Shown here piece by piece: positions 1-64,000 of a stretch of 64,000 bases of DNA; within the stretch, counting starts at the first letter, position 1, and the number at the start of each line of letters is the position of its first letter. The stretch is from contig NZ_JAJOZS010000007.1 in assembly GCF_021168555.1 (NCBI RefSeq), positions 124,001 to 188,000 of the forward strand, read 5' to 3'. The notes under the pieces are model-generated. The model made no database searches. It had not been told where the DNA came from and saw nothing but the letters and a program-made list of their open reading frames with translations. Source of the DNA: Stenotrophomonas sp. MMGLT7. GTDB lineage: Bacteria; Pseudomonadota; Gammaproteobacteria; Xanthomonadales; Xanthomonadaceae. The translations under genes were made by a program, and so were the position numbers.

Positions 1-2252
1 CGCTGGACCTGTTCCCGAGCGAGGCGCTGCAGAGCATGACCGTGCAGAAGACCTATTCGGCCAGGTACCCCGGCGAGTTCGGCGGCGGCGTGATCGACCT
101 GCAGAGCCTGAACGTGCCGGAAGACAGCTTCCTCAAGCTGTCCATCGGCATCGGCGGCAACAGCGTCACCACCCGCGAGAAGGGCCTGACCTACTACGGC
201 GGCGGCGACAGCGACTGGTGGGGCTACGACGACGGCCGCCGCGACCTGCCCAGCGAGGTCATCCACAGCCACCAGGCACTGACCCAGGCCAACTACAGCC
301 GCGAATGGCTGGCCGCGTTCGGCAGCGCGCTGAACAACCCCAACCTGTTCGTGCTGCAGCAGAAGAACAAGATCGATCCGGACTTCAACTTCGGCGGCAG
401 CGCCGGCACCTCGTACGACATCGGCGACGACCTGAAACTGGGCGTCGTCGCGGTGGCCGACTTCAAGAACGAATGGCGCACCCGCACCGGCAAGCAGCAG
501 AACGGCGTGTTCACCGGCGCCGGCGCGGACACCTACGAGGACTACGACTTCGCCACCACGCGCATGAACGCCCGCGTCAACGGCCTGCTCGGCCTCGGCC
601 TGCAGGGCCGGCGCCACTCGCTGTCGTGGAACACCCTGTACGTGCACGACACGCTCAAGGAAGCCAAGTCCCGCGACGGCTACAACTTCAACGTCGGCGT
701 CGACATCCGCGAGGACGGCACCCTGTGGCTGGAGCGCAAGCTGATCAACCACCAGCTGTCCGGCAAGAGCAGCTTCGGCGAATACGACGACTTGAAGGTC
801 GAATGGCGCCTGGCCAAGTCCAAGGCGACCCGCACCACCCCCTACGAGACCAGCGTCCGCTACGCCGACATCGACGGCACCTGGCTGCACGGCAGCGGCA
901 ACAACTCGCTCAAGTTCGGCGCGGTGGACGACGAGGTGGCCAGCGGCGGCGTCGATTTCGTCTGGCGCCTGCCGATCGAGCGCGAGCTGAGCCTGAGCTT
1001 CGGCGCGGCCTATTCCGACAACGACCGCGAAGCGGTGCAGCGCAGCTTCCGCTTCGACACGACCAACAATGCCGCCCTGCCCGTGTACAACCAGTACCAG
1101 CGCATCGACTACCTGTTCTCGGACTACAACTTCCAGAACGGCCTGCTGACCCTGAACGAGATCACCGCCAACAACAACGGCGAGTCGGCCTACAAGGGCA
1201 CGCTCAAGACCAAGGCGGCCTACCTGCAACTGGAAGGCGACATCGCCCCGGCGTGGCGCGCGGCGCTGGGCCTGCGCTACGAAGACGCCACCCAGGCGGT
1301 GCATCCGCTGGACATCTTCAGCGGCGCGCGCGTCGGCGGCATCTACGCCACCGCCCCGCTGCAGAACGACTACCTCCTGCCGGCGCTGACCATCACCTGG
1401 AACTTCGCCGAGAACCAGCAGATCCGCCTCGGCGCGTCCAAGACCATCGCCCGCCCGCAGTTCCGCGAACTGGCCCCGCAGCAGTACACCGACCCGGACA
1501 ACGACCGCCTGTTCTTCGGCAATCCGTACCTGGTGGACAGCGAACTGGTCAACCTGGACCTGCGCTACGAATGGTTCTTCGGCGCCGGCGAGTACTTCAC
1601 CGCCGGGCTGTTCCACAAGCACATCGACAAGCCGGTGGAAGCGGTGGTCGGCGATTTCGGCGGAAACCAGCTGTTCCAGGGCTTCCTCAATGCACCGGAA
1701 GCCACCTTGTACGGCGCCGAGATCGAATACAAGAAGTACTTCGACCCCGGCTTCAACTGGCTCGGCGACGGCCGCCTCTACTTCGCCAGCAACTACACCT
1801 GGTCCAAGTCGGAAGTGAACAGCAAGGACAGCGACACGGTGATCCCGCCGGGCTTCAACGGCGTGCCGCAGGCAGCCAGCAGCTTCGTCCGCGACGGCAG
1901 CCAGATGCAGGGCCAGAGCGAACACATCGCCAACCTCCAGTTCGGCGTGGAAAGCGAAAGCGCCGACCTGCAGGCGACCCTGATCGCCAACTACGTCAGC
2001 GAGCGGATCAGCGTGCGCGGCCGTTCCGGCCAGCCGGACTACATGGAAAAGCCGGGCACGACGCTGGACTTCGTGCTGCGCAAGGGCCTGGACTTCGGCT
2101 ACGACTGGATCAAGCCGTCGCTGAAATTCTCGGCGCGCAATCTGCTCGACACCAAGCACGAGGAGTACCAGGAGCGCGGCGGCAGCCGCATCGACCTGTA
2201 CACCTACAAGCCGGGCATCAGCTGGGACCTGAGCCTGACGCTGGACTTCTGA
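1..2252 (+). CDS. TonB-dependent receptor, C-terminal part (5' end outside window)
   Basis: Outer-membrane gated channel for uptake of a large ligand, energised by TonB-ExbB-ExbD. The frame is open from base 3, before the first ATG at 36, so the window begins inside the plug domain; residues such as YPGEFGGGVIDL are the typical end of the plug (mutual gating segment). The rest alternates aromatic and polar strands of a 22-stranded barrel and ends in LSLTLDF with the terminal Phe of outer membrane proteins. Several stretches (DLFPSEALQSMTVQKTYSA, NWTWSKSEV-like loops) resemble the Xanthomonadaceae receptors often linked to carbohydrate or protein-derived substrates. The substrate cannot be read from this fragment. 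It is followed by a strong hairpin terminator and then the type II secretion operon. Confidence 0.9.
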   Translation, partial: LDLFPSEALQSMTVQKTYSARYPGEFGGGVIDLQSLNVPEDSFLKLSIGIGGNSVTTREKGLTYYGGGDSDWWGYDDGRRDLPSEVIHSHQALTQANYSREWLAAFGSALNNPNLFVLQQKNKIDPDFNFGGSAGTSYDIGDDLKLGVVAVADFKNEWRTRTGKQQNGVFTGAGADTYEDYDFATTRMNARVNGLLGLGLQGRRHSLSWNTLYVHDTLKEAKSRDGYNFNVGVDIREDGTLWLERKLINHQLSGKSSFGEYDDLKVEWRLAKSKATRTTPYETSVRYADIDGTWLHGSGNNSLKFGAVDDEVASGGVDFVWRLPIERELSLSFGAAYSDNDREAVQRSFRFDTTNNAALPVYNQYQRIDYLFSDYNFQNGLLTLNEITANNNGESAYKGTLKTKAAYLQLEGDIAPAWRAALGLRYEDATQAVHPLDIFSGARVGGIYATAPLQNDYLLPALTITWNFAENQQIRLGASKTIARPQFRELAPQQYTDPDNDRLFFGNPYLVDSELVNLDLRYEWFFGAGEYFTAGLFHKHIDKPVEAVVGDFGGNQLFQGFLNAPEATLYGAEIEYKKYFDPGFNWLGDGRLYFASNYTWSKSEVNSKDSDTVIPPGFNGVPQAASSFVRDGSQMQGQSEHIANLQFGVESESADLQATLIANYVSERISVRGRSGQPDYMEKPGTTLDFVLRKGLDFGYDWIKPSLKFSARNLLDTKHEEYQERGGSRIDLYTYKPGISWDLSLTLDF

Positions 2253-2269
2253 TCCGGCGGCGGCCCGAG

Positions 2270-2303
2270 ACACGAAGCCCGGCGGCCCGCCGGGCTTCGT
2301 GTT
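2270..2303 (+). terminator. Intrinsic terminator after the TonB-dependent receptor
   Basis: A nearly perfect 15-bp stem (ACACGAAGCCCGGCG pairing with CGCCGGGCTTCGTGT) with a 3-base loop, followed by a short T run, begins 18 bases after the receptor stop codon. It separates the receptor from the gsp operon. Confidence 0.8.
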
Positions 2304-2318
2304 TCCGATGCAATGAGG

Positions 2319-2346
2319 CCGTCACATTTCTGACTCATCCTGTAAC
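2319..2346 (+). promoter_or_regulatory. Candidate Pho box upstream of gspC
   Basis: Three 7-mers resembling the PhoB half-site CTGTCAT lie in register: CCGTCAC (2319), CTGACTC (2330, 11 bases later) and CTGTAAC (2340, 10 bases later). The 11-base spacing with AT-rich spacers matches the PhoB-binding pattern, and a similar box precedes pstS. PhoB control of this secretion operon is an inference. Confidence 0.5.
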
Positions 2347-2383
2347 AAACCGGTTGCCCACCGCCCTTTCCGGCCCTTCTCCC

Positions 2384-3157
2384 GTGTCCATCTCGATCCC
2401 CAACCGCGCTCTGCCCCGGCACTGGCCCGTGCTGGCCGAAGCCGTGCTCTGGCTGCTGTTGCTGCTCCAGCTGGCGCGTTTCGGCTGGCTGCTGCTGGCC
2501 CCGGCCAGCGTCGCCGGCGCCCCGAGGATCACCGCGCTGCCCGCGCAGATCCCCGACCTGGCCGGGCACGCCCCCTTCTCCGGCAGCGGCGCCGACACGG
2601 CCACGGCGTCGGCCAGCCTTGACGGCTGGCGCCTGTTCGGCCTGCGCAGCGCGGCGGACGGCGGCGGCTCGGCCATCCTCGGCCGCGACAAGCAACCGCA
2701 GATGGCGTACGCGGTCGGCGACGAGATCGCACCGGGGCTGGCGCTGGCGAGGATCGCCGACGACCACGTCGAGTTCGGCGATGGCCGCCGCCTCGACCTG
2801 CCCGACGCGGGACCGGCGCCCGCAGCGGCGCGCCCGGCCGCGCCGCTGGCGACGGCCAGAGCGGCCGATGCCGCCGGCTTCGACACCTCGAAACTGCTCG
2901 ACGCCGGCCTGCAGGCACGCACCGAGGACGGCCGCATCACCGGCTACACCCTGCTGCCGCGGGGCGGCAGCGAGCTGATGCTGCGCGGCATCGGCCTGCG
3001 CCCGGGCGACGTGCTGCTAAGCGTCAACGGCCAGTTCCTGTCGCCGGGGACGATGGCCGACCTGGCCAGGGAACTGCAGTCCAACCCGCAGGCGGTCGTC
3101 AGCTTCCAGCGCGACGGCCAGACCCGCACCCTGACTCTCGGAAGCGGCAAGCCATGA
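2384..3157 (+). CDS. gspC: Type II secretion system protein C (inner-membrane clamp)
   Basis: Links the inner-membrane assembly platform to the GspD secretin and helps choose substrates. The 257-residue product has a short cytoplasmic N terminus, one hydrophobic segment (about residues 16-38, AEAVLWLLLLLQLARFGWLL), an HR domain with DGWRLFGLRS, and a C-terminal PDZ domain with LRGIGLRPGDVLLSVNGQ. I chose the GTG at 2384 because it sits just before the membrane segment; a TTG at 2354 is an alternative, and no ATG is available in frame. Its stop overlaps the gspD start (ATGA). Gene order C-D-E-F-G onward is that of the Xcs system of Xanthomonas rather than Xps. Confidence 0.88.
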   Translation: MSISIPNRALPRHWPVLAEAVLWLLLLLQLARFGWLLLAPASVAGAPRITALPAQIPDLAGHAPFSGSGADTATASASLDGWRLFGLRSAADGGGSAILGRDKQPQMAYAVGDEIAPGLALARIADDHVEFGDGRRLDLPDAGPAPAAARPAAPLATARAADAAGFDTSKLLDAGLQARTEDGRITGYTLLPRGGSELMLRGIGLRPGDVLLSVNGQFLSPGTMADLARELQSNPQAVVSFQRDGQTRTLTLGSGKP

Positions 3158-5199
3158 GCCCTAGCCACACCGGCCTGCTGCTGCTCGCGGCGACCGCCTT
3201 CGCCATTCCCGCCGTCCCCGCGCCGGCCCAGCAGGCGGCAGCCAATGCGCCGGCGCTGCGCATGCAGAACGTCGAACTGGCCGCGTTCATCCAGGACGTG
3301 GCGCGTGCCACCGGCACCACCTTCATCGTCGATCCGCGCGTGCAGGGGACGGTCAACGTCAGCCGCGACCAGTCGCTGTCCAACGAGGACCTGATCGGCG
3401 TGCTGCTGGCGGTGCTGCGCAGCAACGGCATGGTCGCGGTACCGGCCGGCACCGCCACCTACCGGGTGGTGCCCGACGACACCGCCGCGCAGCAGCCGGC
3501 CTCGCCGCTGGGCTTCGCCACCCGGGTGTTCCCGCTGCAGCGGATCGACGCGCGCGCCGCCGCCGAGACGCTCAAGCCGCTGCTCGGCCGCGGCGGCGTG
3601 GTCATGGCGCTGCCGCAGGGCAACCAGTTGCTGGTCGCCGACTACGCCGACAACCTGCGCCGCGTCCTCGGCCTGGTCGAGCAGATCGACCGCGACAGCG
3701 CCGGCATCGACACCGTGACCCTGCGCAACACCTCCGCGCGCGAACTGGCCGCGACCCTGTCCGAACTCTACGGCATCGGCGGCGACAAGGCCGGCGCGCC
3801 GCTGTCGGTGCTGGCGGTGGAAAGCAGCAACTCGCTGCTGCTGCGCGGCAACCCCGGGATGGTGCAGAAGGCGGCGAAGCTGGCGCTGGACCTGGACACC
3901 CGCGCCGAACGCGGCGGCGACGTGGCCGTGGTCCGCCTGCAGCATGCCAGCGCCGAACAGCTGCTGCCGGTACTGCAGCAACTGATCGGGCAGGCGCCCG
4001 ACGCCACCGCCGCCGGGGCCGCGGACAACCCGGCCGCCGCCCTCGTCGCCACGGCCGGCGCCGGCACGCCCGCCAACACCCAGGTGATTTCCCCTGCCAG
4101 CGGCAAGCGCCCGGTGATCGTGCGCTATCCCGGTGCCAATTCGCTGATCGTGCATGCCGACCCGGACACCCAGCGCACCCTGCTGGACGTGATCCGGCAG
4201 CTGGACGTGCGCCGCGAGCAGGTGCTGGTCGAGGCGCTGGTGGTCGAGGTGTCGGAGGGTGCGGCCAAGCAGCTGGGCACGCAGCTGCTGCTGGCCGGCA
4301 CCGACGGCAGCATACCGCTGGGCCTGACCCAGTTCTCCAACGGCGCCCCCGGCATGGTCTCGCTGGCCGGCAGCGCGCTGGCCGGCAGCAACGGCGACGA
4401 TGGCGAGGACAGCATCGCCGACCTGGCCCGGCAGGCCGCGGCGCAGTCGCTGCTGGGACTGAACGGCGGCCTGTTCGGGTTGGCCGAGCGCCACGGCGAC
4501 CGCGTGTTCGGCCTGATCATCAACGCAGTCAAGAGCGATACCGGCTCCAACCTGCTGTCGACCCCGTCGCTGCTGACCCTGGACAACGAGGAAGCGCACA
4601 TCCTCGTCGGCCAGGAAGTGCCGGTCACCACCGGCGAGGTGCTGAGCACCAACAACGACAACCCGTTCCGCACCATCAACCGCCAGGACGTCGGCATCCA
4701 GTTGACCGTGCGCCCGCAGATCAACAGCGGCGGCGGCATCACCCTGACGATCAAGCAGGAAGTCTCCTCGGTCAACGGCACGGTCAGCAGCTCCAGCGAC
4801 GAGCTGGTGCTGAACAAGCGCGAGATCCAGACCAATGTCGTGGTCGACGACGGCGCCATCGTCGCCCTCGGCGGCCTGCTCGACCACAGCGACCAGTCTC
4901 GCGTCGACAAGATCCCGCTGCTCGGCGACATCCCCGGCCTCGGCGCGCTGTTCCGCAACAGGTCCAACAGCCGCAGCAAGACCAACCTGATGGTGTTCCT
5001 GCGCCCGAGCATCGTGCGCACCGCCGCCGACGCCCAGCGCCTGACCGCGCAGCGCTACGGCTACCTGCGCGAGCGCCAGTGGCAGGGCGACCCGGCCGCG
5101 GCGGCCGAGCTGGACGCGGTGGTCCGCGACTACCTGCGCATCAACCCGCCGCTGCAGCCGCCGCCCGCGCCCGCCGCCGGCCCTCCGTCCCGGCAATGA
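3154..5199 (+). CDS. gspD: Type II secretion system secretin
   Basis: Forms the multimeric outer-membrane channel through which folded exoproteins leave the periplasm. The product is 681 residues, within the GspD range. It shows a signal peptide ending near PAPAQQAAA, an N0 domain (MQNVELAAFIQDVARATG), repeated N1-N3 domains separated by a Gly/Ala/Asn-rich insert around residues 285-315, and a C-terminal secretin domain with VPVTTGEV (about 489) and the family hallmark KIPLLGDIPGLGALF (about 587). There is no lipobox, so a pilotin or other assembly factor must be encoded elsewhere. Start and stop both overlap neighbours by four bases, implying translational coupling with gspC and gspE. Confidence 0.96.
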   Translation: MSPSHTGLLLLAATAFAIPAVPAPAQQAAANAPALRMQNVELAAFIQDVARATGTTFIVDPRVQGTVNVSRDQSLSNEDLIGVLLAVLRSNGMVAVPAGTATYRVVPDDTAAQQPASPLGFATRVFPLQRIDARAAAETLKPLLGRGGVVMALPQGNQLLVADYADNLRRVLGLVEQIDRDSAGIDTVTLRNTSARELAATLSELYGIGGDKAGAPLSVLAVESSNSLLLRGNPGMVQKAAKLALDLDTRAERGGDVAVVRLQHASAEQLLPVLQQLIGQAPDATAAGAADNPAAALVATAGAGTPANTQVISPASGKRPVIVRYPGANSLIVHADPDTQRTLLDVIRQLDVRREQVLVEALVVEVSEGAAKQLGTQLLLAGTDGSIPLGLTQFSNGAPGMVSLAGSALAGSNGDDGEDSIADLARQAAAQSLLGLNGGLFGLAERHGDRVFGLIINAVKSDTGSNLLSTPSLLTLDNEEAHILVGQEVPVTTGEVLSTNNDNPFRTINRQDVGIQLTVRPQINSGGGITLTIKQEVSSVNGTVSSSSDELVLNKREIQTNVVVDDGAIVALGGLLDHSDQSRVDKIPLLGDIPGLGALFRNRSNSRSKTNLMVFLRPSIVRTAADAQRLTAQRYGYLRERQWQGDPAAAAELDAVVRDYLRINPPLQPPPAPAAGPPSRQ

Positions 5200-6704
5200 A
5201 CGCCGCCGCGCCCTTCCTCGCCTATGCCTTCGCCAAGCGCCATGGCGTGCTGCTGCTCGACGCCGGCGAGGACGCCGCCCACGTCGCCCTGCGCGAGGGC
5301 GAGGACCCGCGGGCGCTGCTGGAACTGCGGCGCGCGCTCGGCCGGCCACTGCGGATCGAAACGCTGGCGCGGCCGCTGTTCGACCGCCGGCTGTCGGAAA
5401 TCTACGCCGATGCCGCGATGGGCAACGCCGCCGGGGTCGAGCAGCTGGACCTGCACGGCAACCTGGATTCGCTGATCGAGGACATCCCCAGCACCGCCGA
5501 CCTGCTGGAGAGCCAGGGCGATGCGCCGATCATCCGCCTGATCAACGGCCTGATCGCCGAGGCCGCGCGGCTGGGCGCTTCCGACGTGCACATCGAATCG
5601 TTCGAATCGGCGCTGCGGGTGCGCTTCCGCGTCGACGGGGTGATGCGCGAGGCGCTGAACATGCCGCCGCGGATCGCACCGCTGCTGGTCTCGCGGGTCA
5701 AGGTGATGGCGCGGCTGGACATCGCCGAGAAACGCGTGCCGCAGGACGGCCGGGTATCGCTGGCGATGGGGTCCAAGCAACTCGACGTGCGCGTGTCCAC
5801 CCTGCCCACGCGCGGCGGCGAGCGCGTGGTGCTGCGCATCCTCGACAAGGACCAGGGCGCGCTGTCGCTGCAGCAGCTCGGCATGGCCGCGCCGGCGCTG
5901 GCCGCGCTGCGCCGGGCGCTGCGCACGCCCAACGGCATCCTCCTGGTCACCGGCCCCACCGGCTCGGGCAAGACCACCACGCTGTACGCGGCACTGGCGT
6001 CGCTGAACGACGGCCAGCGCAACATCCTGACCGTCGAGGACCCGGTCGAGTACGCCATCGAGGGCGTCGGCCAGACCCAGGTCAACGCCCGCGTCGGCAT
6101 GAGCTTCGCCGCCGGCCTGCGCGCGATCCTGCGCCAGGACCCGGACGTGGTGATGGTCGGCGAGATCCGCGACGGCGAGACCGCGCAGATCGCGGTGCAG
6201 GCCAGCCTGACCGGCCACCTGGTGCTGTCCACCGTGCATACCAACGACGCCGCCGGCGCGATCACCCGCCTGCGCGACATCGGCATCGAGCCGTTTCTGC
6301 TCGCGTCGAGCCTGCGCCTGGTGATGGCACAACGGCTGCTGCGGCGGCTGTGCCCGCACTGCCGCGCCCCGCGCGCGGCCGGCGACGCCCCCGCCGCGCT
6401 CGGCGGCGAACGCTTCGACGGCCCGCTGTACGCGGCGGCCGGCTGCGCGCAATGCAACCATACCGGCTATGCCGGGCGCATCGGCATCCACGAGTTCATC
6501 GTCATCGACGAACGCATCCGCCGGCTGGTCGCCGAGGACGCCGGCGAGGACGCGATCGCCGCCGTTGCCTTCGCCGGCGGCGGCCGCCTGTCCGATGCGG
6601 CGCGCGACGCGGTCGCCGCCGGCCTGACCACGCTGGAGGAAGCGGTGCGGGTGACCCGCCAGGAAGACACCCCGAGGGAGGGCGGCGGCGATGGCGGCGT
6701 TTGA
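5196..6704 (+). CDS. gspE: Type II secretion ATPase
   Basis: Cytoplasmic hexameric ATPase that powers pseudopilus assembly through GspL and GspF. The product is 502 residues from the ATG that overlaps the gspD stop; the frame is open further upstream but that part lies inside gspD. Visible motifs are Walker A GPTGSGKTTT (about residues 253-262), the Asp box ILTVEDPVEY, Walker B VMVGEIRDGETAQIA, the His box TGHLVLSTVHTNDA, and the zinc-binding tetracysteine CPHC (386-389) with CAQC (417-420). All are intact. The last 14 bases overlap gspF. Confidence 0.97.
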   Translation: MNAAAPFLAYAFAKRHGVLLLDAGEDAAHVALREGEDPRALLELRRALGRPLRIETLARPLFDRRLSEIYADAAMGNAAGVEQLDLHGNLDSLIEDIPSTADLLESQGDAPIIRLINGLIAEAARLGASDVHIESFESALRVRFRVDGVMREALNMPPRIAPLLVSRVKVMARLDIAEKRVPQDGRVSLAMGSKQLDVRVSTLPTRGGERVVLRILDKDQGALSLQQLGMAAPALAALRRALRTPNGILLVTGPTGSGKTTTLYAALASLNDGQRNILTVEDPVEYAIEGVGQTQVNARVGMSFAAGLRAILRQDPDVVMVGEIRDGETAQIAVQASLTGHLVLSTVHTNDAAGAITRLRDIGIEPFLLASSLRLVMAQRLLRRLCPHCRAPRAAGDAPAALGGERFDGPLYAAAGCAQCNHTGYAGRIGIHEFIVIDERIRRLVAEDAGEDAIAAVAFAGGGRLSDAARDAVAAGLTTLEEAVRVTRQEDTPREGGGDGGV

Positions 6705-7887
6705 GTATTCGGCGCTGGACCTGCAGGGCCGCACCCGCAGCGGCACGGTCGCCGCGGCGACGCTGCGCGAGGCGCGCGCGCTGCTGGAAGGACGGCAGCT
6801 GCTGCCGCTGCGGCTGGAGCCGGCGATGCAGCAGGAACGGCCGGGCCTGGGCGGCCGCTTCGGCGCCAGGGACCTGTCCCTGCTGACCCGGCAGCTGTCG
6901 ACCCTGGTCGCCAGCGCGCCGCTGGAAGAGGCGCTGCGCACGATCGGCAGCCAGTCCGACCGCCGCGGCGTGCGCCGGGTGGTGATGGCCACGCACGCGC
7001 AGGTGCTGGAGGGCTTCCGCCTGGCCGACGCGATGGCCAGGCAGGGCAAGGCGTTCCCGCCGCTGTACCGGGCGATGGTCGCCGCCGGCGAGAGTTCCGG
7101 CGCGCTGCCGCAGATCCTCGAACGCCTGGCCGGACTGCTGGAACGCCAGCAGCAGGTCCGGGCCAGGCTGATCGGCACCCTGGCCTACCCGGCCGCACTG
7201 GCACTGACCGCGGTCGCGGTGGTGGTCGGGCTGATGCGCTTCGTCGTGCCGAAGGTGGTCGAGCAGTTCGACTCGATGGGGCGCGAACTGCCGTGGCTGA
7301 CCCGCGCGGTGATCTTCGTCTCCGATTTCGTCAACCACTGGGGCTGGGCGCTCCTGCTCGCGCTGGCCATGGCCGGTGCGGTCTTCGTCCACCTGCTGCG
7401 GCGCGACGGTTTCCGCCTGCGCTTCGACCGCTGGCTGCTGCGCCTGCCGCTGCTCGGACGCCTGCTGCGCGACCTGCACGCCGCGCGGATGGCGCGCACG
7501 CTGGCGATCATGCTCGACAGCGGCCTGCCGCTGATCGAGGGACTGGCGATCACCGCGCGCACCGTCGGCAACCGCGTGCTGCGCGAGGCGACCGAGGCCA
7601 TGGTCGCCTCGATCGACGAGGGCGGCAGCCTGTCGGCGGCGATGAAGCGCGCCGGCGTGTTCCCGCCGACCCTGCTCTACATGGCCGGCAGCGGCGAGAA
7701 CAGCGGCCGCCTGGCGCCGATGCTCGACCGCGCCGCCGACTACCTCGAGCGCGAGATCGACACCTTCGCCAGCGCCACCCTGAGCCTGCTGGAGCCGGCG
7801 ATCATCGTCGTCCTCGGCGGCGTGGTGGCAATGATCGTGCTGTCGATCCTGCTGCCGATCCTGCAATTCAATTCGATGGCGCTTTGA
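6691..7887 (+). CDS. gspF: Type II secretion inner-membrane platform protein F
   Basis: Polytopic inner-membrane protein around which the pseudopilus is assembled. The product is 398 residues, the normal length, with two T2SSF cytoplasmic domains and membrane helices near residues 170-190 (YPAALALTAVAVVVGLMRFV), 215-235 (NHWGWALLLALAMAGAVFVH) and 365-395. Family motifs include LLTRQLSTLVASAPLEEAL and MAGSGENSGRL. It starts 14 bases before the gspE stop. It is the last gene of the operon before the repeat-interrupted pseudopilin block. Confidence 0.96.
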   Translation: MAAFEYSALDLQGRTRSGTVAAATLREARALLEGRQLLPLRLEPAMQQERPGLGGRFGARDLSLLTRQLSTLVASAPLEEALRTIGSQSDRRGVRRVVMATHAQVLEGFRLADAMARQGKAFPPLYRAMVAAGESSGALPQILERLAGLLERQQQVRARLIGTLAYPAALALTAVAVVVGLMRFVVPKVVEQFDSMGRELPWLTRAVIFVSDFVNHWGWALLLALAMAGAVFVHLLRRDGFRLRFDRWLLRLPLLGRLLRDLHAARMARTLAIMLDSGLPLIEGLAITARTVGNRVLREATEAMVASIDEGGSLSAAMKRAGVFPPTLLYMAGSGENSGRLAPMLDRAADYLEREIDTFASATLSLLEPAIIVVLGGVVAMIVLSILLPILQFNSMAL

Positions 7888-8043
7888 GGCCGGGATTCGG
7901 GATTGGGGATTCGGGATGACCAGCCATTCGGCTGTGAAGAGCTTGGATTCGCAAACAGCATTTACGAACGAACATCTGAAGGGAACACGCCAATGTCCAG
8001 AACTCGCCGCCATCGAATCCCCAATCTCAAATCCCCAATCCCC
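7888..8043 (+). repeat. GGGATTC-heptad palindromic repeat, copy 1 (gspF-gspG junction)
   Basis: The left arm has tandem GGGATTC/GGGATTG heptads (7891-7915) followed by a core (GATGACCAGCCATTCGGCTG onward) that is the reverse complement of the core in copies 2 and 3. The right arm (8014-8043) has complementary AATCCCC heptads. The right arm lies inside gspG and encodes RIPNLKSPIPA of its leader. An AT-richer stretch with a plausible ribosome binding site for gspG lies between the arms. Confidence 0.85.
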
Positions 8044-8457
8044 GCCTCCCGGGGCTTCACCCTGATCGAGCTGATGGTGGTCATCGTCATCATCGGCTTG
8101 CTGGCCACGGTGGTGGTCATCAACGTGATGCCCAGCCAGGACCGGGCGATGGCCGAAAAGGCGCGCGCCGACGTCGCCCTGCTGGAGCAGGCGCTGGAGG
8201 CCTATCGCCTGGACAACCTGGTGTACCCGCGCACCGACCAGGGCCTGCAGGCGCTGCTGCAGGCACCGGCAGGGCTGGCACGGCCGGAGCGCTACCGCAA
8301 GGGCGGCTACATCCGCCGCCTGCCGGCCGATCCATGGGGCAACCCCTACCAGTACCGCCTGCCGGGCCGGCGCGGTGCGTTCGACGTGTACTCGTTCGCC
8401 GCCGACGGCACCGAGGGCGGCGAAGGCGAGAACGCGGATATCGGGAATTGGCAATGA
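7993..8457 (+). CDS. gspG: Major type II pseudopilin
   Basis: Main subunit of the periplasmic pseudopilus. The product is 154 residues from the ATG at 7993, which has GAAGGG about eight bases upstream; an in-frame TTG at 7903 would extend it through the repeat. The prepilin peptidase site is RG|FTLIELMVVIVIIGLLATVV with the required Gly(-1) and Glu(+5). The leader is 21 residues, longer than the usual six or seven, and about half of it (RIPNLKSPIPA) is encoded by a repeat arm. The C-terminal half has the calcium-loop features of major pseudopilins (DPWGNPYQYRLPG). Confidence 0.95.
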   Translation: MSRTRRHRIPNLKSPIPASRGFTLIELMVVIVIIGLLATVVVINVMPSQDRAMAEKARADVALLEQALEAYRLDNLVYPRTDQGLQALLQAPAGLARPERYRKGGYIRRLPADPWGNPYQYRLPGRRGAFDVYSFAADGTEGGEGENADIGNWQ

Positions 8458-9023
8458 AAGGCCGGGATTGGGGATTCGGGATTGGGGATTGGATAAGAGC
8501 CTGCACCACCGGCTGCCCGCCGCTTTTGCGAATCCCCGCTTTTCACAGCCGACTGGCTGGTCATCCCGAATCCCCAATCCCGGCCCACCGCCAGACGGGC
8601 TTCACCCTGATCGAGCTGCTCGCCGTGCTCGCGATCGTCGGCCTGGCCACGACTGCGGTGCTGCTGACCCTGCCGCATGGCGATGCGGCGCTGTACCGGC
8701 AGGCCGACGACTTCGGCCTGCGCCTGCTGCGGGCCAAGGAGGAGGCCATCCTCGGCGGGCGCACGGTGCAGGTGGGCGTCGATGCCGCCGGCTACCGCTT
8801 CGACCGCCTGGATGCGGGCAGGTGGGTCGTGCTCGAGGAAGGCCCGTTCGCCGCACGCGCCTGGGCCGATGGCGTGCAGGCGCAGCTGCCGCCGCGGCGC
8901 GAGCGGCTCGGCTTCCGCTTCGACCCGACCGGCGCGGCCGAGCCGCAGACGCTGCTGCTGGCGAGCGGCAAGGCGCGCGCGGAGATCTCGGTCGACCCGG
9001 CCGGCAAGGTGGTGGTGCGGTGA
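8454..9023 (+). CDS. gspH: Minor type II pseudopilin H with a repeat-encoded leader
   Basis: Minor pseudopilin of the pseudopilus tip complex. The ATG overlaps the gspG stop (ATGA). The first 49 residues, up to the prepilin peptidase site TG|FTLIELLAVLAIVG, are almost entirely the in-frame translation of a palindromic repeat (DWGFGIGDW at one end, GHPESPIP at the other). No other ATG or GTG exists before the cleavage site; a TTG at 8526 would still give a repeat-encoded leader of about 25 residues. The mature part of 140 residues is a normal GspH/FimT-like minor pseudopilin. Expected removal of the leader means the repeat would not appear in the mature protein. Confidence 0.92.
   Translation: MKGRDWGFGIGDWIRACTTGCPPLLRIPAFHSRLAGHPESPIPAHRQTGFTLIELLAVLAIVGLATTAVLLTLPHGDAALYRQADDFGLRLLRAKEEAILGGRTVQVGVDAAGYRFDRLDAGRWVVLEEGPFAARAWADGVQAQLPPRRERLGFRFDPTGAAEPQTLLLASGKARAEISVDPAGKVVVR
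8460..8586 (+). repeat. GGGATTC-heptad palindromic repeat, copy 2 (inside 5' end of gspH)
   Basis: Left arm GGGATT heptads (8463-8492), a central core with TTTTCACAGCCGACTGGCTG (8538-8557), and a right arm of AATCCC heptads (8570-8585). The arms are inverted repeats. The complete element is open in the gspH frame. Four G tracts in the left arm fit the G-quadruplex pattern. Confidence 0.9.
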
Positions 9024-9487
9024 AGCGCCGGGATTCGGGATTCGGGATTGGGGATTCGGTAAAGGCCGGGGCGTGCCCGCCGCCTTTGCGAATCCCGGCT
9101 TTTCACAGCCGACTGGCTGGTCATCCCCAATCCCCAATCCCGGCTTCCACCGGCTTCTCCCTGATCGAACTGCTGGTGGCGCTGGCGATATTCGCCCTGG
9201 TCGTGGTCGGCCTGCTCAACCTGGCCGGCGAAAGCACCCGCACCGCGGTGCACGTGGAGCGCAGCGTGCTGGCCGGCATCGTCGCCGACAACCTCGCCGC
9301 CGAGGCGGCACTGGCCGAGGCGTCCGCGCTGGCCGCCCCGGCACAGGGCTCCGAACGCCTCGGCGAACGCGATTGGCGCTGGCGGCGCGAGACCGCCGCG
9401 AGCGGCAACGACGGCCTGCTGCGCATCGACATCGAGGTCACCGGCGACGATGGCGCCGTCGCGGCGAACGCCACGGTGTTGCGATGA
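9020..9487 (+). CDS. gspI: Minor type II pseudopilin I with a repeat-encoded leader
   Basis: Minor pseudopilin that nucleates the tip complex with GspJ and GspK. The only plausible start is a GTG overlapping the gspH stop (GTGA). It gives a 155-residue product whose first 45 residues translate the repeat (RRDSGFGIGDSV, then LRIPAFHSRLAGHPQSPIPA) before the cleavage site TG|FSLIELLVALAIFALVVVG. No ATG lies between 9020 and the cleavage site. The mature part is 110 residues, typical for GspI. The leader is closely similar to that of GspH because both come from the same repeat in the same frame. Confidence 0.9.
   Translation: MKRRDSGFGIGDSVKAGACPPPLRIPAFHSRLAGHPQSPIPASTGFSLIELLVALAIFALVVVGLLNLAGESTRTAVHVERSVLAGIVADNLAAEAALAEASALAAPAQGSERLGERDWRWRRETAASGNDGLLRIDIEVTGDDGAVAANATVLR
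9027..9144 (+). repeat. GGGATTC-heptad palindromic repeat, copy 3 (inside 5' end of gspI)
   Basis: Same layout and orientation as copy 2: GGGATTC heptads, then the core TTTTCACAGCCGACTGGCTG (9099-9118), then AATCCCC heptads ending at 9143. It is read in frame through gspI. Four G tracts are present in the left arm. Confidence 0.9.
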
Positions 9488-10209
9488 AGAGCCGGGATTG
9501 GAGATTGGGGATGACCAGCCAGTCGGCTGTGAAAAGCCGGGATTCGCAAAAGCGGCGCGCAGCCGCCGGCGCAGGGTTCTGTCCAATCCCCAATCCCCAA
9601 TCCCGAATCCCCGCCTGCAGCCAGGTGGGCTTCACCCTGATCGAGGTCCTCATCGCCATGGCCGTGTTCGCGCTGCTCTCCGCGGCCGCGGTGGGCATCC
9701 TCGCGTGGACGGCCGACCAGCAGGGTGCGGTCCGCGCCAGGATGGAACGGCTGGGCGAGCTGCAGCGCGCCCACGCCCTGCTGAAGGCGGACCTGGCGCA
9801 GGCGGCGCTGCGGCGCACCCGGCGCAGCGACGGCCGTGCCGAACGCAGCGCCTTCCTCGCCGCGCCACCGGACGACATGCGCGGGCCGCTGTTCGGCTTC
9901 GTCCGCCGCGGCTGGGAAAACGTGGACGCCGCCCCGCGCGCCTCGCTGCAGTACGTCGAGTACCGCGTCGCCGACGGCAGGCTGGAACGCAGCAGCCGCG
10001 CCGCACTCGACGGTGCACCGGCCGAAGCGCCGCAGGTCGTGCTCGAAGGCGTCGGCTCGGCGAAGGCGTACTACTACGCGCGCGGCTTCTGGAGCGACGG
10101 CTGGGGCGGCGGCCTGGACGCCCTGCCGCAGGCCGTGCGCCTGGAACTGCAACTGCGCGACTTCGGCCGGGTGCGGCAGGTGTTCCTGCTGCCGGAGGAG
10201 GGGATGTGA
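9484..10209 (+). CDS. gspJ: Minor type II pseudopilin J with a repeat-encoded leader
   Basis: Large minor pseudopilin of the tip complex. The ATG overlaps the gspI stop (ATGA), giving 241 residues. The leader is 49 residues (or 40 from a second in-frame ATG at 9511) and comes from a copy of the repeat whose core is inverted relative to gspH and gspI; it therefore reads MTSQSAVKSRDSQKRR and then PIPNPQSRIPA before the site VG|FTLIEVLIAMAVFALLSAA. Gly(-1) and Glu(+5) are present. The mature part of about 192 residues is typical. The ORF continues past the end of the repeat without any frame change. Confidence 0.92.
   Translation: MKSRDWRLGMTSQSAVKSRDSQKRRAAAGAGFCPIPNPQSRIPACSQVGFTLIEVLIAMAVFALLSAAAVGILAWTADQQGAVRARMERLGELQRAHALLKADLAQAALRRTRRSDGRAERSAFLAAPPDDMRGPLFGFVRRGWENVDAAPRASLQYVEYRVADGRLERSSRAALDGAPAEAPQVVLEGVGSAKAYYYARGFWSDGWGGGLDALPQAVRLELQLRDFGRVRQVFLLPEEGM
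9491..9616 (+). repeat. GGGATTC-heptad palindromic repeat, copy 4 (inside 5' end of gspJ, core inverted)
   Basis: Left arm with degenerate GGGATTGGAGATTGGGG (fewer G tracts than the other copies), then the reverse-complement core CAGCCAGTCGGCTGTGAAAA (9515-9534), then AATCCCC heptads to 9613. It is read in frame in gspJ. The core orientation is opposite to copies 2 and 3. Confidence 0.88.
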
Positions 10210-11279
10210 AGCGCGGAGCGGGGATTGGGAATTCGGGATGGGGGATTGGTGAAAGCGGCGGGCAGCCGCGGGCGCGGGCTTTTATCCAATCCCCCATCCC
10301 GAATCCCCAATCCCAATCCGGCACCGCCCTGCTGTCGGTGCTGCTGCTGGCCGCGGTGATGGCCGTGCTGGCGGTGGCGATGCTCGACGACATCCGCTTC
10401 GGCCTGCGCCGCGCCGGCAATGCGCAGGCCATCGCCCAGGCGCAGCGCTATGCGCTGGGCAGCGAGGCGCTGGCCAGGCAGCGCATCGGCGAACTGCAGC
10501 GCATGCAGGTCGATGTCGCGCAATGGAACGGCAAGCCGCTGGTGTTCCCGATCGTCGAGGGCGACGACAACCTCGGCATGGTGTACGCGCGGCTGGACGA
10601 TGCCAGCACCTGCTTCAACCTCAACTCCGTGGTCGAGGGCGCGCCGGAGCAATGGACCCGGCGCGAACTGGGCGTGCGCCAGTACGTCGCGCTGCTGCAG
10701 GCACAGGGCTTCGCCGCCGCGCAGGCACAGGCGCTGGCCGATGCGCTGGCCGACTGGATCGATTCCGATGCGCAGCGCGCGCCGCTCGGCGCCGAGGATT
10801 CCAGCTACGCCGCGCTGCAGCCGGCCTATCGCACCTCGGGCGCGCTGCTTGCCGAGCCGTCCGAACTGCGCGCCATCCGCGGCTACGACGCGCAGACCTA
10901 TGCCCGTATCCGCCCGCAGGTCTGCGCCCTGCCCAGCGCGGAACTCTCGCCGGTGAACGTCAACGCGCTCCAGCCGGAGCAGGCACCGGTGCTGAGCATG
11001 CTCAGCCTGGGCCGGCTCACGCCCGCGCAGGCGCGGCGCATCCTGGACCAGCGCCCGGACGGCGGCTGGCGCGATGCGCTGGCGTTCTGGTCGCAGCCCG
11101 CACTGCGCGACGCCGGACTTCCCAACGAGGTCTACGACCAGGTACAGCTGAGCAGCCGCTGGTTCAGGCTGCGCACCGAAGTCGAATACGCCAGCGCACA
11201 AGCGGTGCTGGATGCCTTGCTGCAAGCCGACGGCGGCCCCGCCCGCCTGGTCGCCCGCCGCTGGACGCCCGAAGAATGA
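10206..11279 (+). CDS. gspK: Type II pseudopilin K (tip protein) with a repeat-encoded leader
   Basis: Large pseudopilin capping the pseudopilus. It starts at a GTG overlapping the gspJ stop (GTGA), giving 357 residues. The first 39 residues translate a shorter repeat copy (GAGIGNSGWGIGES, then FIQSPIPNPQSQ) and precede SG|TALLSVLLLAAVMAVLAVAM. As in other GspK proteins, position +5 is not Glu. Downstream features are the GspK-specific alpha domain and the motifs VNVNALQPEQAPVLSMLSLG and RILDQRPDGGW. Confidence 0.92.
   Translation: MKRGAGIGNSGWGIGESGGQPRARAFIQSPIPNPQSQSGTALLSVLLLAAVMAVLAVAMLDDIRFGLRRAGNAQAIAQAQRYALGSEALARQRIGELQRMQVDVAQWNGKPLVFPIVEGDDNLGMVYARLDDASTCFNLNSVVEGAPEQWTRRELGVRQYVALLQAQGFAAAQAQALADALADWIDSDAQRAPLGAEDSSYAALQPAYRTSGALLAEPSELRAIRGYDAQTYARIRPQVCALPSAELSPVNVNALQPEQAPVLSMLSLGRLTPAQARRILDQRPDGGWRDALAFWSQPALRDAGLPNEVYDQVQLSSRWFRLRTEVEYASAQAVLDALLQADGGPARLVARRWTPEE
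10214..10319 (+). repeat. GGGATTC-heptad palindromic repeat, copy 5 (inside 5' end of gspK, short form)
   Basis: GGGATT-type tracts at 10219-10248 and complementary AATCCC tracts at 10286-10318. This copy lacks the CACAGCCGACTGGCTG core found in copies 1-4. It is read in frame in gspK. Confidence 0.85.
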
Positions 11280-12379
11280 CCCAGATCCCCTCCCTCACTC
11301 GCCTGCTGCTGTTGAACGCCGACCCGGCAGGCGCCTCCACCTGCCTGCACATCGATGCCGGCGGACGCATCCTGTCACGCTCGCAGGTCGATGCCGCGCA
11401 GCCGCTGCCGGCCGCTGCCGGCACGCGCGACGTGCTCGCCGTACCGGCCGCCGCGCTGCATCTGCTGTGGATCGAACTGCCCGCGCACAGCGCGGCACAG
11501 GCGCTGGCCGCGGCACGACTGATGCTGGAAGACCTCGTCGCCGGCCCGCGCGAGAACCTGCATGTCGCGCTCGGCGAATTTTCCGCCGACGCCCAGCGCC
11601 TGCTGGCCGTGGTCGATGACCAGACGATGCGCGGCTGGCTGCAGCGCGCCACGCAACTGGGCCTGCAGGCGCAGGCCGTGGTGCCCGATTGCCTGCTGCT
11701 GGACGAGGCACAGGACGACAGCGTGCAGGCCTGCGAGCGCGACGGACGGGTGCTGGCCCGCGGCAAGCGGCTGGCCCTGGCCGCCGAGCCGGATCTGGCC
11801 AGGCGCGTCATCGGCGAACGCCCGCTGCGATGGCTCGACGCCGCCGAGGCCGAGGCATGCCTTGCCGCCCATGCCATCGCGCCGCCCGCCATCGACCTGC
11901 TGCAGGGCGCGCACGCGCGAGGCGACGGAAAATCCCCGCGCCAACGCAGGCGCCTGCGCCTGCTGGCCGCGCTGGTCCTGCTTTCGCCGCTGCTGCTGGT
12001 GGCCGCACAAACGGCCTACCACGCCCTCGCCGCACACCGGCTGCAGGCCCGCGCCGACGCCCTGGCCGCCCGCTTCCAGCCCGGCCTGGACGCAGGGCGG
12101 CTGCACGCGCACTACACCCAGCGTGTGGCCGCCGACGTGCTGGCGGTGCACTCGGCCAGACTGTTCGAAGCCTTGCGCGGCGTGCCCGGCGCGCGCCTGG
12201 ACAGCTACGAGTTCTCCCCCGACGGCGGCCTGCGCGCCGGGCTGCTGCACCCGCGCGAGGCGGACCTGGAGACCCTGCGCCAGCAGCTGGCGGACAACGG
12301 ACTGGAGCTGATCGCGCTGGACAGCCAGCCGGTCGATGCCGGCCTGCGCAGCCTGGTCGCCGTGGAGCCGCTGCAATGA
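11276..12379 (+). CDS. gspL: Type II secretion system protein L
   Basis: Bitopic inner-membrane protein that anchors the GspE ATPase and partners GspM. The ATG overlaps the gspK stop (ATGA); the product is 367 residues. The N-terminal 220 residues form the actin-like cytoplasmic domain, followed by a basic stretch (SPRQRRRLR), a single membrane helix (LLAALVLLSPLLLVAAQTA, about 228-246) and a periplasmic ferredoxin-like domain. Sequence conservation in this family is low, and the call rests partly on position and topology. Confidence 0.88.
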   Translation: MTQIPSLTRLLLLNADPAGASTCLHIDAGGRILSRSQVDAAQPLPAAAGTRDVLAVPAAALHLLWIELPAHSAAQALAAARLMLEDLVAGPRENLHVALGEFSADAQRLLAVVDDQTMRGWLQRATQLGLQAQAVVPDCLLLDEAQDDSVQACERDGRVLARGKRLALAAEPDLARRVIGERPLRWLDAAEAEACLAAHAIAPPAIDLLQGAHARGDGKSPRQRRRLRLLAALVLLSPLLLVAAQTAYHALAAHRLQARADALAARFQPGLDAGRLHAHYTQRVAADVLAVHSARLFEALRGVPGARLDSYEFSPDGGLRAGLLHPREADLETLRQQLADNGLELIALDSQPVDAGLRSLVAVEPLQ

Positions 12380-12876
12380 AGGCACGCATCGAGCAGTTCC
12401 GCCTGTGGTGGCAACGGCGCGAACCGCGCGAACGGCTGATGCTGGGCGCGATGTGCGCGGCAATCGCCGCCTTCGTGCTCTGGTATGCGCTGTTCGTGCC
12501 GCTGCGCATGGCCCGCGACAGTGCCCAGGCCCGCCATGAACGCGCCACGCTGGCGCTGCTCCAGACCGAACTGGAACTGGCCCAGCTGCGCCAGCTGCAG
12601 CAACGCCGGCCACCGCAACCTGCCGATGCGGCGGCGCTGAAGCGTGCCGTGCTGGACAGCGCCGGCAAGGCCGCGCTGGCGGTGAGCCGCGAGCGCGACA
12701 GCGACCCCGCCGGCTTCGGCATCGAAGCCGACGCGGCCAGCCCGCGGCAGTTGTTCGCCTGGCTCGATGCCCTGCGCAACGATCATGGCCTGGCGCCGTC
12801 CAGCCTGAGCGCCGCCAGGAGCGAGGGCGGCTTGCGGGTCCAGGCCGGCTTCGCCCTGGCCCCGTCCAGCCGGTGA
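12376..12876 (+). CDS. gspM: Type II secretion system protein M
   Basis: Small bitopic partner of GspL. The ATG overlaps the gspL stop (ATGA), giving 166 residues. It has a cytoplasmic N terminus (WWQRREPRERLML), one membrane helix (about residues 24-43, GAMCAAIAAFVLWYALFVPL), a coiled region and a small periplasmic ferredoxin-like domain. This is the last recognisable gsp gene. I found no gspN, although the Xcs cluster of Xanthomonas usually ends with one. Confidence 0.88.
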   Translation: MKARIEQFRLWWQRREPRERLMLGAMCAAIAAFVLWYALFVPLRMARDSAQARHERATLALLQTELELAQLRQLQQRRPPQPADAAALKRAVLDSAGKAALAVSRERDSDPAGFGIEADAASPRQLFAWLDALRNDHGLAPSSLSAARSEGGLRVQAGFALAPSSR

Positions 12877-13271
12877 GTCCATCGCCACGGCCCGATGGCT
12901 GCGGGAGTCCGGCGGCATGCGCCAGCGATGGGCCGACACGGCCGGCCGAGATGCGGGGCCCCCTGCCCGTCTGGCCGCAGGCGGACACGAAGCGCCGAGG
13001 CCCCGGTTCGCGCCGCGACCACACGGCCCACGACCTGCGCGCCGGCGCCCCGCCCTGCGCGCCGTCATGCATCCGTCATCATTCCTTCTTCAGGCCTTCA
13101 TCGAGACATGTCCCAATAGCGGGACCACCTCCGCTGCCGGCTGCACCCGCCGCGATGGAACGGGATGCCGGACCTGCAATGGCGCGCGCAAGCGCCTTCC
13201 GAACCTGTCCGGCGCCGCGGGCCACGAATCCCGGAACACCGTCCGACCGATCTCTCTCCCGGTCGACCGGC
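12877..13271. other. Gene-free stretch after gspM
   Basis: About 400 bases with open frames but no recognisable product. The translations are Arg/Pro-rich with no family resemblance, ribosome binding site or coupling to gspM. It may be a decayed gspN or 3' untranslated sequence leading to the terminator at 13272. Confidence 0.4.
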
Positions 13272-13303
13272 GAAGCGGGCTCCATCGGAGCCCGCTTCAT
13301 TTT
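13272..13303 (+). terminator. Intrinsic terminator between the gsp and pst operons
   Basis: A perfect 12-bp stem, GAAGCGGGCTCC and GGAGCCCGCTTC, with loop ATC, followed by ATTTTG. It is the first convincing terminator after gspM and lies just before the pst promoter region. Confidence 0.85.
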
Positions 13304-13330
13304 GTCGCGCCACCATGCCCGGCGGAACGA

Positions 13331-13359
13331 GTGTCATGAAGCCGTAACAAAAACATCAT
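13331..13359 (+). promoter_or_regulatory. Pho box upstream of pstS
   Basis: GTGTCAT (13331) and CCGTAAC (13342) are spaced 11 bases apart around the AT-richer GAAG, and a weaker third half-site ACATCAT follows at 13353, again in 11-base register. This matches the PhoB-binding site CTGTCAT-N4-CTGTCAC found upstream of pst operons in proteobacteria. The pstS start is about 50 bases downstream. Confidence 0.75.
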
Positions 13360-13410
13360 TTCATAGCGCCATCCGCCGGCGCGGCCGGCCCCATGCCCTG
13401 GAGCAACTCC

Positions 13411-14505
13411 ATGAAACTGCAATCGACCGGACTGGCCGCACTGTCGCTGGCCGTCGCCCTGGCTCTCGTCGCCTGCAAGCCGGGCAACGACGCCCAGCCC
13501 GGCGCGACCGCGCCCGATGCCGCCGCCACCGGCACCCCGGCCCCCGGCGACGCCAAGACCGCCGAGATCTCCGGCGCCGGCGCCTCCTTCATCTACCCGC
13601 TGGTGTCCAAGTGGTCGGCCGACTACAACGCCGCCACCGGCAACAAGGTCAACTACCAGTCGATCGGCTCCGGCGGCGGCATCGCCCAGATCAAGGCGGG
13701 CACCGTGGACTTCGGCTCCTCCGACAAGCCGCTGGACAGCGAGGAACTGGCCGCCTCGGGCCTGGGCCAGTTCCCCTCGGCGATCGGCGGCGTGGTGCCG
13801 GTGGTCAACGTCGAAGGACTGCAGCCGGGCCAGCTGCGCCTGACCGGCGCGCTGCTGGCCGACATCTTCCTGGGCAAGGTCACCACCTGGAACGACCCGG
13901 CCATCGCCGCCGTCAACCCCGGGGTGACGCTGCCGTCGGCCAAGATCAACCTGGTGCACCGTTCCGACGGCTCGGGCACCAGCTTCAACTTCACCAACTA
14001 CCTGGCCAAGGTCAGCCCGGAGTGGAAGAGCAAGGTCGGCGAAGGCACCTCGGTGCAGTGGCCGGGCGGCGTCGGCGGCAAGGGCAACGAGGGCGTGGCC
14101 TCGTACGTGCAGCAGATCAAGGGCTCGATCGGCTACGTCGAGCTGGCCTACGCGCTGCAGAACAACATGCCGTACGCGTCGCTGCAGAACGCGGCCGGCA
14201 ACTGGATCCAGCCCAGCGCCGAGAGCTTCGCCGCCGCGGCCGCCAGCGCCGACTGGGCCAACGCCAAGGACTTCAACCTGGTCATCACCAACGCCCCGGG
14301 CGAGCAGGCGTGGCCGATCACCGCCACCAACTTCATGCTGATGCCGAAGCAGCCCAAGGACGCCGCGCGCAGCAAGGCGACGCTGGACTTCTTCAAGTGG
14401 GCGTTCGAGCAGGGCCAGGCACAGGCCAACGAGCTGCACTACGTGCCGCTGCCGCCGGAGCTGGTTCAGCAGATCGAGGCCTACTGGACGGCCGAGTTCA
14501 AGTGA
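13411..14505 (+). CDS. pstS: Phosphate ABC transporter substrate-binding lipoprotein
   Basis: Binds inorganic phosphate in the periplasm and delivers it to PstCA. I chose the ATG at 13411 because GGAG lies seven bases upstream; the ATG at 13393 lacks a site and would spoil the signal peptide. The 364-residue product has a lipoprotein signal with lipobox LVAC (Cys22), then the phosphate-binding motifs GAGASFIYPL, GSGGGIAQIKAG, DFGSSDKPL and RSDGSGTSFNFTNYL. Lipid anchoring differs from the soluble E. coli PstS. A 346-base gap containing hairpins and a repeat separates it from pstC, which could lower expression of the downstream permease. Confidence 0.96.
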   Translation: MKLQSTGLAALSLAVALALVACKPGNDAQPGATAPDAAATGTPAPGDAKTAEISGAGASFIYPLVSKWSADYNAATGNKVNYQSIGSGGGIAQIKAGTVDFGSSDKPLDSEELAASGLGQFPSAIGGVVPVVNVEGLQPGQLRLTGALLADIFLGKVTTWNDPAIAAVNPGVTLPSAKINLVHRSDGSGTSFNFTNYLAKVSPEWKSKVGEGTSVQWPGGVGGKGNEGVASYVQQIKGSIGYVELAYALQNNMPYASLQNAAGNWIQPSAESFAAAAASADWANAKDFNLVITNAPGEQAWPITATNFMLMPKQPKDAARSKATLDFFKWAFEQGQAQANELHYVPLPPELVQQIEAYWTAEFK

Positions 14506-14851
14506 CGCAACGGCGCGGCCGTGCCTCCGGCACGGTCGCCCTTGCCGTTGGGTCATCCCCGCGAAGTGCTTTTCCACAGCCGAATGGCTGGTAAAGCGGG
14601 GATCCAGCGACTTTGCTCCTGGCTCCTGTCTTTCTCATCGCCCCACCAGGCGAAGGCCAACGTCCCTGGATCCCCGCTTTCGCGGGGACGACGATAGATG
14701 CAATATCGCCACGGCGGCTCCACGTGCTCCGTCCACCGGCCTTGCGCTCCACGCCAGGCGCAACGCCTCCGCCTCCGGCCCACCTGCCATCGCGCAGTTC
14801 CACGGCACCCCGCTCGCGCCCGCTCACTGATCCAAGGCCCCCCGCCTCCCC
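14506..14851 (+). repeat. Palindromic repeat cluster in the pstS-pstC gap
   Basis: A small hairpin CCGTGCCTCCGGCACGG lies at 14519-14535. A longer palindromic element spans 14551-14694: GGTCATCCCCGCGAAG at one end and CTTTCGCGGGGACGACG at the other, with GGGGATCCAG / CTGGATCCCC inside. Its interior (14570-14591, TTTTCCACAGCCGAATGGCTGG) closely matches the core of the gsp repeats. Elements of this REP-like type between cotranscribed genes often protect the upstream mRNA, consistent with more PstS than PstC. No gene is visible. Confidence 0.75.
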
Positions 14852-15826
14852 ATGAATTCCACCGTCATTCCCGAAGCGATCTCCGCCCCGACCGGGCGCG
14901 ATCTTCGCGATGCCCGTGCCGACCGCTGGTTCCGCTGGGTGCTGGTCGCCACCGTCGTGTTCGTGCTGCTGGCCCTGGCCAGCGCCGCGCTGTCGATGCT
15001 TTGGGGTGGCCGCCAGGCACTGCAGGTGCAGGGCCTGAGCTTCTTCTACTCGTCCGAATGGAACCCGGTCGAGAACAAGTACGGCGCACTGGCGCCGATA
15101 TACGGCACCCTGGTGACGGCGATGATCGGCATGGTGATCGCGGTGCCGGTGAGCTACGGCATCGCCTTCTTCCTGACCGAGGTGGCGCCGCGCTGGCTGC
15201 GCGGCCCGGTCAGCACCGCCATCGAGCTGCTGGCCGGCATCCCGTCGATCATCTACGGCATGTGGGGCCTGTTCGTGCTGGTGCCGGTTATGACCGAGTA
15301 CGGCACCCCCTGGCTCAACGACCACCTCGGCACGCTGCCGCTGATCGGCCCGCTGTTCCAGGGGCCGCCGTTGGGCATCGGCATGCTCACCGCCGGCTTC
15401 GTGCTGGCGATCATGGTGATCCCGTTCATTTCCTCGGTGATGCGCGAGGTGTTCCTGACCGTGCCGACGCGGCTGAAGGAGTCGGCCTACGCGCTGGGCT
15501 CCACCCGCTGGGAAGTGAGCTGGGACATCGTGCTGCCGTATACCCGCTCGGCGGTGATCGGCGGCATCTTCCTGGGCCTGGGCCGCGCGCTCGGCGAGAC
15601 CATGGCGGTGGCCTTCGTGATCGGCAACAGCGTGCGGCTGTCGCCCTCGCTGCTTGAGCCCGGCACCACCATCGCCGCGCTGATCGCCAACGACTTCGGC
15701 GAGGCGACGGAAACCTACCGCTCGGCGCTGCTGCTGCTGGGCTTCGTGCTGTTCATCGTCACCTTCGTGGTGCTGGCGATCGCCCGGCTGATGCTGATGC
15801 GGCTGTCGCAGAAGGAGGGCAACTGA
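14852..15826 (+). CDS. pstC: Phosphate ABC transporter permease PstC
   Basis: One of the two inner-membrane permease subunits for phosphate import. The product is 324 residues with six predicted helices; the first is [20 protein letters not shown]. The binding-protein-dependent permease EAA motif is [21 protein letters not shown], and the preceding segment [15 protein letters not shown] is typical of PstC. Its TGA stop overlaps the pstA ATG by one base. Confidence 0.96.
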
Positions 15827-16695
15827 TGGCGGCCAGCGACGTCTCCCGGCGCCTGTACAACCGCCGCCGCGTGGTCAACGCGGTCGCGCTGCTGCTTTCG
15901 TGCGTGACCGCGCTGTTCGGCCTGTTCTTCCTCGGCTGGATCCTGTGGACGCTGGTCGCCAAGGGCATCGCCGGCATCGACTGGAACCTGTTCACCATGA
16001 TGACGCCGCCGCCGATGCAGGAAGGCGGCCTGGCCAACGCCTTCTTCGGCAGCGCGGTGATGTGTGCGCTGGCGATCGCCATCGGCACCCCGCTGGGGGT
16101 GGCCGCCGGCACCTGGCTGGCCGAGTACGGCAACGTCCGCAAGGCCGGCCTGGTGGTGCGCTTCGTCAACGACATCCTGCTGTCGGCGCCGTCGATCGTG
16201 CTCGGCCTGTTCGTCTACACGCTGTACGTGATGCAGACCGGCGGGCGCTTCTCGGCCTTCGCCGGCGCGCTGTCGCTGGCCTTCATCGTGCTGCCGGTGG
16301 TGGTGCGCACCACCGACGAGATGCTGCGGCTGGTGCCCGCGCAGATGCGCGAGGCGGCGCTGTCGCTGGGCGTGCCGCAGTGGAAGGTGATCGTGCAGGT
16401 GGTCTACCGCAGCGCCGCGGCCGGCATCGTCACCGGCATACTGCTGGCGCTGGCGCGCATCAGCGGCGAGACCGCGCCGCTGCTGTTCACCGCCTTCGGC
16501 AACCAGTACTGGAACAGCAACATCTTCCAGCCGATGGCCTCGGTGCCGGTGGTGATGAACCAGTTCGCCGGCAGCCCCTACGAGTCCTGGCAGACGCTGG
16601 CCTGGGCCGGTGCGCTGGTGCTCACCGTGTTCGTGCTGCTGGTCAGCCTGGGCGCGCGCGCCCTGCTCCTGCGCAACAAGATCTCCAACGATTGA
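15826..16695 (+). CDS. pstA: Phosphate ABC transporter permease PstA
   Basis: Second permease subunit, pairing with PstC. The product is 289 residues, with the permease loop [20 protein letters not shown] and the PstA-typical segments [20 protein letters not shown] and [20 protein letters not shown]. The start overlaps pstC by one base (TGATG). It ends 17 bases before pstB. Confidence 0.96.
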
Positions 16696-16712
16696 AGCCC
16701 TCGGACCCCTCC

Positions 16713-17543
16713 ATGAACGATCTCCACCACGCCACGCACATGCAGCGCATCGCGGTCCCGGCCTCGAACGGTGCCGCGCTGGCGGACTCGCCGATCAAGC
16801 TGTCCGCGCGCGGGCTGGACTTCTACTACGACAAGTACCACGCGCTGAAGAACATCGACCTGGACATCCCGGAAAAGCGCGTGACCGCGCTGATCGGCCC
16901 GTCCGGCTGCGGCAAGTCCACGCTGCTGCGCATCTTCAACCGCATCTACGCGCTGTACCCGAAGATGCTCGCCACCGGCCAGGTGCTGCTGGACGGGGAG
17001 AACGTGCTCTCGCCCAAGTACCCGATGAACCGGCTGCGCAGCAAGGTCGGCATGGTGTTCCAGAAGCCGGTGCCGTTCCCGATGACCATCTTCGAGAACG
17101 TCGCCTACGGCATCCGCCACCACGAGAAGCTGTCGAAGGGCGAGATGAACGACCGCGTCGAGCAGGCGCTGCGCCAGGGCGCGCTGTGGGACGAGGTCAA
17201 GGACAAGCTGGGCCAGAGCGCGCTGGGCCTGTCCGGCGGCCAGCAGCAGCGCCTGTGCATCGCCCGCGCGGTGGCGCTCAAGCCCGACGTGCTGCTGCTG
17301 GACGAGCCGACCTCGGCGCTGGACCCGATCTCCACCAGCCGCATCGAGCAGCTGGTGGAGGAGCTCAAGCACGACTACACCATCGTCATCGTCACCCACA
17401 ACATGCAGCAGGCCGCGCGCGTGTCCGACTTCACCGCCTTCATGTACCTGGGCGACCTGATCGAGCACGACCGCACCGAAGTGATCTTCTCGCAGCCGTC
17501 CAAGCGGCAGACCGAGGATTACATTACCGGGCGGTTCGGGTGA
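16713..17543 (+). CDS. pstB: Phosphate ABC transporter ATPase PstB
   Basis: Energises phosphate import. The product is 276 residues with Walker [10 protein letters not shown] (residues 62-70), signature [14 protein letters not shown], Walker [14 protein letters not shown] and the H-loop [14 protein letters not shown]. The ATG at 16713 follows pstA closely; the longer open frame upstream is inside pstA. The N terminus has about 25 extra residues before the first strand, common in this group. Confidence 0.97.
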
Positions 17544-17547
17544 ACCG

Positions 17548-17682
17548 CCGGGATTGGGGATTCGGGATTCGGGATTCGCAAGGGCGAGCCGCTGCCCTGC
17601 CCTGGAATCCCGCCCGCTTTTCCCGATCCCCGTTCCTCGCAGCCGCAGGGCTGTCCATCCCCAATCCCGAATCTCGAATCCC
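17548..17682 (+). repeat. GGGATTC-heptad palindromic repeat, copy 6 (pstB-phoU gap)
   Basis: Left arm GGGATTGGGGATTCGGGATT (17551-17570) and onward, right arm of AATCCC heptads (17660-17681), and a diverged middle with CTCGCAGCCGCAGGGCTG (17636-17653) in place of the usual core. Unlike copies 2-5 it is not needed as coding sequence: phoU starts seven bases after it. The left arm has four G tracts. Confidence 0.85.
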
Positions 17683-17688
17683 ACCGCC

Positions 17689-18396
17689 ATGACCACACCC
17701 ACCGACCACATCGTCAAGAGCTACGACGAAGAACAACAGCGCCTGGCCGCGGAGATCGTGCGCATGGGCGAGACCGCCGTCGCCCAGCTGGAAGCTGCGC
17801 TGGACGTGGTGGAACGGCGCGACGACAACGCCGCCCAGCGCATCGTCATCAACGACGAGGCGATCGACGCGCTGGAGAGTTCGATCAGCCACGACGTCAT
17901 GCGCCTGGCGCTGCGCGGGCCGATGGCGCGCGACCTGCGCGAGATCCTCGCCGGCCTGCGCATCCCCGCCGACATCGAGCGCATCGGCGACTACGCGGCC
18001 AACGTCGCCAAGCGCTCGATCGCGCTCAACACCGCCCCGCCGATGCCGCAGATCCTCGGCCTGCGCGCGCTGGGCAGGCTCGCCGCCGAGCAGGTGCGCC
18101 GCGCACTGGCGGCCTACCAGGCCAACGACGCCGACGCCGCGCTGAAGATCCGCGACGACGATGCGCGCCTGGATGCGCAGTACACCGCGCTGTTCCGCGA
18201 GTTGCTCACCTACATGATGGAAGACCCGCGCAACATCACCCCGTGCACGCACCTGCTGTTCATGGCCAAGAACCTGGAGCGCATCGGCGACCACGCCACC
18301 AACATCGCCGAGAACGTGTGGTTCCTGGTGCATGGCGACCAGCCGCTGCCGCCGCGCGAGAAGCGCGACGACACCAGCACCACCGGCGCCCCCTGA
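17689..18396 (+). CDS. phoU: Phosphate signalling regulator PhoU
   Basis: Negative regulator that couples the Pst transporter to the PhoR-PhoB two-component system and limits phosphate uptake. The product is 235 residues with two PhoU helical bundles; the metal-binding motifs ADIERIGDYAANVAK (about residue 96) and NLERIGDHATNIAE (about 200) are both intact. The ATG at 17689 lies just past the repeat; the frame is open through the repeat but there is no better start. phoR and phoB are not in the window. Confidence 0.95.
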   Translation: MTTPTDHIVKSYDEEQQRLAAEIVRMGETAVAQLEAALDVVERRDDNAAQRIVINDEAIDALESSISHDVMRLALRGPMARDLREILAGLRIPADIERIGDYAANVAKRSIALNTAPPMPQILGLRALGRLAAEQVRRALAAYQANDADAALKIRDDDARLDAQYTALFRELLTYMMEDPRNITPCTHLLFMAKNLERIGDHATNIAENVWFLVHGDQPLPPREKRDDTSTTGAP

Positions 18397-18529
18397 ACCG
18401 CATCGCCGGAGTTGTCGTCGTGTGTCGTCCGTGACACAAAAATTCCGGGAAACTTAATAGGCGATTCACCGGCAAAAACCTAATGTTCGCCCTGCAGGCA
18501 GGACTGTCCTGTCCTACGCAAGGAGAAGC

Positions 18530-18856
18530 ATGATGAAACGACTGATCGCCCCCCTGCTGGCATTCTCGCTGCTGGCTTCCGGCCTGGCCGTCGCCGCGCC
18601 GCAGGATCCGCCCCGCAACTCCGACCGCAACCACCAGGACGATCACCGCGACCAGCATGGCCAGCAGCAGCGCCAGCCGCCGCGCAAGGGCGAGCGCCTG
18701 GCCCAGGATCGCCGCGGCGAGCGCGTGGACGACTACGGCAGGCATGGCCTCAAGCGCCCGCCCAAGGGCCACGAGTGGCGCAAGGTGGACGACCGCTACG
18801 TGCTGATCGCGGTAGCCACCGGCATCGTCACCAGCGTCATCGCCAACGGCCGCTGA
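18530..18856 (+). CDS. RcnB-family small periplasmic protein
   Basis: The 108-residue product has a clear signal peptide (MMKRLIAPLLAFSLLASGLA to AVAAP), a middle rich in His, Asp, Gln and Arg, and the RcnB-like C-terminal motif YGRHGLKRPPKGHEWRKVDD followed by YVLIAVATGIVTSVI. RcnB of E. coli modulates nickel/cobalt efflux; the many family members in Xanthomonadaceae are mostly uncharacterised, so metal binding is possible but unproven. AGGAG lies six bases before the ATG. It is probably monocistronic, followed by a strong terminator. Confidence 0.85.
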   Translation: MMKRLIAPLLAFSLLASGLAVAAPQDPPRNSDRNHQDDHRDQHGQQQRQPPRKGERLAQDRRGERVDDYGRHGLKRPPKGHEWRKVDDRYVLIAVATGIVTSVIANGR

Positions 18857-18878
18857 TAGCAAGCACCGCGACACCCGG

Positions 18879-18904
18879 AAAGCCCCGTCAAGGGGCTTTT
18901 CCTT
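18879..18904 (+). terminator. Intrinsic terminator after the RcnB-like gene
   Basis: AAAGCCCC-GTCA-GGGGCTTTT followed by CCTTT: an eight-bp GC-rich stem with an A/T-flanked base, starting about 20 bases after the stop codon. Confidence 0.88.
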
Positions 18905-19142
18905 TGCAGCCGTTCGCATGCGCGGGTATCGAGCGTGACAACGGCCCATGCCGCCCAGCCATGGCAGGTGCGGCTCAACCAGGGCCATCGCACCTCCCGG
19001 ATACGGCACGCGGCCCTGCCCGCCCCGACCCGGCTCGTAGCGGCGATCGCATACGCCGGCAAGGCCTGCGCGGTGCTTCGCCGGCACCATCGGCAGCCTT
19101 GTTTCCGCGGTGCCGGGCGATGCCTCTGTTACCCTATGCGAT

Positions 19143-19790
19143 ATGTCCGAAGTCCCCCAGCCTGCCGTTTCGCAAGCCACGTTCACCCCGATGGCCCAGC
19201 GCTTCCGGGGCTATCTGCCGGTGGTGGTGGACGTGGAGACCGGCGGCTTCGACTGGAACCGGCACGCGCTGCTGGAGATCGCCGCGATCCCGCTGGAGAT
19301 GGACGAGCACGGGCTGCTGCATCCGGGCCAGACCCATAGCGCGCACGTGATCCCGGCGCCGGGAACCGAGATCGATCCCAAGTCGCTGGAAGTCACCGGC
19401 ATCGTGCTCGACCACCCTTTCCGCTTCGCCAAGGCCGAGCGCGAGGCGCTGGACCACATCTTCGCGCCGGTGCGCGCGGCGGTGAAGAAGCATGGCTGCC
19501 AGCGCGCCATCCTGGTCGGCCACAACGCCCACTTCGACCTGAACTTCCTCAACGCCGCGGTCGCGCGCGTGGGCCACAAGCGCAATCCGTTCCATCCCTT
19601 CAGCGTGTTCGACACCGTGACCCTGGCCGGCGTCGCCTACGGGCAGACGGTGCTGGCGCGCGCGGCACAGGCCGCCGGCCTGCACTGGGACGCCAACGAG
19701 GCCCACAGCGCCGTCTACGACACCGAGCAGACCGCGCGGCTGTTCTGCAAGATCGTCAACGCCTGGCCCCGGCATCAGCTCGGCGGCTAG
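19143..19790 (+). CDS. rnt: Ribonuclease T
   Basis: A 3'-5' exoribonuclease that trims the CCA end of tRNA and matures other stable RNAs. The product is 215 residues from the ATG at 19143; a GTG at 19110 is possible but less likely. It has the DEDDh exonuclease signature: Asp30 and Glu32 in VDVETGG, Asp132 in [11 protein letters not shown], His188 and Asp193 in [11 protein letters not shown]. Length and motifs match the Rnt family. It stands alone between the RcnB-like gene and the convergent GGDEF gene. Confidence 0.95.
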
Positions 19791-19988
19791 TGCGCTCTCC
19801 CGGGTTCCTTGGGGCGCGGATCGGGTGGAGCGAGTGGCGGCATTTCGATCGTGAAAAGCCGCGGGGACGACGGGCAAACAGGCGCCACGACTCGCACGAC
19901 ACGGCTGTCGCGCGCCCGCACCGGCCGTTCTGGACATCACTGCCGTCGAGCAGGAACGGCGCGCCCTGCCCGGCAACGGTGGCACGCC

Positions 19989-22900
19989 CTAGCCGCGGCA
20001 GGTACGATCGCGGCCGCCGTTCTTGGCGCGATAGAGCGCGCGGTCCACGCGCTGGTAGAGCGTGGACGCAGTTGCATCGCCTGCCTCCAGGCTCACCACG
20101 CCGGCGCTGAAGGTCACCCGCAGGTCCTCAATCCCGGCCCATCGCCGCTGCTGGTGGAACTTCGCGCGCAGGCGCTCGCACAGCGCCTCGGCCTCGTCGA
20201 TGCCGGTGTTGTTGAGCAGCAGCGCGAACTCCTCCCCGCCCATGCGCGCCGGCACGTCGCTGACGCGGCAGGTATCCCTGAGCAGTTGTGCCGCTTCGCG
20301 CAGCACCGTGTCGCCGACGCCATGCGAATGGCGGTCGTTGACCTGCTTGAAATGGTCCACGTCCAGCGACACCAGGCACAGCGGCGTGCCGTCGCGGCGG
20401 GCGCGGGCGATATCGCGCGCCAGCGCCTCGTCGAACGCGCGCCGGTTGGGCAGCCCGGTCAGGACGTCCTCCAGCGCCTGCCGCTCGAAGGCCTCCGCCT
20501 GGTGGCGCAGCTGTTCGAGCAGGCCGCTCTTCTCGCGGTCGGCGGCCAGCAGGCGTTCGGCCTGCAGCTGCAGGTCGCGGGTACGCTCGTCCACCAGCCG
20601 GGCCAGCCGCAGGTTGCTGGTCCGGTAGCGGTCGATCATGTAGCGGTACAACGCCACCAGGGCCAGCAACAGCAGCAGTCCGGCAATGGCCTGCACGCTG
20701 CGGCGCTGCCAGAACAGCGGCTCGACGGTGAATGCCCACACCGCCTCGCGCTCGCTCCAGGCGCCGCCCGGATGCGCCGCGGCGACGTGCAGGGTGTAGT
20801 CGCCCGGCGGCAGGCCGATGAATTCCACCCCGCGCTGGCGTCCGCGCTCGACCCAGCCGTTGTCCAGGCCCTGCAGCCGGGTACGGTAGACGATGCGGTC
20901 GGACAACAGGTAGCTGAGGCCGACGTACGACACCGCCAGCCGGTGCCCGCCCGGCACCGATATCCTGCCGCCGCGCTGCCATTGCAGCGGCTCGCCGTCG
21001 AGCTTGACGCTTTCGATCACCGCCGGCGGCGGCAGCCGCTGGCGGAACCCCTGCAGCCGCTGCGGATCGGTCGTGGTCAATCCGCCGGCGGTGGCGATCC
21101 ACAGCGTGCCGTCGTGCCGCAGCGCGGCCGAGGGCATGGAACTGCCGTTGCCCTGCGCGTTGGCCATGCCGTCGGCCTCGTTGTAGAGCTCCACATCGAT
21201 GCGCGGGCTGCGGCCGTCGGCGACCGCGTCGAGCGTGGCCAGGTCGGTGCGCAGGACGCCGCGGTTGCTGGTGATCCAGGCATTGCCCAGGCGGTCGAAG
21301 ATCAGCTGGAACACCGTATCGACCGGCATGCCCTGTTCCAGGCCGACCCGCGCCAGCTGGCCGCCGCGGTAGCGGTACAGGCCGCGGTCGCTGGTGATCC
21401 AAACGTCCGCACCGACCTGCTGGAAGCCGAAGATCGTGCGCGCCCCGCCCATCGCGTCCAGGTCGATGCGCTGCACATTGTCGCCGCGCAGCACGCGAAT
21501 GCCCTCGATGGTGCCGATCCACAGCGCGTCGCCGGCCTGGGCGAGCGCGGTGATCAGGCCGCCGGGCATGCCGGCAACCGCCACCGCGTGCGCGCCGGTC
21601 TCGTCCACCCGCACCACGCCGCGCTGGGTCCCCAGCCAGACCGCGCCGTCGCTGCCGACGCTGATCGCACGGACGTTGCCGCGCGCCAGCGCGCCGCCGA
21701 AGTCGTAATGGCGCACGTGGCCGTCCGCGTCGATGCGGAACACGCCATCGCCGTAGGTCCCGGCCCACAGTTCGCCGTCGCGGCCCAGTGCCAGGCTCAG
21801 CACCGACGGCGGCTTGCCGCTGGCGGTCGGCAGCCGCAGCGGCACGATGCTGCGGTCGGGCTGCATCGCGTCCAGGCCGGCCGCCCCCCCGACCCACAGG
21901 CATCCCTGGCCGTCCTCCAGCACCGCGCGCGTGTAGTTGCCGCTCAGGCCGTCGCGCTCGGTGTAGTTGCTGAACAACGTCTCGCGCAGGCGGAACAGGC
22001 CGCCGTTGGCGCCCACCCAGATGTTGCCCTCGGCGTCCTCGAACAGGCTGCTGATGCGGCCATCGGGAACCTGCACGCTGGCCGGCAGGCGCTCCACGCC
22101 GCGACGGCCGACCCGCAGCAGGCCGTTGTTCTCGGTCCCCACCCAGAGATCGCCGTGGCTGTCCTGCAGCATCGCGGTCGGGCGCTCCTGCCCCGGCAGC
22201 CGGTGCTTCAGCACCGGACGGCCATCTTCCATCCGGTACAGGCTGTCCACGGCGGCGATCCACATCGACCCGTCAGCGGCGCGGTACGGCCAGGCCAGCC
22301 CCGAGGGCAGGCCGAAGCCGGCCGGGGTGCCGTGGTAGGCCCCCGACGCATCCCGGTACGCCAGGCCGTCGAAGGTCCCCACCCAGACCCGGTCGTCGCC
22401 ATCGACGGCCATCTGCATGTAGCTCATCGACAGCGGCACGTCGGCCGGAGGCGTCTCGTAGTGCACGCGCCCGGAGGCCGGGTCCAGGTATCCCAGGCCG
22501 TTGCCCTCGAACAGCAGCCACAGCCGGCCGCGGCTGTCCATCTGCATGGCCTGGATGATCACCTGCGGCGCGGACGCCTGCCGCGGCCACATGGTCCATT
22601 CGCCATCGGTCCGGCGCCGGCTGACGTTGCCGCGCGAATCGCTGATCCACAACGCCCCCTCGGCGTCGACGAACAGCGTGCCCACGCCGTTGTCCAGCAG
22701 TGCCGGACGGGTACTGCGGTCGATCACGGTGAAGTCCAGCCCGTTGTAGCGCACCAGGCCTTCCCAGGTGGCGAACCACAGGTGGCCCTCGGGCGTCTGC
22801 ACGATGTCGCGGATGGAGTTGTGCGGCAACCCGTTGCGCGAGGTCCACACGTCCACCGCGTAGTCGCGCAGCGGCGGCGGTTCGTCGCCCTGCGCCCTGG

Positions 22901-23021
22901 CCAGCGCCGGGACCAGCATGCACAGCCACACCAGCAACATGCGCCAGCCGACAAGTTCCCTGCACGTGCGTCCCGGAGCCGGGACGACTGTCATTGGCGC
23001 ACGGGTTTCGTCGGTGACCAT
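19989..23021 (-). CDS. Beta-propeller/Y_Y_Y sensor diguanylate cyclase
   Basis: Predicted membrane protein making cyclic di-GMP in response to a periplasmic signal. The 1010-residue product starts with a signal or anchor segment (WRMLLVWLCMLVPALARAQG), followed by a large periplasmic region of two-component-regulator propeller repeats (GHLWFATWEGLVRYNG, GAVWLGTQRGVVRVD, DALWIGTIEGIRVLRG). A Y_Y_Y domain ends in WSEREAVWAFTVEPLFW; a membrane helix (AIAGLLLLLALVALYRYM) and coiled coil precede the GGDEF domain. The active site is GGEEF (928-932), and the inhibitory site RVSD (919-922) lies five residues before it, so product inhibition is expected. The exact start is uncertain (internal Met before the helix). 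It may be cotranscribed with the two-component genes upstream, 55 bases away. Confidence 0.9.
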   Translation of the reverse strand: MVTDETRAPMTVVPAPGRTCRELVGWRMLLVWLCMLVPALARAQGDEPPPLRDYAVDVWTSRNGLPHNSIRDIVQTPEGHLWFATWEGLVRYNGLDFTVIDRSTRPALLDNGVGTLFVDAEGALWISDSRGNVSRRRTDGEWTMWPRQASAPQVIIQAMQMDSRGRLWLLFEGNGLGYLDPASGRVHYETPPADVPLSMSYMQMAVDGDDRVWVGTFDGLAYRDASGAYHGTPAGFGLPSGLAWPYRAADGSMWIAAVDSLYRMEDGRPVLKHRLPGQERPTAMLQDSHGDLWVGTENNGLLRVGRRGVERLPASVQVPDGRISSLFEDAEGNIWVGANGGLFRLRETLFSNYTERDGLSGNYTRAVLEDGQGCLWVGGAAGLDAMQPDRSIVPLRLPTASGKPPSVLSLALGRDGELWAGTYGDGVFRIDADGHVRHYDFGGALARGNVRAISVGSDGAVWLGTQRGVVRVDETGAHAVAVAGMPGGLITALAQAGDALWIGTIEGIRVLRGDNVQRIDLDAMGGARTIFGFQQVGADVWITSDRGLYRYRGGQLARVGLEQGMPVDTVFQLIFDRLGNAWITSNRGVLRTDLATLDAVADGRSPRIDVELYNEADGMANAQGNGSSMPSAALRHDGTLWIATAGGLTTTDPQRLQGFRQRLPPPAVIESVKLDGEPLQWQRGGRISVPGGHRLAVSYVGLSYLLSDRIVYRTRLQGLDNGWVERGRQRGVEFIGLPPGDYTLHVAAAHPGGAWSEREAVWAFTVEPLFWQRRSVQAIAGLLLLLALVALYRYMIDRYRTSNLRLARLVDERTRDLQLQAERLLAADREKSGLLEQLRHQAEAFERQALEDVLTGLPNRRAFDEALARDIARARRDGTPLCLVSLDVDHFKQVNDRHSHGVGDTVLREAAQLLRDTCRVSDVPARMGGEEFALLLNNTGIDEAEALCERLRAKFHQQRRWAGIEDLRVTFSAGVVSLEAGDATASTLYQRVDRALYRAKNGGRDRTCRG

Positions 23022-23076
23022 GACCGCATTGTAAAAGGGCAGGCGCCCTGCGCATGCGGATTCTGGCCCGCGGCCG

Positions 23077-24477
23077 TCACGCCGCCGGCGCCGCGGCCCA
23101 CTCCACGCGTGCCTCGAGCCCGCCTTCGGGGCGGTTGTGCAGGCCGAGGACCGCGCCGTCCTTCTCCGCCAGCGCGCGGGCGATCGTGAGCCCCAGCCCG
23201 GCGCCGCCGGTCTGCCGCGAGCGCGAGGTCTCCAGCCGCACGAACGGATCGAGCACCGCCTCCAGCTGGTCCGGCGGCAGCCCCGGCCCGCGGTCGCGGA
23301 CCGATACCACCACCCGGCCGTCGCGCCGCGTCGCGGCGACCCGGGCCGAACCGCCGTACTTGAGCGCGTTGTCGACCAGGTTGGAGAACAGCCGGTGCGT
23401 GGCCAGCGGCCTGAGCATCAGCACCGCGCCGCAGCCCTGTTCGAACACGGCGTCGCCACCGCCATCGGCGGCGTCGGCGACCACGCTTTCCAGCAGCGAA
23501 TCCAGATCCAGCGCCAGCGGCTGCTCGGACGATTCGGCGCTGCGCGCCAGTTCCAGTCCCTCCCGAATCAGGGCCTGCATCGCCGCCAGGTCGGCGACCA
23601 GGCGTTCGCGCAGGGCCTCGTCGGGCACGTTCTCCAGGCGCAGCCGCAGCCGTGTCAGCGGGGTCTGCAGGTCGTGGGTGATCGCCGCCAGCATCTGCGT
23701 GCGTTCGCCCAGGTGGCGCTGCAGGCGCTGCTGCATGGCGTTGAAGGCCATCGCCGCGTTGCGCACCTCGGTCGGTCCCTCGACCGGCACCGGCTCGCGC
23801 TGCAGATCGCGCCCGAGCGCCGCGGCGGCGCCGGACAGGCCCTTGAGCGGCGCACTGGCGATGCGCGACACCGCATACGCCAGCAGCGCCATGGCCACCG
23901 CCAGCAGCGAAAGGAACAGCGGATCGACCGGCGACAGGCTGTCGCGCACCACCGGCGGCGATTCCAGGCCCAGGCGCAGCGGGGTGCCGTCGTGCAGCCG
24001 CAGCGACACCAGCCGGCACGCCGGCGGCAGCAGCCCCGCTTCCTCGTCGCCGTCGCGCTCGCCTGCAGCGGCGTGGCGGGCACCGGGCGGCGGCAGGAAG
24101 TCCGGCAGCCGCGGCGCGCAGTGGCGGTAGCCGGCATGCTCCACCCGCGCCTGCGCCAGCAGCCCGCCACGCGCGGCCAGCAGCGCGGCAAAATCGGCAT
24201 CGCCGCCGTGCCCCTGCGCATCGGCCGGCGCCGGGCGCACGCCGGGCCCGCCCAGATCGAGCAGCTTGGCGCGCAGTTCCTGAGGCGCCCCGTCCAGCAG
24301 TTCGACATAGCCCTGCAGGCGGTCGGCGGTACGCGCCATCTCCTGCCGCTCGAAGTCCTGCCGGCGCCTGGCGTTGGCCAGCAGCGTGGCGACCACCGCG
24401 GCGGCCAGCATGCCCAGCAGCAGGATCAGGAACAGCCGCCCGGCCATCGACGACAGGTAGCCGCGCAGGCGCCTCAT
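23077..24477 (-). CDS. Sensor histidine kinase next to macABC
   Basis: Inner-membrane sensor kinase of the EnvZ/QseC type. The product is 466 residues from the ATG that overlaps the response regulator stop (ATGA). It has membrane helices at about 13-34 and 186-205 flanking a 150-residue periplasmic domain, then HAMP, phosphoacceptor His268 in AAITHDLQTPLTRLR, N box HRLFSNLVDNALKYG, G1 DRGPGLP and G2 GGAGLGLTIARALAE. The operon runs divergently from macA, and similar kinase/regulator pairs adjoin macABC in Stenotrophomonas, so control of that efflux pump is likely. The signal is unknown. Confidence 0.92.
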   Translation of the reverse strand: MRRLRGYLSSMAGRLFLILLLGMLAAAVVATLLANARRRQDFERQEMARTADRLQGYVELLDGAPQELRAKLLDLGGPGVRPAPADAQGHGGDADFAALLAARGGLLAQARVEHAGYRHCAPRLPDFLPPPGARHAAAGERDGDEEAGLLPPACRLVSLRLHDGTPLRLGLESPPVVRDSLSPVDPLFLSLLAVAMALLAYAVSRIASAPLKGLSGAAAALGRDLQREPVPVEGPTEVRNAAMAFNAMQQRLQRHLGERTQMLAAITHDLQTPLTRLRLRLENVPDEALRERLVADLAAMQALIREGLELARSAESSEQPLALDLDSLLESVVADAADGGGDAVFEQGCGAVLMLRPLATHRLFSNLVDNALKYGGSARVAATRRDGRVVVSVRDRGPGLPPDQLEAVLDPFVRLETSRSRQTGGAGLGLTIARALAEKDGAVLGLHNRPEGGLEARVEWAAAPAA

Positions 24478-25193
24478 TCCAGCGTCACCGCCGCCGCCAG
24501 CACGTAGCCCTCGTTGCGCACGGTCTTGATCAGGCCGCCGGCATCGCCCAGCTTGTGCCGCAGGCGGCTGATCTGCAGGTCGATCGCCCGCTCCTGCGCC
24601 TCGTACTGGCGGCCGCTGCTCAGCACCACCAGCTGCTCGCGGGTGAGCACCTTGTTGGCCTGGCCGGCGAACACCCGCAGCAGGCGGAACTCGGCGCCGG
24701 ACAGCACCACCACCCGGCCGGCCGGATCGACCAGGTGGCGGTGTTCCAGGTCGAAGGTCCAGCCCTCGATGCGCGCGCGGCGCACCGCCAGCGGTAGCAG
24801 GTTGGCGGGAAGCGCCTCGGTCCGGCGCAGCACGTTGCGGATGCGCGCCAGCAGCTCGCGCGGCTCGAACGGCTTGGGCAGGTAGTCGTCGGCGCCCATT
24901 TCCAGGCCGAGCACGCGGTCGATCGGCTCGGAGCGGGCGGTGAGCATGATCACCGGCGTGGCCGAGCGCGCGCGCAGGTCGCGGCACAGCGTCAGGCCGT
25001 CCTCGCCCGGCAGGTTGAGGTCGAGCACGATCAGGTCCACGTGCTCGCGTTCCAGCACCTGGCGCATCTGCGCGCCGTCGCTGGCAGTGCCGACCTGGTA
25101 GCCGGCGCGGCCGAGCTGCTCGGCCAGCAGGGTGCGGATGTCGACGTCGTCGTCGACCACCAGCAGGCGGTGCATCGTCTGTTCTTCCGTCAT
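24474..25193 (-). CDS. OmpR-family response regulator
   Basis: DNA-binding partner of the downstream kinase. The 239-residue product (starting MTEEQTMHR; a start at the second Met, 25175, is equally possible) has a receiver domain with acidic pocket VVDDD, phosphoacceptor Asp58 in [13 protein letters not shown], Thr in MLTARSE and Lys in [11 protein letters not shown]. The C-terminal winged helix contains VLTREQLV and [17 protein letters not shown]. The frame stays open far upstream but lacks family similarity there. A pair of 10-bp direct repeats in the divergent promoter region is a candidate binding site. Confidence 0.93.
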
Positions 25194-25274
25194 GCGGCGA
25201 TGATCCATCCTAGCCGATCGCCGCGCGCTTGCCGGCGCATGTCGGCGCGTATCGGCCGGCGCCGCCGAAACATT

Positions 25275-25315
25275 GCGACACATCCGGCAGCGCGCCCGAT
25301 ACATGCCGATACACG
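25275..25315 (+). promoter_or_regulatory. Direct repeats in the macA/regulator divergent promoter
   Basis: Two tandem decamers, CCGATACATG (25296-25305) and CCGATACACG (25306-25315), and a related GCGACACATC about 21 bases upstream (25275), lie on one helical face about 85 bases before macA. Ten-base direct repeats are typical of OmpR-family sites. Function is inferred from the divergent response regulator. Confidence 0.45.
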
Positions 25316-25398
25316 CCGTGCATTGAGGCCGGCGCACCGCGCCGGCCAGACTTGTCGCCGACGCCGCACGACGCGGCCCAGCGGACAGGTCCAGCCCA

Positions 25399-26637
25399 GT
25401 GAAACCCCGTTTGCCCAAGAGCCGGCGCGGCCGCATCGCGCTCGCGATCGCCGTCGTGCTGCTGGTCGCGCTGCTGGTGCTGTGGTGGCTGAAGCCGCCG
25501 CCGCCCCCCACCCTGGCGTCCTCGCCGGTGACCCGCGGCGACGTCGAGCAGACGGTCGAGGCGACCGGCACGATCAAGCCGTCGCGGCTGGTCAGCGTCG
25601 GCGCGCAGGTGTCCGGCCGGATCGAGTCGCTGAAGGTCGGGCTCGGCGACCAGGTCAAGGCCGGCGACCTGATCGCCGAGATCGATTCGCGCACCCAGCT
25701 CAACACCCTCAAGAGCGCCCAGGCCGCGCTGCAGAACGCCCGCGCCAGCCGCGACGCGCAGGTCGCCAACCTGCGCGCCTACGAACTGGCGTTCAAGCGC
25801 CAGCAGCGGATGCTGGCCGCCGAGGCGACCTCGCAGGCCGACTACGACAGCGCCCGCGCCACCCTGGAGGCCACCCGCGCGCAGATCGCCGCGCTCGACG
25901 CCACCATCGCCCAGCAGCAGACCACGGTGGACACCGCTCAGACCAACCTGGGCTACACCCGGATCACCGCGCCGATGGACGGCACCGTGGTGGCGGTGGT
26001 GTCCAAGCAGGGGCAGACGGTCAACGCCAACCAGAGCGCGCCGACCATCGTCATGCTCGGCGACCTGGACACGATGACGGTGTACGCCGAGATCTCCGAG
26101 GCCGACGTGGTCAAGACCCGGGAGGGCCAGCAGGTGTACTTCACCATCCTCGGCAACCCCGACAAGCGCTACGCCAGCACCCTGCGCGACATCGCCCCGG
26201 CACCGGAATCGGTGACCGACGAGGACAGCAGCTCCTCCAGCAGCAGTTCCTCCAGCACCTCCACCTCGAGCACCGCGATCTACTACAACGGCCTGTTCGA
26301 CGTGGACAACGCCGACCACGCGCTGCGCACCTACATGACCGCGCAGGTGAGCATCGTGCTCGGACAGGCCCGCAACGTGCTGACCATTCCCTCGGCCGCG
26401 CTCGGCGCCAAGGGCAAGGACGGCAGCTACACGGTGCAGGTGGTGTCCGCCGATGGCCGCCCGCAGCCGCGCAAGGTCGTGGTCGGCCTGGACAACAACG
26501 CCAGCGCCGAGATCAGGAGCGGCCTGAGCGAAGGCGAGCGGGTGGTGGTCGGCGAAGCCACCGCCGCGACCCGCGCCGAGTCCGCGCAGAAGAACCAGCA
26601 GCGCCGAGGCCCCGGCGGCCCGCCGCCGATGATGTGA
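25399..26637 (+). CDS. macA: MacA-type periplasmic adaptor of a tripartite efflux pump
   Basis: Membrane fusion protein connecting MacB to the outer membrane channel. The product is 412 residues, starting with GTG; one N-terminal membrane anchor ([19 protein letters not shown], about residues 12-31), split lipoyl domain ([20 protein letters not shown] and [13 protein letters not shown]), a long coiled-coil hairpin and beta-barrel. An unusual run of ten Ser, then Thr/Ser, occurs around residues 276-291, in a region where adaptors usually have a loop. The C terminus is Gln/Gly/Pro-rich ([11 protein letters not shown]). It is followed 11 bases later by macB. Confidence 0.92.
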
Positions 26638-26648
26638 GAGGCGCAGCC

Positions 26649-28610
26649 ATGAGCCAAGCACTGCTGCAGCTGCGCGACCTGCGCCGCGAGTTCCCGGCCG
26701 GCGACCAGACCCTGGTCGTGCTCGCGGACATCGACCTGGACATCGCCGCCGGCGAGATGGTGGCGATCGTCGGCCAGTCCGGTTCGGGCAAGTCCACGCT
26801 GATGAACATCCTCGGCTGCCTGGACCGGCCCAGCGGCGGCAGCTACCGCGTCGCCGGCCGGCAGACCGGCGCGATGTCGCCGGACGAGCTGGCCGAGCTG
26901 CGCCGCGAGCACTTCGGCTTCATCTTCCAGCGCTACCACCTGCTCGGCGACCTGGACGCCATCGGCAACGTCGAGGTGCCGGCGGTCTACGCCGGCATGC
27001 CCGGCCCGGCGCGCACCGCGCGCGCGCGCGCGCTGCTGCGCCGGCTCGGCCTGGCCGACCGCACCGGCCATACCCCCGGCCAGCTGTCCGGCGGCCAGCA
27101 GCAACGCGTGTCGATCGCACGCGCGCTGATGAACGGCGGCGAGGTGATCCTGGCCGACGAGCCGACCGGCGCGCTGGACAGCCGCTCCGGCGAGGAGGTG
27201 ATGGCGATCCTGGGCGAGCTGCACGCCGAGGGCCACACCATCATCATCGTCACCCACGACATGGCGGTGGCCCGCCACGCCCAGCGCATCATCGAGATCC
27301 ACGACGGCCGGATCGTCGCCGACCGCGCCAACCCCGGCGCCGGCACCGACGTCGCCGGCCGGCACCGGCCCGAACCGCCGCCCGCCGGCGGCAGCCACTG
27401 GCAGGCGCTGCGCGACCGCTTCGTCGAGGCGTTCCGGATGGCGCTGCTGGCGATGAACGCGCACCGCCTGCGCACCTTCCTGACCATGCTCGGCATCATC
27501 ATCGGCATCGCCTCGGTGGTGTCGGTGGTGGCGCTGGGCAACGGCTCGCAGCAGCAGATCCTGTCCAACATCTCCGCGCTGGGCACCAACACCATCGAGG
27601 TCTATCCCGGCAGCGGCTTCGGCGACATGCGCTCGGGCCGGGTGCAGACGCTCAAGGCCGGCGACGCCATCGCGCTGGCACGGCAGAGCTATGTCGACAG
27701 CGCCACCCCCAACGTCTCCACCTCGGTGACCGCGCGCCATGGCAGCCAGTCCGCGACCGCGCAGGTCAGCGGCGTCGGCGAGCAGTACTTCCGGGTCAAG
27801 GGCCTGAAACTGAGCGAAGGCGCGTTCTTCGGCACCGAGGCGGTATCCTCCATCCAGCAGGTCGCGGTGATCGACCAGAACACCCGCGCGCAGTTCTTCG
27901 CCGACACTCGGCAGAACCCGATCGGCCAGGTGATCCTGCTCGGCAACGTGCCGGTGCGCGTGGTCGGGGTGGCGCAGAAGCAGACCACCGGCTTCGGCAG
28001 CAGTTCCTCGCTCAGCATCTGGGTGCCCTACACCACCGCGATGTCGCGCATGCTCGGGCAGCACTACCTCTCCAGCATCACCGTGCGCGTGTCCGACGAC
28101 ACCCCGATGGACGCCGCCGAGCAGGCGGTCACGCGCCTGCTCAGGCTGCGCCACGGCAGCGAGGACTTCTTCCTCAGCAACAGCGCCGAGATCCGCGAGA
28201 CCATCGAGCAGACCACGCAGACGATGACGCTGATGATCGGCGCGATCGCCGCCATCGCGCTGGTGGTCGGCGGCATCGGGGTGATGAACATCATGCTGGT
28301 GTCGGTGACCGAGCGCACCCGCGAGATCGGCGTGCGCATGGCGGTGGGCGCGCGCCAGAGCGACATCATGCAGCAGTTCCTGATCGAGGCGGTGCTGGTG
28401 TGCCTGCTCGGCGGCCTGCTCGGCATCGGCCTGGCGCTGGCGCTGGGCCGGGTGTTCGCCGCCGCCGGCGGCAGCTTCGGCATGATCTTTTCGACCGGCT
28501 CGATCGTCGCCGCCTTCGCCTGCTCCAGCCTGATCGGCGTGGTGTTCGGCTTCCTGCCGGCGCGCAATGCCGCGCAACTCGACCCCGTGGAGGCCCTGGC
28601 CCGCGAATGA
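26649..28610 (+). CDS. macB: MacB-type ABC transporter (ATPase plus permease)
   Basis: Mechanotransmission ABC exporter for macrolides, peptides or envelope molecules in the MacAB-TolC class. The 653-residue product has an N-terminal nucleotide-binding domain with Walker [10 protein letters not shown] (42-50), [15 protein letters not shown] and [20 protein letters not shown]. One membrane helix ([20 protein letters not shown]), a periplasmic MacB domain and three C-terminal helices follow ([60 protein letters not shown]). It overlaps the following outer membrane gene (ATGA). The substrate cannot be read from sequence. Confidence 0.95.
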
Positions 28611-30040
28611 ACCGCTCCCTCCCCCTCCTGCCCGCGATCGCGGCGGTACTGCTGGCCGGCTGCGTCAGTACCGGCCAGTACCGCGCCGCTCCGATCGCGG
28701 TCGCCTCCGCCTACGGCCGCGGCGACGCCGCACGCAACCCGCCCGAACAGGCGCTGGCGCTGCAGGCCAGCTACCCTGCCCACGACATCGCCGCCGATGC
28801 CTGGTGGCGCGGCTTCGGTGACGCACGCCTGGACCGCATGGTCGAGCAGGCGCTGGCATCCAACAGCGACCTCGCCGCGGCCGGGCTGACCCTGCGCAAG
28901 GCGCGCCTGCAGGCGGGCCTCGCCGAGACCGAGCTGTGGCCGACCGCCAGCGGCAGCGTCGCCGGCTCCGGCAGCCGCGCCACCGACCGCCACGACGCGT
29001 TCGATCGCAGCTACTCCGCCAGCGTGTCGCTGGACTGGGAGATCGACCTGTGGGGCAAGCTGCGCGCGCAGCGCGACGTAGCCCAGTGGGAGGCGGCGGC
29101 CACCGACCAGGACCGCGAGAACACCGCGCTGGCACTGGTCGGCGAGGTCTGCAGCGACTACTGGCAGCTGGCCTACCTCAACCAGAGCATCGCCGCCGGC
29201 GAACAGGACCTGCAGCGGCTGGAGAAGACCCTGCAACTGGTGCAGGTGCAGTTCGCCGCCGGCGATGTCTCCAGGCTGGAACTGCGCGAGGCCGAGCAGA
29301 ACCTGGAGAGCCAGCGCACCGCGCAGAGCGCGCTGCTGCAGCAGCGGGTGGAAGTGCGCAACGCGATCGCCGTGCTGCTGGACGGCCAGCCATGGCCGCA
29401 GGCCGACGAACCGCAGGACCTGGACGCCGCGTCCAGCCCGGCGCTGGCCGCGGGCGTGCCGGCCGAGCTGCTGGCGCGGCGCCCGGACCTGCGCGCGGCC
29501 GAACTGCGCCTGCGCGAATCGCTGGCGCAGATCAAGGCCACCGCACGCAGCTACTACCCCGCGCTCAGCCTCACCGGCGCGATCGGCGGCAGCAGCACGG
29601 CGTTGTCGGACGTGGTGCGCAATCCGGTCGCCACCCTCGGTGCCGGCCTCACCCTGCCCTTCCTCAACCTGCATCAGGCGCGGCTGGACACCCGCATCGC
29701 CGGCACCGACTACGAGATCGCCGCCACCCAGTTCCGCACCACGCTCTACACCGCGCTCAGCGAGGTCGAAAACGCACTGTCGGCGCGCGAGCAGCTCGCC
29801 GCGCAGGTGGAATCGGCGGACAGGTCGTACCAGGCCGCGCGCGATGTCGAGCGCATGTACCAGGTCCGCTACCGCAGCGGCGCATCCGACCTGCGCACCT
29901 GGCTGGACGCGCAGCAGACCCTGCGCGAGTCGGAGCTGGCGCTGGCGCTGGCACGGCGCCAGCAACTGGTCGCCGACGTCACCCTGTACCAGGCGCTGGG
30001 CGGCAGCGCGCAGCCGGGTCGAAGCGACCTGCAGGAGTGA
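28607..30040 (+). CDS. macC: Outer membrane efflux lipoprotein (MacC/NodT type)
   Basis: TolC-like outer-membrane channel completing the MacAB pump; Stenotrophomonas has the same macA-macB-macC order. The product is 477 residues, with a lipoprotein signal ([13 protein letters not shown], lipobox LAGC) and two OEP domains, for example [15 protein letters not shown] and [20 protein letters not shown]. The start codon overlaps the macB stop. The C terminus ([10 protein letters not shown]) is typical of the NodT family. A perfect inverted repeat follows the gene. Confidence 0.92.
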
Positions 30041-30043
30041 CCC

Positions 30044-30109
30044 GTAGGAGCGACTTCAGTCGCGATGAGGCCTTACCGGTAGAGCCCTCGCGACTGAAGT
30101 CGCTCCTAC
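30044..30109. repeat. REP-type palindrome between macC and rlmB
   Basis: Two perfect 22-base inverted arms (30044-30065, starting GTAGGAGCGACTTCAG, and 30088-30109) around a 22-base loop. The sequence is a known type of dispersed element in Xanthomonadaceae and pseudomonads. Here it lies between convergent genes and could act as a bidirectional terminator. Confidence 0.88.
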
Positions 30110-30144
30110 GGCGCTCCTGCGGCGGCGGCGATGCCGCAGGCAGC

Positions 30145-30888
30145 TCACGCGCGCTGCCGCACTGCCTCGAACAGGGTCACGCCGGCGGCCACCGAGACGT
30201 TGAGGCTCTCGATGTCGCCGGGCATCGGGATCTTCACCAGCCCGTCGCAATGCTCGCGGGTCAGCCGGCGCAGGCCGTCGGCCTCGCCGCCCAGCACCAG
30301 CGCGACGTTGCCGCGCAGGTCCAGCGAGTACAGCGAGGTCTCCGCCTCGCCGGCCAGGCCGTAGATCCACACGCCCAGCTTCTGCAGATCGCGCAAGGCC
30401 CGCGACAGGTTGGTCACCGCCACCACGGCGATGCGGTCGGCGGCGCCGGCCGAGGTCTTGCGCACGGTGGCATTGACCGTGGCCGACTTGTCCTTGGGGA
30501 TCACCACCGCGGTCACCCCGGCGGCGGCGGCGCTGCGCAGGCAGGCGCCGAGGTTGTGCGGGTCCTGCACGCCGTCGAGCACCAGCAGCAGTGCCTTGCC
30601 CGCGGCCGCCTCGACCAGCCCCTGCAGTTCGCTTTCCTCCCACAGCTTGGCCGCGGCATAGCGCGCGGCCACGCCCTGGTGGCGCACCGCGCCGCCCACG
30701 CCGTCGAGCGCCTGCGCGGTCACCCGGCGCACCTCGATGCCCTTGCGCAGCGCGTTTTCCTCGATCTCGGTCAGGCGCGGGTTCTTGCTGCCGCCCTCAA
30801 CCAGCACCTCGCGGACATGGTCGGCATCGTTCTCGATCGCGGAGGCCACGGCATTGACGCCGACGATCCACTGGTTCTGCTTGCTCAT
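30145..30888 (-). CDS. rlmB: 23S rRNA (guanosine-2'-O)-methyltransferase
   Basis: SPOUT-class enzyme that methylates the 2'-O of G2251 (E. coli numbering) in the peptidyl transferase P loop. The 247-residue product has the substrate-binding N-terminal domain and the knotted C-terminal domain with motif 1 LDGVQDPHNLGACLRSA, motif 2 VALVLGGEADGL and motif 3 IPMPGDIESLNVSVAAGVTL. It follows rnr by 135 bases on the same strand, the usual rnr-rlmB arrangement. Confidence 0.95.
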   Translation of the reverse strand: MSKQNQWIVGVNAVASAIENDADHVREVLVEGGSKNPRLTEIEENALRKGIEVRRVTAQALDGVGGAVRHQGVAARYAAAKLWEESELQGLVEAAAGKALLLVLDGVQDPHNLGACLRSAAAAGVTAVVIPKDKSATVNATVRKTSAGAADRIAVVAVTNLSRALRDLQKLGVWIYGLAGEAETSLYSLDLRGNVALVLGGEADGLRRLTREHCDGLVKIPMPGDIESLNVSVAAGVTLFEAVRQRA

Positions 30889-31023
30889 CTGGATGGGTGC
30901 GGGGAAAGGGAAAGGAGGAAATGGTAGGGGCTAACGCCGGCGACGGCACGCGCCGGGACTACCGCAGGCGCGGCGCCCGTCACCCGTGCCGCGGGAGCGG
31001 ACCGGGGCCGCTCCCGCGCAGGC

Positions 31024-33549
31024 TCAGTAGGACTGCTTGCGGCGCCTGGACGGCTTGCGCGCCGGTACCGGCGCCGCCTCGTCGCGGTCATCTACCAGGC
31101 GGAAGTCGATCTTGCGCTCCTCCATGCTGGCCTTGAGCACCTGGATCCGCACCCGGTCGCCGAGCCGGTACTGCTCGCCGCGGCGTTCGCCGCTGAGCGT
31201 CTTGCGGATCGGGTCGAACTGGTAGTAGTCGTGCGGCAGCTGGGTCACGTGCACCAGGCCGTTGACCTTGGATTGCTCCAGCTCCACGAACAGGCCGAAG
31301 CTGGTGACGCCGCTGATCACGCCGTCGAACTCGCTGCCGACGTGCTTCTCCATCCATGCCGCGCGGTAGCGCTCGTCCACCTCGCGCTCGGCCTCGTCGG
31401 CGCGGCGCGCACGCTCGGAGCACTGCAGCGACAGCGCCGCCATCTCGTGCGGGGTGTACAGAAACTTCTCCGGCTTGGCCCCGGTCAGGGCATGCTTGAT
31501 CGCGCGATGCACCAGCAGGTCCGGGTAGCGGCGGATCGGCGAAGTGAAGTGCGCATAGGCATCCAGCGCCAGGCCGAAGTGGCCGGCGTTCTCCGGCGTG
31601 TACACCGCCAGGCTCTGGCTGCGCAGCACCACCGATTCCAGCAGCGCCACGTCCGGGCGCTCGCGCACCTTCTTCAGCAGCGCGGTGAAGTCGCGCGGCT
31701 GCACCTTGTTCCACGGCGGCATCGACAGCTTGAATTCCTTGAGGAACTCCAGCAGGTCGGCGTACTTGGACTCCGGCGGGCGGTCGTGCACGCGGTACGG
31801 CGCCGGCACGTGCTGCGACAGCAGGTAGCGCGCCGCCTGCACATTGGCGGCGATCATGCACTCCTCGATCAGCTTGTGGGCGTCGTTGCGCACCAGCATG
31901 CCGGCCTGGGTCACCTCGCCGCGGTTGTCGAGCACGAAGCGCGTCTCGGAGGTCTCGAACTCGATCGCGCCGCGCTTCTCGCGGGCCTTGGACAGCAGGC
32001 CGTATAGCTCGTGCAGGCGCTCGACCTGCGGCAGCACCGCGCCGATCGCACGGCGCGCCTCCGGGTCCTTCTCGCCCACCGCCTGCCACACCTGGTCGTA
32101 GGTCAGGCGCGCATGCGAGCGCATCACCGCCTCGTAGAACTTGGCGCCGGTGACCTCGCCGGAGCGGTTGACCTGCATGTCGCAGACGAAGCACATGCGG
32201 TCCACGTCCGGGTTCAGCGAGCAGATGCCGTTGGACAGCGTCTCCGGCAGCATCGGCACCACGAAGCCGGGGAAGTACACCGAGGTCGCGCGGCGCTGCG
32301 CCTCCTCGTCCAGCGGCGTGCCCGGGCGCACGTAGTTGGAGACGTCGGCGATCGCCACCACCAGCCGGTAGCCCGAGCGGTTCTTCAGGCGGAAGCCCTG
32401 GCGATTGCTCTCGCAGTAGACCGCGTCGTCGAAATCCTTGGCATCGGCGCCGTCGATGGTCACCAGCGGCATGTCGCGCAGGTCCACGCGGCCGCCGATC
32501 ATCGACGGCTCCACCGTCAGCGGCACCGCCGCGGCCTCGTCCAAGACTTCCTGCGGGAACTCGTACGGCAGCTCGTGGCCGTGGATAGCGGTCTCCACCA
32601 CCAGCGACGGGGTGAGCTTGTCGCCGAGCACGGCGATGATCCTGCCGATCGGCGGGCGCCGCGTGTCCGGCGCCTGGGTCAGCTCGCACACCACCAGCTG
32701 GCCGTCGCGGGCGCCGCCGGTGGCATCGGCCGGCACCTGTACGTTGCGCTGGATGCGCTTGTCGTCGGGCACCACGAAGGCGATGCCGGCCTCCAGGCCG
32801 AAGCGGCCGATCAGGCGGTTGACGCCGCGCTCGAGCACGCGCGAGATGCTGCCCTCGCGGCGGCCGCGGCGGTCCACGCCGGTGACGTTGGCCAGCACGC
32901 GGTCGCCATGCATGACCTTGCGCATCTCGTACGGCGACAGGAACAGGTCGTCGCCGCCGCCGTCCGGGCGCAGAAAGCCGAAGCCGTCGGGATTGGCGAT
33001 CACCACGCCCGGGATCAGGTTGACCTGCTCCACCGGCGCGTAGCCGCCGCGGCGGTTCTGCACCACCTGGCCGTCGCGCAGCATCGCCGACAGGCGCCGC
33101 GACAGTGCCTCGAAGCGGTCGGGCGCGGTCAGCTTGAGCAGGCGTGCCAGCTCGTCCACCGACTGCGGGCCGTCGCACTGGTCGAGCAGCTGCAGGATCG
33201 CCTCGCGGCTGGCGATCGGCTCGGCATAGCGCTCGGCCTCGCGCGCGGCGTAGGGATCGTGGAAGGCGCCGCCGCGTGCGGGCTGCGCCGCCGACGCCGG
33301 CTTGCGCCTGCCGGGCGCCGCCGCCTTGGCCTCCGGCCTGGGCTTGCGCCCACCACCGGGTGCGGGCTTGGTCGCCGGCGCGGCCGCGGACTCGGGCATC
33401 CACGGCGGCAGCTTCTTGGCCGCGCGCTTGCGCGGCTTGGCGGCAGCCGGGCCATTTGCGGTGGACGTGCCGCCATCGGCCTTGGCCTTGGCGGATTTGC
33501 GGACCGGCGTGTCGGTCCCGTCGGGGGTTCTTTTCTTCATTGCCGCCAT
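31024..33549 (-). CDS. rnr: Ribonuclease R
   Basis: Processive 3'-5' exoribonuclease that degrades structured RNA and takes part in rRNA quality control. The 841-residue product has a helix-turn-helix-like N-terminal region (ILQLLDQCDGPQSVDELARL), cold-shock domains, an RNB catalytic domain with the acidic cluster GADAKDFDDAVYCE, an S1 domain (SEFDGVISGVTSFGLFVELE) and a basic C-terminal tail (KPSRRRKQSY). The first 95 residues are a Lys/Ala/Pro-rich extension of low complexity. Start could be 33549 or the second Met at 33540. Confidence 0.95.
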   Translation of the reverse strand: MAAMKKRTPDGTDTPVRKSAKAKADGGTSTANGPAAAKPRKRAAKKLPPWMPESAAAPATKPAPGGGRKPRPEAKAAAPGRRKPASAAQPARGGAFHDPYAAREAERYAEPIASREAILQLLDQCDGPQSVDELARLLKLTAPDRFEALSRRLSAMLRDGQVVQNRRGGYAPVEQVNLIPGVVIANPDGFGFLRPDGGGDDLFLSPYEMRKVMHGDRVLANVTGVDRRGRREGSISRVLERGVNRLIGRFGLEAGIAFVVPDDKRIQRNVQVPADATGGARDGQLVVCELTQAPDTRRPPIGRIIAVLGDKLTPSLVVETAIHGHELPYEFPQEVLDEAAAVPLTVEPSMIGGRVDLRDMPLVTIDGADAKDFDDAVYCESNRQGFRLKNRSGYRLVVAIADVSNYVRPGTPLDEEAQRRATSVYFPGFVVPMLPETLSNGICSLNPDVDRMCFVCDMQVNRSGEVTGAKFYEAVMRSHARLTYDQVWQAVGEKDPEARRAIGAVLPQVERLHELYGLLSKAREKRGAIEFETSETRFVLDNRGEVTQAGMLVRNDAHKLIEECMIAANVQAARYLLSQHVPAPYRVHDRPPESKYADLLEFLKEFKLSMPPWNKVQPRDFTALLKKVRERPDVALLESVVLRSQSLAVYTPENAGHFGLALDAYAHFTSPIRRYPDLLVHRAIKHALTGAKPEKFLYTPHEMAALSLQCSERARRADEAEREVDERYRAAWMEKHVGSEFDGVISGVTSFGLFVELEQSKVNGLVHVTQLPHDYYQFDPIRKTLSGERRGEQYRLGDRVRIQVLKASMEERKIDFRLVDDRDEAAPVPARKPSRRRKQSY

Positions 33550-33620
33550 GGTAACCCCGTGGCGGGGCGCAAATGCTCACGACCCGACCACGGCCGCGAT
33601 CCCGTCCGTGCCGAAATCCG

Positions 33621-33649
33621 TTGACAACCTCCGCACGCACCATGAAAAT
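33621..33649 (+). promoter_or_regulatory. Promoter of the first tRNA-Leu gene
   Basis: TTGACA (33621-33626), a 17-base spacer and GAAAAT (33644-33649), 14 bases before the mature tRNA 5' end. This is a good sigma-70 type match for a high-GC genome. Confidence 0.6.
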
Positions 33650-33663
33650 GCGCGGCCTGAAGT

Positions 33664-33750
33664 GCCCAGGTGGCGGAATTGGTAGACGCACTAGCTTCAG
33701 GTGCTAGCGGGGGCAACTCCGTGGAGGTTCGAGTCCTCTCCTGGGCACCA
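33664..33750 (+). tRNA. tRNA-Leu, anticodon CAG (copy 1)
   Basis: An 87-base class II tRNA with CCA encoded. The acceptor stem GCCCAGG pairs with CCTGGGC; the D arm contains GGTAGAC; the anticodon arm is CTAGC-TTCAGGT-GCTAG with anticodon CAG (reads CUG); there is a long variable arm; the T arm is GGAGGTTCGAGTCCTCT. CUG is by far the most used Leu codon in the surrounding genes. It is identical over its full length to the copy at 38134. Confidence 0.97.
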
Positions 33751-33762
33751 CGATCCGCAAAG

Positions 33763-33785
33763 ACCCCGCTCCGGCGGGGTTTTTT
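33763..33785 (+). terminator. Terminator of tRNA-Leu copy 1
   Basis: ACCCCGC-TCCG-GCGGGGT followed by TTTTT, 13 bases after the tRNA CCA end. The same hairpin follows copy 2. Confidence 0.92.
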
Positions 33786-33931
33786 GCGTCTGCGGGACGG
33801 AGCGCGCCCAGGCGACCGGCGTGCCGGCCATCGCGCCCGCGACAGCCGGCCGGCGGCCCCGCGCCGGCGCGGTACGGCTTTCCGGCCGGCCGCCGCCGCG
33901 ACTCCGCGGCACGCGTGCAGGCGCTTGCGTC

Positions 33932-35254
33932 CTATCCCTGCTGCCGGAAGATCCACTCGCGGATCGGCTCGATCGTGTAGGCGATGCGCCAGGTGTTGCG
34001 GTGCCCGCTGGCGCCGGCGCCCGAATCCTCCTTCGGGATCACCGTGCCCTTGGCGAAGGTCACGTAGTTGATCGGGCTGCCCTCGGCGTCGATCTTGTCG
34101 AACGCGGCGCGGAACTGCTCGGCGTTCCAGGTGCCGTCCCAGGTGGCGCGGCTGATCTTCGCCCCCTCCTGCTCCAGCACCTCGGTGATGGCGTCCTGGC
34201 CGGGGAACGCCTTGTCGTCGTCCTGCGAGACCAGGATCCACAGCTTCTGCCGGGCCAGCGGCTTGACCAGCGCCGGATCCCACTGGCCGGCCACCAGGAA
34301 CGAGGCGGCGAAGAAATCCGGGTACTTGATATCCATCGCGATCGACATCATGCAGCCGCCGGACTGGCCGGTGGTGTAGAGGCGCTTGCGGTCGATGCTG
34401 TACTCGTCGGCCAGCGCCTTGATCAGGTCGATGGTGGTGTCGAGCGCGTCCGAGGTGCGCGAGTCGTCGTCGGCGATGATCTCGGCGAACTGCGGCGCCA
34501 GCACGAAGCACGGGCGCTTGGCCTGGTCGTCGGGACTGGCCCAGACCACCGCGCCCAGCCCCTGGAACAGGGTGGTGCGCGTCACGTCGCTGGTGGCGCC
34601 GGCATCGTGCATGAACAGCACCAGCGGATAGGACTTGCCGGCGTCGTAGTCCTTGGGCACGAACAGGTTGTAGCGCAGCGTCTTGCCGGTGTTCGGGTCG
34701 TCGAACTGCAACTGTCTGAAATCGTCGACGATCAGGTTGCGCGCGGCCGTCGTCGCCAGCGTGCCCGCACCCGGCGCCACGACCGTGGCCTGGGCGGTCT
34801 TGTAGACCGTGTCGTAGGTGGGGATGTCGCCCGCGTTGCCGGGGCCACGGCCACCCTGGGCCGGCCCGGACTGCCCGCCCTGGCCACCGCCCTGGCTACC
34901 TTGCGGTTGCAGCTTCTCGGCCAGCACCGCGTTGGCGTCCCCGGGCGACAGGGTCACGATCGCGAAGCGGCCGGCCTCCGCCCGGTCCGCCGGGTCGGTG
35001 GACGTGCTGGCGAAGACACCGGTGACGGTGCGGCCTTCGACCTTGAAGTCGGCCGCGGAAAGGGCCGCGCCCTGGACCGGTTCGGGATACTCGACGGCGA
35101 CCGCGACCAGGCGGACGCCGTCGCCGAACACCTCGGTGACGGCGGTGGCGCCCTGCGCATGGCCGATGCCCTTTTGCGCGCACGCGGTCACACCGATCGC
35201 CAGCAGCGATCCGATGCCTGCACTCATGATCAGGAAGTCTCGACGTGACGCCAT
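33932..35254 (-). CDS. Tat-exported PHB-depolymerase-like esterase lipoprotein
   Basis: Predicted alpha/beta-hydrolase acting outside the cytoplasm. The product is 440 residues, from the ATG with GGAG nine bases upstream. The N terminus (SRRDFLIMSAGIGSLLAIGV) is a twin-arginine signal, and TAC at about residue 25 is a possible lipobox. Residues 35-115 form an Ig-like domain; then comes a Gly/Gln-rich linker (PQGSQGGGQGGQSGPAQGG) and a hydrolase domain with LVLFMHDAG, nucleophile Ser298 in GQSGGCMMS, SQDDDKAFPG and a late GHRNTW that could supply the His. Similar proteins are annotated as prolyl oligopeptidase-like or poly(3-hydroxybutyrate) depolymerase-like; the substrate is unknown. It is cotranscribed with the ceramidase-like gene upstream (22-base gap). 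Confidence 0.82.
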   Translation of the reverse strand: MASRRDFLIMSAGIGSLLAIGVTACAQKGIGHAQGATAVTEVFGDGVRLVAVAVEYPEPVQGAALSAADFKVEGRTVTGVFASTSTDPADRAEAGRFAIVTLSPGDANAVLAEKLQPQGSQGGGQGGQSGPAQGGRGPGNAGDIPTYDTVYKTAQATVVAPGAGTLATTAARNLIVDDFRQLQFDDPNTGKTLRYNLFVPKDYDAGKSYPLVLFMHDAGATSDVTRTTLFQGLGAVVWASPDDQAKRPCFVLAPQFAEIIADDDSRTSDALDTTIDLIKALADEYSIDRKRLYTTGQSGGCMMSIAMDIKYPDFFAASFLVAGQWDPALVKPLARQKLWILVSQDDDKAFPGQDAITEVLEQEGAKISRATWDGTWNAEQFRAAFDKIDAEGSPINYVTFAKGTVIPKEDSGAGASGHRNTWRIAYTIEPIREWIFRQQG

Positions 35255-35276
35255 TGCATGTTCTCCGGTTCGGTTC

Positions 35277-36635
35277 TCAAGGTGTGTCCATCCGTTGCAG
35301 CAGGCCGACGATCGCCGTCGCCGCCGCTTCGGCCGCTCCCCGCGCATAGGGCGAGCTGCGCGCCTCGTAGGTATAGCGGTCGTAGCTGCGCATGTCCGGC
35401 ATGTACTTGGCCGCGCCGTCGACCATCGTCGCCACCAGGGTATGCGGATACGGCGAACCCGCGCGGATCTTCGCGCCGATGCTGGCGGCCAGCTCGGGCT
35501 GCACGCCGACCAGCGCGACATCGCCGATGCGCAGTAGTGCCACCGGCATCGCGGTGTCCTCGCCGGGGGCGTAGCTGAAGGCGGTGACCGGCCCGGTCGC
35601 CGCGTTGCGCGGCGAGAACTCCTGCGAGGCCACGTCCACGTGCTCGCGACGCACATCCGGCTTGGGCGCGGCCTGCGCCGCGATGCCGTCGGCGACGCGC
35701 ACGACCTCGCCGCCGAGCCGCTCGCCGAGCAGGTCCACCAGCGCGAAACCCGCCTCGTGGATGTCGACCCGGCCGACGCTGCCGTCGGCCTCGACGACAT
35801 GGCGGTTGGCCTGCAGGTAGGGCGCCTGGTCGCCGGCCGCGCCGACCAGGAACAGCGCCACCGTGCCGGCGCCGTAATGGCTCTCGACGTGGCGCGCCGC
35901 CGCCCCGGCCAGGTCGGCGCTGATCAGCTTTCCGCCCTGCGCGCGCTCGGAACCGTCCATCACCGAGGACTGCACCGCGACGTTCATCACGATCGCCAGC
36001 GTCCGGCCGCCGGCGCCATCGATGCGCAGCACGCCGACCGCGGGATCGGCGAAGCCGGCATCGTCGGCGCCCAGCCACCAGCCGTGGGGCGTGGCGACAT
36101 CGCGGTTGACGTTGACCCGGGTGGCGCCCTGCCCCGCGCCCAGTCGCGCCGGCTGCAATCCGGCGACGGCCTGCGTCGCCGCCGTCCGCAGCGCCGATTC
36201 GAAGGCGGCCAGGGCGGCGGCGTTGCGGCTGGTATCGGTGCCCGGCGGAGCATTGCCTCCGGTGAACACGTGCGGCGCCGAGAAGGTGTGGCTGGCGCAG
36301 ACGATGGCGTGGTCCGCCTTGACCGCCGCGACCTCGGCGAGGATCGCCTTCATGCCGGCGATCATCTCCTCCGAGATCGAGGTCAGGTCGATCACCGCGA
36401 TGGCCGCCCGCGAGCCGCCGCCGTCCAGCAACAGCACGCGCACGGCGAGCGGGTCGTGCTGGCCGGCGAAGCCGTCCAGCGGGAAGAGTTCGTCCGCGAA
36501 CGCCACCTCGGCGCGTCCGGCGCCGGCCCTGAACCCCGCGGCGTTCGCCGCGCGCCCGTGTGCCATGCCCGCCGGCAGCAGCGCAGCGGCGCCTACCCCG
36601 AGCCCGGCCAGCAGGAATTCCCTTCGTGATTGCAT
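35277..36635 (-). CDS. Tat-exported neutral-ceramidase-like amidohydrolase
   Basis: The product is 452 residues with a twin-arginine signal (MQSRREFLLAGLGVGAAALL), followed by a domain resembling the N-terminal part of neutral/alkaline non-lysosomal ceramidases (AGRAEVAF, DDxx-like VRVLLLDGGGSRAAIAVIDL). The usual zinc-binding THTHSGPG is replaced here by SHTFSAPHVFTGG, so it may be a divergent member without ceramidase activity. Other conserved stretches are VNVNRDVATPHGWWLG, FLVGAAGDQAPYLQANR and GVQPELAASIGAKI. Such genes are common in Xanthomonadaceae and are usually annotated hypothetical. It lies 22 bases upstream of the esterase and is probably transcribed with it. Confidence 0.7.
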   Translation of the reverse strand: MQSRREFLLAGLGVGAAALLPAGMAHGRAANAAGFRAGAGRAEVAFADELFPLDGFAGQHDPLAVRVLLLDGGGSRAAIAVIDLTSISEEMIAGMKAILAEVAAVKADHAIVCASHTFSAPHVFTGGNAPPGTDTSRNAAALAAFESALRTAATQAVAGLQPARLGAGQGATRVNVNRDVATPHGWWLGADDAGFADPAVGVLRIDGAGGRTLAIVMNVAVQSSVMDGSERAQGGKLISADLAGAAARHVESHYGAGTVALFLVGAAGDQAPYLQANRHVVEADGSVGRVDIHEAGFALVDLLGERLGGEVVRVADGIAAQAAPKPDVRREHVDVASQEFSPRNAATGPVTAFSYAPGEDTAMPVALLRIGDVALVGVQPELAASIGAKIRAGSPYPHTLVATMVDGAAKYMPDMRSYDRYTYEARSSPYARGAAEAAATAIVGLLQRMDTP

Positions 36636-37061
36636 GTCTGTCTCGATCCGGTCCTGGACGACGATTGCGTGCCTCACCTGGCCGGCAGAATAACCGAGAC
36701 GGACCGATCCCCGGATCGCAGGCGTCGCCCCGAAATCCCACGCCAGGATCGCTGTCGTGCAAACGCCCGGCCATTTCGCCACGGCGCGACACGGTGTGGC
36801 GTGGCGTGGCGCGACACGGCATGCACGACGGATTCCCCTCTGCAGGGCGTCATGCACTCCCGCATGTCTCGCGCTGCGGGGAAAATCGAGGCGACCCGTG
36901 CCACCGCCGCCGCAGGGTGGCCGCTGCGGCTGCACCGTGTAACCTCGTCGATCGCGGCGACCACGCGGCAGGCCTCATGCCTACCAGGGCCGACGCCACA
37001 TCCGGGCACCGGGTACGCCGGCTCGATCCGCAGACCTGTTCGACACGGAGAAACACCGGCA
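36636..37061. other. Divergent intergenic region
   Basis: About 425 bases between the minus-strand ceramidase-like gene and the plus-strand transporter. It contains a short tandem run of GCGACACGG/TGGCGTGGC-type units at 36785-36823. No gene, tRNA or convincing promoter could be recognised. Confidence 0.4.
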
Positions 37062-38030
37062 ATGCAGCTTCGAGACGTCCTGGAAGGCCGCCAGATCGCG
37101 ATCTACTTCTGCACGGTCGCGTTCGCCGCAGCCATTGCGCTGCTGGTGCCCGGGACCACGGTGCTGGAAGCGGCGGTCAACCCGGCCCTGGCACTGATGC
37201 TGTACGCGACCTTCCTGCAGGTGCCGATGGCCGAGTTGCGGCGCGCGTTCGGCCGCTTCCGCTTCCTGGCGGCGCTGCTGGTGGCCAACTTCGTCGTGGT
37301 CCCGCTGCTGGTCGCGGTGCTGCTGCAGTTCCTGCCCGCCGAGCCGATGATCCGCCTGGGCGTACTGCTGGTACTGCTGGCCCCGTGCATCGACTACGTG
37401 GTCACGTTCTCCCACCTCGGTCGCGCCGACGCGCGCCTGCTGCTCGCCGCGACACCGGCCCTGCTCATTGCCCAGATGCTGCTGCTTCCGGGCTACCTGG
37501 GCGCCTTCCTCGGCGCCGATGCCGCGCGGCTGGTCCAGGCCGGGCCTTTCGTGCATGCATTCGCATGGCTGATCCTGGCCCCGCTGCTGCTCGCCGCGCT
37601 CACCCAGCTGTGGGCCGCGAAAAGTGCGGCCGGGTCGCGCGTCACCGCGATGCTCGGGCTGCTGCCGGTACCGGCCACGGCATTGGTGCTGTTCGTGGTG
37701 ATCGCCGCCGTAGTGCCGCAGCTCGGCCCCGCCATCGGCGCCGCCCTGCGCGTCGTTCCGGTCTACCTCGCCTTCGCGGTCGCCGCTCCCCCGCTGGGGT
37801 GGCTGGTGGCGCGGCTGTTCCGGCTGGAGGCCGCCGCGGGGCGCTCGATCGCGTTCAGCGCGGGAACCCGCAACTCGCTGGTGGTGCTGCCGCTGGCGCT
37901 CGCCGTTCCCGGCGCGATCCCCGTCCTGCCCGCGGTCATCGTGACCCAGACGCTGGTGGAGCTGCTGAGCGAACTGGTCTACGTGCGCGCCATCGCCAGG
38001 TTCGGACGCAACGCCGCTGCGACCGCCTAG
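37062..38030 (+). CDS. BASS-superfamily (Acr3/bile-acid symporter-like) transporter
   Basis: Inner-membrane protein of 322 residues with about ten hydrophobic helices. It matches the arsenical-resistance/bile-acid:sodium symporter superfamily: VNPALALMLYATFLQVPMAE, VLLAPCIDYVVTFSHLGRAD and FSAGTRNSLVVLPLALAVP, the last being the conserved discontinuous-helix motif. The Acr3 Cys-containing APC segment is present, but no arsR or arsC neighbours support an arsenic role. The substrate could be another anion. GGAG lies about 14 bases before the ATG, so the ribosome binding site is weak. Confidence 0.78.
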   Translation: MQLRDVLEGRQIAIYFCTVAFAAAIALLVPGTTVLEAAVNPALALMLYATFLQVPMAELRRAFGRFRFLAALLVANFVVVPLLVAVLLQFLPAEPMIRLGVLLVLLAPCIDYVVTFSHLGRADARLLLAATPALLIAQMLLLPGYLGAFLGADAARLVQAGPFVHAFAWLILAPLLLAALTQLWAAKSAAGSRVTAMLGLLPVPATALVLFVVIAAVVPQLGPAIGAALRVVPVYLAFAVAAPPLGWLVARLFRLEAAAGRSIAFSAGTRNSLVVLPLALAVPGAIPVLPAVIVTQTLVELLSELVYVRAIARFGRNAAATA

Positions 38031-38089
38031 CCTACTGGCGTCGCGACGACGCGCACGCCCCGCTGCAAGCGTGGACGGGCGCATCTGGC

Positions 38090-38120
38090 TTGACAGCCAA
38101 ATCCGCGCAATGGCATGATT
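38090..38120 (+). promoter_or_regulatory. Candidate promoter of tRNA-Leu copy 2
   Basis: TTGACA at 38090-38095 and CATGAT at 38115-38120, with a 19-base spacer, 13 bases before the tRNA. The flanks are otherwise unlike those of copy 1. Confidence 0.45.
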
Positions 38121-38133
38121 CTCCTCCTGAGTC

Positions 38134-38220
38134 GCCCAGGTGGCGGAATTGGTAGACGCACTAGCTTCAGGTGCTAGCGGGGGCAACTCCGTGGAGGTTC
38201 GAGTCCTCTCCTGGGCACCA
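38134..38220 (+). tRNA. tRNA-Leu, anticodon CAG (copy 2)
   Basis: Identical, base for base, to the tRNA at 33664-33750, including the encoded CCA and the five preceding Cs and Gs of the acceptor stem. Anticodon CAG. The downstream terminator is also shared, but the upstream flank is not. Confidence 0.97.
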
Positions 38221-38241
38221 TGACTCAAGGCAACGATCCTG

Positions 38242-38265
38242 AAACCCCGCTCCGGCGGGGTTTTT
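38242..38265 (+). terminator. Terminator of tRNA-Leu copy 2
   Basis: AAACCCCGC-TCCG-GCGGGGTTTTT: the same hairpin as after copy 1, 22 bases past the tRNA end. Confidence 0.92.
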
Positions 38266-39108
38266 GGTTCAAGCGGATCGCGCCCGGAAACAATATCGGG
38301 CGAAACGGCAGCAGGTGGTCGGCAAAGCCACTACGCGGACCGCATACGATTCGCGATCGGCAAGGCCATCGCGCGCAAGCAATCCCTCTTTCGAGTCGAC
38401 CGGATTGCTGCCGTGCACCCACGCCTGCCCCGCGCACCGATCGTTTCCTCGCCCCCGGTCCCGTCCGCCCTTGTCGGCGCATGCGCCTTGCCAATCGCCA
38501 TGGCGATTGGACCCATGATTATCTTCTGATTGTTTCCGGCGACACCGGTCCCGATCGATGCGGATACCTGCTGCTCGCTCCTCTGGACCGTGGGTGTTCG
38601 AAGGGATGGCCCGGCAGGCGCCACATGGTGCCGCGCAAGCGCATCGCCCCGTGTGATTTCCCGCATCGCCGAAACCTGCTCAGGACAGATCCGTGCACTC
38701 CACTGGCATATCGGGCCCAGCGGCGGCCCATGGCCGTTCGCCGATGCAGGCCCGACCCCTCCCGTGAATATCCCGCCATTCATCGAAGTAAATGAAGCAT
38801 CTTCACGAAGTCGCTTGACATTAACTTCACGTTAACGTCCTTAAGGTCGAAACCGCAACGTTATTTCCGGATCGGAATCGGAATACGCAAATGCACGCCG
38901 CGCATATCCGGTTTCGGCCCGCGAATCTACTTGCCCCGCCAAGAACCCATTCGAAACGACACCTCTTCATCCGAAGCGGGGCGGGATGCCATTGACTTCA
39001 CTTAATGGGGATGACGAATCACCGCACTGTTCGAATGACGTCATCGCCCGGGAATGTTTTCCGCCCCCTGCAGTACATCCGTTTCCCCGACCCAGAAGGA
39101 TCTACCCC
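38266..39108. other. Long gene-free region upstream of the Csu pilus operon
   Basis: About 840 bases without a convincing gene. It is noticeably less GC-rich toward its 3' end (38770-39060). It contains a perfect 20-base palindrome, CCAATCGCCATGGCGATTGG, at 38491-38510 and a promoter-like site at 38815. A regulatory role for the pilus operon is likely, but no known riboswitch or regulator site was recognised. Confidence 0.45.
38815..38846 (+). promoter_or_regulatory. Candidate promoter of the Csu operon
   Basis: TTGACA at 38815-38820 followed by TTAACTTCACGTTAACG and TCCTTA. The overlapping TTAAC/GTTAAC elements and an upstream TTCACG repeat could form an operator. It lies about 265 bases before the first pilin gene, so the transcript would have a long leader. 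Confidence 0.45.
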
Positions 39109-39663
39109 ATGAATGCAACCCTGAAAATCGCGGGCAGCCTGCTCGCTACCGCCGTCATCGGCTCGATGAGCATTGCCGGTGCCCGTGCCGAAGGCAGCCT
39201 GAACGGCCAGATCGGCGTGCAATTGACCATAGGTGCAGGCTGCACCGTCGCCAATGGCGACACCAGTTCGGGCACCAACGACTGGGGCACCCTGGACTTC
39301 GGCGAGTACGCGGACCTGAGTTCGGTCATCGACGGCGAAGTGCTCGGCAGCAACAACAGCAGTGCGGTCACCATCACCTGCAGCGACGGCCTGACCCCGA
39401 GCCTGACCCTCGACGGCGGCCTGAACGGCGCCGGCAGCCTGCGCAACCTGGCGGCGGGCGGCACCCTGATCCCCTACCGGCTGTACAGCGACTCCGCCCG
39501 CAGCAGCGAGATCACCCTGGACGGCTCGGTCAACCTGATCGGCGACGGCAGCACGCAGAGTCTTCCGGTCTACGGCCGCGTGCTGCCCAGCGACCAGACG
39601 GCCACCCCCGCTCCCGCGGCCGGCACGTATACCGACACGGTCGTCGCCACCATCGCCTGGTAA
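39109..39663 (+). CDS. csuA/B: Csu-type major pilin (spore coat U domain)
   Basis: First structural subunit of an archaic chaperone-usher pilus. The product is 184 residues from the ATG at 39109 with AGAAGGAT upstream. It has a signal peptide cut after GARA, an SCPU domain starting LTIGAGCTVANG, the paired Cys typical of the fold (IGAGC and VTITC), and the C-terminal strand AGTYTDTVVATIAW, which donates to the chaperone or next subunit. Its position first in the operon, after a long leader, suits the abundant shaft subunit. Gene name by analogy with the Acinetobacter csuA/B-A-B-C-D-E operon. Confidence 0.88.
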   Translation: MNATLKIAGSLLATAVIGSMSIAGARAEGSLNGQIGVQLTIGAGCTVANGDTSSGTNDWGTLDFGEYADLSSVIDGEVLGSNNSSAVTITCSDGLTPSLTLDGGLNGAGSLRNLAAGGTLIPYRLYSDSARSSEITLDGSVNLIGDGSTQSLPVYGRVLPSDQTATPAPAAGTYTDTVVATIAW

Positions 39664-39668
39664 CGGCG

Positions 39669-40223
39669 ATGGACCGGCGCTCGCCAGACCGTCGATCCGC
39701 AGCAGTCCCCGCCGGCCGCCTTCTGGCGGCTGGCATCGGCGCCTGCTGTGCGATCGCGGCCCATGCGCAGACCGCAAGCATCGGCATCAGCGCGACGGTG
39801 GAAGCCGCCTGCCAGTCCAGCGCCGGCGATGGCGATGGCAATGGCTCGCTGGACTTCGGCACGCTCGACTTCGGCTCCTACGGCTCGCTGGATTCGGCCA
39901 TCAGCGCGGCCAGCAGCGAAGGTAGCGGCTCGATCAATGTCACCTGCGTCGCCGGCCAGAGCTACGCGATCCTGCTCGATGGCGGCAGCAGCGGCAGTAC
40001 CGCCAACCGCCAGATGGTCGCCCAGTCCGGCAGCGACGCGCGCATCGCCTACAACCTGTTCACCGATCCCGGGCACGCGCAGGTATGGGACGACAGCACC
40101 GGCGTTGCCGCCACCGGCACCGGCAGCGAGCAGGTCCATACCGTCTATGGCCTGGTGCAGGCGCAATCCACGCCGGCGGCCGGGACATACGCGGACACGG
40201 TCAACGTCACCATCAGTTGGTAG
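39669..40223 (+). CDS. csuA: Csu-type minor pilin (spore coat U domain)
   Basis: Second SCPU subunit, 184 residues, starting six bases after the previous stop. It has a signal peptide (LLAAGIGACCAIAAHAQ), an SCPU domain with Cys in VEAACQSS and VTCVAGQ, and the C-terminal donor strand AGTYADTVNVTISW. Weaker similarity to the first pilin and its position suggest an adaptor between shaft and tip. Confidence 0.82.
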   Translation: MDRRSPDRRSAAVPAGRLLAAGIGACCAIAAHAQTASIGISATVEAACQSSAGDGDGNGSLDFGTLDFGSYGSLDSAISAASSEGSGSINVTCVAGQSYAILLDGGSSGSTANRQMVAQSGSDARIAYNLFTDPGHAQVWDDSTGVAATGTGSEQVHTVYGLVQAQSTPAAGTYADTVNVTISW

Positions 40224-40225
40224 CC

Positions 40226-40768
40226 ATGAACGGACGCTCCACGATACGGATATCGCTTGCCGCCGCCCTGCTGGGCAGCGGCGCCGCCCATGCCGAAACC
40301 GTCAGCAGCAGCTTCGCCGTCAACGCCCGCATAGAGACCGGCTGCGCCTTCGGCGCGGGCGGTGGCGCGGGTACCGGCAGCGACCTGGGCGTGCTGGACT
40401 TCGGCCCGGTCACCCTGCCCGACCTGGCGAGCGCGCGGGACGTCGCCAGCAGCGTCGACGCCGGCTCCATCGTGCTCACCTGCACCCAGGGCGCCATGGT
40501 CTCGATCTCGCTGGACTACGGCGTCAACGGCGGAAGCAGCAGCGTGCGCTACCTCGCCCTGGACGGCCAGACCCTGGGCTACCAGCTCTACCGCGATGCC
40601 GCCCGCAGCCAGGTATGGGGGACCGAATCCGACGGGCTGGCGATGACCATCGACGATTTCCCCGCCAGCACGCAGACCTACACGGTGTACGCGCGCCTGC
40701 TGGCACGCGACAGCATGCCCGCCGCAGGCACCTATACCGACACGGTGACGGTGACGCTTTCGTACTGA
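40226..40768 (+). CDS. csuB: Csu-type minor pilin (spore coat U domain)
   Basis: Third SCPU subunit, 180 residues, starting three bases after the previous stop. It has a signal peptide (LAAALLGSGAAHAE), Cys in RIETGCAFG and IVLTCTQGA, and the C-terminal donor strand AGTYTDTVTVTLSY. It corresponds in position to CsuB. Confidence 0.82.
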   Translation: MNGRSTIRISLAAALLGSGAAHAETVSSSFAVNARIETGCAFGAGGGAGTGSDLGVLDFGPVTLPDLASARDVASSVDAGSIVLTCTQGAMVSISLDYGVNGGSSSVRYLALDGQTLGYQLYRDAARSQVWGTESDGLAMTIDDFPASTQTYTVYARLLARDSMPAAGTYTDTVTVTLSY

Positions 40769-40792
40769 TCCAACCCTACGAGGCTACAAGGA

Positions 40793-41569
40793 ATGTCCAG
40801 CCATACCCTCGCCCGCGCGCTCGCGCCGGCATTCGCCCTGATCCTGTCCTTGCTGCCCGCGGCCGCGCAGGCCGCCGGCGCCCTGTTGCTGTGGCCGATC
40901 CACCAGGTGATCGAGTCCGACCAGAAGGGCTCGGCGCTGTGGCTGGAGAACCGCGGCAGGCAGCCGATCTCGCTGCAGGTGCGCATCTTCGACTGGAGCC
41001 AGCAGGACTACCAGGACCTGTACACGGAGCAGCAGCAGGTGCTGGCGAGCCCGCCGTTCGTCACCATCGCCCCGGGCCAGCGGCAGTTGGTCAGGCTGAT
41101 GCGACCCGGCAGCGTGCCCGCCGGCAGCGAGCAGTCGCTGCGGGTGATCGTCGACGAGATCCCGAACCAGGCGCCGCCGTCCAACAGCGTCGGCCTCAAG
41201 TTCCAGATGCGCTATTCGATCCCGCTGTTCCTGCAGGGCGACGGCATCTGGACCAAGCCGCGTGCGAACAGGCCACGGCCGCCGGCGAGCGCATCGCACC
41301 CGGAGCTGCGCTGGCGCCTGGTGAACGAACAGGACGGGCGCTTCCTGGAAGTGCGCAACAGCGGCAAGGTGCATGCGCGCCTGAGCAACGTCGCCTGGCA
41401 CGACGCCGACGGCCGCCGCTTGCCCATGAACGAGGGCCTGCTCGGCTACGTGCTGCCGGGCAGCACCATGCGCTGGCCGCTCAAGCCCGGGCTGCAGCCC
41501 AACGACGGCATGCAGCTGAAGCTGCAGGTCGCCGACAACCAGGCCGCCATCCACGTAGCGCATCAATGA
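40793..41569 (+). CDS. csuC: Csu-type pilus chaperone
   Basis: Periplasmic chaperone (FGL-like archaic type) that caps pilin subunits and delivers them to the usher. The 258-residue product has a signal peptide (FALILSLLPAAAQA), N-terminal domain LLLWPIHQVIESDQKGSALW, the G1/F1 region PPFVTIAPGQRQLVRLMRPG and conserved LRVIVDEIPNQ. AAGGA precedes the ATG. Its stop overlaps the usher start (ATGA). Confidence 0.92.
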   Translation: MSSHTLARALAPAFALILSLLPAAAQAAGALLLWPIHQVIESDQKGSALWLENRGRQPISLQVRIFDWSQQDYQDLYTEQQQVLASPPFVTIAPGQRQLVRLMRPGSVPAGSEQSLRVIVDEIPNQAPPSNSVGLKFQMRYSIPLFLQGDGIWTKPRANRPRPPASASHPELRWRLVNEQDGRFLEVRNSGKVHARLSNVAWHDADGRRLPMNEGLLGYVLPGSTMRWPLKPGLQPNDGMQLKLQVADNQAAIHVAHQ

Positions 41570-43992
41570 GTCCGCCCAACGCCATGGACCGGCCCCTGTC
41601 CGTCGCCCTGAGATGCGCGCTGCTGCTCGGCCAGGGCTGCATCGCCGAGGCGGCGCTCGCCGCCGCCGGGGGCCTTCCGCCCGCGCCCAGGGCGATACCG
41701 CAGATGGACCGGATCGACTACTACCTCACCCTCTCGGTCAACGGCCACAGCGACGGCCAGCTGGTGCCGGTGAGCTGGCGCGACGGCAGCTACCGCGTCG
41801 ATGCCGACGCGCTGCGCCAGCGCCGGGTGCGGGTGCCCGACGGCGTACAGGGGGAGGTCGCGCTCGACAGCCTGCCCGACGTCGCCAGCGAGTACGACGG
41901 CCCCGCGCAGCAGCTGCGGCTGACCGTGCCGTCCTCCTGGCTGCCGCAGCAGAACGTCTCCGGCCAGCCGCTGGTACCGCGCGTGCAGGCACGCAGCTCG
42001 CTGGGCATGCTGTTCAACTACGACATCTACCAGGCCGATTCCGACGCGGCCGGCAACCACACTTCGGCCTGGCTGGAACAGCGCCTGTTCGGGCGCCTGG
42101 GCATGGTCTCCAACAACGGCGTGTACCGCAGCTCGAGCGGCCGCGGCAGCGCGGCCTTCGGCGGCGGCTATGTCCGCTACGACACCACCTGGCGCTACAA
42201 CGACGAGGAACGCATGATCGCCTACCAGGCCGGCGACGTGATCAGCAATTCGCTGACCTGGAGCAGCTCGGTCAGGATCGGCGGCGTGCGCATCGGCCGC
42301 GACTTCTCGGTCCGCCCCGACGTGATCACCTACCCCACCCTGGCGATCGCCGGCGAGAACGGACTGCCGTCGACCGTCGACCTGTTCGTCAACGGCTACC
42401 GCGCCAGCAGCAGCGACCTCGACGCCGGGCCGTTCGTACTGAGCAACGTCCCCTACGTCAGCGGTGCCGGCGAGGCCACCGTGGTCACCACCGATGCGCT
42501 GGGCCGGCAGGTATCCACCAGCGTGCCGTTCTACGTCGCCAACACCCTGCTGCGCGAGGGCCTGAGCGATTTCGACGCCACCTTCGGCGGCCTGCGCACG
42601 CACTACGGGGTACGCGATTTCGGCTACGGCCGCGCCGCGTTCAGCGGCCTGTACCGCTACGGCGCCAGCGACCGGCTGACCTGGTCGGTGCATGGCGAGG
42701 CCAGCGCCGGTTTCGTCCTGGCCGGCGCCGGCGCCGACGTCGGCCTGGGACGCTACGGCATCCTCAGCCTGGCCGCCAGCCGCGGCGACGACGAGACGGG
42801 CGCGGGCAACCAGTACGTGGCCGGCTATTCCTACCGTTCGCGCGCCTTCAGCATCAACCTGCAGCATCGCTACCGCCAGAGCGGATTCGCCGACATCGCC
42901 ACCATCGCCAACGGGCGCGGCTTCGGCACCAGCCGCCGGGCCAGCCAGGCCACGTTCGGATTCTCCCCGTTCGGCATGGGCCGCGGCAGCGCCTCGCTGG
43001 GCTACTACGACATCGTCGCCGGCGACATGACCCGCACCCGCCTGCTCAACATCTCCTACGGCCGCTCGCTGATCGGCGCCAGCAGCGTGCACCTGTCGCT
43101 CAACCGCGACCTGGCGACCGACACCGATACCGCCTACGTGCAGGTGGTGGTGCCGCTGCAGCGCGGGCTGGGCAACGCCAGCCTGGCCCACCGGCGCCCG
43201 TCCACCGGCGGCGGCCGGCAGCAGCTCAACTGGAACCGTGCCGCGCCGCTGCACGGCGGCTGGGGCTGGAACCTCGGCTACGAACTCGGCGGCGGCGACG
43301 ACTACCACCAGGCCAGCGTGGCCTGGCGCGGGCGCTACGTGCAGGCGCAGGCGGGCGTGTACGGCGACGGCGACGACACCCGCTGGGCCGACGTCAGCGG
43401 CGCGCTGGTGTGGATGAACGGCGGGCTGTTCGCGAGCAACCGCATCAACGACGCCTTCGCGCTGGTATCCACCGGCGGCTATGCCGACGTCCCGGTCCGC
43501 TACGAGAACCGGCTGATGGGCTACACCGATCGCAACGGCCACCTGCTGGTGCCTTCGGTCAGCTCCTACTACCCGACCCGGTTCGGCATCGACGCGCTGG
43601 AACTGGACGCGGACGTCAAGGCCGGGCAGGTCGAGCAGCGCATCGCCGTGCGCCAGGGCAGCGGCGCCCTGGTCAGTTTCGACATGGCACCGCTGCTGGC
43701 GGCCAGCGTGGTCCTGCACGACGGCGCCGGTCGGCCGCTGCCGCCCGGGCAGCTGGTCACCCTGCAGCCGGGCGGCCTGCAGACCTACACCGGCCACGAC
43801 GGCCTGGTCTACCTGGAAGACCTGCAGCCGCGCGACAACCGGGTACTGGTGCAGATGCGCGACGGCAGCCGCTGCCGCGCGGCGTTCGACCTGCCGGCGG
43901 GGGCGACCTCGGGCACCCACCGGATCGGGCCGCTGACCTGCGCCGCCGACACCCCCGCCGCTTCGCAACCCGGACAGGACGATCGCCGATGA
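41566..43992 (+). CDS. csuD: Csu-type outer-membrane usher
   Basis: Outer-membrane pore that assembles and anchors the pilus. The 808-residue product has a signal sequence, an N-terminal subunit-recognition domain (MDRIDYYLTLSVNGHSDGQL), a 24-strand barrel with plug (VDLFVNGYRASSSDLDAGPF, GAGEATVVTTDALGRQV) and C-terminal domains (VSFDMAPLLAASVVLHDGAG). The start overlaps csuC and the stop overlaps csuE. It is longer N-terminally by a possible alternative start at Met7. Confidence 0.94.
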   Translation: MSPPNAMDRPLSVALRCALLLGQGCIAEAALAAAGGLPPAPRAIPQMDRIDYYLTLSVNGHSDGQLVPVSWRDGSYRVDADALRQRRVRVPDGVQGEVALDSLPDVASEYDGPAQQLRLTVPSSWLPQQNVSGQPLVPRVQARSSLGMLFNYDIYQADSDAAGNHTSAWLEQRLFGRLGMVSNNGVYRSSSGRGSAAFGGGYVRYDTTWRYNDEERMIAYQAGDVISNSLTWSSSVRIGGVRIGRDFSVRPDVITYPTLAIAGENGLPSTVDLFVNGYRASSSDLDAGPFVLSNVPYVSGAGEATVVTTDALGRQVSTSVPFYVANTLLREGLSDFDATFGGLRTHYGVRDFGYGRAAFSGLYRYGASDRLTWSVHGEASAGFVLAGAGADVGLGRYGILSLAASRGDDETGAGNQYVAGYSYRSRAFSINLQHRYRQSGFADIATIANGRGFGTSRRASQATFGFSPFGMGRGSASLGYYDIVAGDMTRTRLLNISYGRSLIGASSVHLSLNRDLATDTDTAYVQVVVPLQRGLGNASLAHRRPSTGGGRQQLNWNRAAPLHGGWGWNLGYELGGGDDYHQASVAWRGRYVQAQAGVYGDGDDTRWADVSGALVWMNGGLFASNRINDAFALVSTGGYADVPVRYENRLMGYTDRNGHLLVPSVSSYYPTRFGIDALELDADVKAGQVEQRIAVRQGSGALVSFDMAPLLAASVVLHDGAGRPLPPGQLVTLQPGGLQTYTGHDGLVYLEDLQPRDNRVLVQMRDGSRCRAAFDLPAGATSGTHRIGPLTCAADTPAASQPGQDDRR

Positions 43993-44972
43993 CCCACCCG
44001 CCGACCAAGCGCATGCGCAACCTGATCCCGCACTGCCTGCTGCTGCTCGCGCTGTGCGCGCTGTGCCCGCGCGCCTGGTCGCAGGCGTGCAGTGCCAGCA
44101 GCGGCGCGGCCGACTTCGGCAGCATCGACTCGATCAGCCTGTACAACACCGCGCAGACGACCACTGCCGGCTCCGGCTTCACCTGCGACGGCGGCGCGCT
44201 GGTGCTGATCGTGGCCAACCAGTTCTCCGCCAACCTGCTCAGCAGCACCTATGCCCAGGGCGGCCAGCCGCGCATGTACAGCGGCGACAGCGGCGACTAC
44301 GTCGGCTATCGCGTCTATTTGGACGAGGCCTACGCCAACCAGTTGCAGATCGGCGGCAGCTACCAGTGGAGCATCACCTCGATACTGGGACTGCTGGGCC
44401 TGTTCTCCGGGCCGTCGGGCGATGTCCCGCTGTACCTGCGCACCGATGCCCTGCAGAACGTGGCCGCCGGCAGCTACGTCGACAGCCTCGCCCTGCAGTG
44501 GAGCTACAACGTCTGCACGGTGGGCGCGTTGGGAATCTGCCTGGTATCGAGCAGCGGCACGCTCAATGCCGCCGTCGCGGTGAACCTGGTGGTCTCGGAC
44601 ATCTGCGTGGTGGTGGACGCGCCGGACGTGGATTTCGGCAGCGCCATGCTGCCGTCCTCGTTTCCCGGCGTCGAAGGTGCGCTGCAGGTACGCTGCACCA
44701 AGGCCGCCGCCTACAGCGTCGGCCTGACCAGCACCGACGGCAGCGGCGACTGGCGGCAGATGCAGGGCACGGATGCCAACAATGCCGCCTACACGCTGCA
44801 GTACCGGATCTCCCGCTCCGACGGCACGGCGTGGAGCGAGAGCAACGACCTGTCCGACACCGGCACCGGCCTGGCGCAGAGCCTGGGCTATACCGCCATG
44901 ATCGATGCCGAGCAGGGAAACCGGCCGGCCGGCAGCTACAGCGACACGGTGACGGTCACGGTGAGCTATTGA
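43989..44972 (+). CDS. csuE: Csu-type two-domain tip adhesin
   Basis: The last gene of the pilus operon encodes a 327-residue protein with signal peptide (LLLLALCALCPRAWSQ) and two SCPU-like domains. The N-terminal one (ACSASSGAADFGSIDSISLY) lacks a donor strand of the pilin type and is likely the tip-binding domain; it includes hydrophobic loops such as SITSILGLLGLFSG. The C-terminal pilin domain ends in AGSYSDTVTVTVSY. In Acinetobacter, CsuE binds hydrophobic surfaces through such loops. The ATG overlaps the usher stop. Confidence 0.85.
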   Translation: MTHPPTKRMRNLIPHCLLLLALCALCPRAWSQACSASSGAADFGSIDSISLYNTAQTTTAGSGFTCDGGALVLIVANQFSANLLSSTYAQGGQPRMYSGDSGDYVGYRVYLDEAYANQLQIGGSYQWSITSILGLLGLFSGPSGDVPLYLRTDALQNVAAGSYVDSLALQWSYNVCTVGALGICLVSSSGTLNAAVAVNLVVSDICVVVDAPDVDFGSAMLPSSFPGVEGALQVRCTKAAAYSVGLTSTDGSGDWRQMQGTDANNAAYTLQYRISRSDGTAWSESNDLSDTGTGLAQSLGYTAMIDAEQGNRPAGSYSDTVTVTVSY

Positions 44973-44987
44973 GGCGGGCGGCCGGGC

Positions 44988-46553
44988 TCAGTGCCCGCCG
45001 CCGGCCGCAGCGCCGCGGGAGGCGGCGCCGAACGGCGGCTTGGCCAGCCACAGGAAGCCGATGATCAGCAGGAAGGTCCAGCCCAGCACGTAGAAGATGT
45101 CGTTGAAGCCCATCTGCGAGGCCTGGTGGTCGATCATGCTGTTGACCAGCGCGGCGCCGTGCTGCAGGTCGCCCTGCCCCATCGCCAGCACCTGGTCCTG
45201 CACCCCCGGCGCATAGCCGGAGATGTGCTCGGTGAGCTGCGCATGATGGACCTGCGTGCGCTTGGCCCACATGTAGGTGGTCAGCGAGGCGGCGAAGCTG
45301 CCGCCGAGCGTGCGCAGGAACGTCGCCAGGCCGGAGCCGGCGGCGATCTCGCGCCCGTCCAGGTCCGACAGCAGGATCTGCAGCACCGGCATGAAGAACA
45401 GCGCCACGCCCACGCCCATGACCAGCTGGATGCCGGCGACGTGGGCGAAGTCCACCTGCAGGTTGAAGCCCGAGCGCATGAAGCTGGTGAACGACAGGAA
45501 CACGAAGGCGACCGTGGCCAGCATGCGCATGTCGAAACGCGCGGCGTACTTGCCCACGAACGGGGTCATGATCACCGGCAGCACGCCGATCGGCGCGGTC
45601 GCCAGCCCGGCCCAGATGGCGGTGTAGCCCATGTCGCGCTGCAGCCACTGCGGGATCAGCAGCGCCACGCTGAAGAACGCCGCGTACGCCACCACCATCG
45701 CCAGCGTGCCGGCGCGGAAGTTGCGGTGGCGGAACAGGCGCAGGTCCACGATCGGGTCCTTGTCGGTCAGCTCCCAGATCAGGAACACCGCCAGCGCCAC
45801 CACCGAGATGCACGACAGCACCACGATGAGGTTCGAGCTGAACCAGTCCTCGTCGTTGCCCAGGTCCAGCACCAGCTGCAGCGCGCCGACGCCGATCACC
45901 AGCGTGACCAGGCCGACGTAGTCCATGCGCGGCTTCTCGATCTGCTCCGGGCGGCCGCGCATCTGCGCGCCCACCACCAGCGCCGCCAGCACGCCCAGCG
46001 GCACGTTGATCAGGAAGATCCACTCCCAGCTGTAGTTGTCGGTGATCCAGCCGCCGAGGATGGGCCCGGCGATCGGCGCCACCACCGTGACCATGGCCAG
46101 CAGGGCCAGCGCCTGCCCGCGTTTCTCGCGCGGGTAGATCGACACCAGCAGGCTCTGCGTGATCGGGTACATCGGCCCGGCGACGAAGCCCTGGATCGCG
46201 CGCGAGACCACCAGCATGCCCATGCTCTGCGCCAGCCCGCACAGCAGCGAGGCGGCGGCGAAGGCCAGCGTCGCCCACACGAACAGCCGGGTCTCGCCGA
46301 AGCGGCGGCTGAGGAAGCCGGTCAGCGGCAGCGCGATGGCGGTGCTGACCGCGAACGAGGTGATCACCCAGGTCGCCTGCTGCGAGCTGGCGCCGAGGTT
46401 GCCGGCGATGGTCGGCAGCGACACGTTGGCGATGGTGGTGTCGAGCACCTGCATGAACGAGGCCAGCGCCAGGCCCAGCGTGCACAGCAGGATGCTGGGC
46501 GGCAGGAACGGCGCGGCCGGGGCGGCTGCAGCGGTGGGAGCTTGCGAGGACAT
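44988..46553 (-). CDS. emrB: EmrB-type drug:proton antiporter (DHA2 MFS)
   Basis: Inner-membrane component of a tripartite multidrug pump. The 521-residue product has 14 predicted helices and DHA2 motifs: motif A GFLSRRFGETRLF, motif C near AMVTVVAPIAGPILGGWI, and ASFMQVLDTTIANVSLPTIA in helix 1. It is six bases from emrA on the same strand. The emrR-emrC-emrA-emrB layout equals the characterised emrRCAB of Stenotrophomonas maltophilia, which exports hydrophobic uncouplers and some antibiotics. Confidence 0.94.
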   Translation of the reverse strand: MSSQAPTAAAAPAAPFLPPSILLCTLGLALASFMQVLDTTIANVSLPTIAGNLGASSQQATWVITSFAVSTAIALPLTGFLSRRFGETRLFVWATLAFAAASLLCGLAQSMGMLVVSRAIQGFVAGPMYPITQSLLVSIYPREKRGQALALLAMVTVVAPIAGPILGGWITDNYSWEWIFLINVPLGVLAALVVGAQMRGRPEQIEKPRMDYVGLVTLVIGVGALQLVLDLGNDEDWFSSNLIVVLSCISVVALAVFLIWELTDKDPIVDLRLFRHRNFRAGTLAMVVAYAAFFSVALLIPQWLQRDMGYTAIWAGLATAPIGVLPVIMTPFVGKYAARFDMRMLATVAFVFLSFTSFMRSGFNLQVDFAHVAGIQLVMGVGVALFFMPVLQILLSDLDGREIAAGSGLATFLRTLGGSFAASLTTYMWAKRTQVHHAQLTEHISGYAPGVQDQVLAMGQGDLQHGAALVNSMIDHQASQMGFNDIFYVLGWTFLLIIGFLWLAKPPFGAASRGAAAGGGH

Positions 46554-46559
46554 GGCGGC

Positions 46560-47750
46560 TCAGCCGACCTTGGCCGTCTGCGGCAGGTTGTCGTGGATGA
46601 TCTTCTCGATCAGGTGGTCGGCGTCGTCCAGCTGGCGGGCGTAGACGTCGGTTGCATACACCTCGCCCTTTGCCGACTGCTGCGGCAGCACGCCACCCTG
46701 CCGGTCGTGCAGGTTCACCTTCACCTTCATCGACAGGCCGATGCGCAGCGGGTTCTCGGCCAGCTGCCTGGCGTCGATGGCGATGCGCACCGGCACGCGC
46801 TGCACGATCTTGATCCAGTTGCCGCTGGCGTTCTGCGCCGGCAGCAGCGAGAAGGCGCTGCCGGTGCCCATTCCCAGGCTCTGGATGTGGCCGGTATAGG
46901 ACACGCCGCCGCCGTACAGGTCCGACTCCAGCTCCACCGGCTGGCCCAGGCGCATGTGCTTGAGCTGGGTCTCCTTGAAGTTGGCCTCCACCCATACCTG
47001 CTCCAGCGGCACCACCGCCATCAGCGCGGCGCCCGGCTGCACGCGCTGGCCGACCTGCACCGCGCGGCGGGCGACGTAGCCGCTCACCGGCGCCAGGATC
47101 GCGCTGCGCGCGTTGTTCAGGTAGGCCTGGCGCAACTGCGCGGCGGCCGCCTGCACCTCCGGCTGGGTCGAGACCACGGTGTCGTCGACCAGCGCGCGGC
47201 TGCGCTCGAACTGCTCGCGCGAGCCGCTCACCGCGGCCTCGGCCGAGGCCAGTTCGTCGCGCGCGTGGGCCAGTTCCTCGTTGGAGATCGCGCCGGTGGC
47301 GGCCAGGTCGCGGCGCCGCTGGAAGTCGGCGCGGGCGCGCTGCAGCGTCACCTGCCGCGCGGACAGTTCGGCCTGCGCGCCCTCGACGCTGCGGTACAGG
47401 CCGCGCACCTGGCGCACGGTCCGCGCCAGGTTGGCCTGCGCCTGCTGCAGGGCGACCTGGGCGTCGGCCGGATCCAGCTGCACCAGCGGCTGGCCGCGCT
47501 CCACGCGCATGCCGTCCTCGGCGCCGATGGCGATCACGGTGCCGGCGACCATCGGCGTGATCTGCACCAGGTTGCCCTGGATGTAGGCGTCGTCGGTCTC
47601 CTCGTGCCAGCGGCCGCTGACGAAGTACCACAGGGCGAACACCGCCAGCGCCAGCACGACGACGACGAGGAGAATGCGCAGCAGCTTGCCGCGGCGGCTG
47701 GCGGGCTTGCCCGCAGCGGATGCGGAGCCCGGAGTGGAAGGCTGGTTCAT
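46560..47750 (-). CDS. emrA: EmrA-type periplasmic adaptor
   Basis: Membrane fusion protein connecting EmrB with the outer-membrane channel. The product is 396 residues, with one N-terminal helix (ILLVVVVLALAVFALWYFV), the conserved EETDDAYIQGNLVQITPMV, a coiled-coil hairpin, and LAPVSGYVARRAVQVGQRVQ plus VWVEANFKETQL, typical of EmrA. Gap to the outer-membrane gene is only about ten bases. Confidence 0.95.
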   Translation of the reverse strand: MNQPSTPGSASAAGKPASRRGKLLRILLVVVVLALAVFALWYFVSGRWHEETDDAYIQGNLVQITPMVAGTVIAIGAEDGMRVERGQPLVQLDPADAQVALQQAQANLARTVRQVRGLYRSVEGAQAELSARQVTLQRARADFQRRRDLAATGAISNEELAHARDELASAEAAVSGSREQFERSRALVDDTVVSTQPEVQAAAAQLRQAYLNNARSAILAPVSGYVARRAVQVGQRVQPGAALMAVVPLEQVWVEANFKETQLKHMRLGQPVELESDLYGGGVSYTGHIQSLGMGTGSAFSLLPAQNASGNWIKIVQRVPVRIAIDARQLAENPLRIGLSMKVKVNLHDRQGGVLPQQSAKGEVYATDVYARQLDDADHLIEKIIHDNLPQTAKVG

Positions 47751-47760
47751 GGCAAGACTC

Positions 47761-49248
47761 TCAGGAATGCGGGGTTTCTTGGGGGAAGGAAGCCTGGGCG
47801 GCGTCGACGGGCGCCAGGCCGCCGCCGAGCGCGCGGCTCAGGCGCGCGGCGGCCTGCAGCCGCTCGGACTGCAGCGCGGCCATGCGCTGGCGCGTGGCCA
47901 GCACCTGCTGCTGCACGGTCAGCGCCTCGACGTAGCTGCCGATGCCGGCGCGGTAGCGCTGCTGGGCCAGATCGAAGGCGGCGCCGGCCGTCTCCAGCGC
48001 CTGCGCCTGCGAGGCGAGCTGTCCCTGCAGCGACTGCAGCGCGTTGACCTGGTCGGCCACCTCGCGCAGCGCCTGCACCACCGCCTGGTTGTAGCCGGCC
48101 ACGGCCAGGTCGTACTGCGCATCGCGCTCGGCCAGGCCGGAACGCAGGCGGCCGCTGTCGAAGATCGGCAGGCTCAGCGCCGGGCCCAGGTAAGCGAAGG
48201 TGGAACCGCTCTTCAGCAGGTCGCCGACGTCCTTGGACGCCACGCCGGCCATCGCGGTGAGATTGAGGCTGGGGTAGAACTGCGCCTTGGCCGCGGCGAT
48301 GCCCTTGCCGGCCGCCTCGACCCGCCAGCGCGCGGCAACCACGTCCGGGCGCCGGCCGAGGAGATCGCTCGGCAGCACGCTGGGCAGTGCCACGGAGGTA
48401 TCAGGGGCCAGCTGCGGCCGGGCTATGGCCAGGCCGCGGTCCGGGCCCTGCCCGAGCAGTGCCGCCAGCGCGGTGCGGGCCTCGTCGATGGACTGCTGCG
48501 CGGCCTGCTGCTGTTGCTGCGCGGCCGGCACGCGGGCCTCGGCCTGGCGCAGCTGCACGTCGCTGTCGATGCCGGCGGCGCGGCGCTGGCGGGTCAGCTC
48601 CAGCAGCCGGCGCGAGCGCTCCAGCTCCTCGCTGGCCACGTCGTGCAGCCGCCAGGCGTAGTCGAGCTGGACGTAGGCCTGGACGATGCCGGCCGACAGG
48701 TCCAGCCGCGCCGCCTGCGCATCGACCTGCGCCGCATGCGCCTGGTCCACCGCCGCCTCCCAGGCCGCGCGCTTGCCGCCCCACAGGTCCAGCCCGTAGC
48801 TGAAGCTCAGCGCCGCGTGCCCGCTGCCGGCGTAGCTGCCGCCGAGTTCGTCGCCGACCATCGACTCGGGCAGGCGCAGGCCGGTGTAGCCGGCCGTCGC
48901 GCTCACTTCCGGGCCGCGCTGGGCGTTGGCCGAACCGGCCTGCGCCTGCGCCTGGCGCAGCCGCGCATCGGCCGCCTCCAGGCTCGGCGTGCCCTGCAGC
49001 GCCTCCTCGACCAGGGCGTCGAGCCGGGCATCGCCCAGCGTGCGCCACCACTGGCTGTCGGGCCAGGCGGCAGGCGTGAGCCGGACCTGCGAGAACGTGC
49101 CGGAGGCCTGCAGGCGGTCGGCGTCGAGCAGGCGTCCCTGCGGCTGCAGGCCGCGGCTGCTGGCGCAACCGGCCAGCGCCAGCGCCAGCAACGGAACGGC
49201 CAACGCCCGGGCAGGCCGGGCAACGGATCGAAACATGGGATTGGTCAT
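47761..49248 (-). CDS. emrC: Outer-membrane efflux lipoprotein of the Emr pump
   Basis: TolC/NodT-family channel. The 495-residue product has a lipoprotein signal ([11 protein letters not shown]), and OEP repeats ([44 protein letters not shown]-like [12 protein letters not shown]). It starts inside the emrR stop (ATGA overlap) and ends ten bases before emrA. Presence of its own outer-membrane gene distinguishes this operon from E. coli emrRAB, which relies on TolC. Confidence 0.93.
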
Positions 49249-49721
49249 GGTGTGTTGAGGGAATCGCGTACGCGGGACAACAGGGAAAGCAACTGCTCGC
49301 GCTCGGCGGGCGAGAGGTCGCGCATGGCATGGGCCATGCCTTCGTCGCCGGCCGCCTTGAGCCGCCGCCACATGGCGCGGCCCTCGTCGGTCAGCACGAT
49401 CTGCAATGCACGGCGGTCCTGGGCGTGGGGCTCGCGGCGCACGCAGCCCAGGGCCTCGAGCTTGTCCAGCAGCCGGGTGATGGCGCTGGGCGTCTGGTCG
49501 ATGGCCTGGGCCAGCTCGTTGGCCGTGCACGGCGACATGAACGACAGCATCTTCAACCCGAGGTAGTGGCCGAAGCAGATGTCCAGCTGTTGCTCGGCCA
49601 TGTTCTGCTCGAGCACCCGCACCAGGCCGTCGCGGACCTGCCGCAGCAGCAGCCCCAGGTTGGGGGGCTGCAGCGGGTACTGCAGCTTCGTGCAGCCGGC
49701 CTGGGCGGAGGAGGAGGTCAT
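49245..49721 (-). CDS. emrR: MarR-family repressor of the Emr operon
   Basis: Winged-helix repressor of 158 residues (ATG at 49721; a TTG at 49742 would add seven residues). It has the MarR fold with [20 protein letters not shown] recognition helix and wing [20 protein letters not shown], in which Asp-Arg-Arg is the conserved family signature. It precedes and overlaps emrC, so it probably represses its own operon. A perfect inverted repeat, 27 bases upstream of the ATG, overlaps the -35 element. Confidence 0.92.
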
Positions 49722-49747
49722 GGGAGCGGCATTTTGTTCCAAAAAAT

Positions 49748-49768
49748 ATATTTGTCAACCGCAAATAT
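49748..49768 (-). promoter_or_regulatory. emrO: Operator/promoter of the emrRCAB operon
   Basis: Perfect inverted repeat ATATTTG-N7-CAAATAT. On the minus strand it contains TTGACA (49759-49754), a good -35 box. Twenty-one-base palindromes with AT-rich arms are typical of MarR-family operators. Repression by EmrR is an inference. Confidence 0.7.
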
Positions 49769-49919
49769 CCCGATAGCAACGATCTCCCACCCCCACGTGG
49801 CAGTCGCCGCACGCCGCACCGATGACCCGCGGCTTGGCATCACCGCCCGCATCCGGATAATCGACGGTCTTTGCGGCGTCCCCCGCCGGGCCGCCCCGTC
49901 CTACAGGCAACAACCACGC

Positions 49920-52163
<2,244 letters not shown>

Positions 52164-52211
52164 TTCGCCCTGCCCGGGCGCGGCGGCGCGTTCGCCGTCG
52201 CGCCGACCGGC

Positions 52212-54956
52212 TCAGCGGGAAGCCGTCGGCGCGGCCGCGGCCAGCGCCGAGCGGGCCCGCTCGATGAACGGCACGTCCTCCGGATCCGGGCTCTCGCCCA
52301 GTACGGAGATCGCCGCCTGCAGCAGGGGCGCGGCGCGTTGCCCATCGCCGCGTGCCGCCAGCGTGGTGGCGCGCAGCGCCGCCAGTCGCGCATGCTGCAG
52401 CGGTTCGCTGCCGATGGCCGCCTCCGCATGCGCCTGGAGCACGTCCAGCAGTCGCTCGGCCAGCGCCCACTCGCCCCGCGCCACGGCGTTGGCCGCATAC
52501 CAGAATCCCACCTGCCAGGTCTGCGGGTTGGCCGCGCCGTAGTCCTGCAGCAACTGTTCGTAGGCGCTGCGCAGCGGCGCCTCGGCGCGCTGCTGTTCGC
52601 CGGCCAGGTACAGCACCTGGCCCAGCGCCCCCTTCGCCGTCACCGCCATCACGTGGCCCTCGCCCAGGCGCGCGGCGATGCCCTCGGCGAAACGCTCGGC
52701 GTGCCGCACCGCGGCCGGCCAGTCATGCTGCCGGCGGGCGACGTACGACAGGCTCCTGACCAGGATCATGTTGTTGGTGCTGCCTTCGCCCAGCACCGCG
52801 ACGATGTCCTTCTGCGCCTGCAGCAGCAGTGCCTGCGCCTGCGCGTACTGGCCCTGGCGGCTGCGCGCGTCGGCGAGCACCTGCCGGGCGATGGCCAGGC
52901 TCAGCGGGTTGCGCCGCGGCCGCCGGCCGATCTCCTCGATGAGCCCGGCGGCGAGCTCGCCTGCCTCGCGCGGGCGCTCGGCGTGGTTGTAGAGCTGGCC
53001 CAGGTCCAGCCGCACCGAGTCCAGCTTGTCGGTCTGCTCCGGCCGGTACTGAGCCAGCAGCCGCGCACCGCGCTCGAACTCGGGAATCGCCCGCCCGGCA
53101 TCGCCCTTGTTGCCGTGGTAGTTGCCCCAGGCCAGCGCCCGGTATGCGTCCACCTCGGGCTCGGGATGGCCGGCCGCCTCCCGGTCCAGTTCCTGCAGCG
53201 TCCGCAGCGCCTCGTCGAAGCGTCCGCTGCGGGTCAGGACGCCGGCCAGCGAGGCCTGCGCCTTCAGCGTCTCCAGCCCGGCGGCGCCGTGCTCGCGAGT
53301 CAGGAGCACCAAGGCCTTGCGCACCTCGTCCTCGGCCGGAGCGAGCATCTCGATGCCGTTGAACAGCGCCGCCAGCGAAATGTGCATCGCCGCGGCCACC
53401 CGCGGCTGCGAGGCGAAGCGCGGACCGATGCGCTCGCGTGCGGCCAGCAGCACCTCGCGCACCGGGGCGTCGGCGCCGCCCCCGGCGATGAGCGGGTTGG
53501 CCTGCCCGATCACGTCCTTGCCGATGAACTCGTTGAGCGCGGTGGCCTTCTCCAGTTCCAGTTGCGCGACACGGCCGGCCTGCTGCGCGCGATGGTGGAA
53601 CCACAACGAAGTCGCCAGGCCCAACGCCAGGATCGCCATCGAGGCCGCCACCAGCGGCCGCCGCGCACGGGCACGCAGCAGCGCCTCGCGGTCGCGCCGC
53701 GCACGCGCCTGCGCCTCGGCGGCACGGGCGGCGTCCTCGCGCCGGCGCTGCAGCCCGCGCAGCCGCACCGCCAGCTCCGGCACCGACGCCAGCCGGTGTG
53801 CGGGATCGCCATCGGTAGCCAGGGCGATGTCCTCGCGCAGCAGGGCGTCGTCGATGTCCTTCTCCCAGCCCGGCGCCATCGGCCTGCCGGGATCGCCGGC
53901 GAGCAGCTGGTACAGCACCAGCCCCAGCGCGTACACGTCGCCCTGCACGGTCTGCGGACCGCCGGCGACGACCTCGGGCGGCAGGTACAGCGGCGTGCCG
54001 GAGCCGGCGTCCGAGCCGGAGGGACGGGTGGCGGCGGGATCGTGGCGGGTGATGCCCAGTTCGTCCAGCCGCCCGGGATCGAGCAGGCTGCCGCTGCCGA
54101 AGTCGGCCAGGCGCGCGTGCCAGCCGCCGTCGGCCGCGGCGATCAGGATGTTGGCCGGCTTGATGTCCTTGTGCAGCACGCCGAGCTGGTGCGCGGCGGC
54201 CACCGCGTCGGCGAACTGCAGGAACAGCTGCAGGCGCTGGTCGCGCGGCATGCCCTGCAGGTGCGTGCGCGACCACTGCAGCAGGTCCTGCCCATGCCAG
54301 GCGTACTCCAGGAAGAACGGCGCGTCCTCGAAGTGCCAGTCCAGCAGCCGGGCGAAACCGGACCGCGTCGCCTCGCCCGCGGTCGCCAGCAGCCGGGCCA
54401 GGGTCGCCTCGCGCCTCAGCCCGCGCAGCCCGGCGCTGCCGGCGGCGTACTTGTAGACGCGACGCTCGCCGGTCTTGAGGTGCTCGCCCAGCCATACCTC
54501 GTTGCCGTGCGACCCGCCCAGGCGCTCGCGCAGGACGAAGTGCGCGCGCTGCGCAACCGGCTGGCCCGCGCGCAGCAGCGGCGCCGCCGCGACCCGGCTG
54601 CGGACCACGACGCGCTCGCGCATGCCGTCGAGGCGGTAACCCAGGCGCGGCTGGGTCGCCAGCAACTCGGCATTGGCCGGGCCGAACGCCTTCCTCAGCT
54701 TGTTCACCGCATTGGGCAGTACCTTGTCGACGGTGACCCGCCCGGCCCAGACCTGGGCGAACAGTTCCTCCTTGGTCACCACCTCGCCGGCATGCCGCAG
54801 CAGGCAGGCCAGCACCTCCAGCGCGCGCCGCTCCACCTCGACCGGCGCGCCGTCCACGTACAGCTGGAACCGCGCCTCGTCGAACTCCGCCGTGCCGAAG
54901 CGGTAGCGGTATTCGAACGCCCGTTCCGCGGCCTCCCGTGCAGCGGGATCGCTCAT
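52212..54956 (-). CDS. Winged-helix/Ser-Thr kinase/TPR transmembrane fusion
   Basis: The 914-residue product joins four modules. Residues 15-110 are an OmpR/CadC-type winged helix (ERRALEVLACLLRHAGEVVT, TVDKVLPNAVNKLRKAFG). Residues 138-400 are a Hanks-type kinase with Lys169 in RRVYKYA, catalytic HKDIKPAN (262-269), DFG at 285-287 and PPEVVAGGPQTVQGDVYALG. A membrane helix spans about 434-454 (PLVAASMAILALGLATSLWF). The rest is periplasmic TPR-like repeats. The ATG is preceded by GGAGG at nine bases. No partner is next to it. It could be a membrane-bound transcription factor gated by phosphorylation. Confidence 0.88.
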   Translation of the reverse strand: MSDPAAREAAERAFEYRYRFGTAEFDEARFQLYVDGAPVEVERRALEVLACLLRHAGEVVTKEELFAQVWAGRVTVDKVLPNAVNKLRKAFGPANAELLATQPRLGYRLDGMRERVVVRSRVAAAPLLRAGQPVAQRAHFVLRERLGGSHGNEVWLGEHLKTGERRVYKYAAGSAGLRGLRREATLARLLATAGEATRSGFARLLDWHFEDAPFFLEYAWHGQDLLQWSRTHLQGMPRDQRLQLFLQFADAVAAAHQLGVLHKDIKPANILIAAADGGWHARLADFGSGSLLDPGRLDELGITRHDPAATRPSGSDAGSGTPLYLPPEVVAGGPQTVQGDVYALGLVLYQLLAGDPGRPMAPGWEKDIDDALLREDIALATDGDPAHRLASVPELAVRLRGLQRRREDAARAAEAQARARRDREALLRARARRPLVAASMAILALGLATSLWFHHRAQQAGRVAQLELEKATALNEFIGKDVIGQANPLIAGGGADAPVREVLLAARERIGPRFASQPRVAAAMHISLAALFNGIEMLAPAEDEVRKALVLLTREHGAAGLETLKAQASLAGVLTRSGRFDEALRTLQELDREAAGHPEPEVDAYRALAWGNYHGNKGDAGRAIPEFERGARLLAQYRPEQTDKLDSVRLDLGQLYNHAERPREAGELAAGLIEEIGRRPRRNPLSLAIARQVLADARSRQGQYAQAQALLLQAQKDIVAVLGEGSTNNMILVRSLSYVARRQHDWPAAVRHAERFAEGIAARLGEGHVMAVTAKGALGQVLYLAGEQQRAEAPLRSAYEQLLQDYGAANPQTWQVGFWYAANAVARGEWALAERLLDVLQAHAEAAIGSEPLQHARLAALRATTLAARGDGQRAAPLLQAAISVLGESPDPEDVPFIERARSALAAAAPTASR

Positions 54957-55172
54957 CCGGTGTTCCTCCAGTCGCTCATCCACCCGATCCGGCACCTGCC
55001 GGCAGCCGACACAGGCCCTGACGCCGGCGCCCCTGCCGTCCCGTTACCGGACGATACCAGCGTGCAGCGCGGCGTCTGCCGGCGTTACCGAACCGTTACC
55101 GGAAAGTACCACCGCCGCGCGGACGCCGCCCCTATGGTTCCCGCTTCCCGACGAGCCCCAGGAGCGCGACTC

Positions 55173-55679
55173 ATGAACCCACATGCGAATCTTCCCGGAT
55201 GGAACGGTGCCCGCTCGCCCGCCGCGGCGCGGACAGGGCTTCGCCCGCCTCGGCCATGGCGCGGCTGCGGCCGGGGATGGATGCTCGGGGCGCTGCTCGC
55301 CCTGGCCTGCCCCTCGCCCGCCCTCGCACAGTCCGGCGAAAGCGAGGTCCGCCGCGGCGTCGTCACCGCGATGACCCCGGTGGCCAAGAAGGGCGGACTG
55401 AGCAGCGGCACCATGCGCAGGCTGGGCGCCAGCCTCGGGCGCACGCTCGGCACGCGACTGGCCGGCAGCGAGGGCTATCGCACCGGCAACGACCTCGGCG
55501 CCGACCTGGGCGAGAGCATGGCCTCCACCGGCGGCGGCCGCCACCTGCTGGAGGTCCGCCTGGACGGCGGCGGCGACATCGCCCTGGAGACGGAAACCGC
55601 GAGCCTGACAGGGGTCTCGGTCGGCGCCCGGGTGCGGATCATCGGCAGCGGCAGGCAGGCGCTGGTCCGCGCCGAATGA
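55173..55679 (+). CDS. Hypothetical exported protein
   Basis: The 168-residue product starts at an ATG with AGGAG eight bases upstream. A long N-terminal signal-like segment (GWMLGALLALACPSPALAQ) is followed by a region with two Gly-rich repeats (LGASLGRTLGTRLAG, LGADLGESMASTGG) and a small beta domain ending GVSVGARVRIIGSGRQAL. The Gly-zipper-like part recalls SlyB-type envelope proteins, but the match is weak. Function unknown. Confidence 0.7.
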   Translation: MNPHANLPGWNGARSPAAARTGLRPPRPWRGCGRGWMLGALLALACPSPALAQSGESEVRRGVVTAMTPVAKKGGLSSGTMRRLGASLGRTLGTRLAGSEGYRTGNDLGADLGESMASTGGGRHLLEVRLDGGGDIALETETASLTGVSVGARVRIIGSGRQALVRAE

Positions 55680-55752
55680 TCCCCCCCGCCCCGCAGCTGA
55701 CGGCCGCGCACGGCAACGTGGTGCGTGGACTGCCACGCCTCTTCTACTTCAC

Positions 55753-55772
55753 GCGGGAGCTTGCGCTCCCGC
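55753..55772 (+). terminator. Hairpin between two small envelope genes
   Basis: Perfect eight-bp stem GCGGGAGC-TTGC-GCTCCCGC without a T run, about 75 bases after the previous stop and 35 bases before the next start. It could be a weak terminator or a short repeat. Confidence 0.5.
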
Positions 55773-55806
55773 TCGCACCGGCACCCACCCTCAGGAGAAA
55801 AACCCA

Positions 55807-56190
55807 ATGAAGATCGGAACCATCGCAAGAACGCTGGCGCGCGCCGCCGTGCCGGCCATCGCGCTCGCGGCGAGCGGCGGATGCGCGTCGGTGGCGGTCA
55901 CCTCCGATACCCTCGCGGAGCGCACCGCGTTCGCCCTGGGAATCGGCACCCAGGAATTCACCATCAGCGACCGCGTCGACAGCGGCGTGAGGACCGACTA
56001 CCGGGTACAGACCCGCGACGGCACCCGCTACGCCTGCTACGTCACCGGCATCGTCAGCGTCACCGGCCGCAGCGTCTCCGACGCGATCTGCTCGCGCCAG
56101 GGCGCGGCTACCGAAGCTGCGAAGCCCGCCGATGCGGGCAGCGCACCGGCCAGCTGCAACGCCTTGCTCAAGGCCGCCGGCAAGTGCTGA
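55807..56190 (+). CDS. Small lipoprotein, function unknown
   Basis: The 127-residue product has a lipoprotein signal with lipobox ASGGC (Cys26), a compact domain with Cys in RYACYVTG and AICSRQG, and a C-terminal SCNALLKAAGKC. AGGAG precedes the ATG. The four Cys in the mature part could form two disulphides. I do not recognise the family. Confidence 0.72.
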   Translation: MKIGTIARTLARAAVPAIALAASGGCASVAVTSDTLAERTAFALGIGTQEFTISDRVDSGVRTDYRVQTRDGTRYACYVTGIVSVTGRSVSDAICSRQGAATEAAKPADAGSAPASCNALLKAAGKC

Positions 56191-56238
56191 GCGCCGCCGG
56201 CGGCACCCCGAGGGGGATGCCGCCGGGCGCCGCGTCCA

Positions 56239-56724
56239 TCAGCCCGACACGCCCTTCTCGTCGATCTTCGACAGTTCGTAGTTCTCGCGGCCGATGCGCT
56301 TGATCAGGCCCAGCTGCTGCTCCAGCCACCAGGCATGGTCCTCCTCGGTATCCTGCAGCTGCTTGAGCAGGATGTCGCGGCTGACGTAGTCGCCGTGCTG
56401 TTCGCACAGCTTCATGCCGGCGGCCAGGTTGGCGCGCACTTCGTACTCGACCTGCAGGTCCTTCTCCAGCATCTCCACCACGGTCTTGCCGGGGTCGAAG
56501 TCATTGGGCCGCATGTCCGGGTCACCCTCCAGGAACAGGATGCGCCGCAGCAGCGCATCGGCGTGCTCGGTCTCCTCCTGCATCTCGTGGTTGATGCGCT
56601 CGTACAGCGCCTTCAGCCCCTGGTCCTCGTAGCGGCGGGAGTGGATGAAGTACTGGTCGCGCGCGGCCAGTTCGCCGCGCAGCAGGTACTTGAGGTATTC
56701 GACGACTTCGGGCTGGCCTTTCAT
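56239..56724 (-). CDS. ftnA: Heme-less bacterial ferritin (FtnA-like, bacterioferritin family)
   Basis: Iron-storage protein forming a 24-mer. The 161-residue product has diiron ligands Glu18, Glu51 and His54 ([18 protein letters not shown]) plus a second helix pair with VEYEVR and [12 protein letters not shown]. Residue 52, which in heme-binding bacterioferritin is the Met heme ligand, is Thr. The sequence resembles Pseudomonas aeruginosa FtnA (formerly BfrA), which lacks heme. GAGG lies nine bases before the ATG. Confidence 0.92.
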
Positions 56725-56858
56725 GGGGTGATCCTCGGGTTCGACCCGCGCATGGTGCCGCATCGCCGGCGACGATGTTCTAATCGGAATCAGTTTCAGT
56801 TCCGCCGCCGCGCGCGGCGCGCGGCGGCCGCGGTCGGCACCTGTTCCGGGGAAGAGAC

Positions 56859-59315
56859 ATGCTCAAGTGGATGCGGCGCGCACTGGCGGCGCTGGCGATC
56901 GTACTGCTGCTGGCGGCGGCCGGCGCCTGGGCGCTGCTGCGCGGCAGCCTGCCGCCGCTGCAGGGCGAACAGGCCCTGCCGGGACTGTCCGCGCCGGCGA
57001 GGATCGATCGCGACGCGCGCGGCATGGTCACCATCGAGGCCGCCAATGCGGTGGATGCGGCGCGCGCGCTGGGCTACGTGCATGCGCAGGAGCGCTACTT
57101 CGAGATGGACCTGGCCCGGCGCAGCGCGGCCGGCGAGCTGGCCGGCCTGTTCGGCCCGGCGGCGCTGGAGCTGGACCGGGCCAATCGCATCCATCGCATG
57201 CGCGCACGCGCCAGCGCCAACCTGGCCGGCTTCGCCGGAGCGCGCATGCAGGAACTGCAGGCCTACAGCGATGGCGTCAATGCCGGCCTTGCGGCCCTGC
57301 GCGTGCGTCCCTGGCCCTACCTGCTGCTGCGCCGGGCGCCGGCGCCCTGGCGGCCCGAGGACTCGGCCCTGGCCGGCTACGCGATGTACTTCGACCTGCA
57401 GGATGCCGGCAACCGCCGCGAACTGGCACTGGATGCCCTGCGCCGGGCATTGCCGCCTGCCCTGTTCGAACTGCTGGCGCACGACGGCAGCAGCTGGGAT
57501 GCACCGCTGCAGGGGCCGGTGCGCGGCGATGCGGTGCTGCCCGGTGCCGACGAGGTAGACCTGCGCAAGGCGGCGGTATCGGAAGGGGAAGAAACCGGCA
57601 GGGATGCCGGGGCGCTCGCCCTCACTCCCCCCCCTGCTTCGCAGGCGGTCCCCCTCTCTGCCGCCCAGCGGGAGAGAGACGTCGGTGGGCCGCCTGCGGC
57701 GGCCGGTTTTTATCCTGGCAGCAACAACTGGGCGGTGGCCGGCACCCTCACCGCCGACCGCCGCGCCATCGTCGCCGACGACATGCACCTGTCGCTGCGC
57801 GCGCCCGGCCTGTGGTTCCGCGCGCGCCTGCGCTATCCCGATGCGAGCGCCGCCGGCGGCCGCGTCGATGTCGCCGGCTTCACCCTGCCCGGCCTGCCGG
57901 CGGTGATCGTCGGCAGCAACGGCCATATCGCCTGGGGTTTCACCAACAGCTATGCCGATACCGCCGACGCGTTCCGCGTGCATCCATGCGCAGCGGGAAC
58001 GAACGCCTCCGCTGCCTGCGACGCGGTCCGCGTGCACCGCGAGACGATCGAGGTGGCCGGCGCGGCGGCGCAGGCGCTGCTGGTCGAGGACACCGGCTAC
58101 GGCCCGATCGTCCGCCATGACGCCGACGGCTCGGCGCTGGCGCTGCGCTGGGTCGCGCACCAGCCCGGCGCGCTGAACCTGGGCCTGGCCGGTTTCGCCG
58201 GCGCCGGTTCGCTGCAGCAGGCCTTCGCGCTGGCCGACGACATCGCCACGCCGGCGCAGAACCTGGTGCTGGGAGACGCCGGCGGCCGCATCGGCTGGCG
58301 CGTGCTCGGGCCGCTGCCGCAGCGTGCCCCGCCATGCAGCGACGGCTCGCGCATCCACGACGCCCGCGATTGCCCGCCCTGGCCGATCTCCACCCGGATC
58401 TCGCCGCAGCTGCTGGACCCGGCCGACGGCCGCCTGTGGACCGCCAACAACCGCATCGTCGACGGCCAGGCGCTGGCGGTGCTCGGCGACGGCGGCTACG
58501 CACTGGGCGCACGGGCACGGCAGATCCGCGACGGCCTGCGCTCGCGCGAACGCTTCGACGAGCATGCGCTGCTGGCGATCCAGCTCGACGACCGCGCGCT
58601 GTTCCTGCAGCGCTGGTGGGCACTGCTGCAGCAGCAGGCCCGGCGTGCCGGCGCAGCGCAGCCGGCGCTGCAGGCGCTGGCGCGCCGCGCCGGGCACTGG
58701 GACGGACGCGCCAGCATCGACTCGGCCAGCTACCTGATCGTCCGGCAATGGCGGCGCGCGGTGAACGAGCGCATCGCCGCCGGCCTGCTGGCCCCGGCAC
58801 GCGACGCGCTCGGCGAACGGATGCCGATGCCGCGGCTGTCGCAACTGGAAGGCGTCGCCTGGCCGCTGCTGCAGCAACAGCCCGCGCACCTGCTGCCGCC
58901 CGGCCACGCCAGCTGGCCGGCGCTGCTGGACGCGGCCGCCGCCCAGGTACTGGCCGAACTCGACGTCGACGGCAAGCCGCGCGGCTGGGGTACGCACAAC
59001 ACCGCCTCGATCTGCCACCCTCTGGCACAAGCGCTGCCGGCCGTGGCCCGGCGCTGGCTGTGCATGCCGGCAGACCCGCTGCCCGGCGACACCGACATGC
59101 CACGGGTGCAGGCGCCGGCCTTCGGCGCCTCGCAGCGCATGGTGGTCGCTCCCGGCCACGAGGCCGACGGCATCGCCCACATGCCCGGCGGCCAGAGCGG
59201 CCATCCGCTCTCGCCGTACTGGGGCGCCGGGCACGAGGACTGGGTACGCGGCCGGCCCACGCCGTTGCTGCCGGGTGCCGCGCAGCACACGCTGGTACTG
59301 CGCCCGGCGGATTGA
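56859..59315 (+). CDS. Penicillin acylase family Ntn-hydrolase
   Basis: Periplasmic amidase made as one chain and self-cleaved into alpha and beta subunits. The 818-residue product has a membrane-like signal ([19 protein letters not shown]), the alpha chain ([17 protein letters not shown]), a spacer and the nucleophile Ser288 in [10 protein letters not shown]. The beta chain has [14 protein letters not shown] and [10 protein letters not shown]. The spacer just before Ser288 (about residues 240-285) is unusually Ala/Pro/Gly-rich ([20 protein letters not shown]) and coded by repeat-like DNA. Natural substrates may be N-acyl amino acids or acyl-homoserine lactones; not resolved here. Confidence 0.92.
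57600..57712 (+). repeat. Repeat-like insertion in the penicillin acylase spacer
   Basis: The segment has CTCACTCCCCCCCTGC, an imperfect inverted CTCTCTGCCGC / GCGGGAGAGAG pair and GGCCGCCTGCGGCGGCC, a form common to CCCTCACCCC...GGAGAGGG-type intergenic repeats of xanthomonads. It is read in frame as about 38 residues that fall in the linker removed by autoproteolysis. Confidence 0.55.
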
Positions 59316-59556
59316 ACGCGGCCCGATGGTCCGGCGCACGCGTTGCCGATTCGTGCCGGAGACCCGCCACGCGGTGGGGTTTCCGCATCGACGACCGGTA
59401 CGCGCCACCGCGACAACGGACCCGCGCAGGGCCCTCCGGCATGGGCCAAACCCGATGGACATGCACGGCCCGTCAGCCGCCGCCGACCGGCCGGTTCAAT
59501 GTCGGTTGACACTCGATCAGGGAGGATGGGGGCTCTCCCCCTGCACGAAAAACGCG

Positions 59557-60600
59557 ATGAAGCCTTTGAGCATCCTCATTTTGCCGGCGCTGGCATTGCC
59601 GGCCGCACTCGCAGTTCTTCCCGCCCACGCCGCGGCAGCGGCCGGCGACGACCGGCCCGCCTGCAGCGTCCACGCCAAGCCCGGCGACGACCTGCAGGCC
59701 GTCATCGACGGCGTCCCCGCGGACGGCAAGCCGGCCGCCGTCTGCCTGGCCGCCGGCGAGTACCCGCTGCAGCGGCTGCTGTCGATCCAGCGCGACGGGC
59801 TGGTCCTGCGCGGCCAGGGCCCGACCACGGTGCTGCGCATGCGCGACGGCGTGCAGCAGCCGCTGGTCGTGATCGGCGACTACGAGAACGAGGAGCCGGC
59901 GCGCACCATCCGCGGCGTGGCGGTCGAGGACCTGCAGCTGGTCGGCGGCCAGGCCGAGCACGAGTTCGTACCCGAACGCCCCTACCTGAGCATCAGCGCG
60001 GTGGTGATCCGCGGCGGGCGCGACATCCGCCTGAGCGGCCTGCAGGCCAGCCGCTGCCGCAGCGCCTGCCTGTTGAGCGAGCGCGGCAGCCAGGACCTGC
60101 TGTTCGAGCGCAACGACGTCTCCGGCGCGACCTGGGACGGCGTCTCCTTCAACCGCACCGCCAAGGTCCGGCTGATCGACAACTACATCCACGACAACGT
60201 CGCCGCCGGCGTCACCACCGAGCACCTGGAGGACAGCGAGATCCGCGGCAACCGGTTCGAGCGCAACGGCAGCCAGGGCATCTACCTGGCCGACGCGCGC
60301 CGCAACCGCATCGTCGACAACCAGTTCCTCGACAACAAGAGCGCGGGCGTGTTCCTGGCCTGCTCGATCCGCTACCGCACGCCCGAGATCCTGTGCTGGG
60401 ACAACAGCATGAGCCAGGACAACCTGTTCGAGCACAACCGCTTCCACGGCGGCCCGTACACCTACACCATCGGCGTGGACCGCGCCGCGAACTGCAAGGC
60501 GCCCGACTTCAAGCAGAACCAGTGGCGCGGCAACGAAGCCGACGCGTCCGGCTTCAACCCGCCGGTGGAGATGTATGGCAGCTGCGTGAGCAGCCTGTAG
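59557..60600 (+). CDS. Secreted right-handed beta-helix protein
   Basis: The 347-residue product has a signal peptide (LILPALALPAALAVLPAHA) and a pectate-lyase-like parallel beta-helix made of repeats such as VSFNRTAKVRLIDNYIHDNV, DSEIRGNRFERNGSQGIYLA and NRIVDNQFLDNKSAGVFL. Four C-terminal Cys (LACSIRYRTPEILC, ANCKAP, GSCV) suggest disulphides. Such right-handed helices (NosD/carbohydrate-binding family) may bind or cleave polysaccharide; no catalytic triad could be assigned. A possible substrate of the type II system, though only by guess. Confidence 0.8.
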   Translation: MKPLSILILPALALPAALAVLPAHAAAAAGDDRPACSVHAKPGDDLQAVIDGVPADGKPAAVCLAAGEYPLQRLLSIQRDGLVLRGQGPTTVLRMRDGVQQPLVVIGDYENEEPARTIRGVAVEDLQLVGGQAEHEFVPERPYLSISAVVIRGGRDIRLSGLQASRCRSACLLSERGSQDLLFERNDVSGATWDGVSFNRTAKVRLIDNYIHDNVAAGVTTEHLEDSEIRGNRFERNGSQGIYLADARRNRIVDNQFLDNKSAGVFLACSIRYRTPEILCWDNSMSQDNLFEHNRFHGGPYTYTIGVDRAANCKAPDFKQNQWRGNEADASGFNPPVEMYGSCVSSL

Positions 60601-60705
60601 CGGCGAGCCTGCCCATACCCGGTCCGGCCAGCGCGGGCTGCGCGCTTGTCGAACCGTCGGATGGGGACTTGCCGCAATGACCTTCCGCTGCTCCGGGAAC
60701 CTTCG

Positions 60706-60731
60706 CCTGCCCCGGCCCGAGCCGGGGCAGG
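60706..60731. terminator. Bidirectional hairpin between convergent genes
   Basis: Perfect 11-bp stem CCTGCCCCGGC-CCGA-GCCGGGGCAGG between the beta-helix gene and the convergent lysE-type gene. It lacks clear T runs. Confidence 0.65.
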
Positions 60732-60780
60732 TTCGCCGGGCGCCTTTCCCAGCAAGCGGCCGCGGAACGCGCGACCTCCG

Positions 60781-61395
60781 CTACGGCGCGCGCAGCAGCA
60801 GCCGCAGGCCCAGGCCGGCCATCAGCGCCGCACTGGCGCGATCCAGCGGCCGCCGCGCCCGCGCCCAGCAGCGGCGCGGGGCCGGAGCGGACAGCACGCA
60901 GGCCACCAGCACGAACCACAGCGCATCGACCGCGAAGGCGAGCAGCGGCAGCACCACGTAGTCGGACGCCGCACGCGCCGGCGGCAGCAAGGTGGCGAAC
61001 AGGCTGCCGAACACCAGCGCGGTCTGCGGGTTGCCGAGCTGGGTCAGCAGGCCGAGCACGAACGCCGAACGCACCTGCGGGCCGGCCTGCTGCGCCGGCG
61101 CGACGGCGTCCGGCGCCCGCCGCCACAGCCGCCACGCCAGCCACAGCAGGTAGCCGGCGCCGGCGATCGACAATCCACGGTGCAGCGCCGGCACGCGTTC
61201 GAGCAACGCCTGCAGGCCGAGCAACGCGACCAGCGCGAACACCGCACACCCCACCCCCATGCCCAGCGCGGCGGCAATGCCGGCGGCGCGCGAGCGGCCG
61301 GCCGCCAGCCGCGCCACCAGCAGGAAGCTGGCACCCGGGCTCATCGCCCCCAGCGCCAGCACTCCGGCGATCGCCAGCAGCGCGGCGGCGCTCAC
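60781..61395 (-). CDS. LysE/RhtB-family amino acid exporter
   Basis: Inner-membrane exporter of 204 residues with about six helices; helix 1 reads LLAIAGVLALGAMSPGASFL, containing the family motif SPGASF (usually PGP). It starts with GTG overlapping the asnB stop (GTGA), so it is translationally coupled to asparagine synthetase. Family substrates include Lys, Arg, Thr, homoserine and others; the coupling suggests Asn, Asp or Gln, but this is inferred. Confidence 0.85.
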   Translation of the reverse strand: MSAAALLAIAGVLALGAMSPGASFLLVARLAAGRSRAAGIAAALGMGVGCAVFALVALLGLQALLERVPALHRGLSIAGAGYLLWLAWRLWRRAPDAVAPAQQAGPQVRSAFVLGLLTQLGNPQTALVFGSLFATLLPPARAASDYVVLPLLAFAVDALWFVLVACVLSAPAPRRCWARARRPLDRASAALMAGLGLRLLLRAP

Positions 61396-63083
61396 GCCAG
61401 TGCCTGCTCGTGCACCCCGGCCACCGCGCGGCCGGACGGATCGGCCATGCCGGCGAAGCTGGCGTCCCAGGCGATCGCCGCCGGCGAGGAACAGGCGATC
61501 GACTTGCCGCCGGGCACGGTCTCCGCGGCGCCCGGGCTGGGATAGAACTGCTCGAACAGCGAGCGGTAGAAGTACGCCTCCTTGGTCTGCGGAGGGTTGA
61601 CCGGGAAACGGCCGGCGGCGGCGGCCAGTTCGCGGTCGGACACCTGCGCCTCGGCATGCGCCTTGAGCCCGTCGATCCAGCCGTAGCCGACGCCGTCGCT
61701 GAACTGCTCCTTCTGCCGCCACAGGATCGAATCGGGCAGGTAGCCGGCGAATGCCTCGCGCAGCACGCCCTTCTCCATCCGCGCCGCGCCGGCGGCGGCC
61801 TTGTCGATCATCTTGTGGCTGGCATCCATGCGCATCGCCACGTCGAGGAACTCGCGGTCCAGGAACGGCACCCGCGGCTCCACGCCCCAGGCCATCATCG
61901 ACTTGTTGGCGCGCAGGCAGTCGTAGTTGTACAGCGCGTCGAGCTTGCGGATCAGCTCCTGGTGGAACTCGCGCGCGTCCGGCGCCTTGTGGAAGTACAG
62001 GTAGCCGCCGAAGATCTCGTCGCTGCCCTCGCCCGACAGCACCATCTTCACCCCCATCGCCTTGATCCGCCGCGCCAGCAGGAACATCGGGGTGGAGGCG
62101 CGGATGGTGGTGACGTCGTAGGTCTCGATGTGGCGGATCACCTCCGGCAGCGCGTCCAGGCCTTCCTCGAAGGTGTACTCGAAGCCGTGGTGCACGGTGC
62201 CCAGCGCCTCGGCTGCGATCGCCGCGGCGGCCAGGTCCGGCGAGCCCTTCAGGCCGATGGCGAACGAGTGCAGGCGCGGCCACCAGGCCTCGGCCTGGTC
62301 GTTGTCCTCGATGCGCTTGCGGGCGAAGCGCGCCGCCACCGCCGCCACCAGCGACGAGTCCAGGCCACCGGACAGCAGCACGCCGTAGGGCACGTCGGTC
62401 ATCAGCTGGCGATGCACCGCCTGCTCGAACGCCTCGCGCAGTTCCTGCGGCGAGACCTGCACGCCCGCGACCGCGTCGTACTCGCGCCACGGGCGCTGGT
62501 AGTACTTCACCAACTCGCCGCTGGCGCTGTCGTAGTAGTGGCCCGGCGGGAACTGCGCCACGTCGGCGCAGTCGTCGGCCAGCGACTTCATCTCCGAGGC
62601 CACGCGCAGGCGCCCCTCCTTGTCGTGGCCCCAGTACAGCGGGCACACGCCGATCGGGTCGCGGGCGACGATGACGCGGCGCGCGGCCTTGTCCCACAGC
62701 GCGAAGGCGAAGATGCCGTTGAGCCGGTTGAGGAACGAAGCGGGTTTGTCTTCGCGATACAGCGCGTTGATCACCTCGCAGTCCGAGCCGGTCTGGAACG
62801 CATAGGGCTGCTTCAGCTCGGCCTTGAGCTGCCTGTGGTTGTAGATCTCGCCATTGACCGCCAGTGCCAGCTGCCCGTCCTCGGACAGCAGCGGCTGCGA
62901 GCCGCCGGCCGGATCGACGATGGCCAGGCGCTCGTGCACCAGGATGGCACCGTCGTCCAGGTACACGCCGCTCCAGTCCGGGCCGCGATGGCGCTGCCGC
63001 TGAGAACACTCAAGCGCCTGCCGGCGCAGCAGGTGCAGGTCGTCGCCGGACTGCAGGTCGAAGATGCCGAAGATCGAACACAT
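61392..63083 (-). CDS. asnB: Asparagine synthetase B (glutamine-hydrolysing)
   Basis: Converts aspartate, glutamine and ATP to asparagine, glutamate, AMP and pyrophosphate. The 563-residue product has the class II amidotransferase N terminus with nucleophile Cys2 (MCSIFGIFD), glutamine-binding RLAIVDPAGGSQP and NGEIYNH, and a synthetase domain with PP-loop SGGLDSS (238-244) and GEGSDEIFGGYLYFH. Start ATG has AGGAG about 11 bases upstream. A leader ORF and attenuator lie upstream, and a LysE-type exporter follows. Confidence 0.97.
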   Translation of the reverse strand: MCSIFGIFDLQSGDDLHLLRRQALECSQRQRHRGPDWSGVYLDDGAILVHERLAIVDPAGGSQPLLSEDGQLALAVNGEIYNHRQLKAELKQPYAFQTGSDCEVINALYREDKPASFLNRLNGIFAFALWDKAARRVIVARDPIGVCPLYWGHDKEGRLRVASEMKSLADDCADVAQFPPGHYYDSASGELVKYYQRPWREYDAVAGVQVSPQELREAFEQAVHRQLMTDVPYGVLLSGGLDSSLVAAVAARFARKRIEDNDQAEAWWPRLHSFAIGLKGSPDLAAAAIAAEALGTVHHGFEYTFEEGLDALPEVIRHIETYDVTTIRASTPMFLLARRIKAMGVKMVLSGEGSDEIFGGYLYFHKAPDAREFHQELIRKLDALYNYDCLRANKSMMAWGVEPRVPFLDREFLDVAMRMDASHKMIDKAAAGAARMEKGVLREAFAGYLPDSILWRQKEQFSDGVGYGWIDGLKAHAEAQVSDRELAAAAGRFPVNPPQTKEAYFYRSLFEQFYPSPGAAETVPGGKSIACSSPAAIAWDASFAGMADPSGRAVAGVHEQALA

Positions 63084-63169
63084 GGGGGAAAGGCTCCTGG
63101 GTGATTTTGTTCATTGCCCGATCCGCGAGGCTCGGGAGTCGTGATCGTGAATCCGCATATCCCACATAC

Positions 63170-63200
63170 AAAAAAACCCGCATCGGCCGATGCGGGTTTT
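63170..63200 (-). terminator. Attenuator terminator of the asnB leader
   Basis: Read on the minus strand: AAAACCCGCATCGGCCGATG onward, ending in CGGGTTTTTTTG. The core CCCGCATCGGCCGATGCGGG (63177-63196) is a perfect palindrome followed by seven Ts. It lies between the leader ORF and asnB, and its 5' half can pair with the end of the leader ORF instead. Confidence 0.9.
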
Positions 63201-63225
63201 CTGGTATCCGGGCGTGTGTTGCTGG

Positions 63226-63324
63226 TTACGCCTGATCGCAGTCCCGCATCGGCCGCGCACGATTGTTCGCCGCATTGTTATTGCGGTTGACAACGTTGGC
63301 GGTGCGGTTGGAGGAGCGGATCAT
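63226..63324 (-). CDS. Asn-rich leader peptide of the asnB attenuator
   Basis: A 32-residue ORF starts at the ATG at 63324 and ends with TAA at 63226; AAGG lies eight bases upstream. It reads MIRSSNRTANVVNRN and then NNAANNRARPMRDCDQA. Eight of 32 codons are Asn (AAC or AAT), five of them within seven codons. The last Asn codons precede the segment GGCCGATGCGGG (63254-63243), which is exactly complementary to the terminator's 5' arm. Stalling at Asn codons would free this segment to form an antiterminator; normal reading through to the stop would cover it and allow termination. It lies 40 bases downstream of the dapE stop, so transcription may start in dapE or read through from it. The reading frame in the ORF-like alternative (63293-63111) has no such bias. 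Confidence 0.85.
   Translation of the reverse strand: MIRSSNRTANVVNRNNNAANNRARPMRDCDQA
63243..63254 (-). promoter_or_regulatory. Antiterminator arm in the asnB leader
   Basis: On the minus strand GGCCGATGCGGG; pairs perfectly (12 of 12) with CCCGCATCGGCC (63196-63185), the terminator 5' arm, and is identical to the terminator 3' arm (63188-63177). It covers codons 24-28 of the leader ORF. Confidence 0.85.
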
Positions 63325-63364
63325 GCGGCCGACCTTAACCCGGCCTTCGCGGAGGGCGCAACTG

Positions 63365-64000
63365 TTACGCGAGCAACCGTTCGATCAGCCGCAGGTACAG
63401 CTCGGGCAGCGCCTGCAGGTCGGCGACCGAGACGTGTTCGTCGACCTGGTGGATGCTGGCGTTGACCGGGCCGACCTCGATGCACTGCGCCCCCAGCGGG
63501 GCGATGAAGCGCGCGTCGGAGGTACCGCCGCCGGTGCTTTCCTCCGGCGCGGCGCCGGCGAATCCGCCCAGCACCTCGCGGGCGATGCCGCGCAGGCGGC
63601 CCTCGGGGGTGTAGAACGGTTCGCCGCTGCGATGCCAGCGCAACTCGTGGTCCAGGCCATGGCGATCCAGCAGCGCGGCGATTTCCCTTTCCAGCGCCGG
63701 CGCGTCCCAATGCGGGTTGTAGCGCAGGTTGAACAGCACCTGCAGCTCGCCGGGGATCACGTTGTTGGCGCCGGTGCCGGCGTGGATGTTGCTGACCTGC
63801 AGGCTGGTCGGCGGGAAGCTCTCGTAGCCGTCGTCCCAGTGCCGCGCCACCAGCTCGGCCAGCGCCGGCGCGGCCAGGTGGATCGGGTTGCGCGCCTTGT
63901 GCGGATAGGCGACGTGCCCCTGCACGCCCTTCACCGTAAGCGTGCCGGACAGGCTGCCGCGGCGTCCCACCCGCAGCAGGTCGCCCAGGCGCCCGGTCGA
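63365..64000 (-). CDS. dapE: Succinyl-diaminopimelate desuccinylase, C-terminal part (5' end outside window)
   Basis: Zinc amidohydrolase of lysine and diaminopimelate synthesis. The frame is open to the right edge. Visible are [20 protein letters not shown] with [10 protein letters not shown] in the dimerisation domain, then [20 protein letters not shown], and [15 protein letters not shown] with the late metal-ligand His in [10 protein letters not shown]. The upstream part with the first metal-binding residues lies beyond base 64000. It ends 40 bases upstream of the asnB leader ORF. Confidence 0.95.

Follow-up and report, generated by a model that had tools for sequence, protein, structure and literature searches.

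What does a Hanks-type Ser/Thr kinase do when it shares a single polypeptide with a DNA-binding domain? The question is raised by a minus-strand gene (52212..54956, stop included) in the window, the 64,000-nucleotide stretch of contig NZ_JAJOZS010000007.1 of Stenotrophomonas sp. MMGLT7 analysed here. The gene encodes a 914-aa protein in which a winged helix (wHTH), a kinase, a membrane helix (TM) and a TPR region follow one another. Among the published cases compared here, as described in the parts of those reports drawn upon, bacterial Ser/Thr kinases reach transcription through phosphorylation of separate regulators and with broad effects. The window protein looks like a self-contained phosphorylation-linked gene switch. 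Our reading, to which we assign a probability of roughly 0.6 as a whole, is that it spans the inner membrane once, is a one-component regulator carrying its own Hanks kinase, acts on the divergently transcribed gene next door and is gated by phosphorylation.

The gene starts at ATG 54956, preceded by a Shine-Dalgarno-like stretch (GGAGGAAC), and stops at 52212. It is plainly coding, because GC at the three codon positions of the 914-aa frame is 0.79/0.50/0.93; this codon bias, the Pfam scores and the end-to-end homologues rule out a chance or misread frame. The initial annotation had described a fusion of DNA-binding domain, kinase, membrane helix and TPRs, with the kinase between the first and third of these. 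Its coordinates for the gene are exact, and Pfam and hydropathy bore the description out: PF00486 at residues 37-109, then PF00069, then a membrane helix at residues 435-453. PF00486 and PF00069 were both present in 16/16 aligned homologues. An AlphaFold model of the full protein had a mean pLDDT of 78 and a pTM of 0.49, values at which the placement of domains relative to one another is unreliable, and a Foldseek search with the whole model as query gave separate TPR and kinase matches among the matches listed. Since kinase-TM-TPR is in itself a common arrangement among bacterial kinases, what is unusual here is the winged helix in front. The annotation's phrase that TPRs replace a CadC-type sensor is better turned around, into a kinase-TM-TPR receptor that acquired a CadC-type head. 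According to the part of a published paper drawn on here, TPR is one of the domains most often found attached to prokaryotic kinases (PMC2877116).

The winged helix (54630..54848, minus strand) scored 46.1 bits against a cut-off of 26.2 for Trans_reg_C (PF00486), and its modelled topology of four strands, three helices and two wing strands matches the order of OmpR/PhoB-type domains. The membrane helix (53598..53654, minus strand) is the only hydrophobic segment of the protein and carries an Arg-rich flank on its N side; Arg432 and Pro434 are invariant across 16 sequences. Such a helix was called in 82/93 homologues, with more Lys and Arg on the N side in 74 of the 82, and the AlphaFold model has a long helix spanning the region. 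These features support the membrane anchoring that had been proposed. Membrane orientation is assigned by the positive-inside rule, and because the Arg-rich stretch precedes the segment, the winged helix and kinase are predicted to be cytoplasmic and the TPR part periplasmic. The last of these is a helical solenoid (residues ~499-908; 52233..53462, minus strand) that scored 40.9 bits for TPR_12 (Pfam cut-off 30.1), was modelled confidently, mostly at high confidence, and gave fold matches to TPR proteins. The predicted topology, with an N-terminal winged helix, a single membrane helix and an outer C-terminal part, is that of CadC/ToxR-like proteins.

The kinase domain (residues ~138-400; 53757..54545, minus strand) scored 69.3 bits for PF00069 (cut-off 31.7). 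It had been called a complete Ser/Thr kinase on the strength of HKDIKPAN and DFG (HKD at 54165-54173, DFG at 54096-54104); the catalytic residues are indeed all present, while the Gly-rich loop is degenerate. The ATP-site Lys is K169 and the alpha-C Glu is E183, with H262, D264, N269, D285-F-G and P327-E328 also in place. Across 93 wHTH-kinases, K169 and E183 are kept in all 93, D264 and N269 in 92 and the DFG Asp in 90, and the PE motif is nearly invariant as well. The loop reads LGGSHGNEVWL instead of the GxGxxG pattern, and Gly at position 149 occurs in just 30/93 homologues. HKD replaces HRD in 80/93 wHTH-kinases, and DLG replaces DFG in some members. Nucleotide loops of this degenerate kind also vary among active kinases, so we have kept the domain filed as a divergent Hanks kinase, apparently an enzyme that is active though its nucleotide loop is unusual. 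The conserved residues argue for activity and are silent on the direction of control. The protein is the sole Hanks kinase above the Pfam cut-off in its own genome, which also encodes one PP2C above the cut-off; as a putative counterpart, this would be enough for a reversible switch.

The arrangement is widespread. At least 43 of the 297 genomes of the window's family, its own included, have a match at E <=1e-60 that spans both winged helix and kinase; this count, made by eye, is a lower bound given that only three candidates were scored per genome. Homologues span Alpha-, Beta- and Gammaproteobacteria and Acidobacteria, and a scan of named genomes gave relatives aligned from the winged helix onward in Dokdonella, Rhodanobacter, Pseudoxanthomonas, Luteimonas, Parahaliea, Bowmanella, Mitsuaria, Rubrivivax, Hyphomonas, Sphingopyxis and Acidobacteria. 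A search of plasmid records at 1e-40 found no match. In a kinase-domain tree of 100 rows built by a quick method, a branch with SH-aLRT support of 100 separated 74 rows from 26 other kinases; the 74 comprise all 64 wHTH rows, 8 cyclase-like rows and 2 rows with neither domain. These last two are apparently L078 and L087 (its second piece), genes that seem broken or frame-shifted. The homologues and the tree rule out a recent one-off fusion or an assembly artefact, and the fusion of winged helix to kinase is old and kept. Several homologues (G293, with L027 and L056; G220, with L013; L087; L078) appear to be disrupted by stop codons, frame shifts or the loss of 5' sequence.

The nearest kinase relatives lacking a winged helix (L084, L085, L086, L088, L092, L093, L096 and L097) bear an N-terminal domain that we take to resemble a cyclase, although Pfam made no call on it at E 0.001 in the two proteins scanned; in the tree, a branch with support 99 sets the 8 cyclase-like rows apart. 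These proteins (L084 and L096, for example) share a similar linker ahead of the kinase and have the cyclase-like domain where the window protein has its winged helix. The N-terminal module on these kinases thus seems, from such comparisons, to be exchangeable. Kinase-TM-TPR proteins with no winged helix at all occur in the same bacterial family.

The annotation had suggested looking for conserved promoter sites near homologues. That search was positive. The intergenic region that separates the kinase gene from its divergent neighbour has a predicted operator (55084..55110, plus strand) of two GTTACC direct repeats 11 bp apart (55084 and 55095), forming an 8-bp exact repeat at lag 11, with a weaker GTACC about 10 bp further on. 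A pattern search gave a second, weaker pair of half-sites (GTTACC and GATACC, 10 bp apart) at 55043..55058 on the same strand. Repeats of GGTAAC or GGTCAC with the 11-bp spacing are shared by five relatives (L004-L008), TTCAAG-N5-TTCAAG occurs in a second clade, and other lineages have different half-sites at the same 11-bp period. The period was assessed in the 200 bp upstream of each gene, with the last ATG before the domain as start codon; the wHTH representatives are below 75% identity. Exact direct repeats of >=7 bp at lag 11 preceded 14/56 wHTH-kinases and 0/38 kinases without the winged helix (Fisher p 6e-4). Over the remaining lags, with 10, 22 and 33 set aside, counts in the same 56 representatives averaged 1.7 and peaked at 5; lag 10 gave 5 and lag 22 gave 4. 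At >=6 bp the counts were 19/56 versus 1/38 (p 2e-4). Kinases lacking the winged helix have an excess of their own at lag 12 (8/38), probably due to coding sequence. No lag-11 run of >=6 bp was found in the 200 bp upstream of 37/56 wHTH representatives, and the operator is therefore evident only in some lineages.

Head-to-tail repeats about 11 bp apart, the arrangement characteristic of the OmpR/PhoB domain, were accordingly predicted and are clear in about a third of the representatives. In the portion of the literature drawn on here, OmpR/PhoB proteins are described as binding direct repeats, and M. tuberculosis PhoP as recognising 7-bp motifs with a 4-bp spacer, 11 bp in all, of which three or four can be bound in a row (PMC4832192). 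Recognition helices of the VDKVLPNAVNKLR type pair with GGTAAC/GGTCAC sites and those of the VDHVLATAVGKLRK type with TTCAAG sites. A half-site that changes with the recognition helix is the direction expected of a cognate site, and this covariation of the predicted sites supports the DNA-binding role ascribed to the protein; given the common descent of sites and helices, the loci do not count as separate pieces of evidence for the match. An element resembling CGTGAGGAC recurs in or beside the operator repeats in distant lineages (L046, L060, L061, L010 and others) and is possibly a further half-site.

How many genes might such a site serve? GGTAAC-N5-GGTAAC has a single exact copy in its own 4.27-Mb genome, at the predicted operator. 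Six genomes of the clade hold 5 copies, spread over 4 of them, and 4 of the 5 lie upstream of the kinase gene; the reversed-pattern control gave 1. For TTCAAG-N5-TTCAAG, 18 exact sites were found in 14 of the 16 genomes of that clade (reversed-pattern control, 0): 15 directly upstream of a wHTH-kinase gene, 1 nearby before a lipoprotein gene and 2 elsewhere. In the other two genomes the position is taken by a variant that differs in one letter, and a genome with two copies of the wHTH-kinase gene has two sites. The nearby site, at L135:5899-6411, is a second copy of the TTCAAG operator and precedes a second lipoprotein gene adjoining the wHTH-kinase locus. When the GGTAAC pattern was relaxed to 3 mismatches, it gave no excess of sites over the reversed control, and a large regulon is unsupported. 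The predicted operator is nearly unique per genome.

The geometry of the operator points to the divergent gene. An anchored comparison of 21 upstream regions placed a -10-like TATGGT of that gene at 55133..55138 (plus strand), 49 bp from the operator start. At TTCAAG loci, a -10-like hexamer lies 49-50 bp from the operator start, toward the divergent gene, in 12/13 cases, the 13th being tied; in GGTAAC-type relatives the distance is 59-60 bp in 7/7, against 49 in the window, and for all these figures the weights used to score hexamers were chosen after the alignments had been inspected. The two distances differ by about one helical turn, and the intervening spacer is not conserved. Other lineages follow the fixed distance only patchily, the best hexamer lying at 49 in just 2/20 loci. 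From operator to kinase ATG the distance in the TTCAAG clade varies from 47 to 108 bp, a spread that rules out the kinase-gene promoter as a target of fixed geometry. The divergent gene is the better-supported target because the geometry is fixed toward it and variable toward the kinase ATG. A scan of the window's intergenic region for a consensus sigma-70 promoter found none, a result that an activator-dependent promoter would also give. A TATNAT-like element is often present a few bases ahead of the kinase ATG (L009-L024), as in leaderless transcripts.

The likely target (55173..55679, plus strand) encodes a short protein whose signal-peptide-like hydrophobic segment comes late and ends in ALAQS; divergent products, this one included, gave no Pfam match. 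By a crude rule, a divergent ORF with a signal-peptide-like start was present at a distance of up to 450 bp at 59/93 wHTH loci versus 7/47 loci of kinases without the winged helix; the window's own divergent gene failed the rule because of its long N-region. Reading by eye of 39 listed loci gave 30 exported or lipoprotein-like products of several unrelated kinds, 3 membrane proteins and 6 that were not exported or were ambiguous. The next gene on the same strand (55807..56190), an open frame for a lipoprotein-like product of 127 aa with no Pfam match, is a possible further target. These regulators probably govern, and perhaps also sense, an envelope protein encoded by the neighbouring gene. 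Elsewhere in the window, at 44988-49742, are genes that we take to resemble an EmrAB/TolC-type efflux set with a MarR-like regulator.

The domains, catalytic residues, conserved repeats, spacing, geometry and uniqueness are all read directly from the sequence, and they suggest the following mechanism. With the winged helix and kinase facing the cytoplasm and the TPR solenoid facing the periplasm, copies of the winged helix would bind head to tail on the 11-bp direct repeats between the kinase and divergent genes; the protein probably binds these adjacent repeats to control the neighbouring gene. Bound winged helices would act on the divergent promoter, usually that of an exported protein, presumably by activation rather than repression. 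The periplasmic TPR part may sense a ligand or protein, perhaps the exported divergent product itself, and the sensed state would alter dimerisation and kinase activity. Autophosphorylation of the kinase, linker or winged helix would then alter tandem DNA binding or activation. In the parts of the published work consulted, OmpR-type regulators are phosphorylated by separate Ser/Thr kinases, and control of such proteins by Ser/Thr phosphorylation is therefore chemically possible (PMC4601284, PMC6213207). A bolder version, which we put forward tentatively and regard as rather doubtful, is a widespread class of one-protein phospho-switches in which the operator doubles as an assembly platform, kinases that autophosphorylate in trans and winged helices arranged in tandem regulate one another, and the exported product reports back through the periplasmic TPR part, closing a loop across the membrane at a single dedicated promoter.

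That phosphorylation gates DNA binding is our inference, and the reverse direction is a live rival, albeit one we consider unlikely. Winged helices assembled on the operator would join the kinase domains and switch the kinase on, the main output would be phosphorylation of other proteins, and the DNA site would serve as a scaffold or feedback point. A precedent is YabT of B. subtilis, a membrane Hanks kinase activated by DNA binding according to the part of its description drawn on here (PMC3708118). Nearly invariant catalytic residues, the status of sole Hanks kinase beside one PP2C and an operator so nearly unique that no large regulon follows would all suit such a protein. Yet the operator keeps a fixed distance from the -10 of the divergent gene, as a transcription factor site would, the kinase has no known substrate, and a single DNA site would switch on very few kinase molecules.

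The two activities might also have little to do with each other, the kinase signalling elsewhere and the winged helix merely adjusting expression. In its full form this would be an ordinary kinase-TPR receptor whose winged helix autoregulates its own gene or a neighbour, with no crosstalk between kinase and DNA binding. The receptors of the same bacterial family that do without a winged helix fit this account, as does the fact that nearly every counted copy of the predicted operator precedes the kinase gene itself. It is nonetheless improbable in our estimate, as the wHTH-kinases form a distinct kinase clade that has retained its N-terminal domain across phyla, and the geometry is fixed toward the divergent gene while the kinase ATG drifts. 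Least probable is that the protein is a CadC-like regulator in which the kinase domain, as a pseudokinase, has a structural or nucleotide-sensing role. The degenerate Gly loop, the HKD motif and the occasional DLG lean that way; against them stand the near-invariance of the Lys, Glu, catalytic Asp, Asn, metal-binding Asp and PE motif, and the fact that HKD is common in comparison kinases without the winged helix too (27/51 rows). We retain the phospho-gated regulator of the divergent gene as the preferred reading.

Several known systems resemble parts of this protein. CadC/ToxR-type regulators share the N-terminal OmpR-type winged helix, the one membrane helix and the C-terminal periplasmic part, and the NCBIfam CadC model matched residues 31-110 at 35.2 bits, far under its cut-off of 400. 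In CadC/ToxR-like proteins the winged helix is tied to the membrane by a non-enzymatic linker, with no kinase, whereas the window protein has a Hanks kinase of ~260 residues before the membrane and a TPR solenoid outside; because of that kinase we do not file it as CadC. PknB/PASTA-type and kinase-TM-TPR receptors have the cytoplasmic kinase, single membrane helix and outer C-terminal part, and PknB was matched in sequence and, among the matches listed, in fold; the window protein adds the winged helix, a predicted operator and a distinct kinase clade. The literature searched gave no account of a fusion between an OmpR-type winged helix and a Hanks kinase; its partial coverage makes this weak evidence of absence, and domain databases may list the architecture. 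Kinase, DNA-binding domain, anchor and outer domain lie in one chain, the predicted DNA site is nearly unique and a single candidate target stands out, so that the effect of a Hanks kinase on DNA binding becomes directly testable with a single protein, operator and reporter. Recognition helices and half-sites that change in pairs also form a natural data set on how OmpR-type domains choose their DNA. YabT is likewise a membrane Hanks kinase that binds DNA, as is predicted for the window protein, but in the part of its description drawn on here it does so through a Lys/Arg-rich stretch, was assayed with random-sequence DNA and is not credited with a winged helix and operator (PMC3708118). RitR, GraR and EmbR, as far as the cited accounts were drawn upon, are OmpR-type DNA-binding proteins with Ser/Thr kinase input from a separate protein, where the window protein combines both in one chain (PMC4601284, PMC6213207). 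Set beside these systems, each part of the window protein is known and the arrangement is unusual, and the main addition is a well-supported predicted operator.

Follow-up and report, generated by a model that had tools for sequence, protein, structure and literature searches.

The window, the whole 64,000-nucleotide stretch of DNA that was analysed, carries an asparagine synthase B gene (asnB) on its minus strand, and the spacer between asnB and the upstream dapE contains predicted promoter elements, a short Asn-rich ORF and an intrinsic terminator. The features of this region are:

63365 to 64000, minus strand: dapE (3' part), the upstream neighbour, not detected beside the leader in distant relatives
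63356 to 63361, minus strand: TTGCGC, the -35 element of a predicted promoter for the leader, TTGC being conserved across loci
63332 to 63337, minus strand: -10 element TAAGGT, separated from the -35 element by an 18-nt spacer and containing the AAGG formerly read as a ribosome binding site
63226 to 63324, minus strand: leader-peptide ORF of 32 codons, 8 of them Asn (5 AAC, 3 AAT), product MIRSSNRTANVVNRNNNAANNRARPMRDCDQA
63262 to 63309, minus strand: Asn control codons (codons 6-21), read from the sequence, with the stalling position modelled
63243 to 63254, minus strand: segment 2, antiterminator 5' arm, GGCCGATGCGGG, within the leader ORF, forming 12 pairs with segment 3 and supported by covariation
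63185 to 63196, minus strand: segment 3, CCCGCATCGGCC, antiterminator 3' arm and also terminator 5' arm plus loop
63170 to 63200, minus strand: intrinsic terminator AAAACCCGCATC-GGCC-GATGCGGGTTTTTTT, with stem, GGCC loop and T7, conserved in relatives
61392 to 63083, minus strand: asnB, asparagine synthase B, 563 amino acids (NCBIfam NF006949, 876 bits, cut-off 499), the putative regulated gene
60781 to 61395, minus strand: LysE/RhtB-type exporter gene (Pfam PF01810), whose GTG start and the asnB stop share 4 nt (GTGA)

An asparagine-codon attenuator controlling asnB had been proposed for this spacer in the initial annotation, and several of the elements it named were recovered unchanged: the ORF of 32 codons at 63324-63226, eight of them for Asn, with the same features seen again at about 110 related loci; the intrinsic terminator on the asnB strand at 63200-63170; and Asn codons ending two codons ahead of segment 2, the last at 63264-63262. 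The identification of the gene as asparagine synthase B also held, and the physiology of the organism fits. The genome encodes asnS (635 bits), while asnA and gatB were not found in it by searches that detected both targets in control genomes; therefore, Asn-tRNA has just one detected source, the charging of free asparagine by AsnRS, and an Asn attenuator would be expected to sense exactly this. A second asnB-like gene is present in the same genome (G000:C40:151565-152767, 44% identity, 647-residue open frame), and this paralogue is perhaps another amidotransferase type. The inclusion of the LysE-type gene in the unit stood in part: it is probably cotranscribed with asnB here, but no match to it was detected in the asnB flanks of the relatives examined, and by this comparison it is not a conserved part of the system.

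Among the 1193 short ORFs of the window (15-60 codons, both strands), the leader ORF has the highest number of Asn codons, eight against five for the runner-up. Across 113 leaders at asparagine synthase B genes, 706 Asn codons were counted in frame versus 12 Lys codons, and the remaining two frames contained 4 and 6 Asn codons; a preference for AAY over AAR this strong would not be expected from A-rich composition alone. AAT accounts for 48% of the Asn codons in leaders versus 13% in asnB genes, and the rarer codon is therefore used freely in leaders. At least five Asn codons were present in 100 of the 113 leaders, compared to 20 of 683 control 450-nt stretches taken from elsewhere in the same loci and subjected to the same ORF test; at four loci the leader has just three. 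A short ORF enriched for the amino acid of the pathway is thus found upstream of asparagine synthase B, as a Yanofsky-type attenuator requires.

For the distribution of the leader, asnB loci were sampled from genomes of the window's family and its order. Within the asnB clade of the window's gene, all loci sampled in Xanthomonadaceae, in Rhodanobacteraceae (assigned on the strength of its Dyella and Rhodanobacter members) and in a single sister family, about 110 in total, have an Asn-rich leader ORF, with peptides such as ...NNNNRANNNANRWRARA in Rhodanobacter, ...NNNNRNNASLPRAGD in Lysobacter and ...NNANRNNLRANNRARPMRVCD in Xanthomonas. Three Xanthomonadaceae/Rhodanobacteraceae loci with a divergent asnB (L077, L191 and L196; 64-65% identity) are without leader, as are three with an asnB 75-83% identical on contigs labelled Holophagales, Rhodococcus and Deltaproteobacteria (L016, L026 and L043), which are perhaps transfers or mis-binned contigs. 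In the remaining families of the order, where asnB is about 60-70% identical, most loci lack the leader, and often the upstream gene directly adjoins asnB. A probable exception is L188 (G367:C49:28254-29214), from another family of the order, where a 22-codon leader with four Asn codons (MFAIYNTINTTNNRLLRSAGSF), a terminator (AAAAGCCCGCTTCAAAAGCGGGCTTTTTTTT) and a promoter (TTGACA-17-GATAGT) precede an asnB 65% identical; this is possibly an independent or ancient case. An Asn-rich ORF at L241 was rejected as a leader, being the tail of a longer protein.

A covariance-model search of the same genome for further Asn attenuators scored clearly only at the asnB site. A class-wide search with the model brought up generic terminators; of 18 loci retrieved beyond the family, none carries asnB. 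As an in-genome comparison, hisG of the same genome was searched for a His leader and none was found. At L247 (about 2430-2500; hisG on the minus strand), an inverted repeat GTAATAACGTGCTGTTAC lies ahead of an ORF beginning MKQRPTSAQDRQARTSIEALARALAALDKP, upstream of hisG; the ORF perhaps encodes a TrpR/HisR-like repressor, with the repeat as operator.

The leader ORF and the terminator are connected by a second, mutually exclusive pairing. GGCCGATGCGGG (63254-63243) is identical to 63188-63177 in the 3' half of the terminator and is the full complement of 63196-63185, as previously annotated, and the resulting 2:3 pairing was equalled by 0 of 300 shuffled tails; the terminator segment itself folds with -20.3 kcal/mol. 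The 2:3 match was better than in shuffled leader tails at p<=0.01 in 66 of 114 loci and at p<=0.05 in 89, with weak pairing (p>0.05) in the 25 others, for example at L028 and L029 with five pairs. The terminator sequence is nearly symmetrical (63170-63207) and may also halt plus-strand transcription.

In an alignment of 47 sequences, 73.9% of the positions of the antiterminator (2:3) helix were paired, versus 32-46% when the arms were slid by 1-3 columns, and the terminator (3:4) helix was 93.4% paired. Two-sided changes in the antiterminator numbered 55 versus 27.5 in shuffles, a value reached in 0 of 500 shuffles, in tallies that count related sequences several times; because of this recounting, the slid controls and the changes in the terminator loop weigh most. 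The loop sites are under no constraint from the terminator itself, yet their changes are matched in segment 2. Thus, L010 and L218 have GGTCGATG with CATCGACC, replacing GGCCGATG with CATCGGCC (GGTCG/CGACC in L010), and L084 and L112 have GCGATG paired with CATCGC. One site shows triple covariation, with T/C in segment 2, A/G in segment 3 and T/C in segment 4, and in some Lysobacter-type loci a C-to-T change in segment 3, leaving a wobble in the terminator, occurs alongside G to A in segment 2. The initial annotation had pointed to related spacers as the place to examine its proposal, and there Asn-rich leader ORFs are present and the alternative pairings have been kept through compensatory changes, with the terminator between leader ORF and gene and an antiterminator that excludes it.

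The effect of a stalled ribosome was modelled by equilibrium folding, with kinetics left aside and a footprint reaching 12 nt beyond the first base of the A-site codon. With the ribosome at N16 or N20, the antiterminator formed (-36.9 kcal/mol) and the terminator had a probability of 0.00; this rose to 0.60 at N21 and to 1.00 from R22 onward. In this calculation, the switch is placed exactly where the Asn run ends: a ribosome stalled at the control codons frees segment 2, a moving one covers it, and the spacing is similar in relatives. A 1:2 protector hairpin can be drawn, but upstream pairing of the segment 2 core (mean P 0.78) was no better than in shuffles (0.72). As judged from sequence, the anatomy shows every testable hallmark of Yanofsky-type attenuators except the 1:2 hairpin, and the covarying pairings and the predicted switch position support the layout originally suggested.

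Based on this comparative evidence, we propose with a probability of roughly 0.93 that asnB is controlled by a ribosome-mediated transcription attenuator of the Yanofsky type, with tRNA-Asn charging as its signal. RNA polymerase would begin at or beside the leader ATG, and a ribosome would load on the almost leaderless 5' end. With ample Asn-tRNA, the ribosome would clear the Asn codons and cover segment 2, so that segments 3 and 4 pair and transcription ends ahead of asnB. With scarce Asn-tRNA, it would stall at an Asn codon, allowing segments 2 and 3 to pair, which would block the terminator and permit transcription of asnB. In this model, translation of the leader, ribosome stalling and read-through are inferred, as is the precise start of transcription.

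Concerning the start of the leader message, TTGC was found within -42 to -28 of the leader ATG at 108 of 113 loci versus 5 expected from shuffles, mostly at -35/-36, and each of the three sequence types has a -10-like box whose end lies 6-7 nt ahead of the ATG, with TACGGT, TAGCGT and TAACGT (Xanthomonas type), CAGGAT (Lysobacter type) and TCTAGT and TCAAGT (Rhodanobacter type) at the aligned position. In the window, the spacing of TTGCGC and TAAGGT fits a +1 at 63324 or adjacent. The ribosome binding site annotated earlier fared less well in this comparison: AAGG (63336-63333), the only Shine-Dalgarno-like bases in the window's leader, lies inside TAAGGT and is better read as part of the -10 box, and such bases precede 19 of 113 leaders, 14 of them with the CAGGAT variant (5 of 99 without that set), versus 108 of 113 asnB starts. 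Since the promoter elements fit transcription beginning on or beside the ATG and the Shine-Dalgarno sequence is not conserved, the leader mRNA is probably leaderless, going by these motifs; a literature search found no published transcription-start data for Xanthomonas asnB. The leader could instead be translated from a conventional Shine-Dalgarno sequence on a longer transcript, such as dapE read-through, with the attenuator itself unchanged. AAGG just ahead of the ATG here, AGGA within the Lysobacter-type CAGGAT box and, in another family, an L188 start codon about 18 nt past its predicted transcription start are in line with this, but the scarcity of Shine-Dalgarno-like bases at leaders compared to asnB starts, together with TTGC and -10 positions kept across families, makes it unlikely.

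The conserved promoter motifs directly ahead of the leader also bear on whether the spacer has any regulatory role. An ordinary terminator of dapE next to a chance Asn-rich ORF would indeed end dapE transcription, and the leader begins only 40 nt past the dapE stop; such an arrangement would, however, leave unexplained the in-frame selection of Asn codons, the covariation of segment 2 with segment 3 and the retention of leader and terminator at loci without a detected dapE close to asnB (Rhodanobacter, Dyella and others), and we regard it as highly improbable. A genuine switch responding to a signal other than tRNA-Asn charging, be it a riboswitch ligand, an RNA-binding protein or general leader translation, appears equally remote. 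Terminator and antiterminator alone would also suit such a device, and the 1:2 hairpin is unsupported, but no Rfam family reached its threshold, Asn codons and segments 2-4 hold the conserved information, nothing aptamer-like being conserved between them, and the Asn codons stop where the attenuator model requires.

The predicted asnB attenuator resembles the enteric his, leu, thr and trp attenuators (Yanofsky type; Rfam leader families) in a leader ORF rich in codons for the amino acid of its own pathway, in mutually exclusive 2:3 antiterminator and 3:4 terminator helices, and in control codons that end at segment 2. It differs in its asparagine specificity, in the gene concerned, in the unsupported 1:2 hairpin and in a probably leaderless start, and on the leader strand the Rfam models Thr_leader (RF00506; 24.4 bits, threshold 55) and Leu_leader (RF00512; 21.5 bits, threshold 50) stayed far below threshold. 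In Firmicutes, asparagine-specific T-box leaders sense tRNA-Asn charging and control asparagine genes; T-boxes bind the tRNA directly, and a leader ORF is not needed. The input predicted for the asnB leader would be shared with these T-boxes, whereas they work without a leader ORF and the asnB leader gave no covariance-model match to a T-box among hits with E values up to 1.

In Sinorhizobium meliloti, the transcript of the trpL attenuator (rnTrpL/peTrpL) begins with the ATG of the leader ORF itself and is leaderless, and a trans role of the peptide has been reported (PMC7298713). Both are leader-peptide attenuators, with the leaderless start predicted from motifs for asnB and reported for trpL; trpL responds to Trp rather than Asn, is alphaproteobacterial and concerns a different gene, and the trans role of the peptide is reported for trpL alone. 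By analogy, the terminated RNA (about 150 nt) and the Asn-rich peptide might also act in trans and link asparagine supply to other genes across Xanthomonadales, which we consider a distinctly doubtful extension. In bacilli, histidine leader peptides ahead of hisS/hisZ (PMC2965389) are likewise leader-peptide attenuators from comparative genomics, for another amino acid and in another phylum. The initial annotation had considered asparagine a new specificity, and no asparagine attenuator was found in Rfam or in the open literature searched, so that an earlier prediction in subscription journals is possible; the main text of the broad screen by Naville and Gautheret does not mention asparagine. 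Leader-peptide switches of this classic kind appear to be previously undescribed for asparagine.

If this reading holds, asparagine would join the amino acids sensed via leader-peptide attenuation, in a system conserved over at least two established bacterial families, with tRNA-Asn charging read by the ribosome rather than by a T-box. The promoter arrangement suggests moreover that gammaproteobacterial attenuators can work with a ribosome loading on leaderless mRNA. For the group including Xanthomonas and Stenotrophomonas, the locus would offer a regulator of asparagine supply that can be tested directly.
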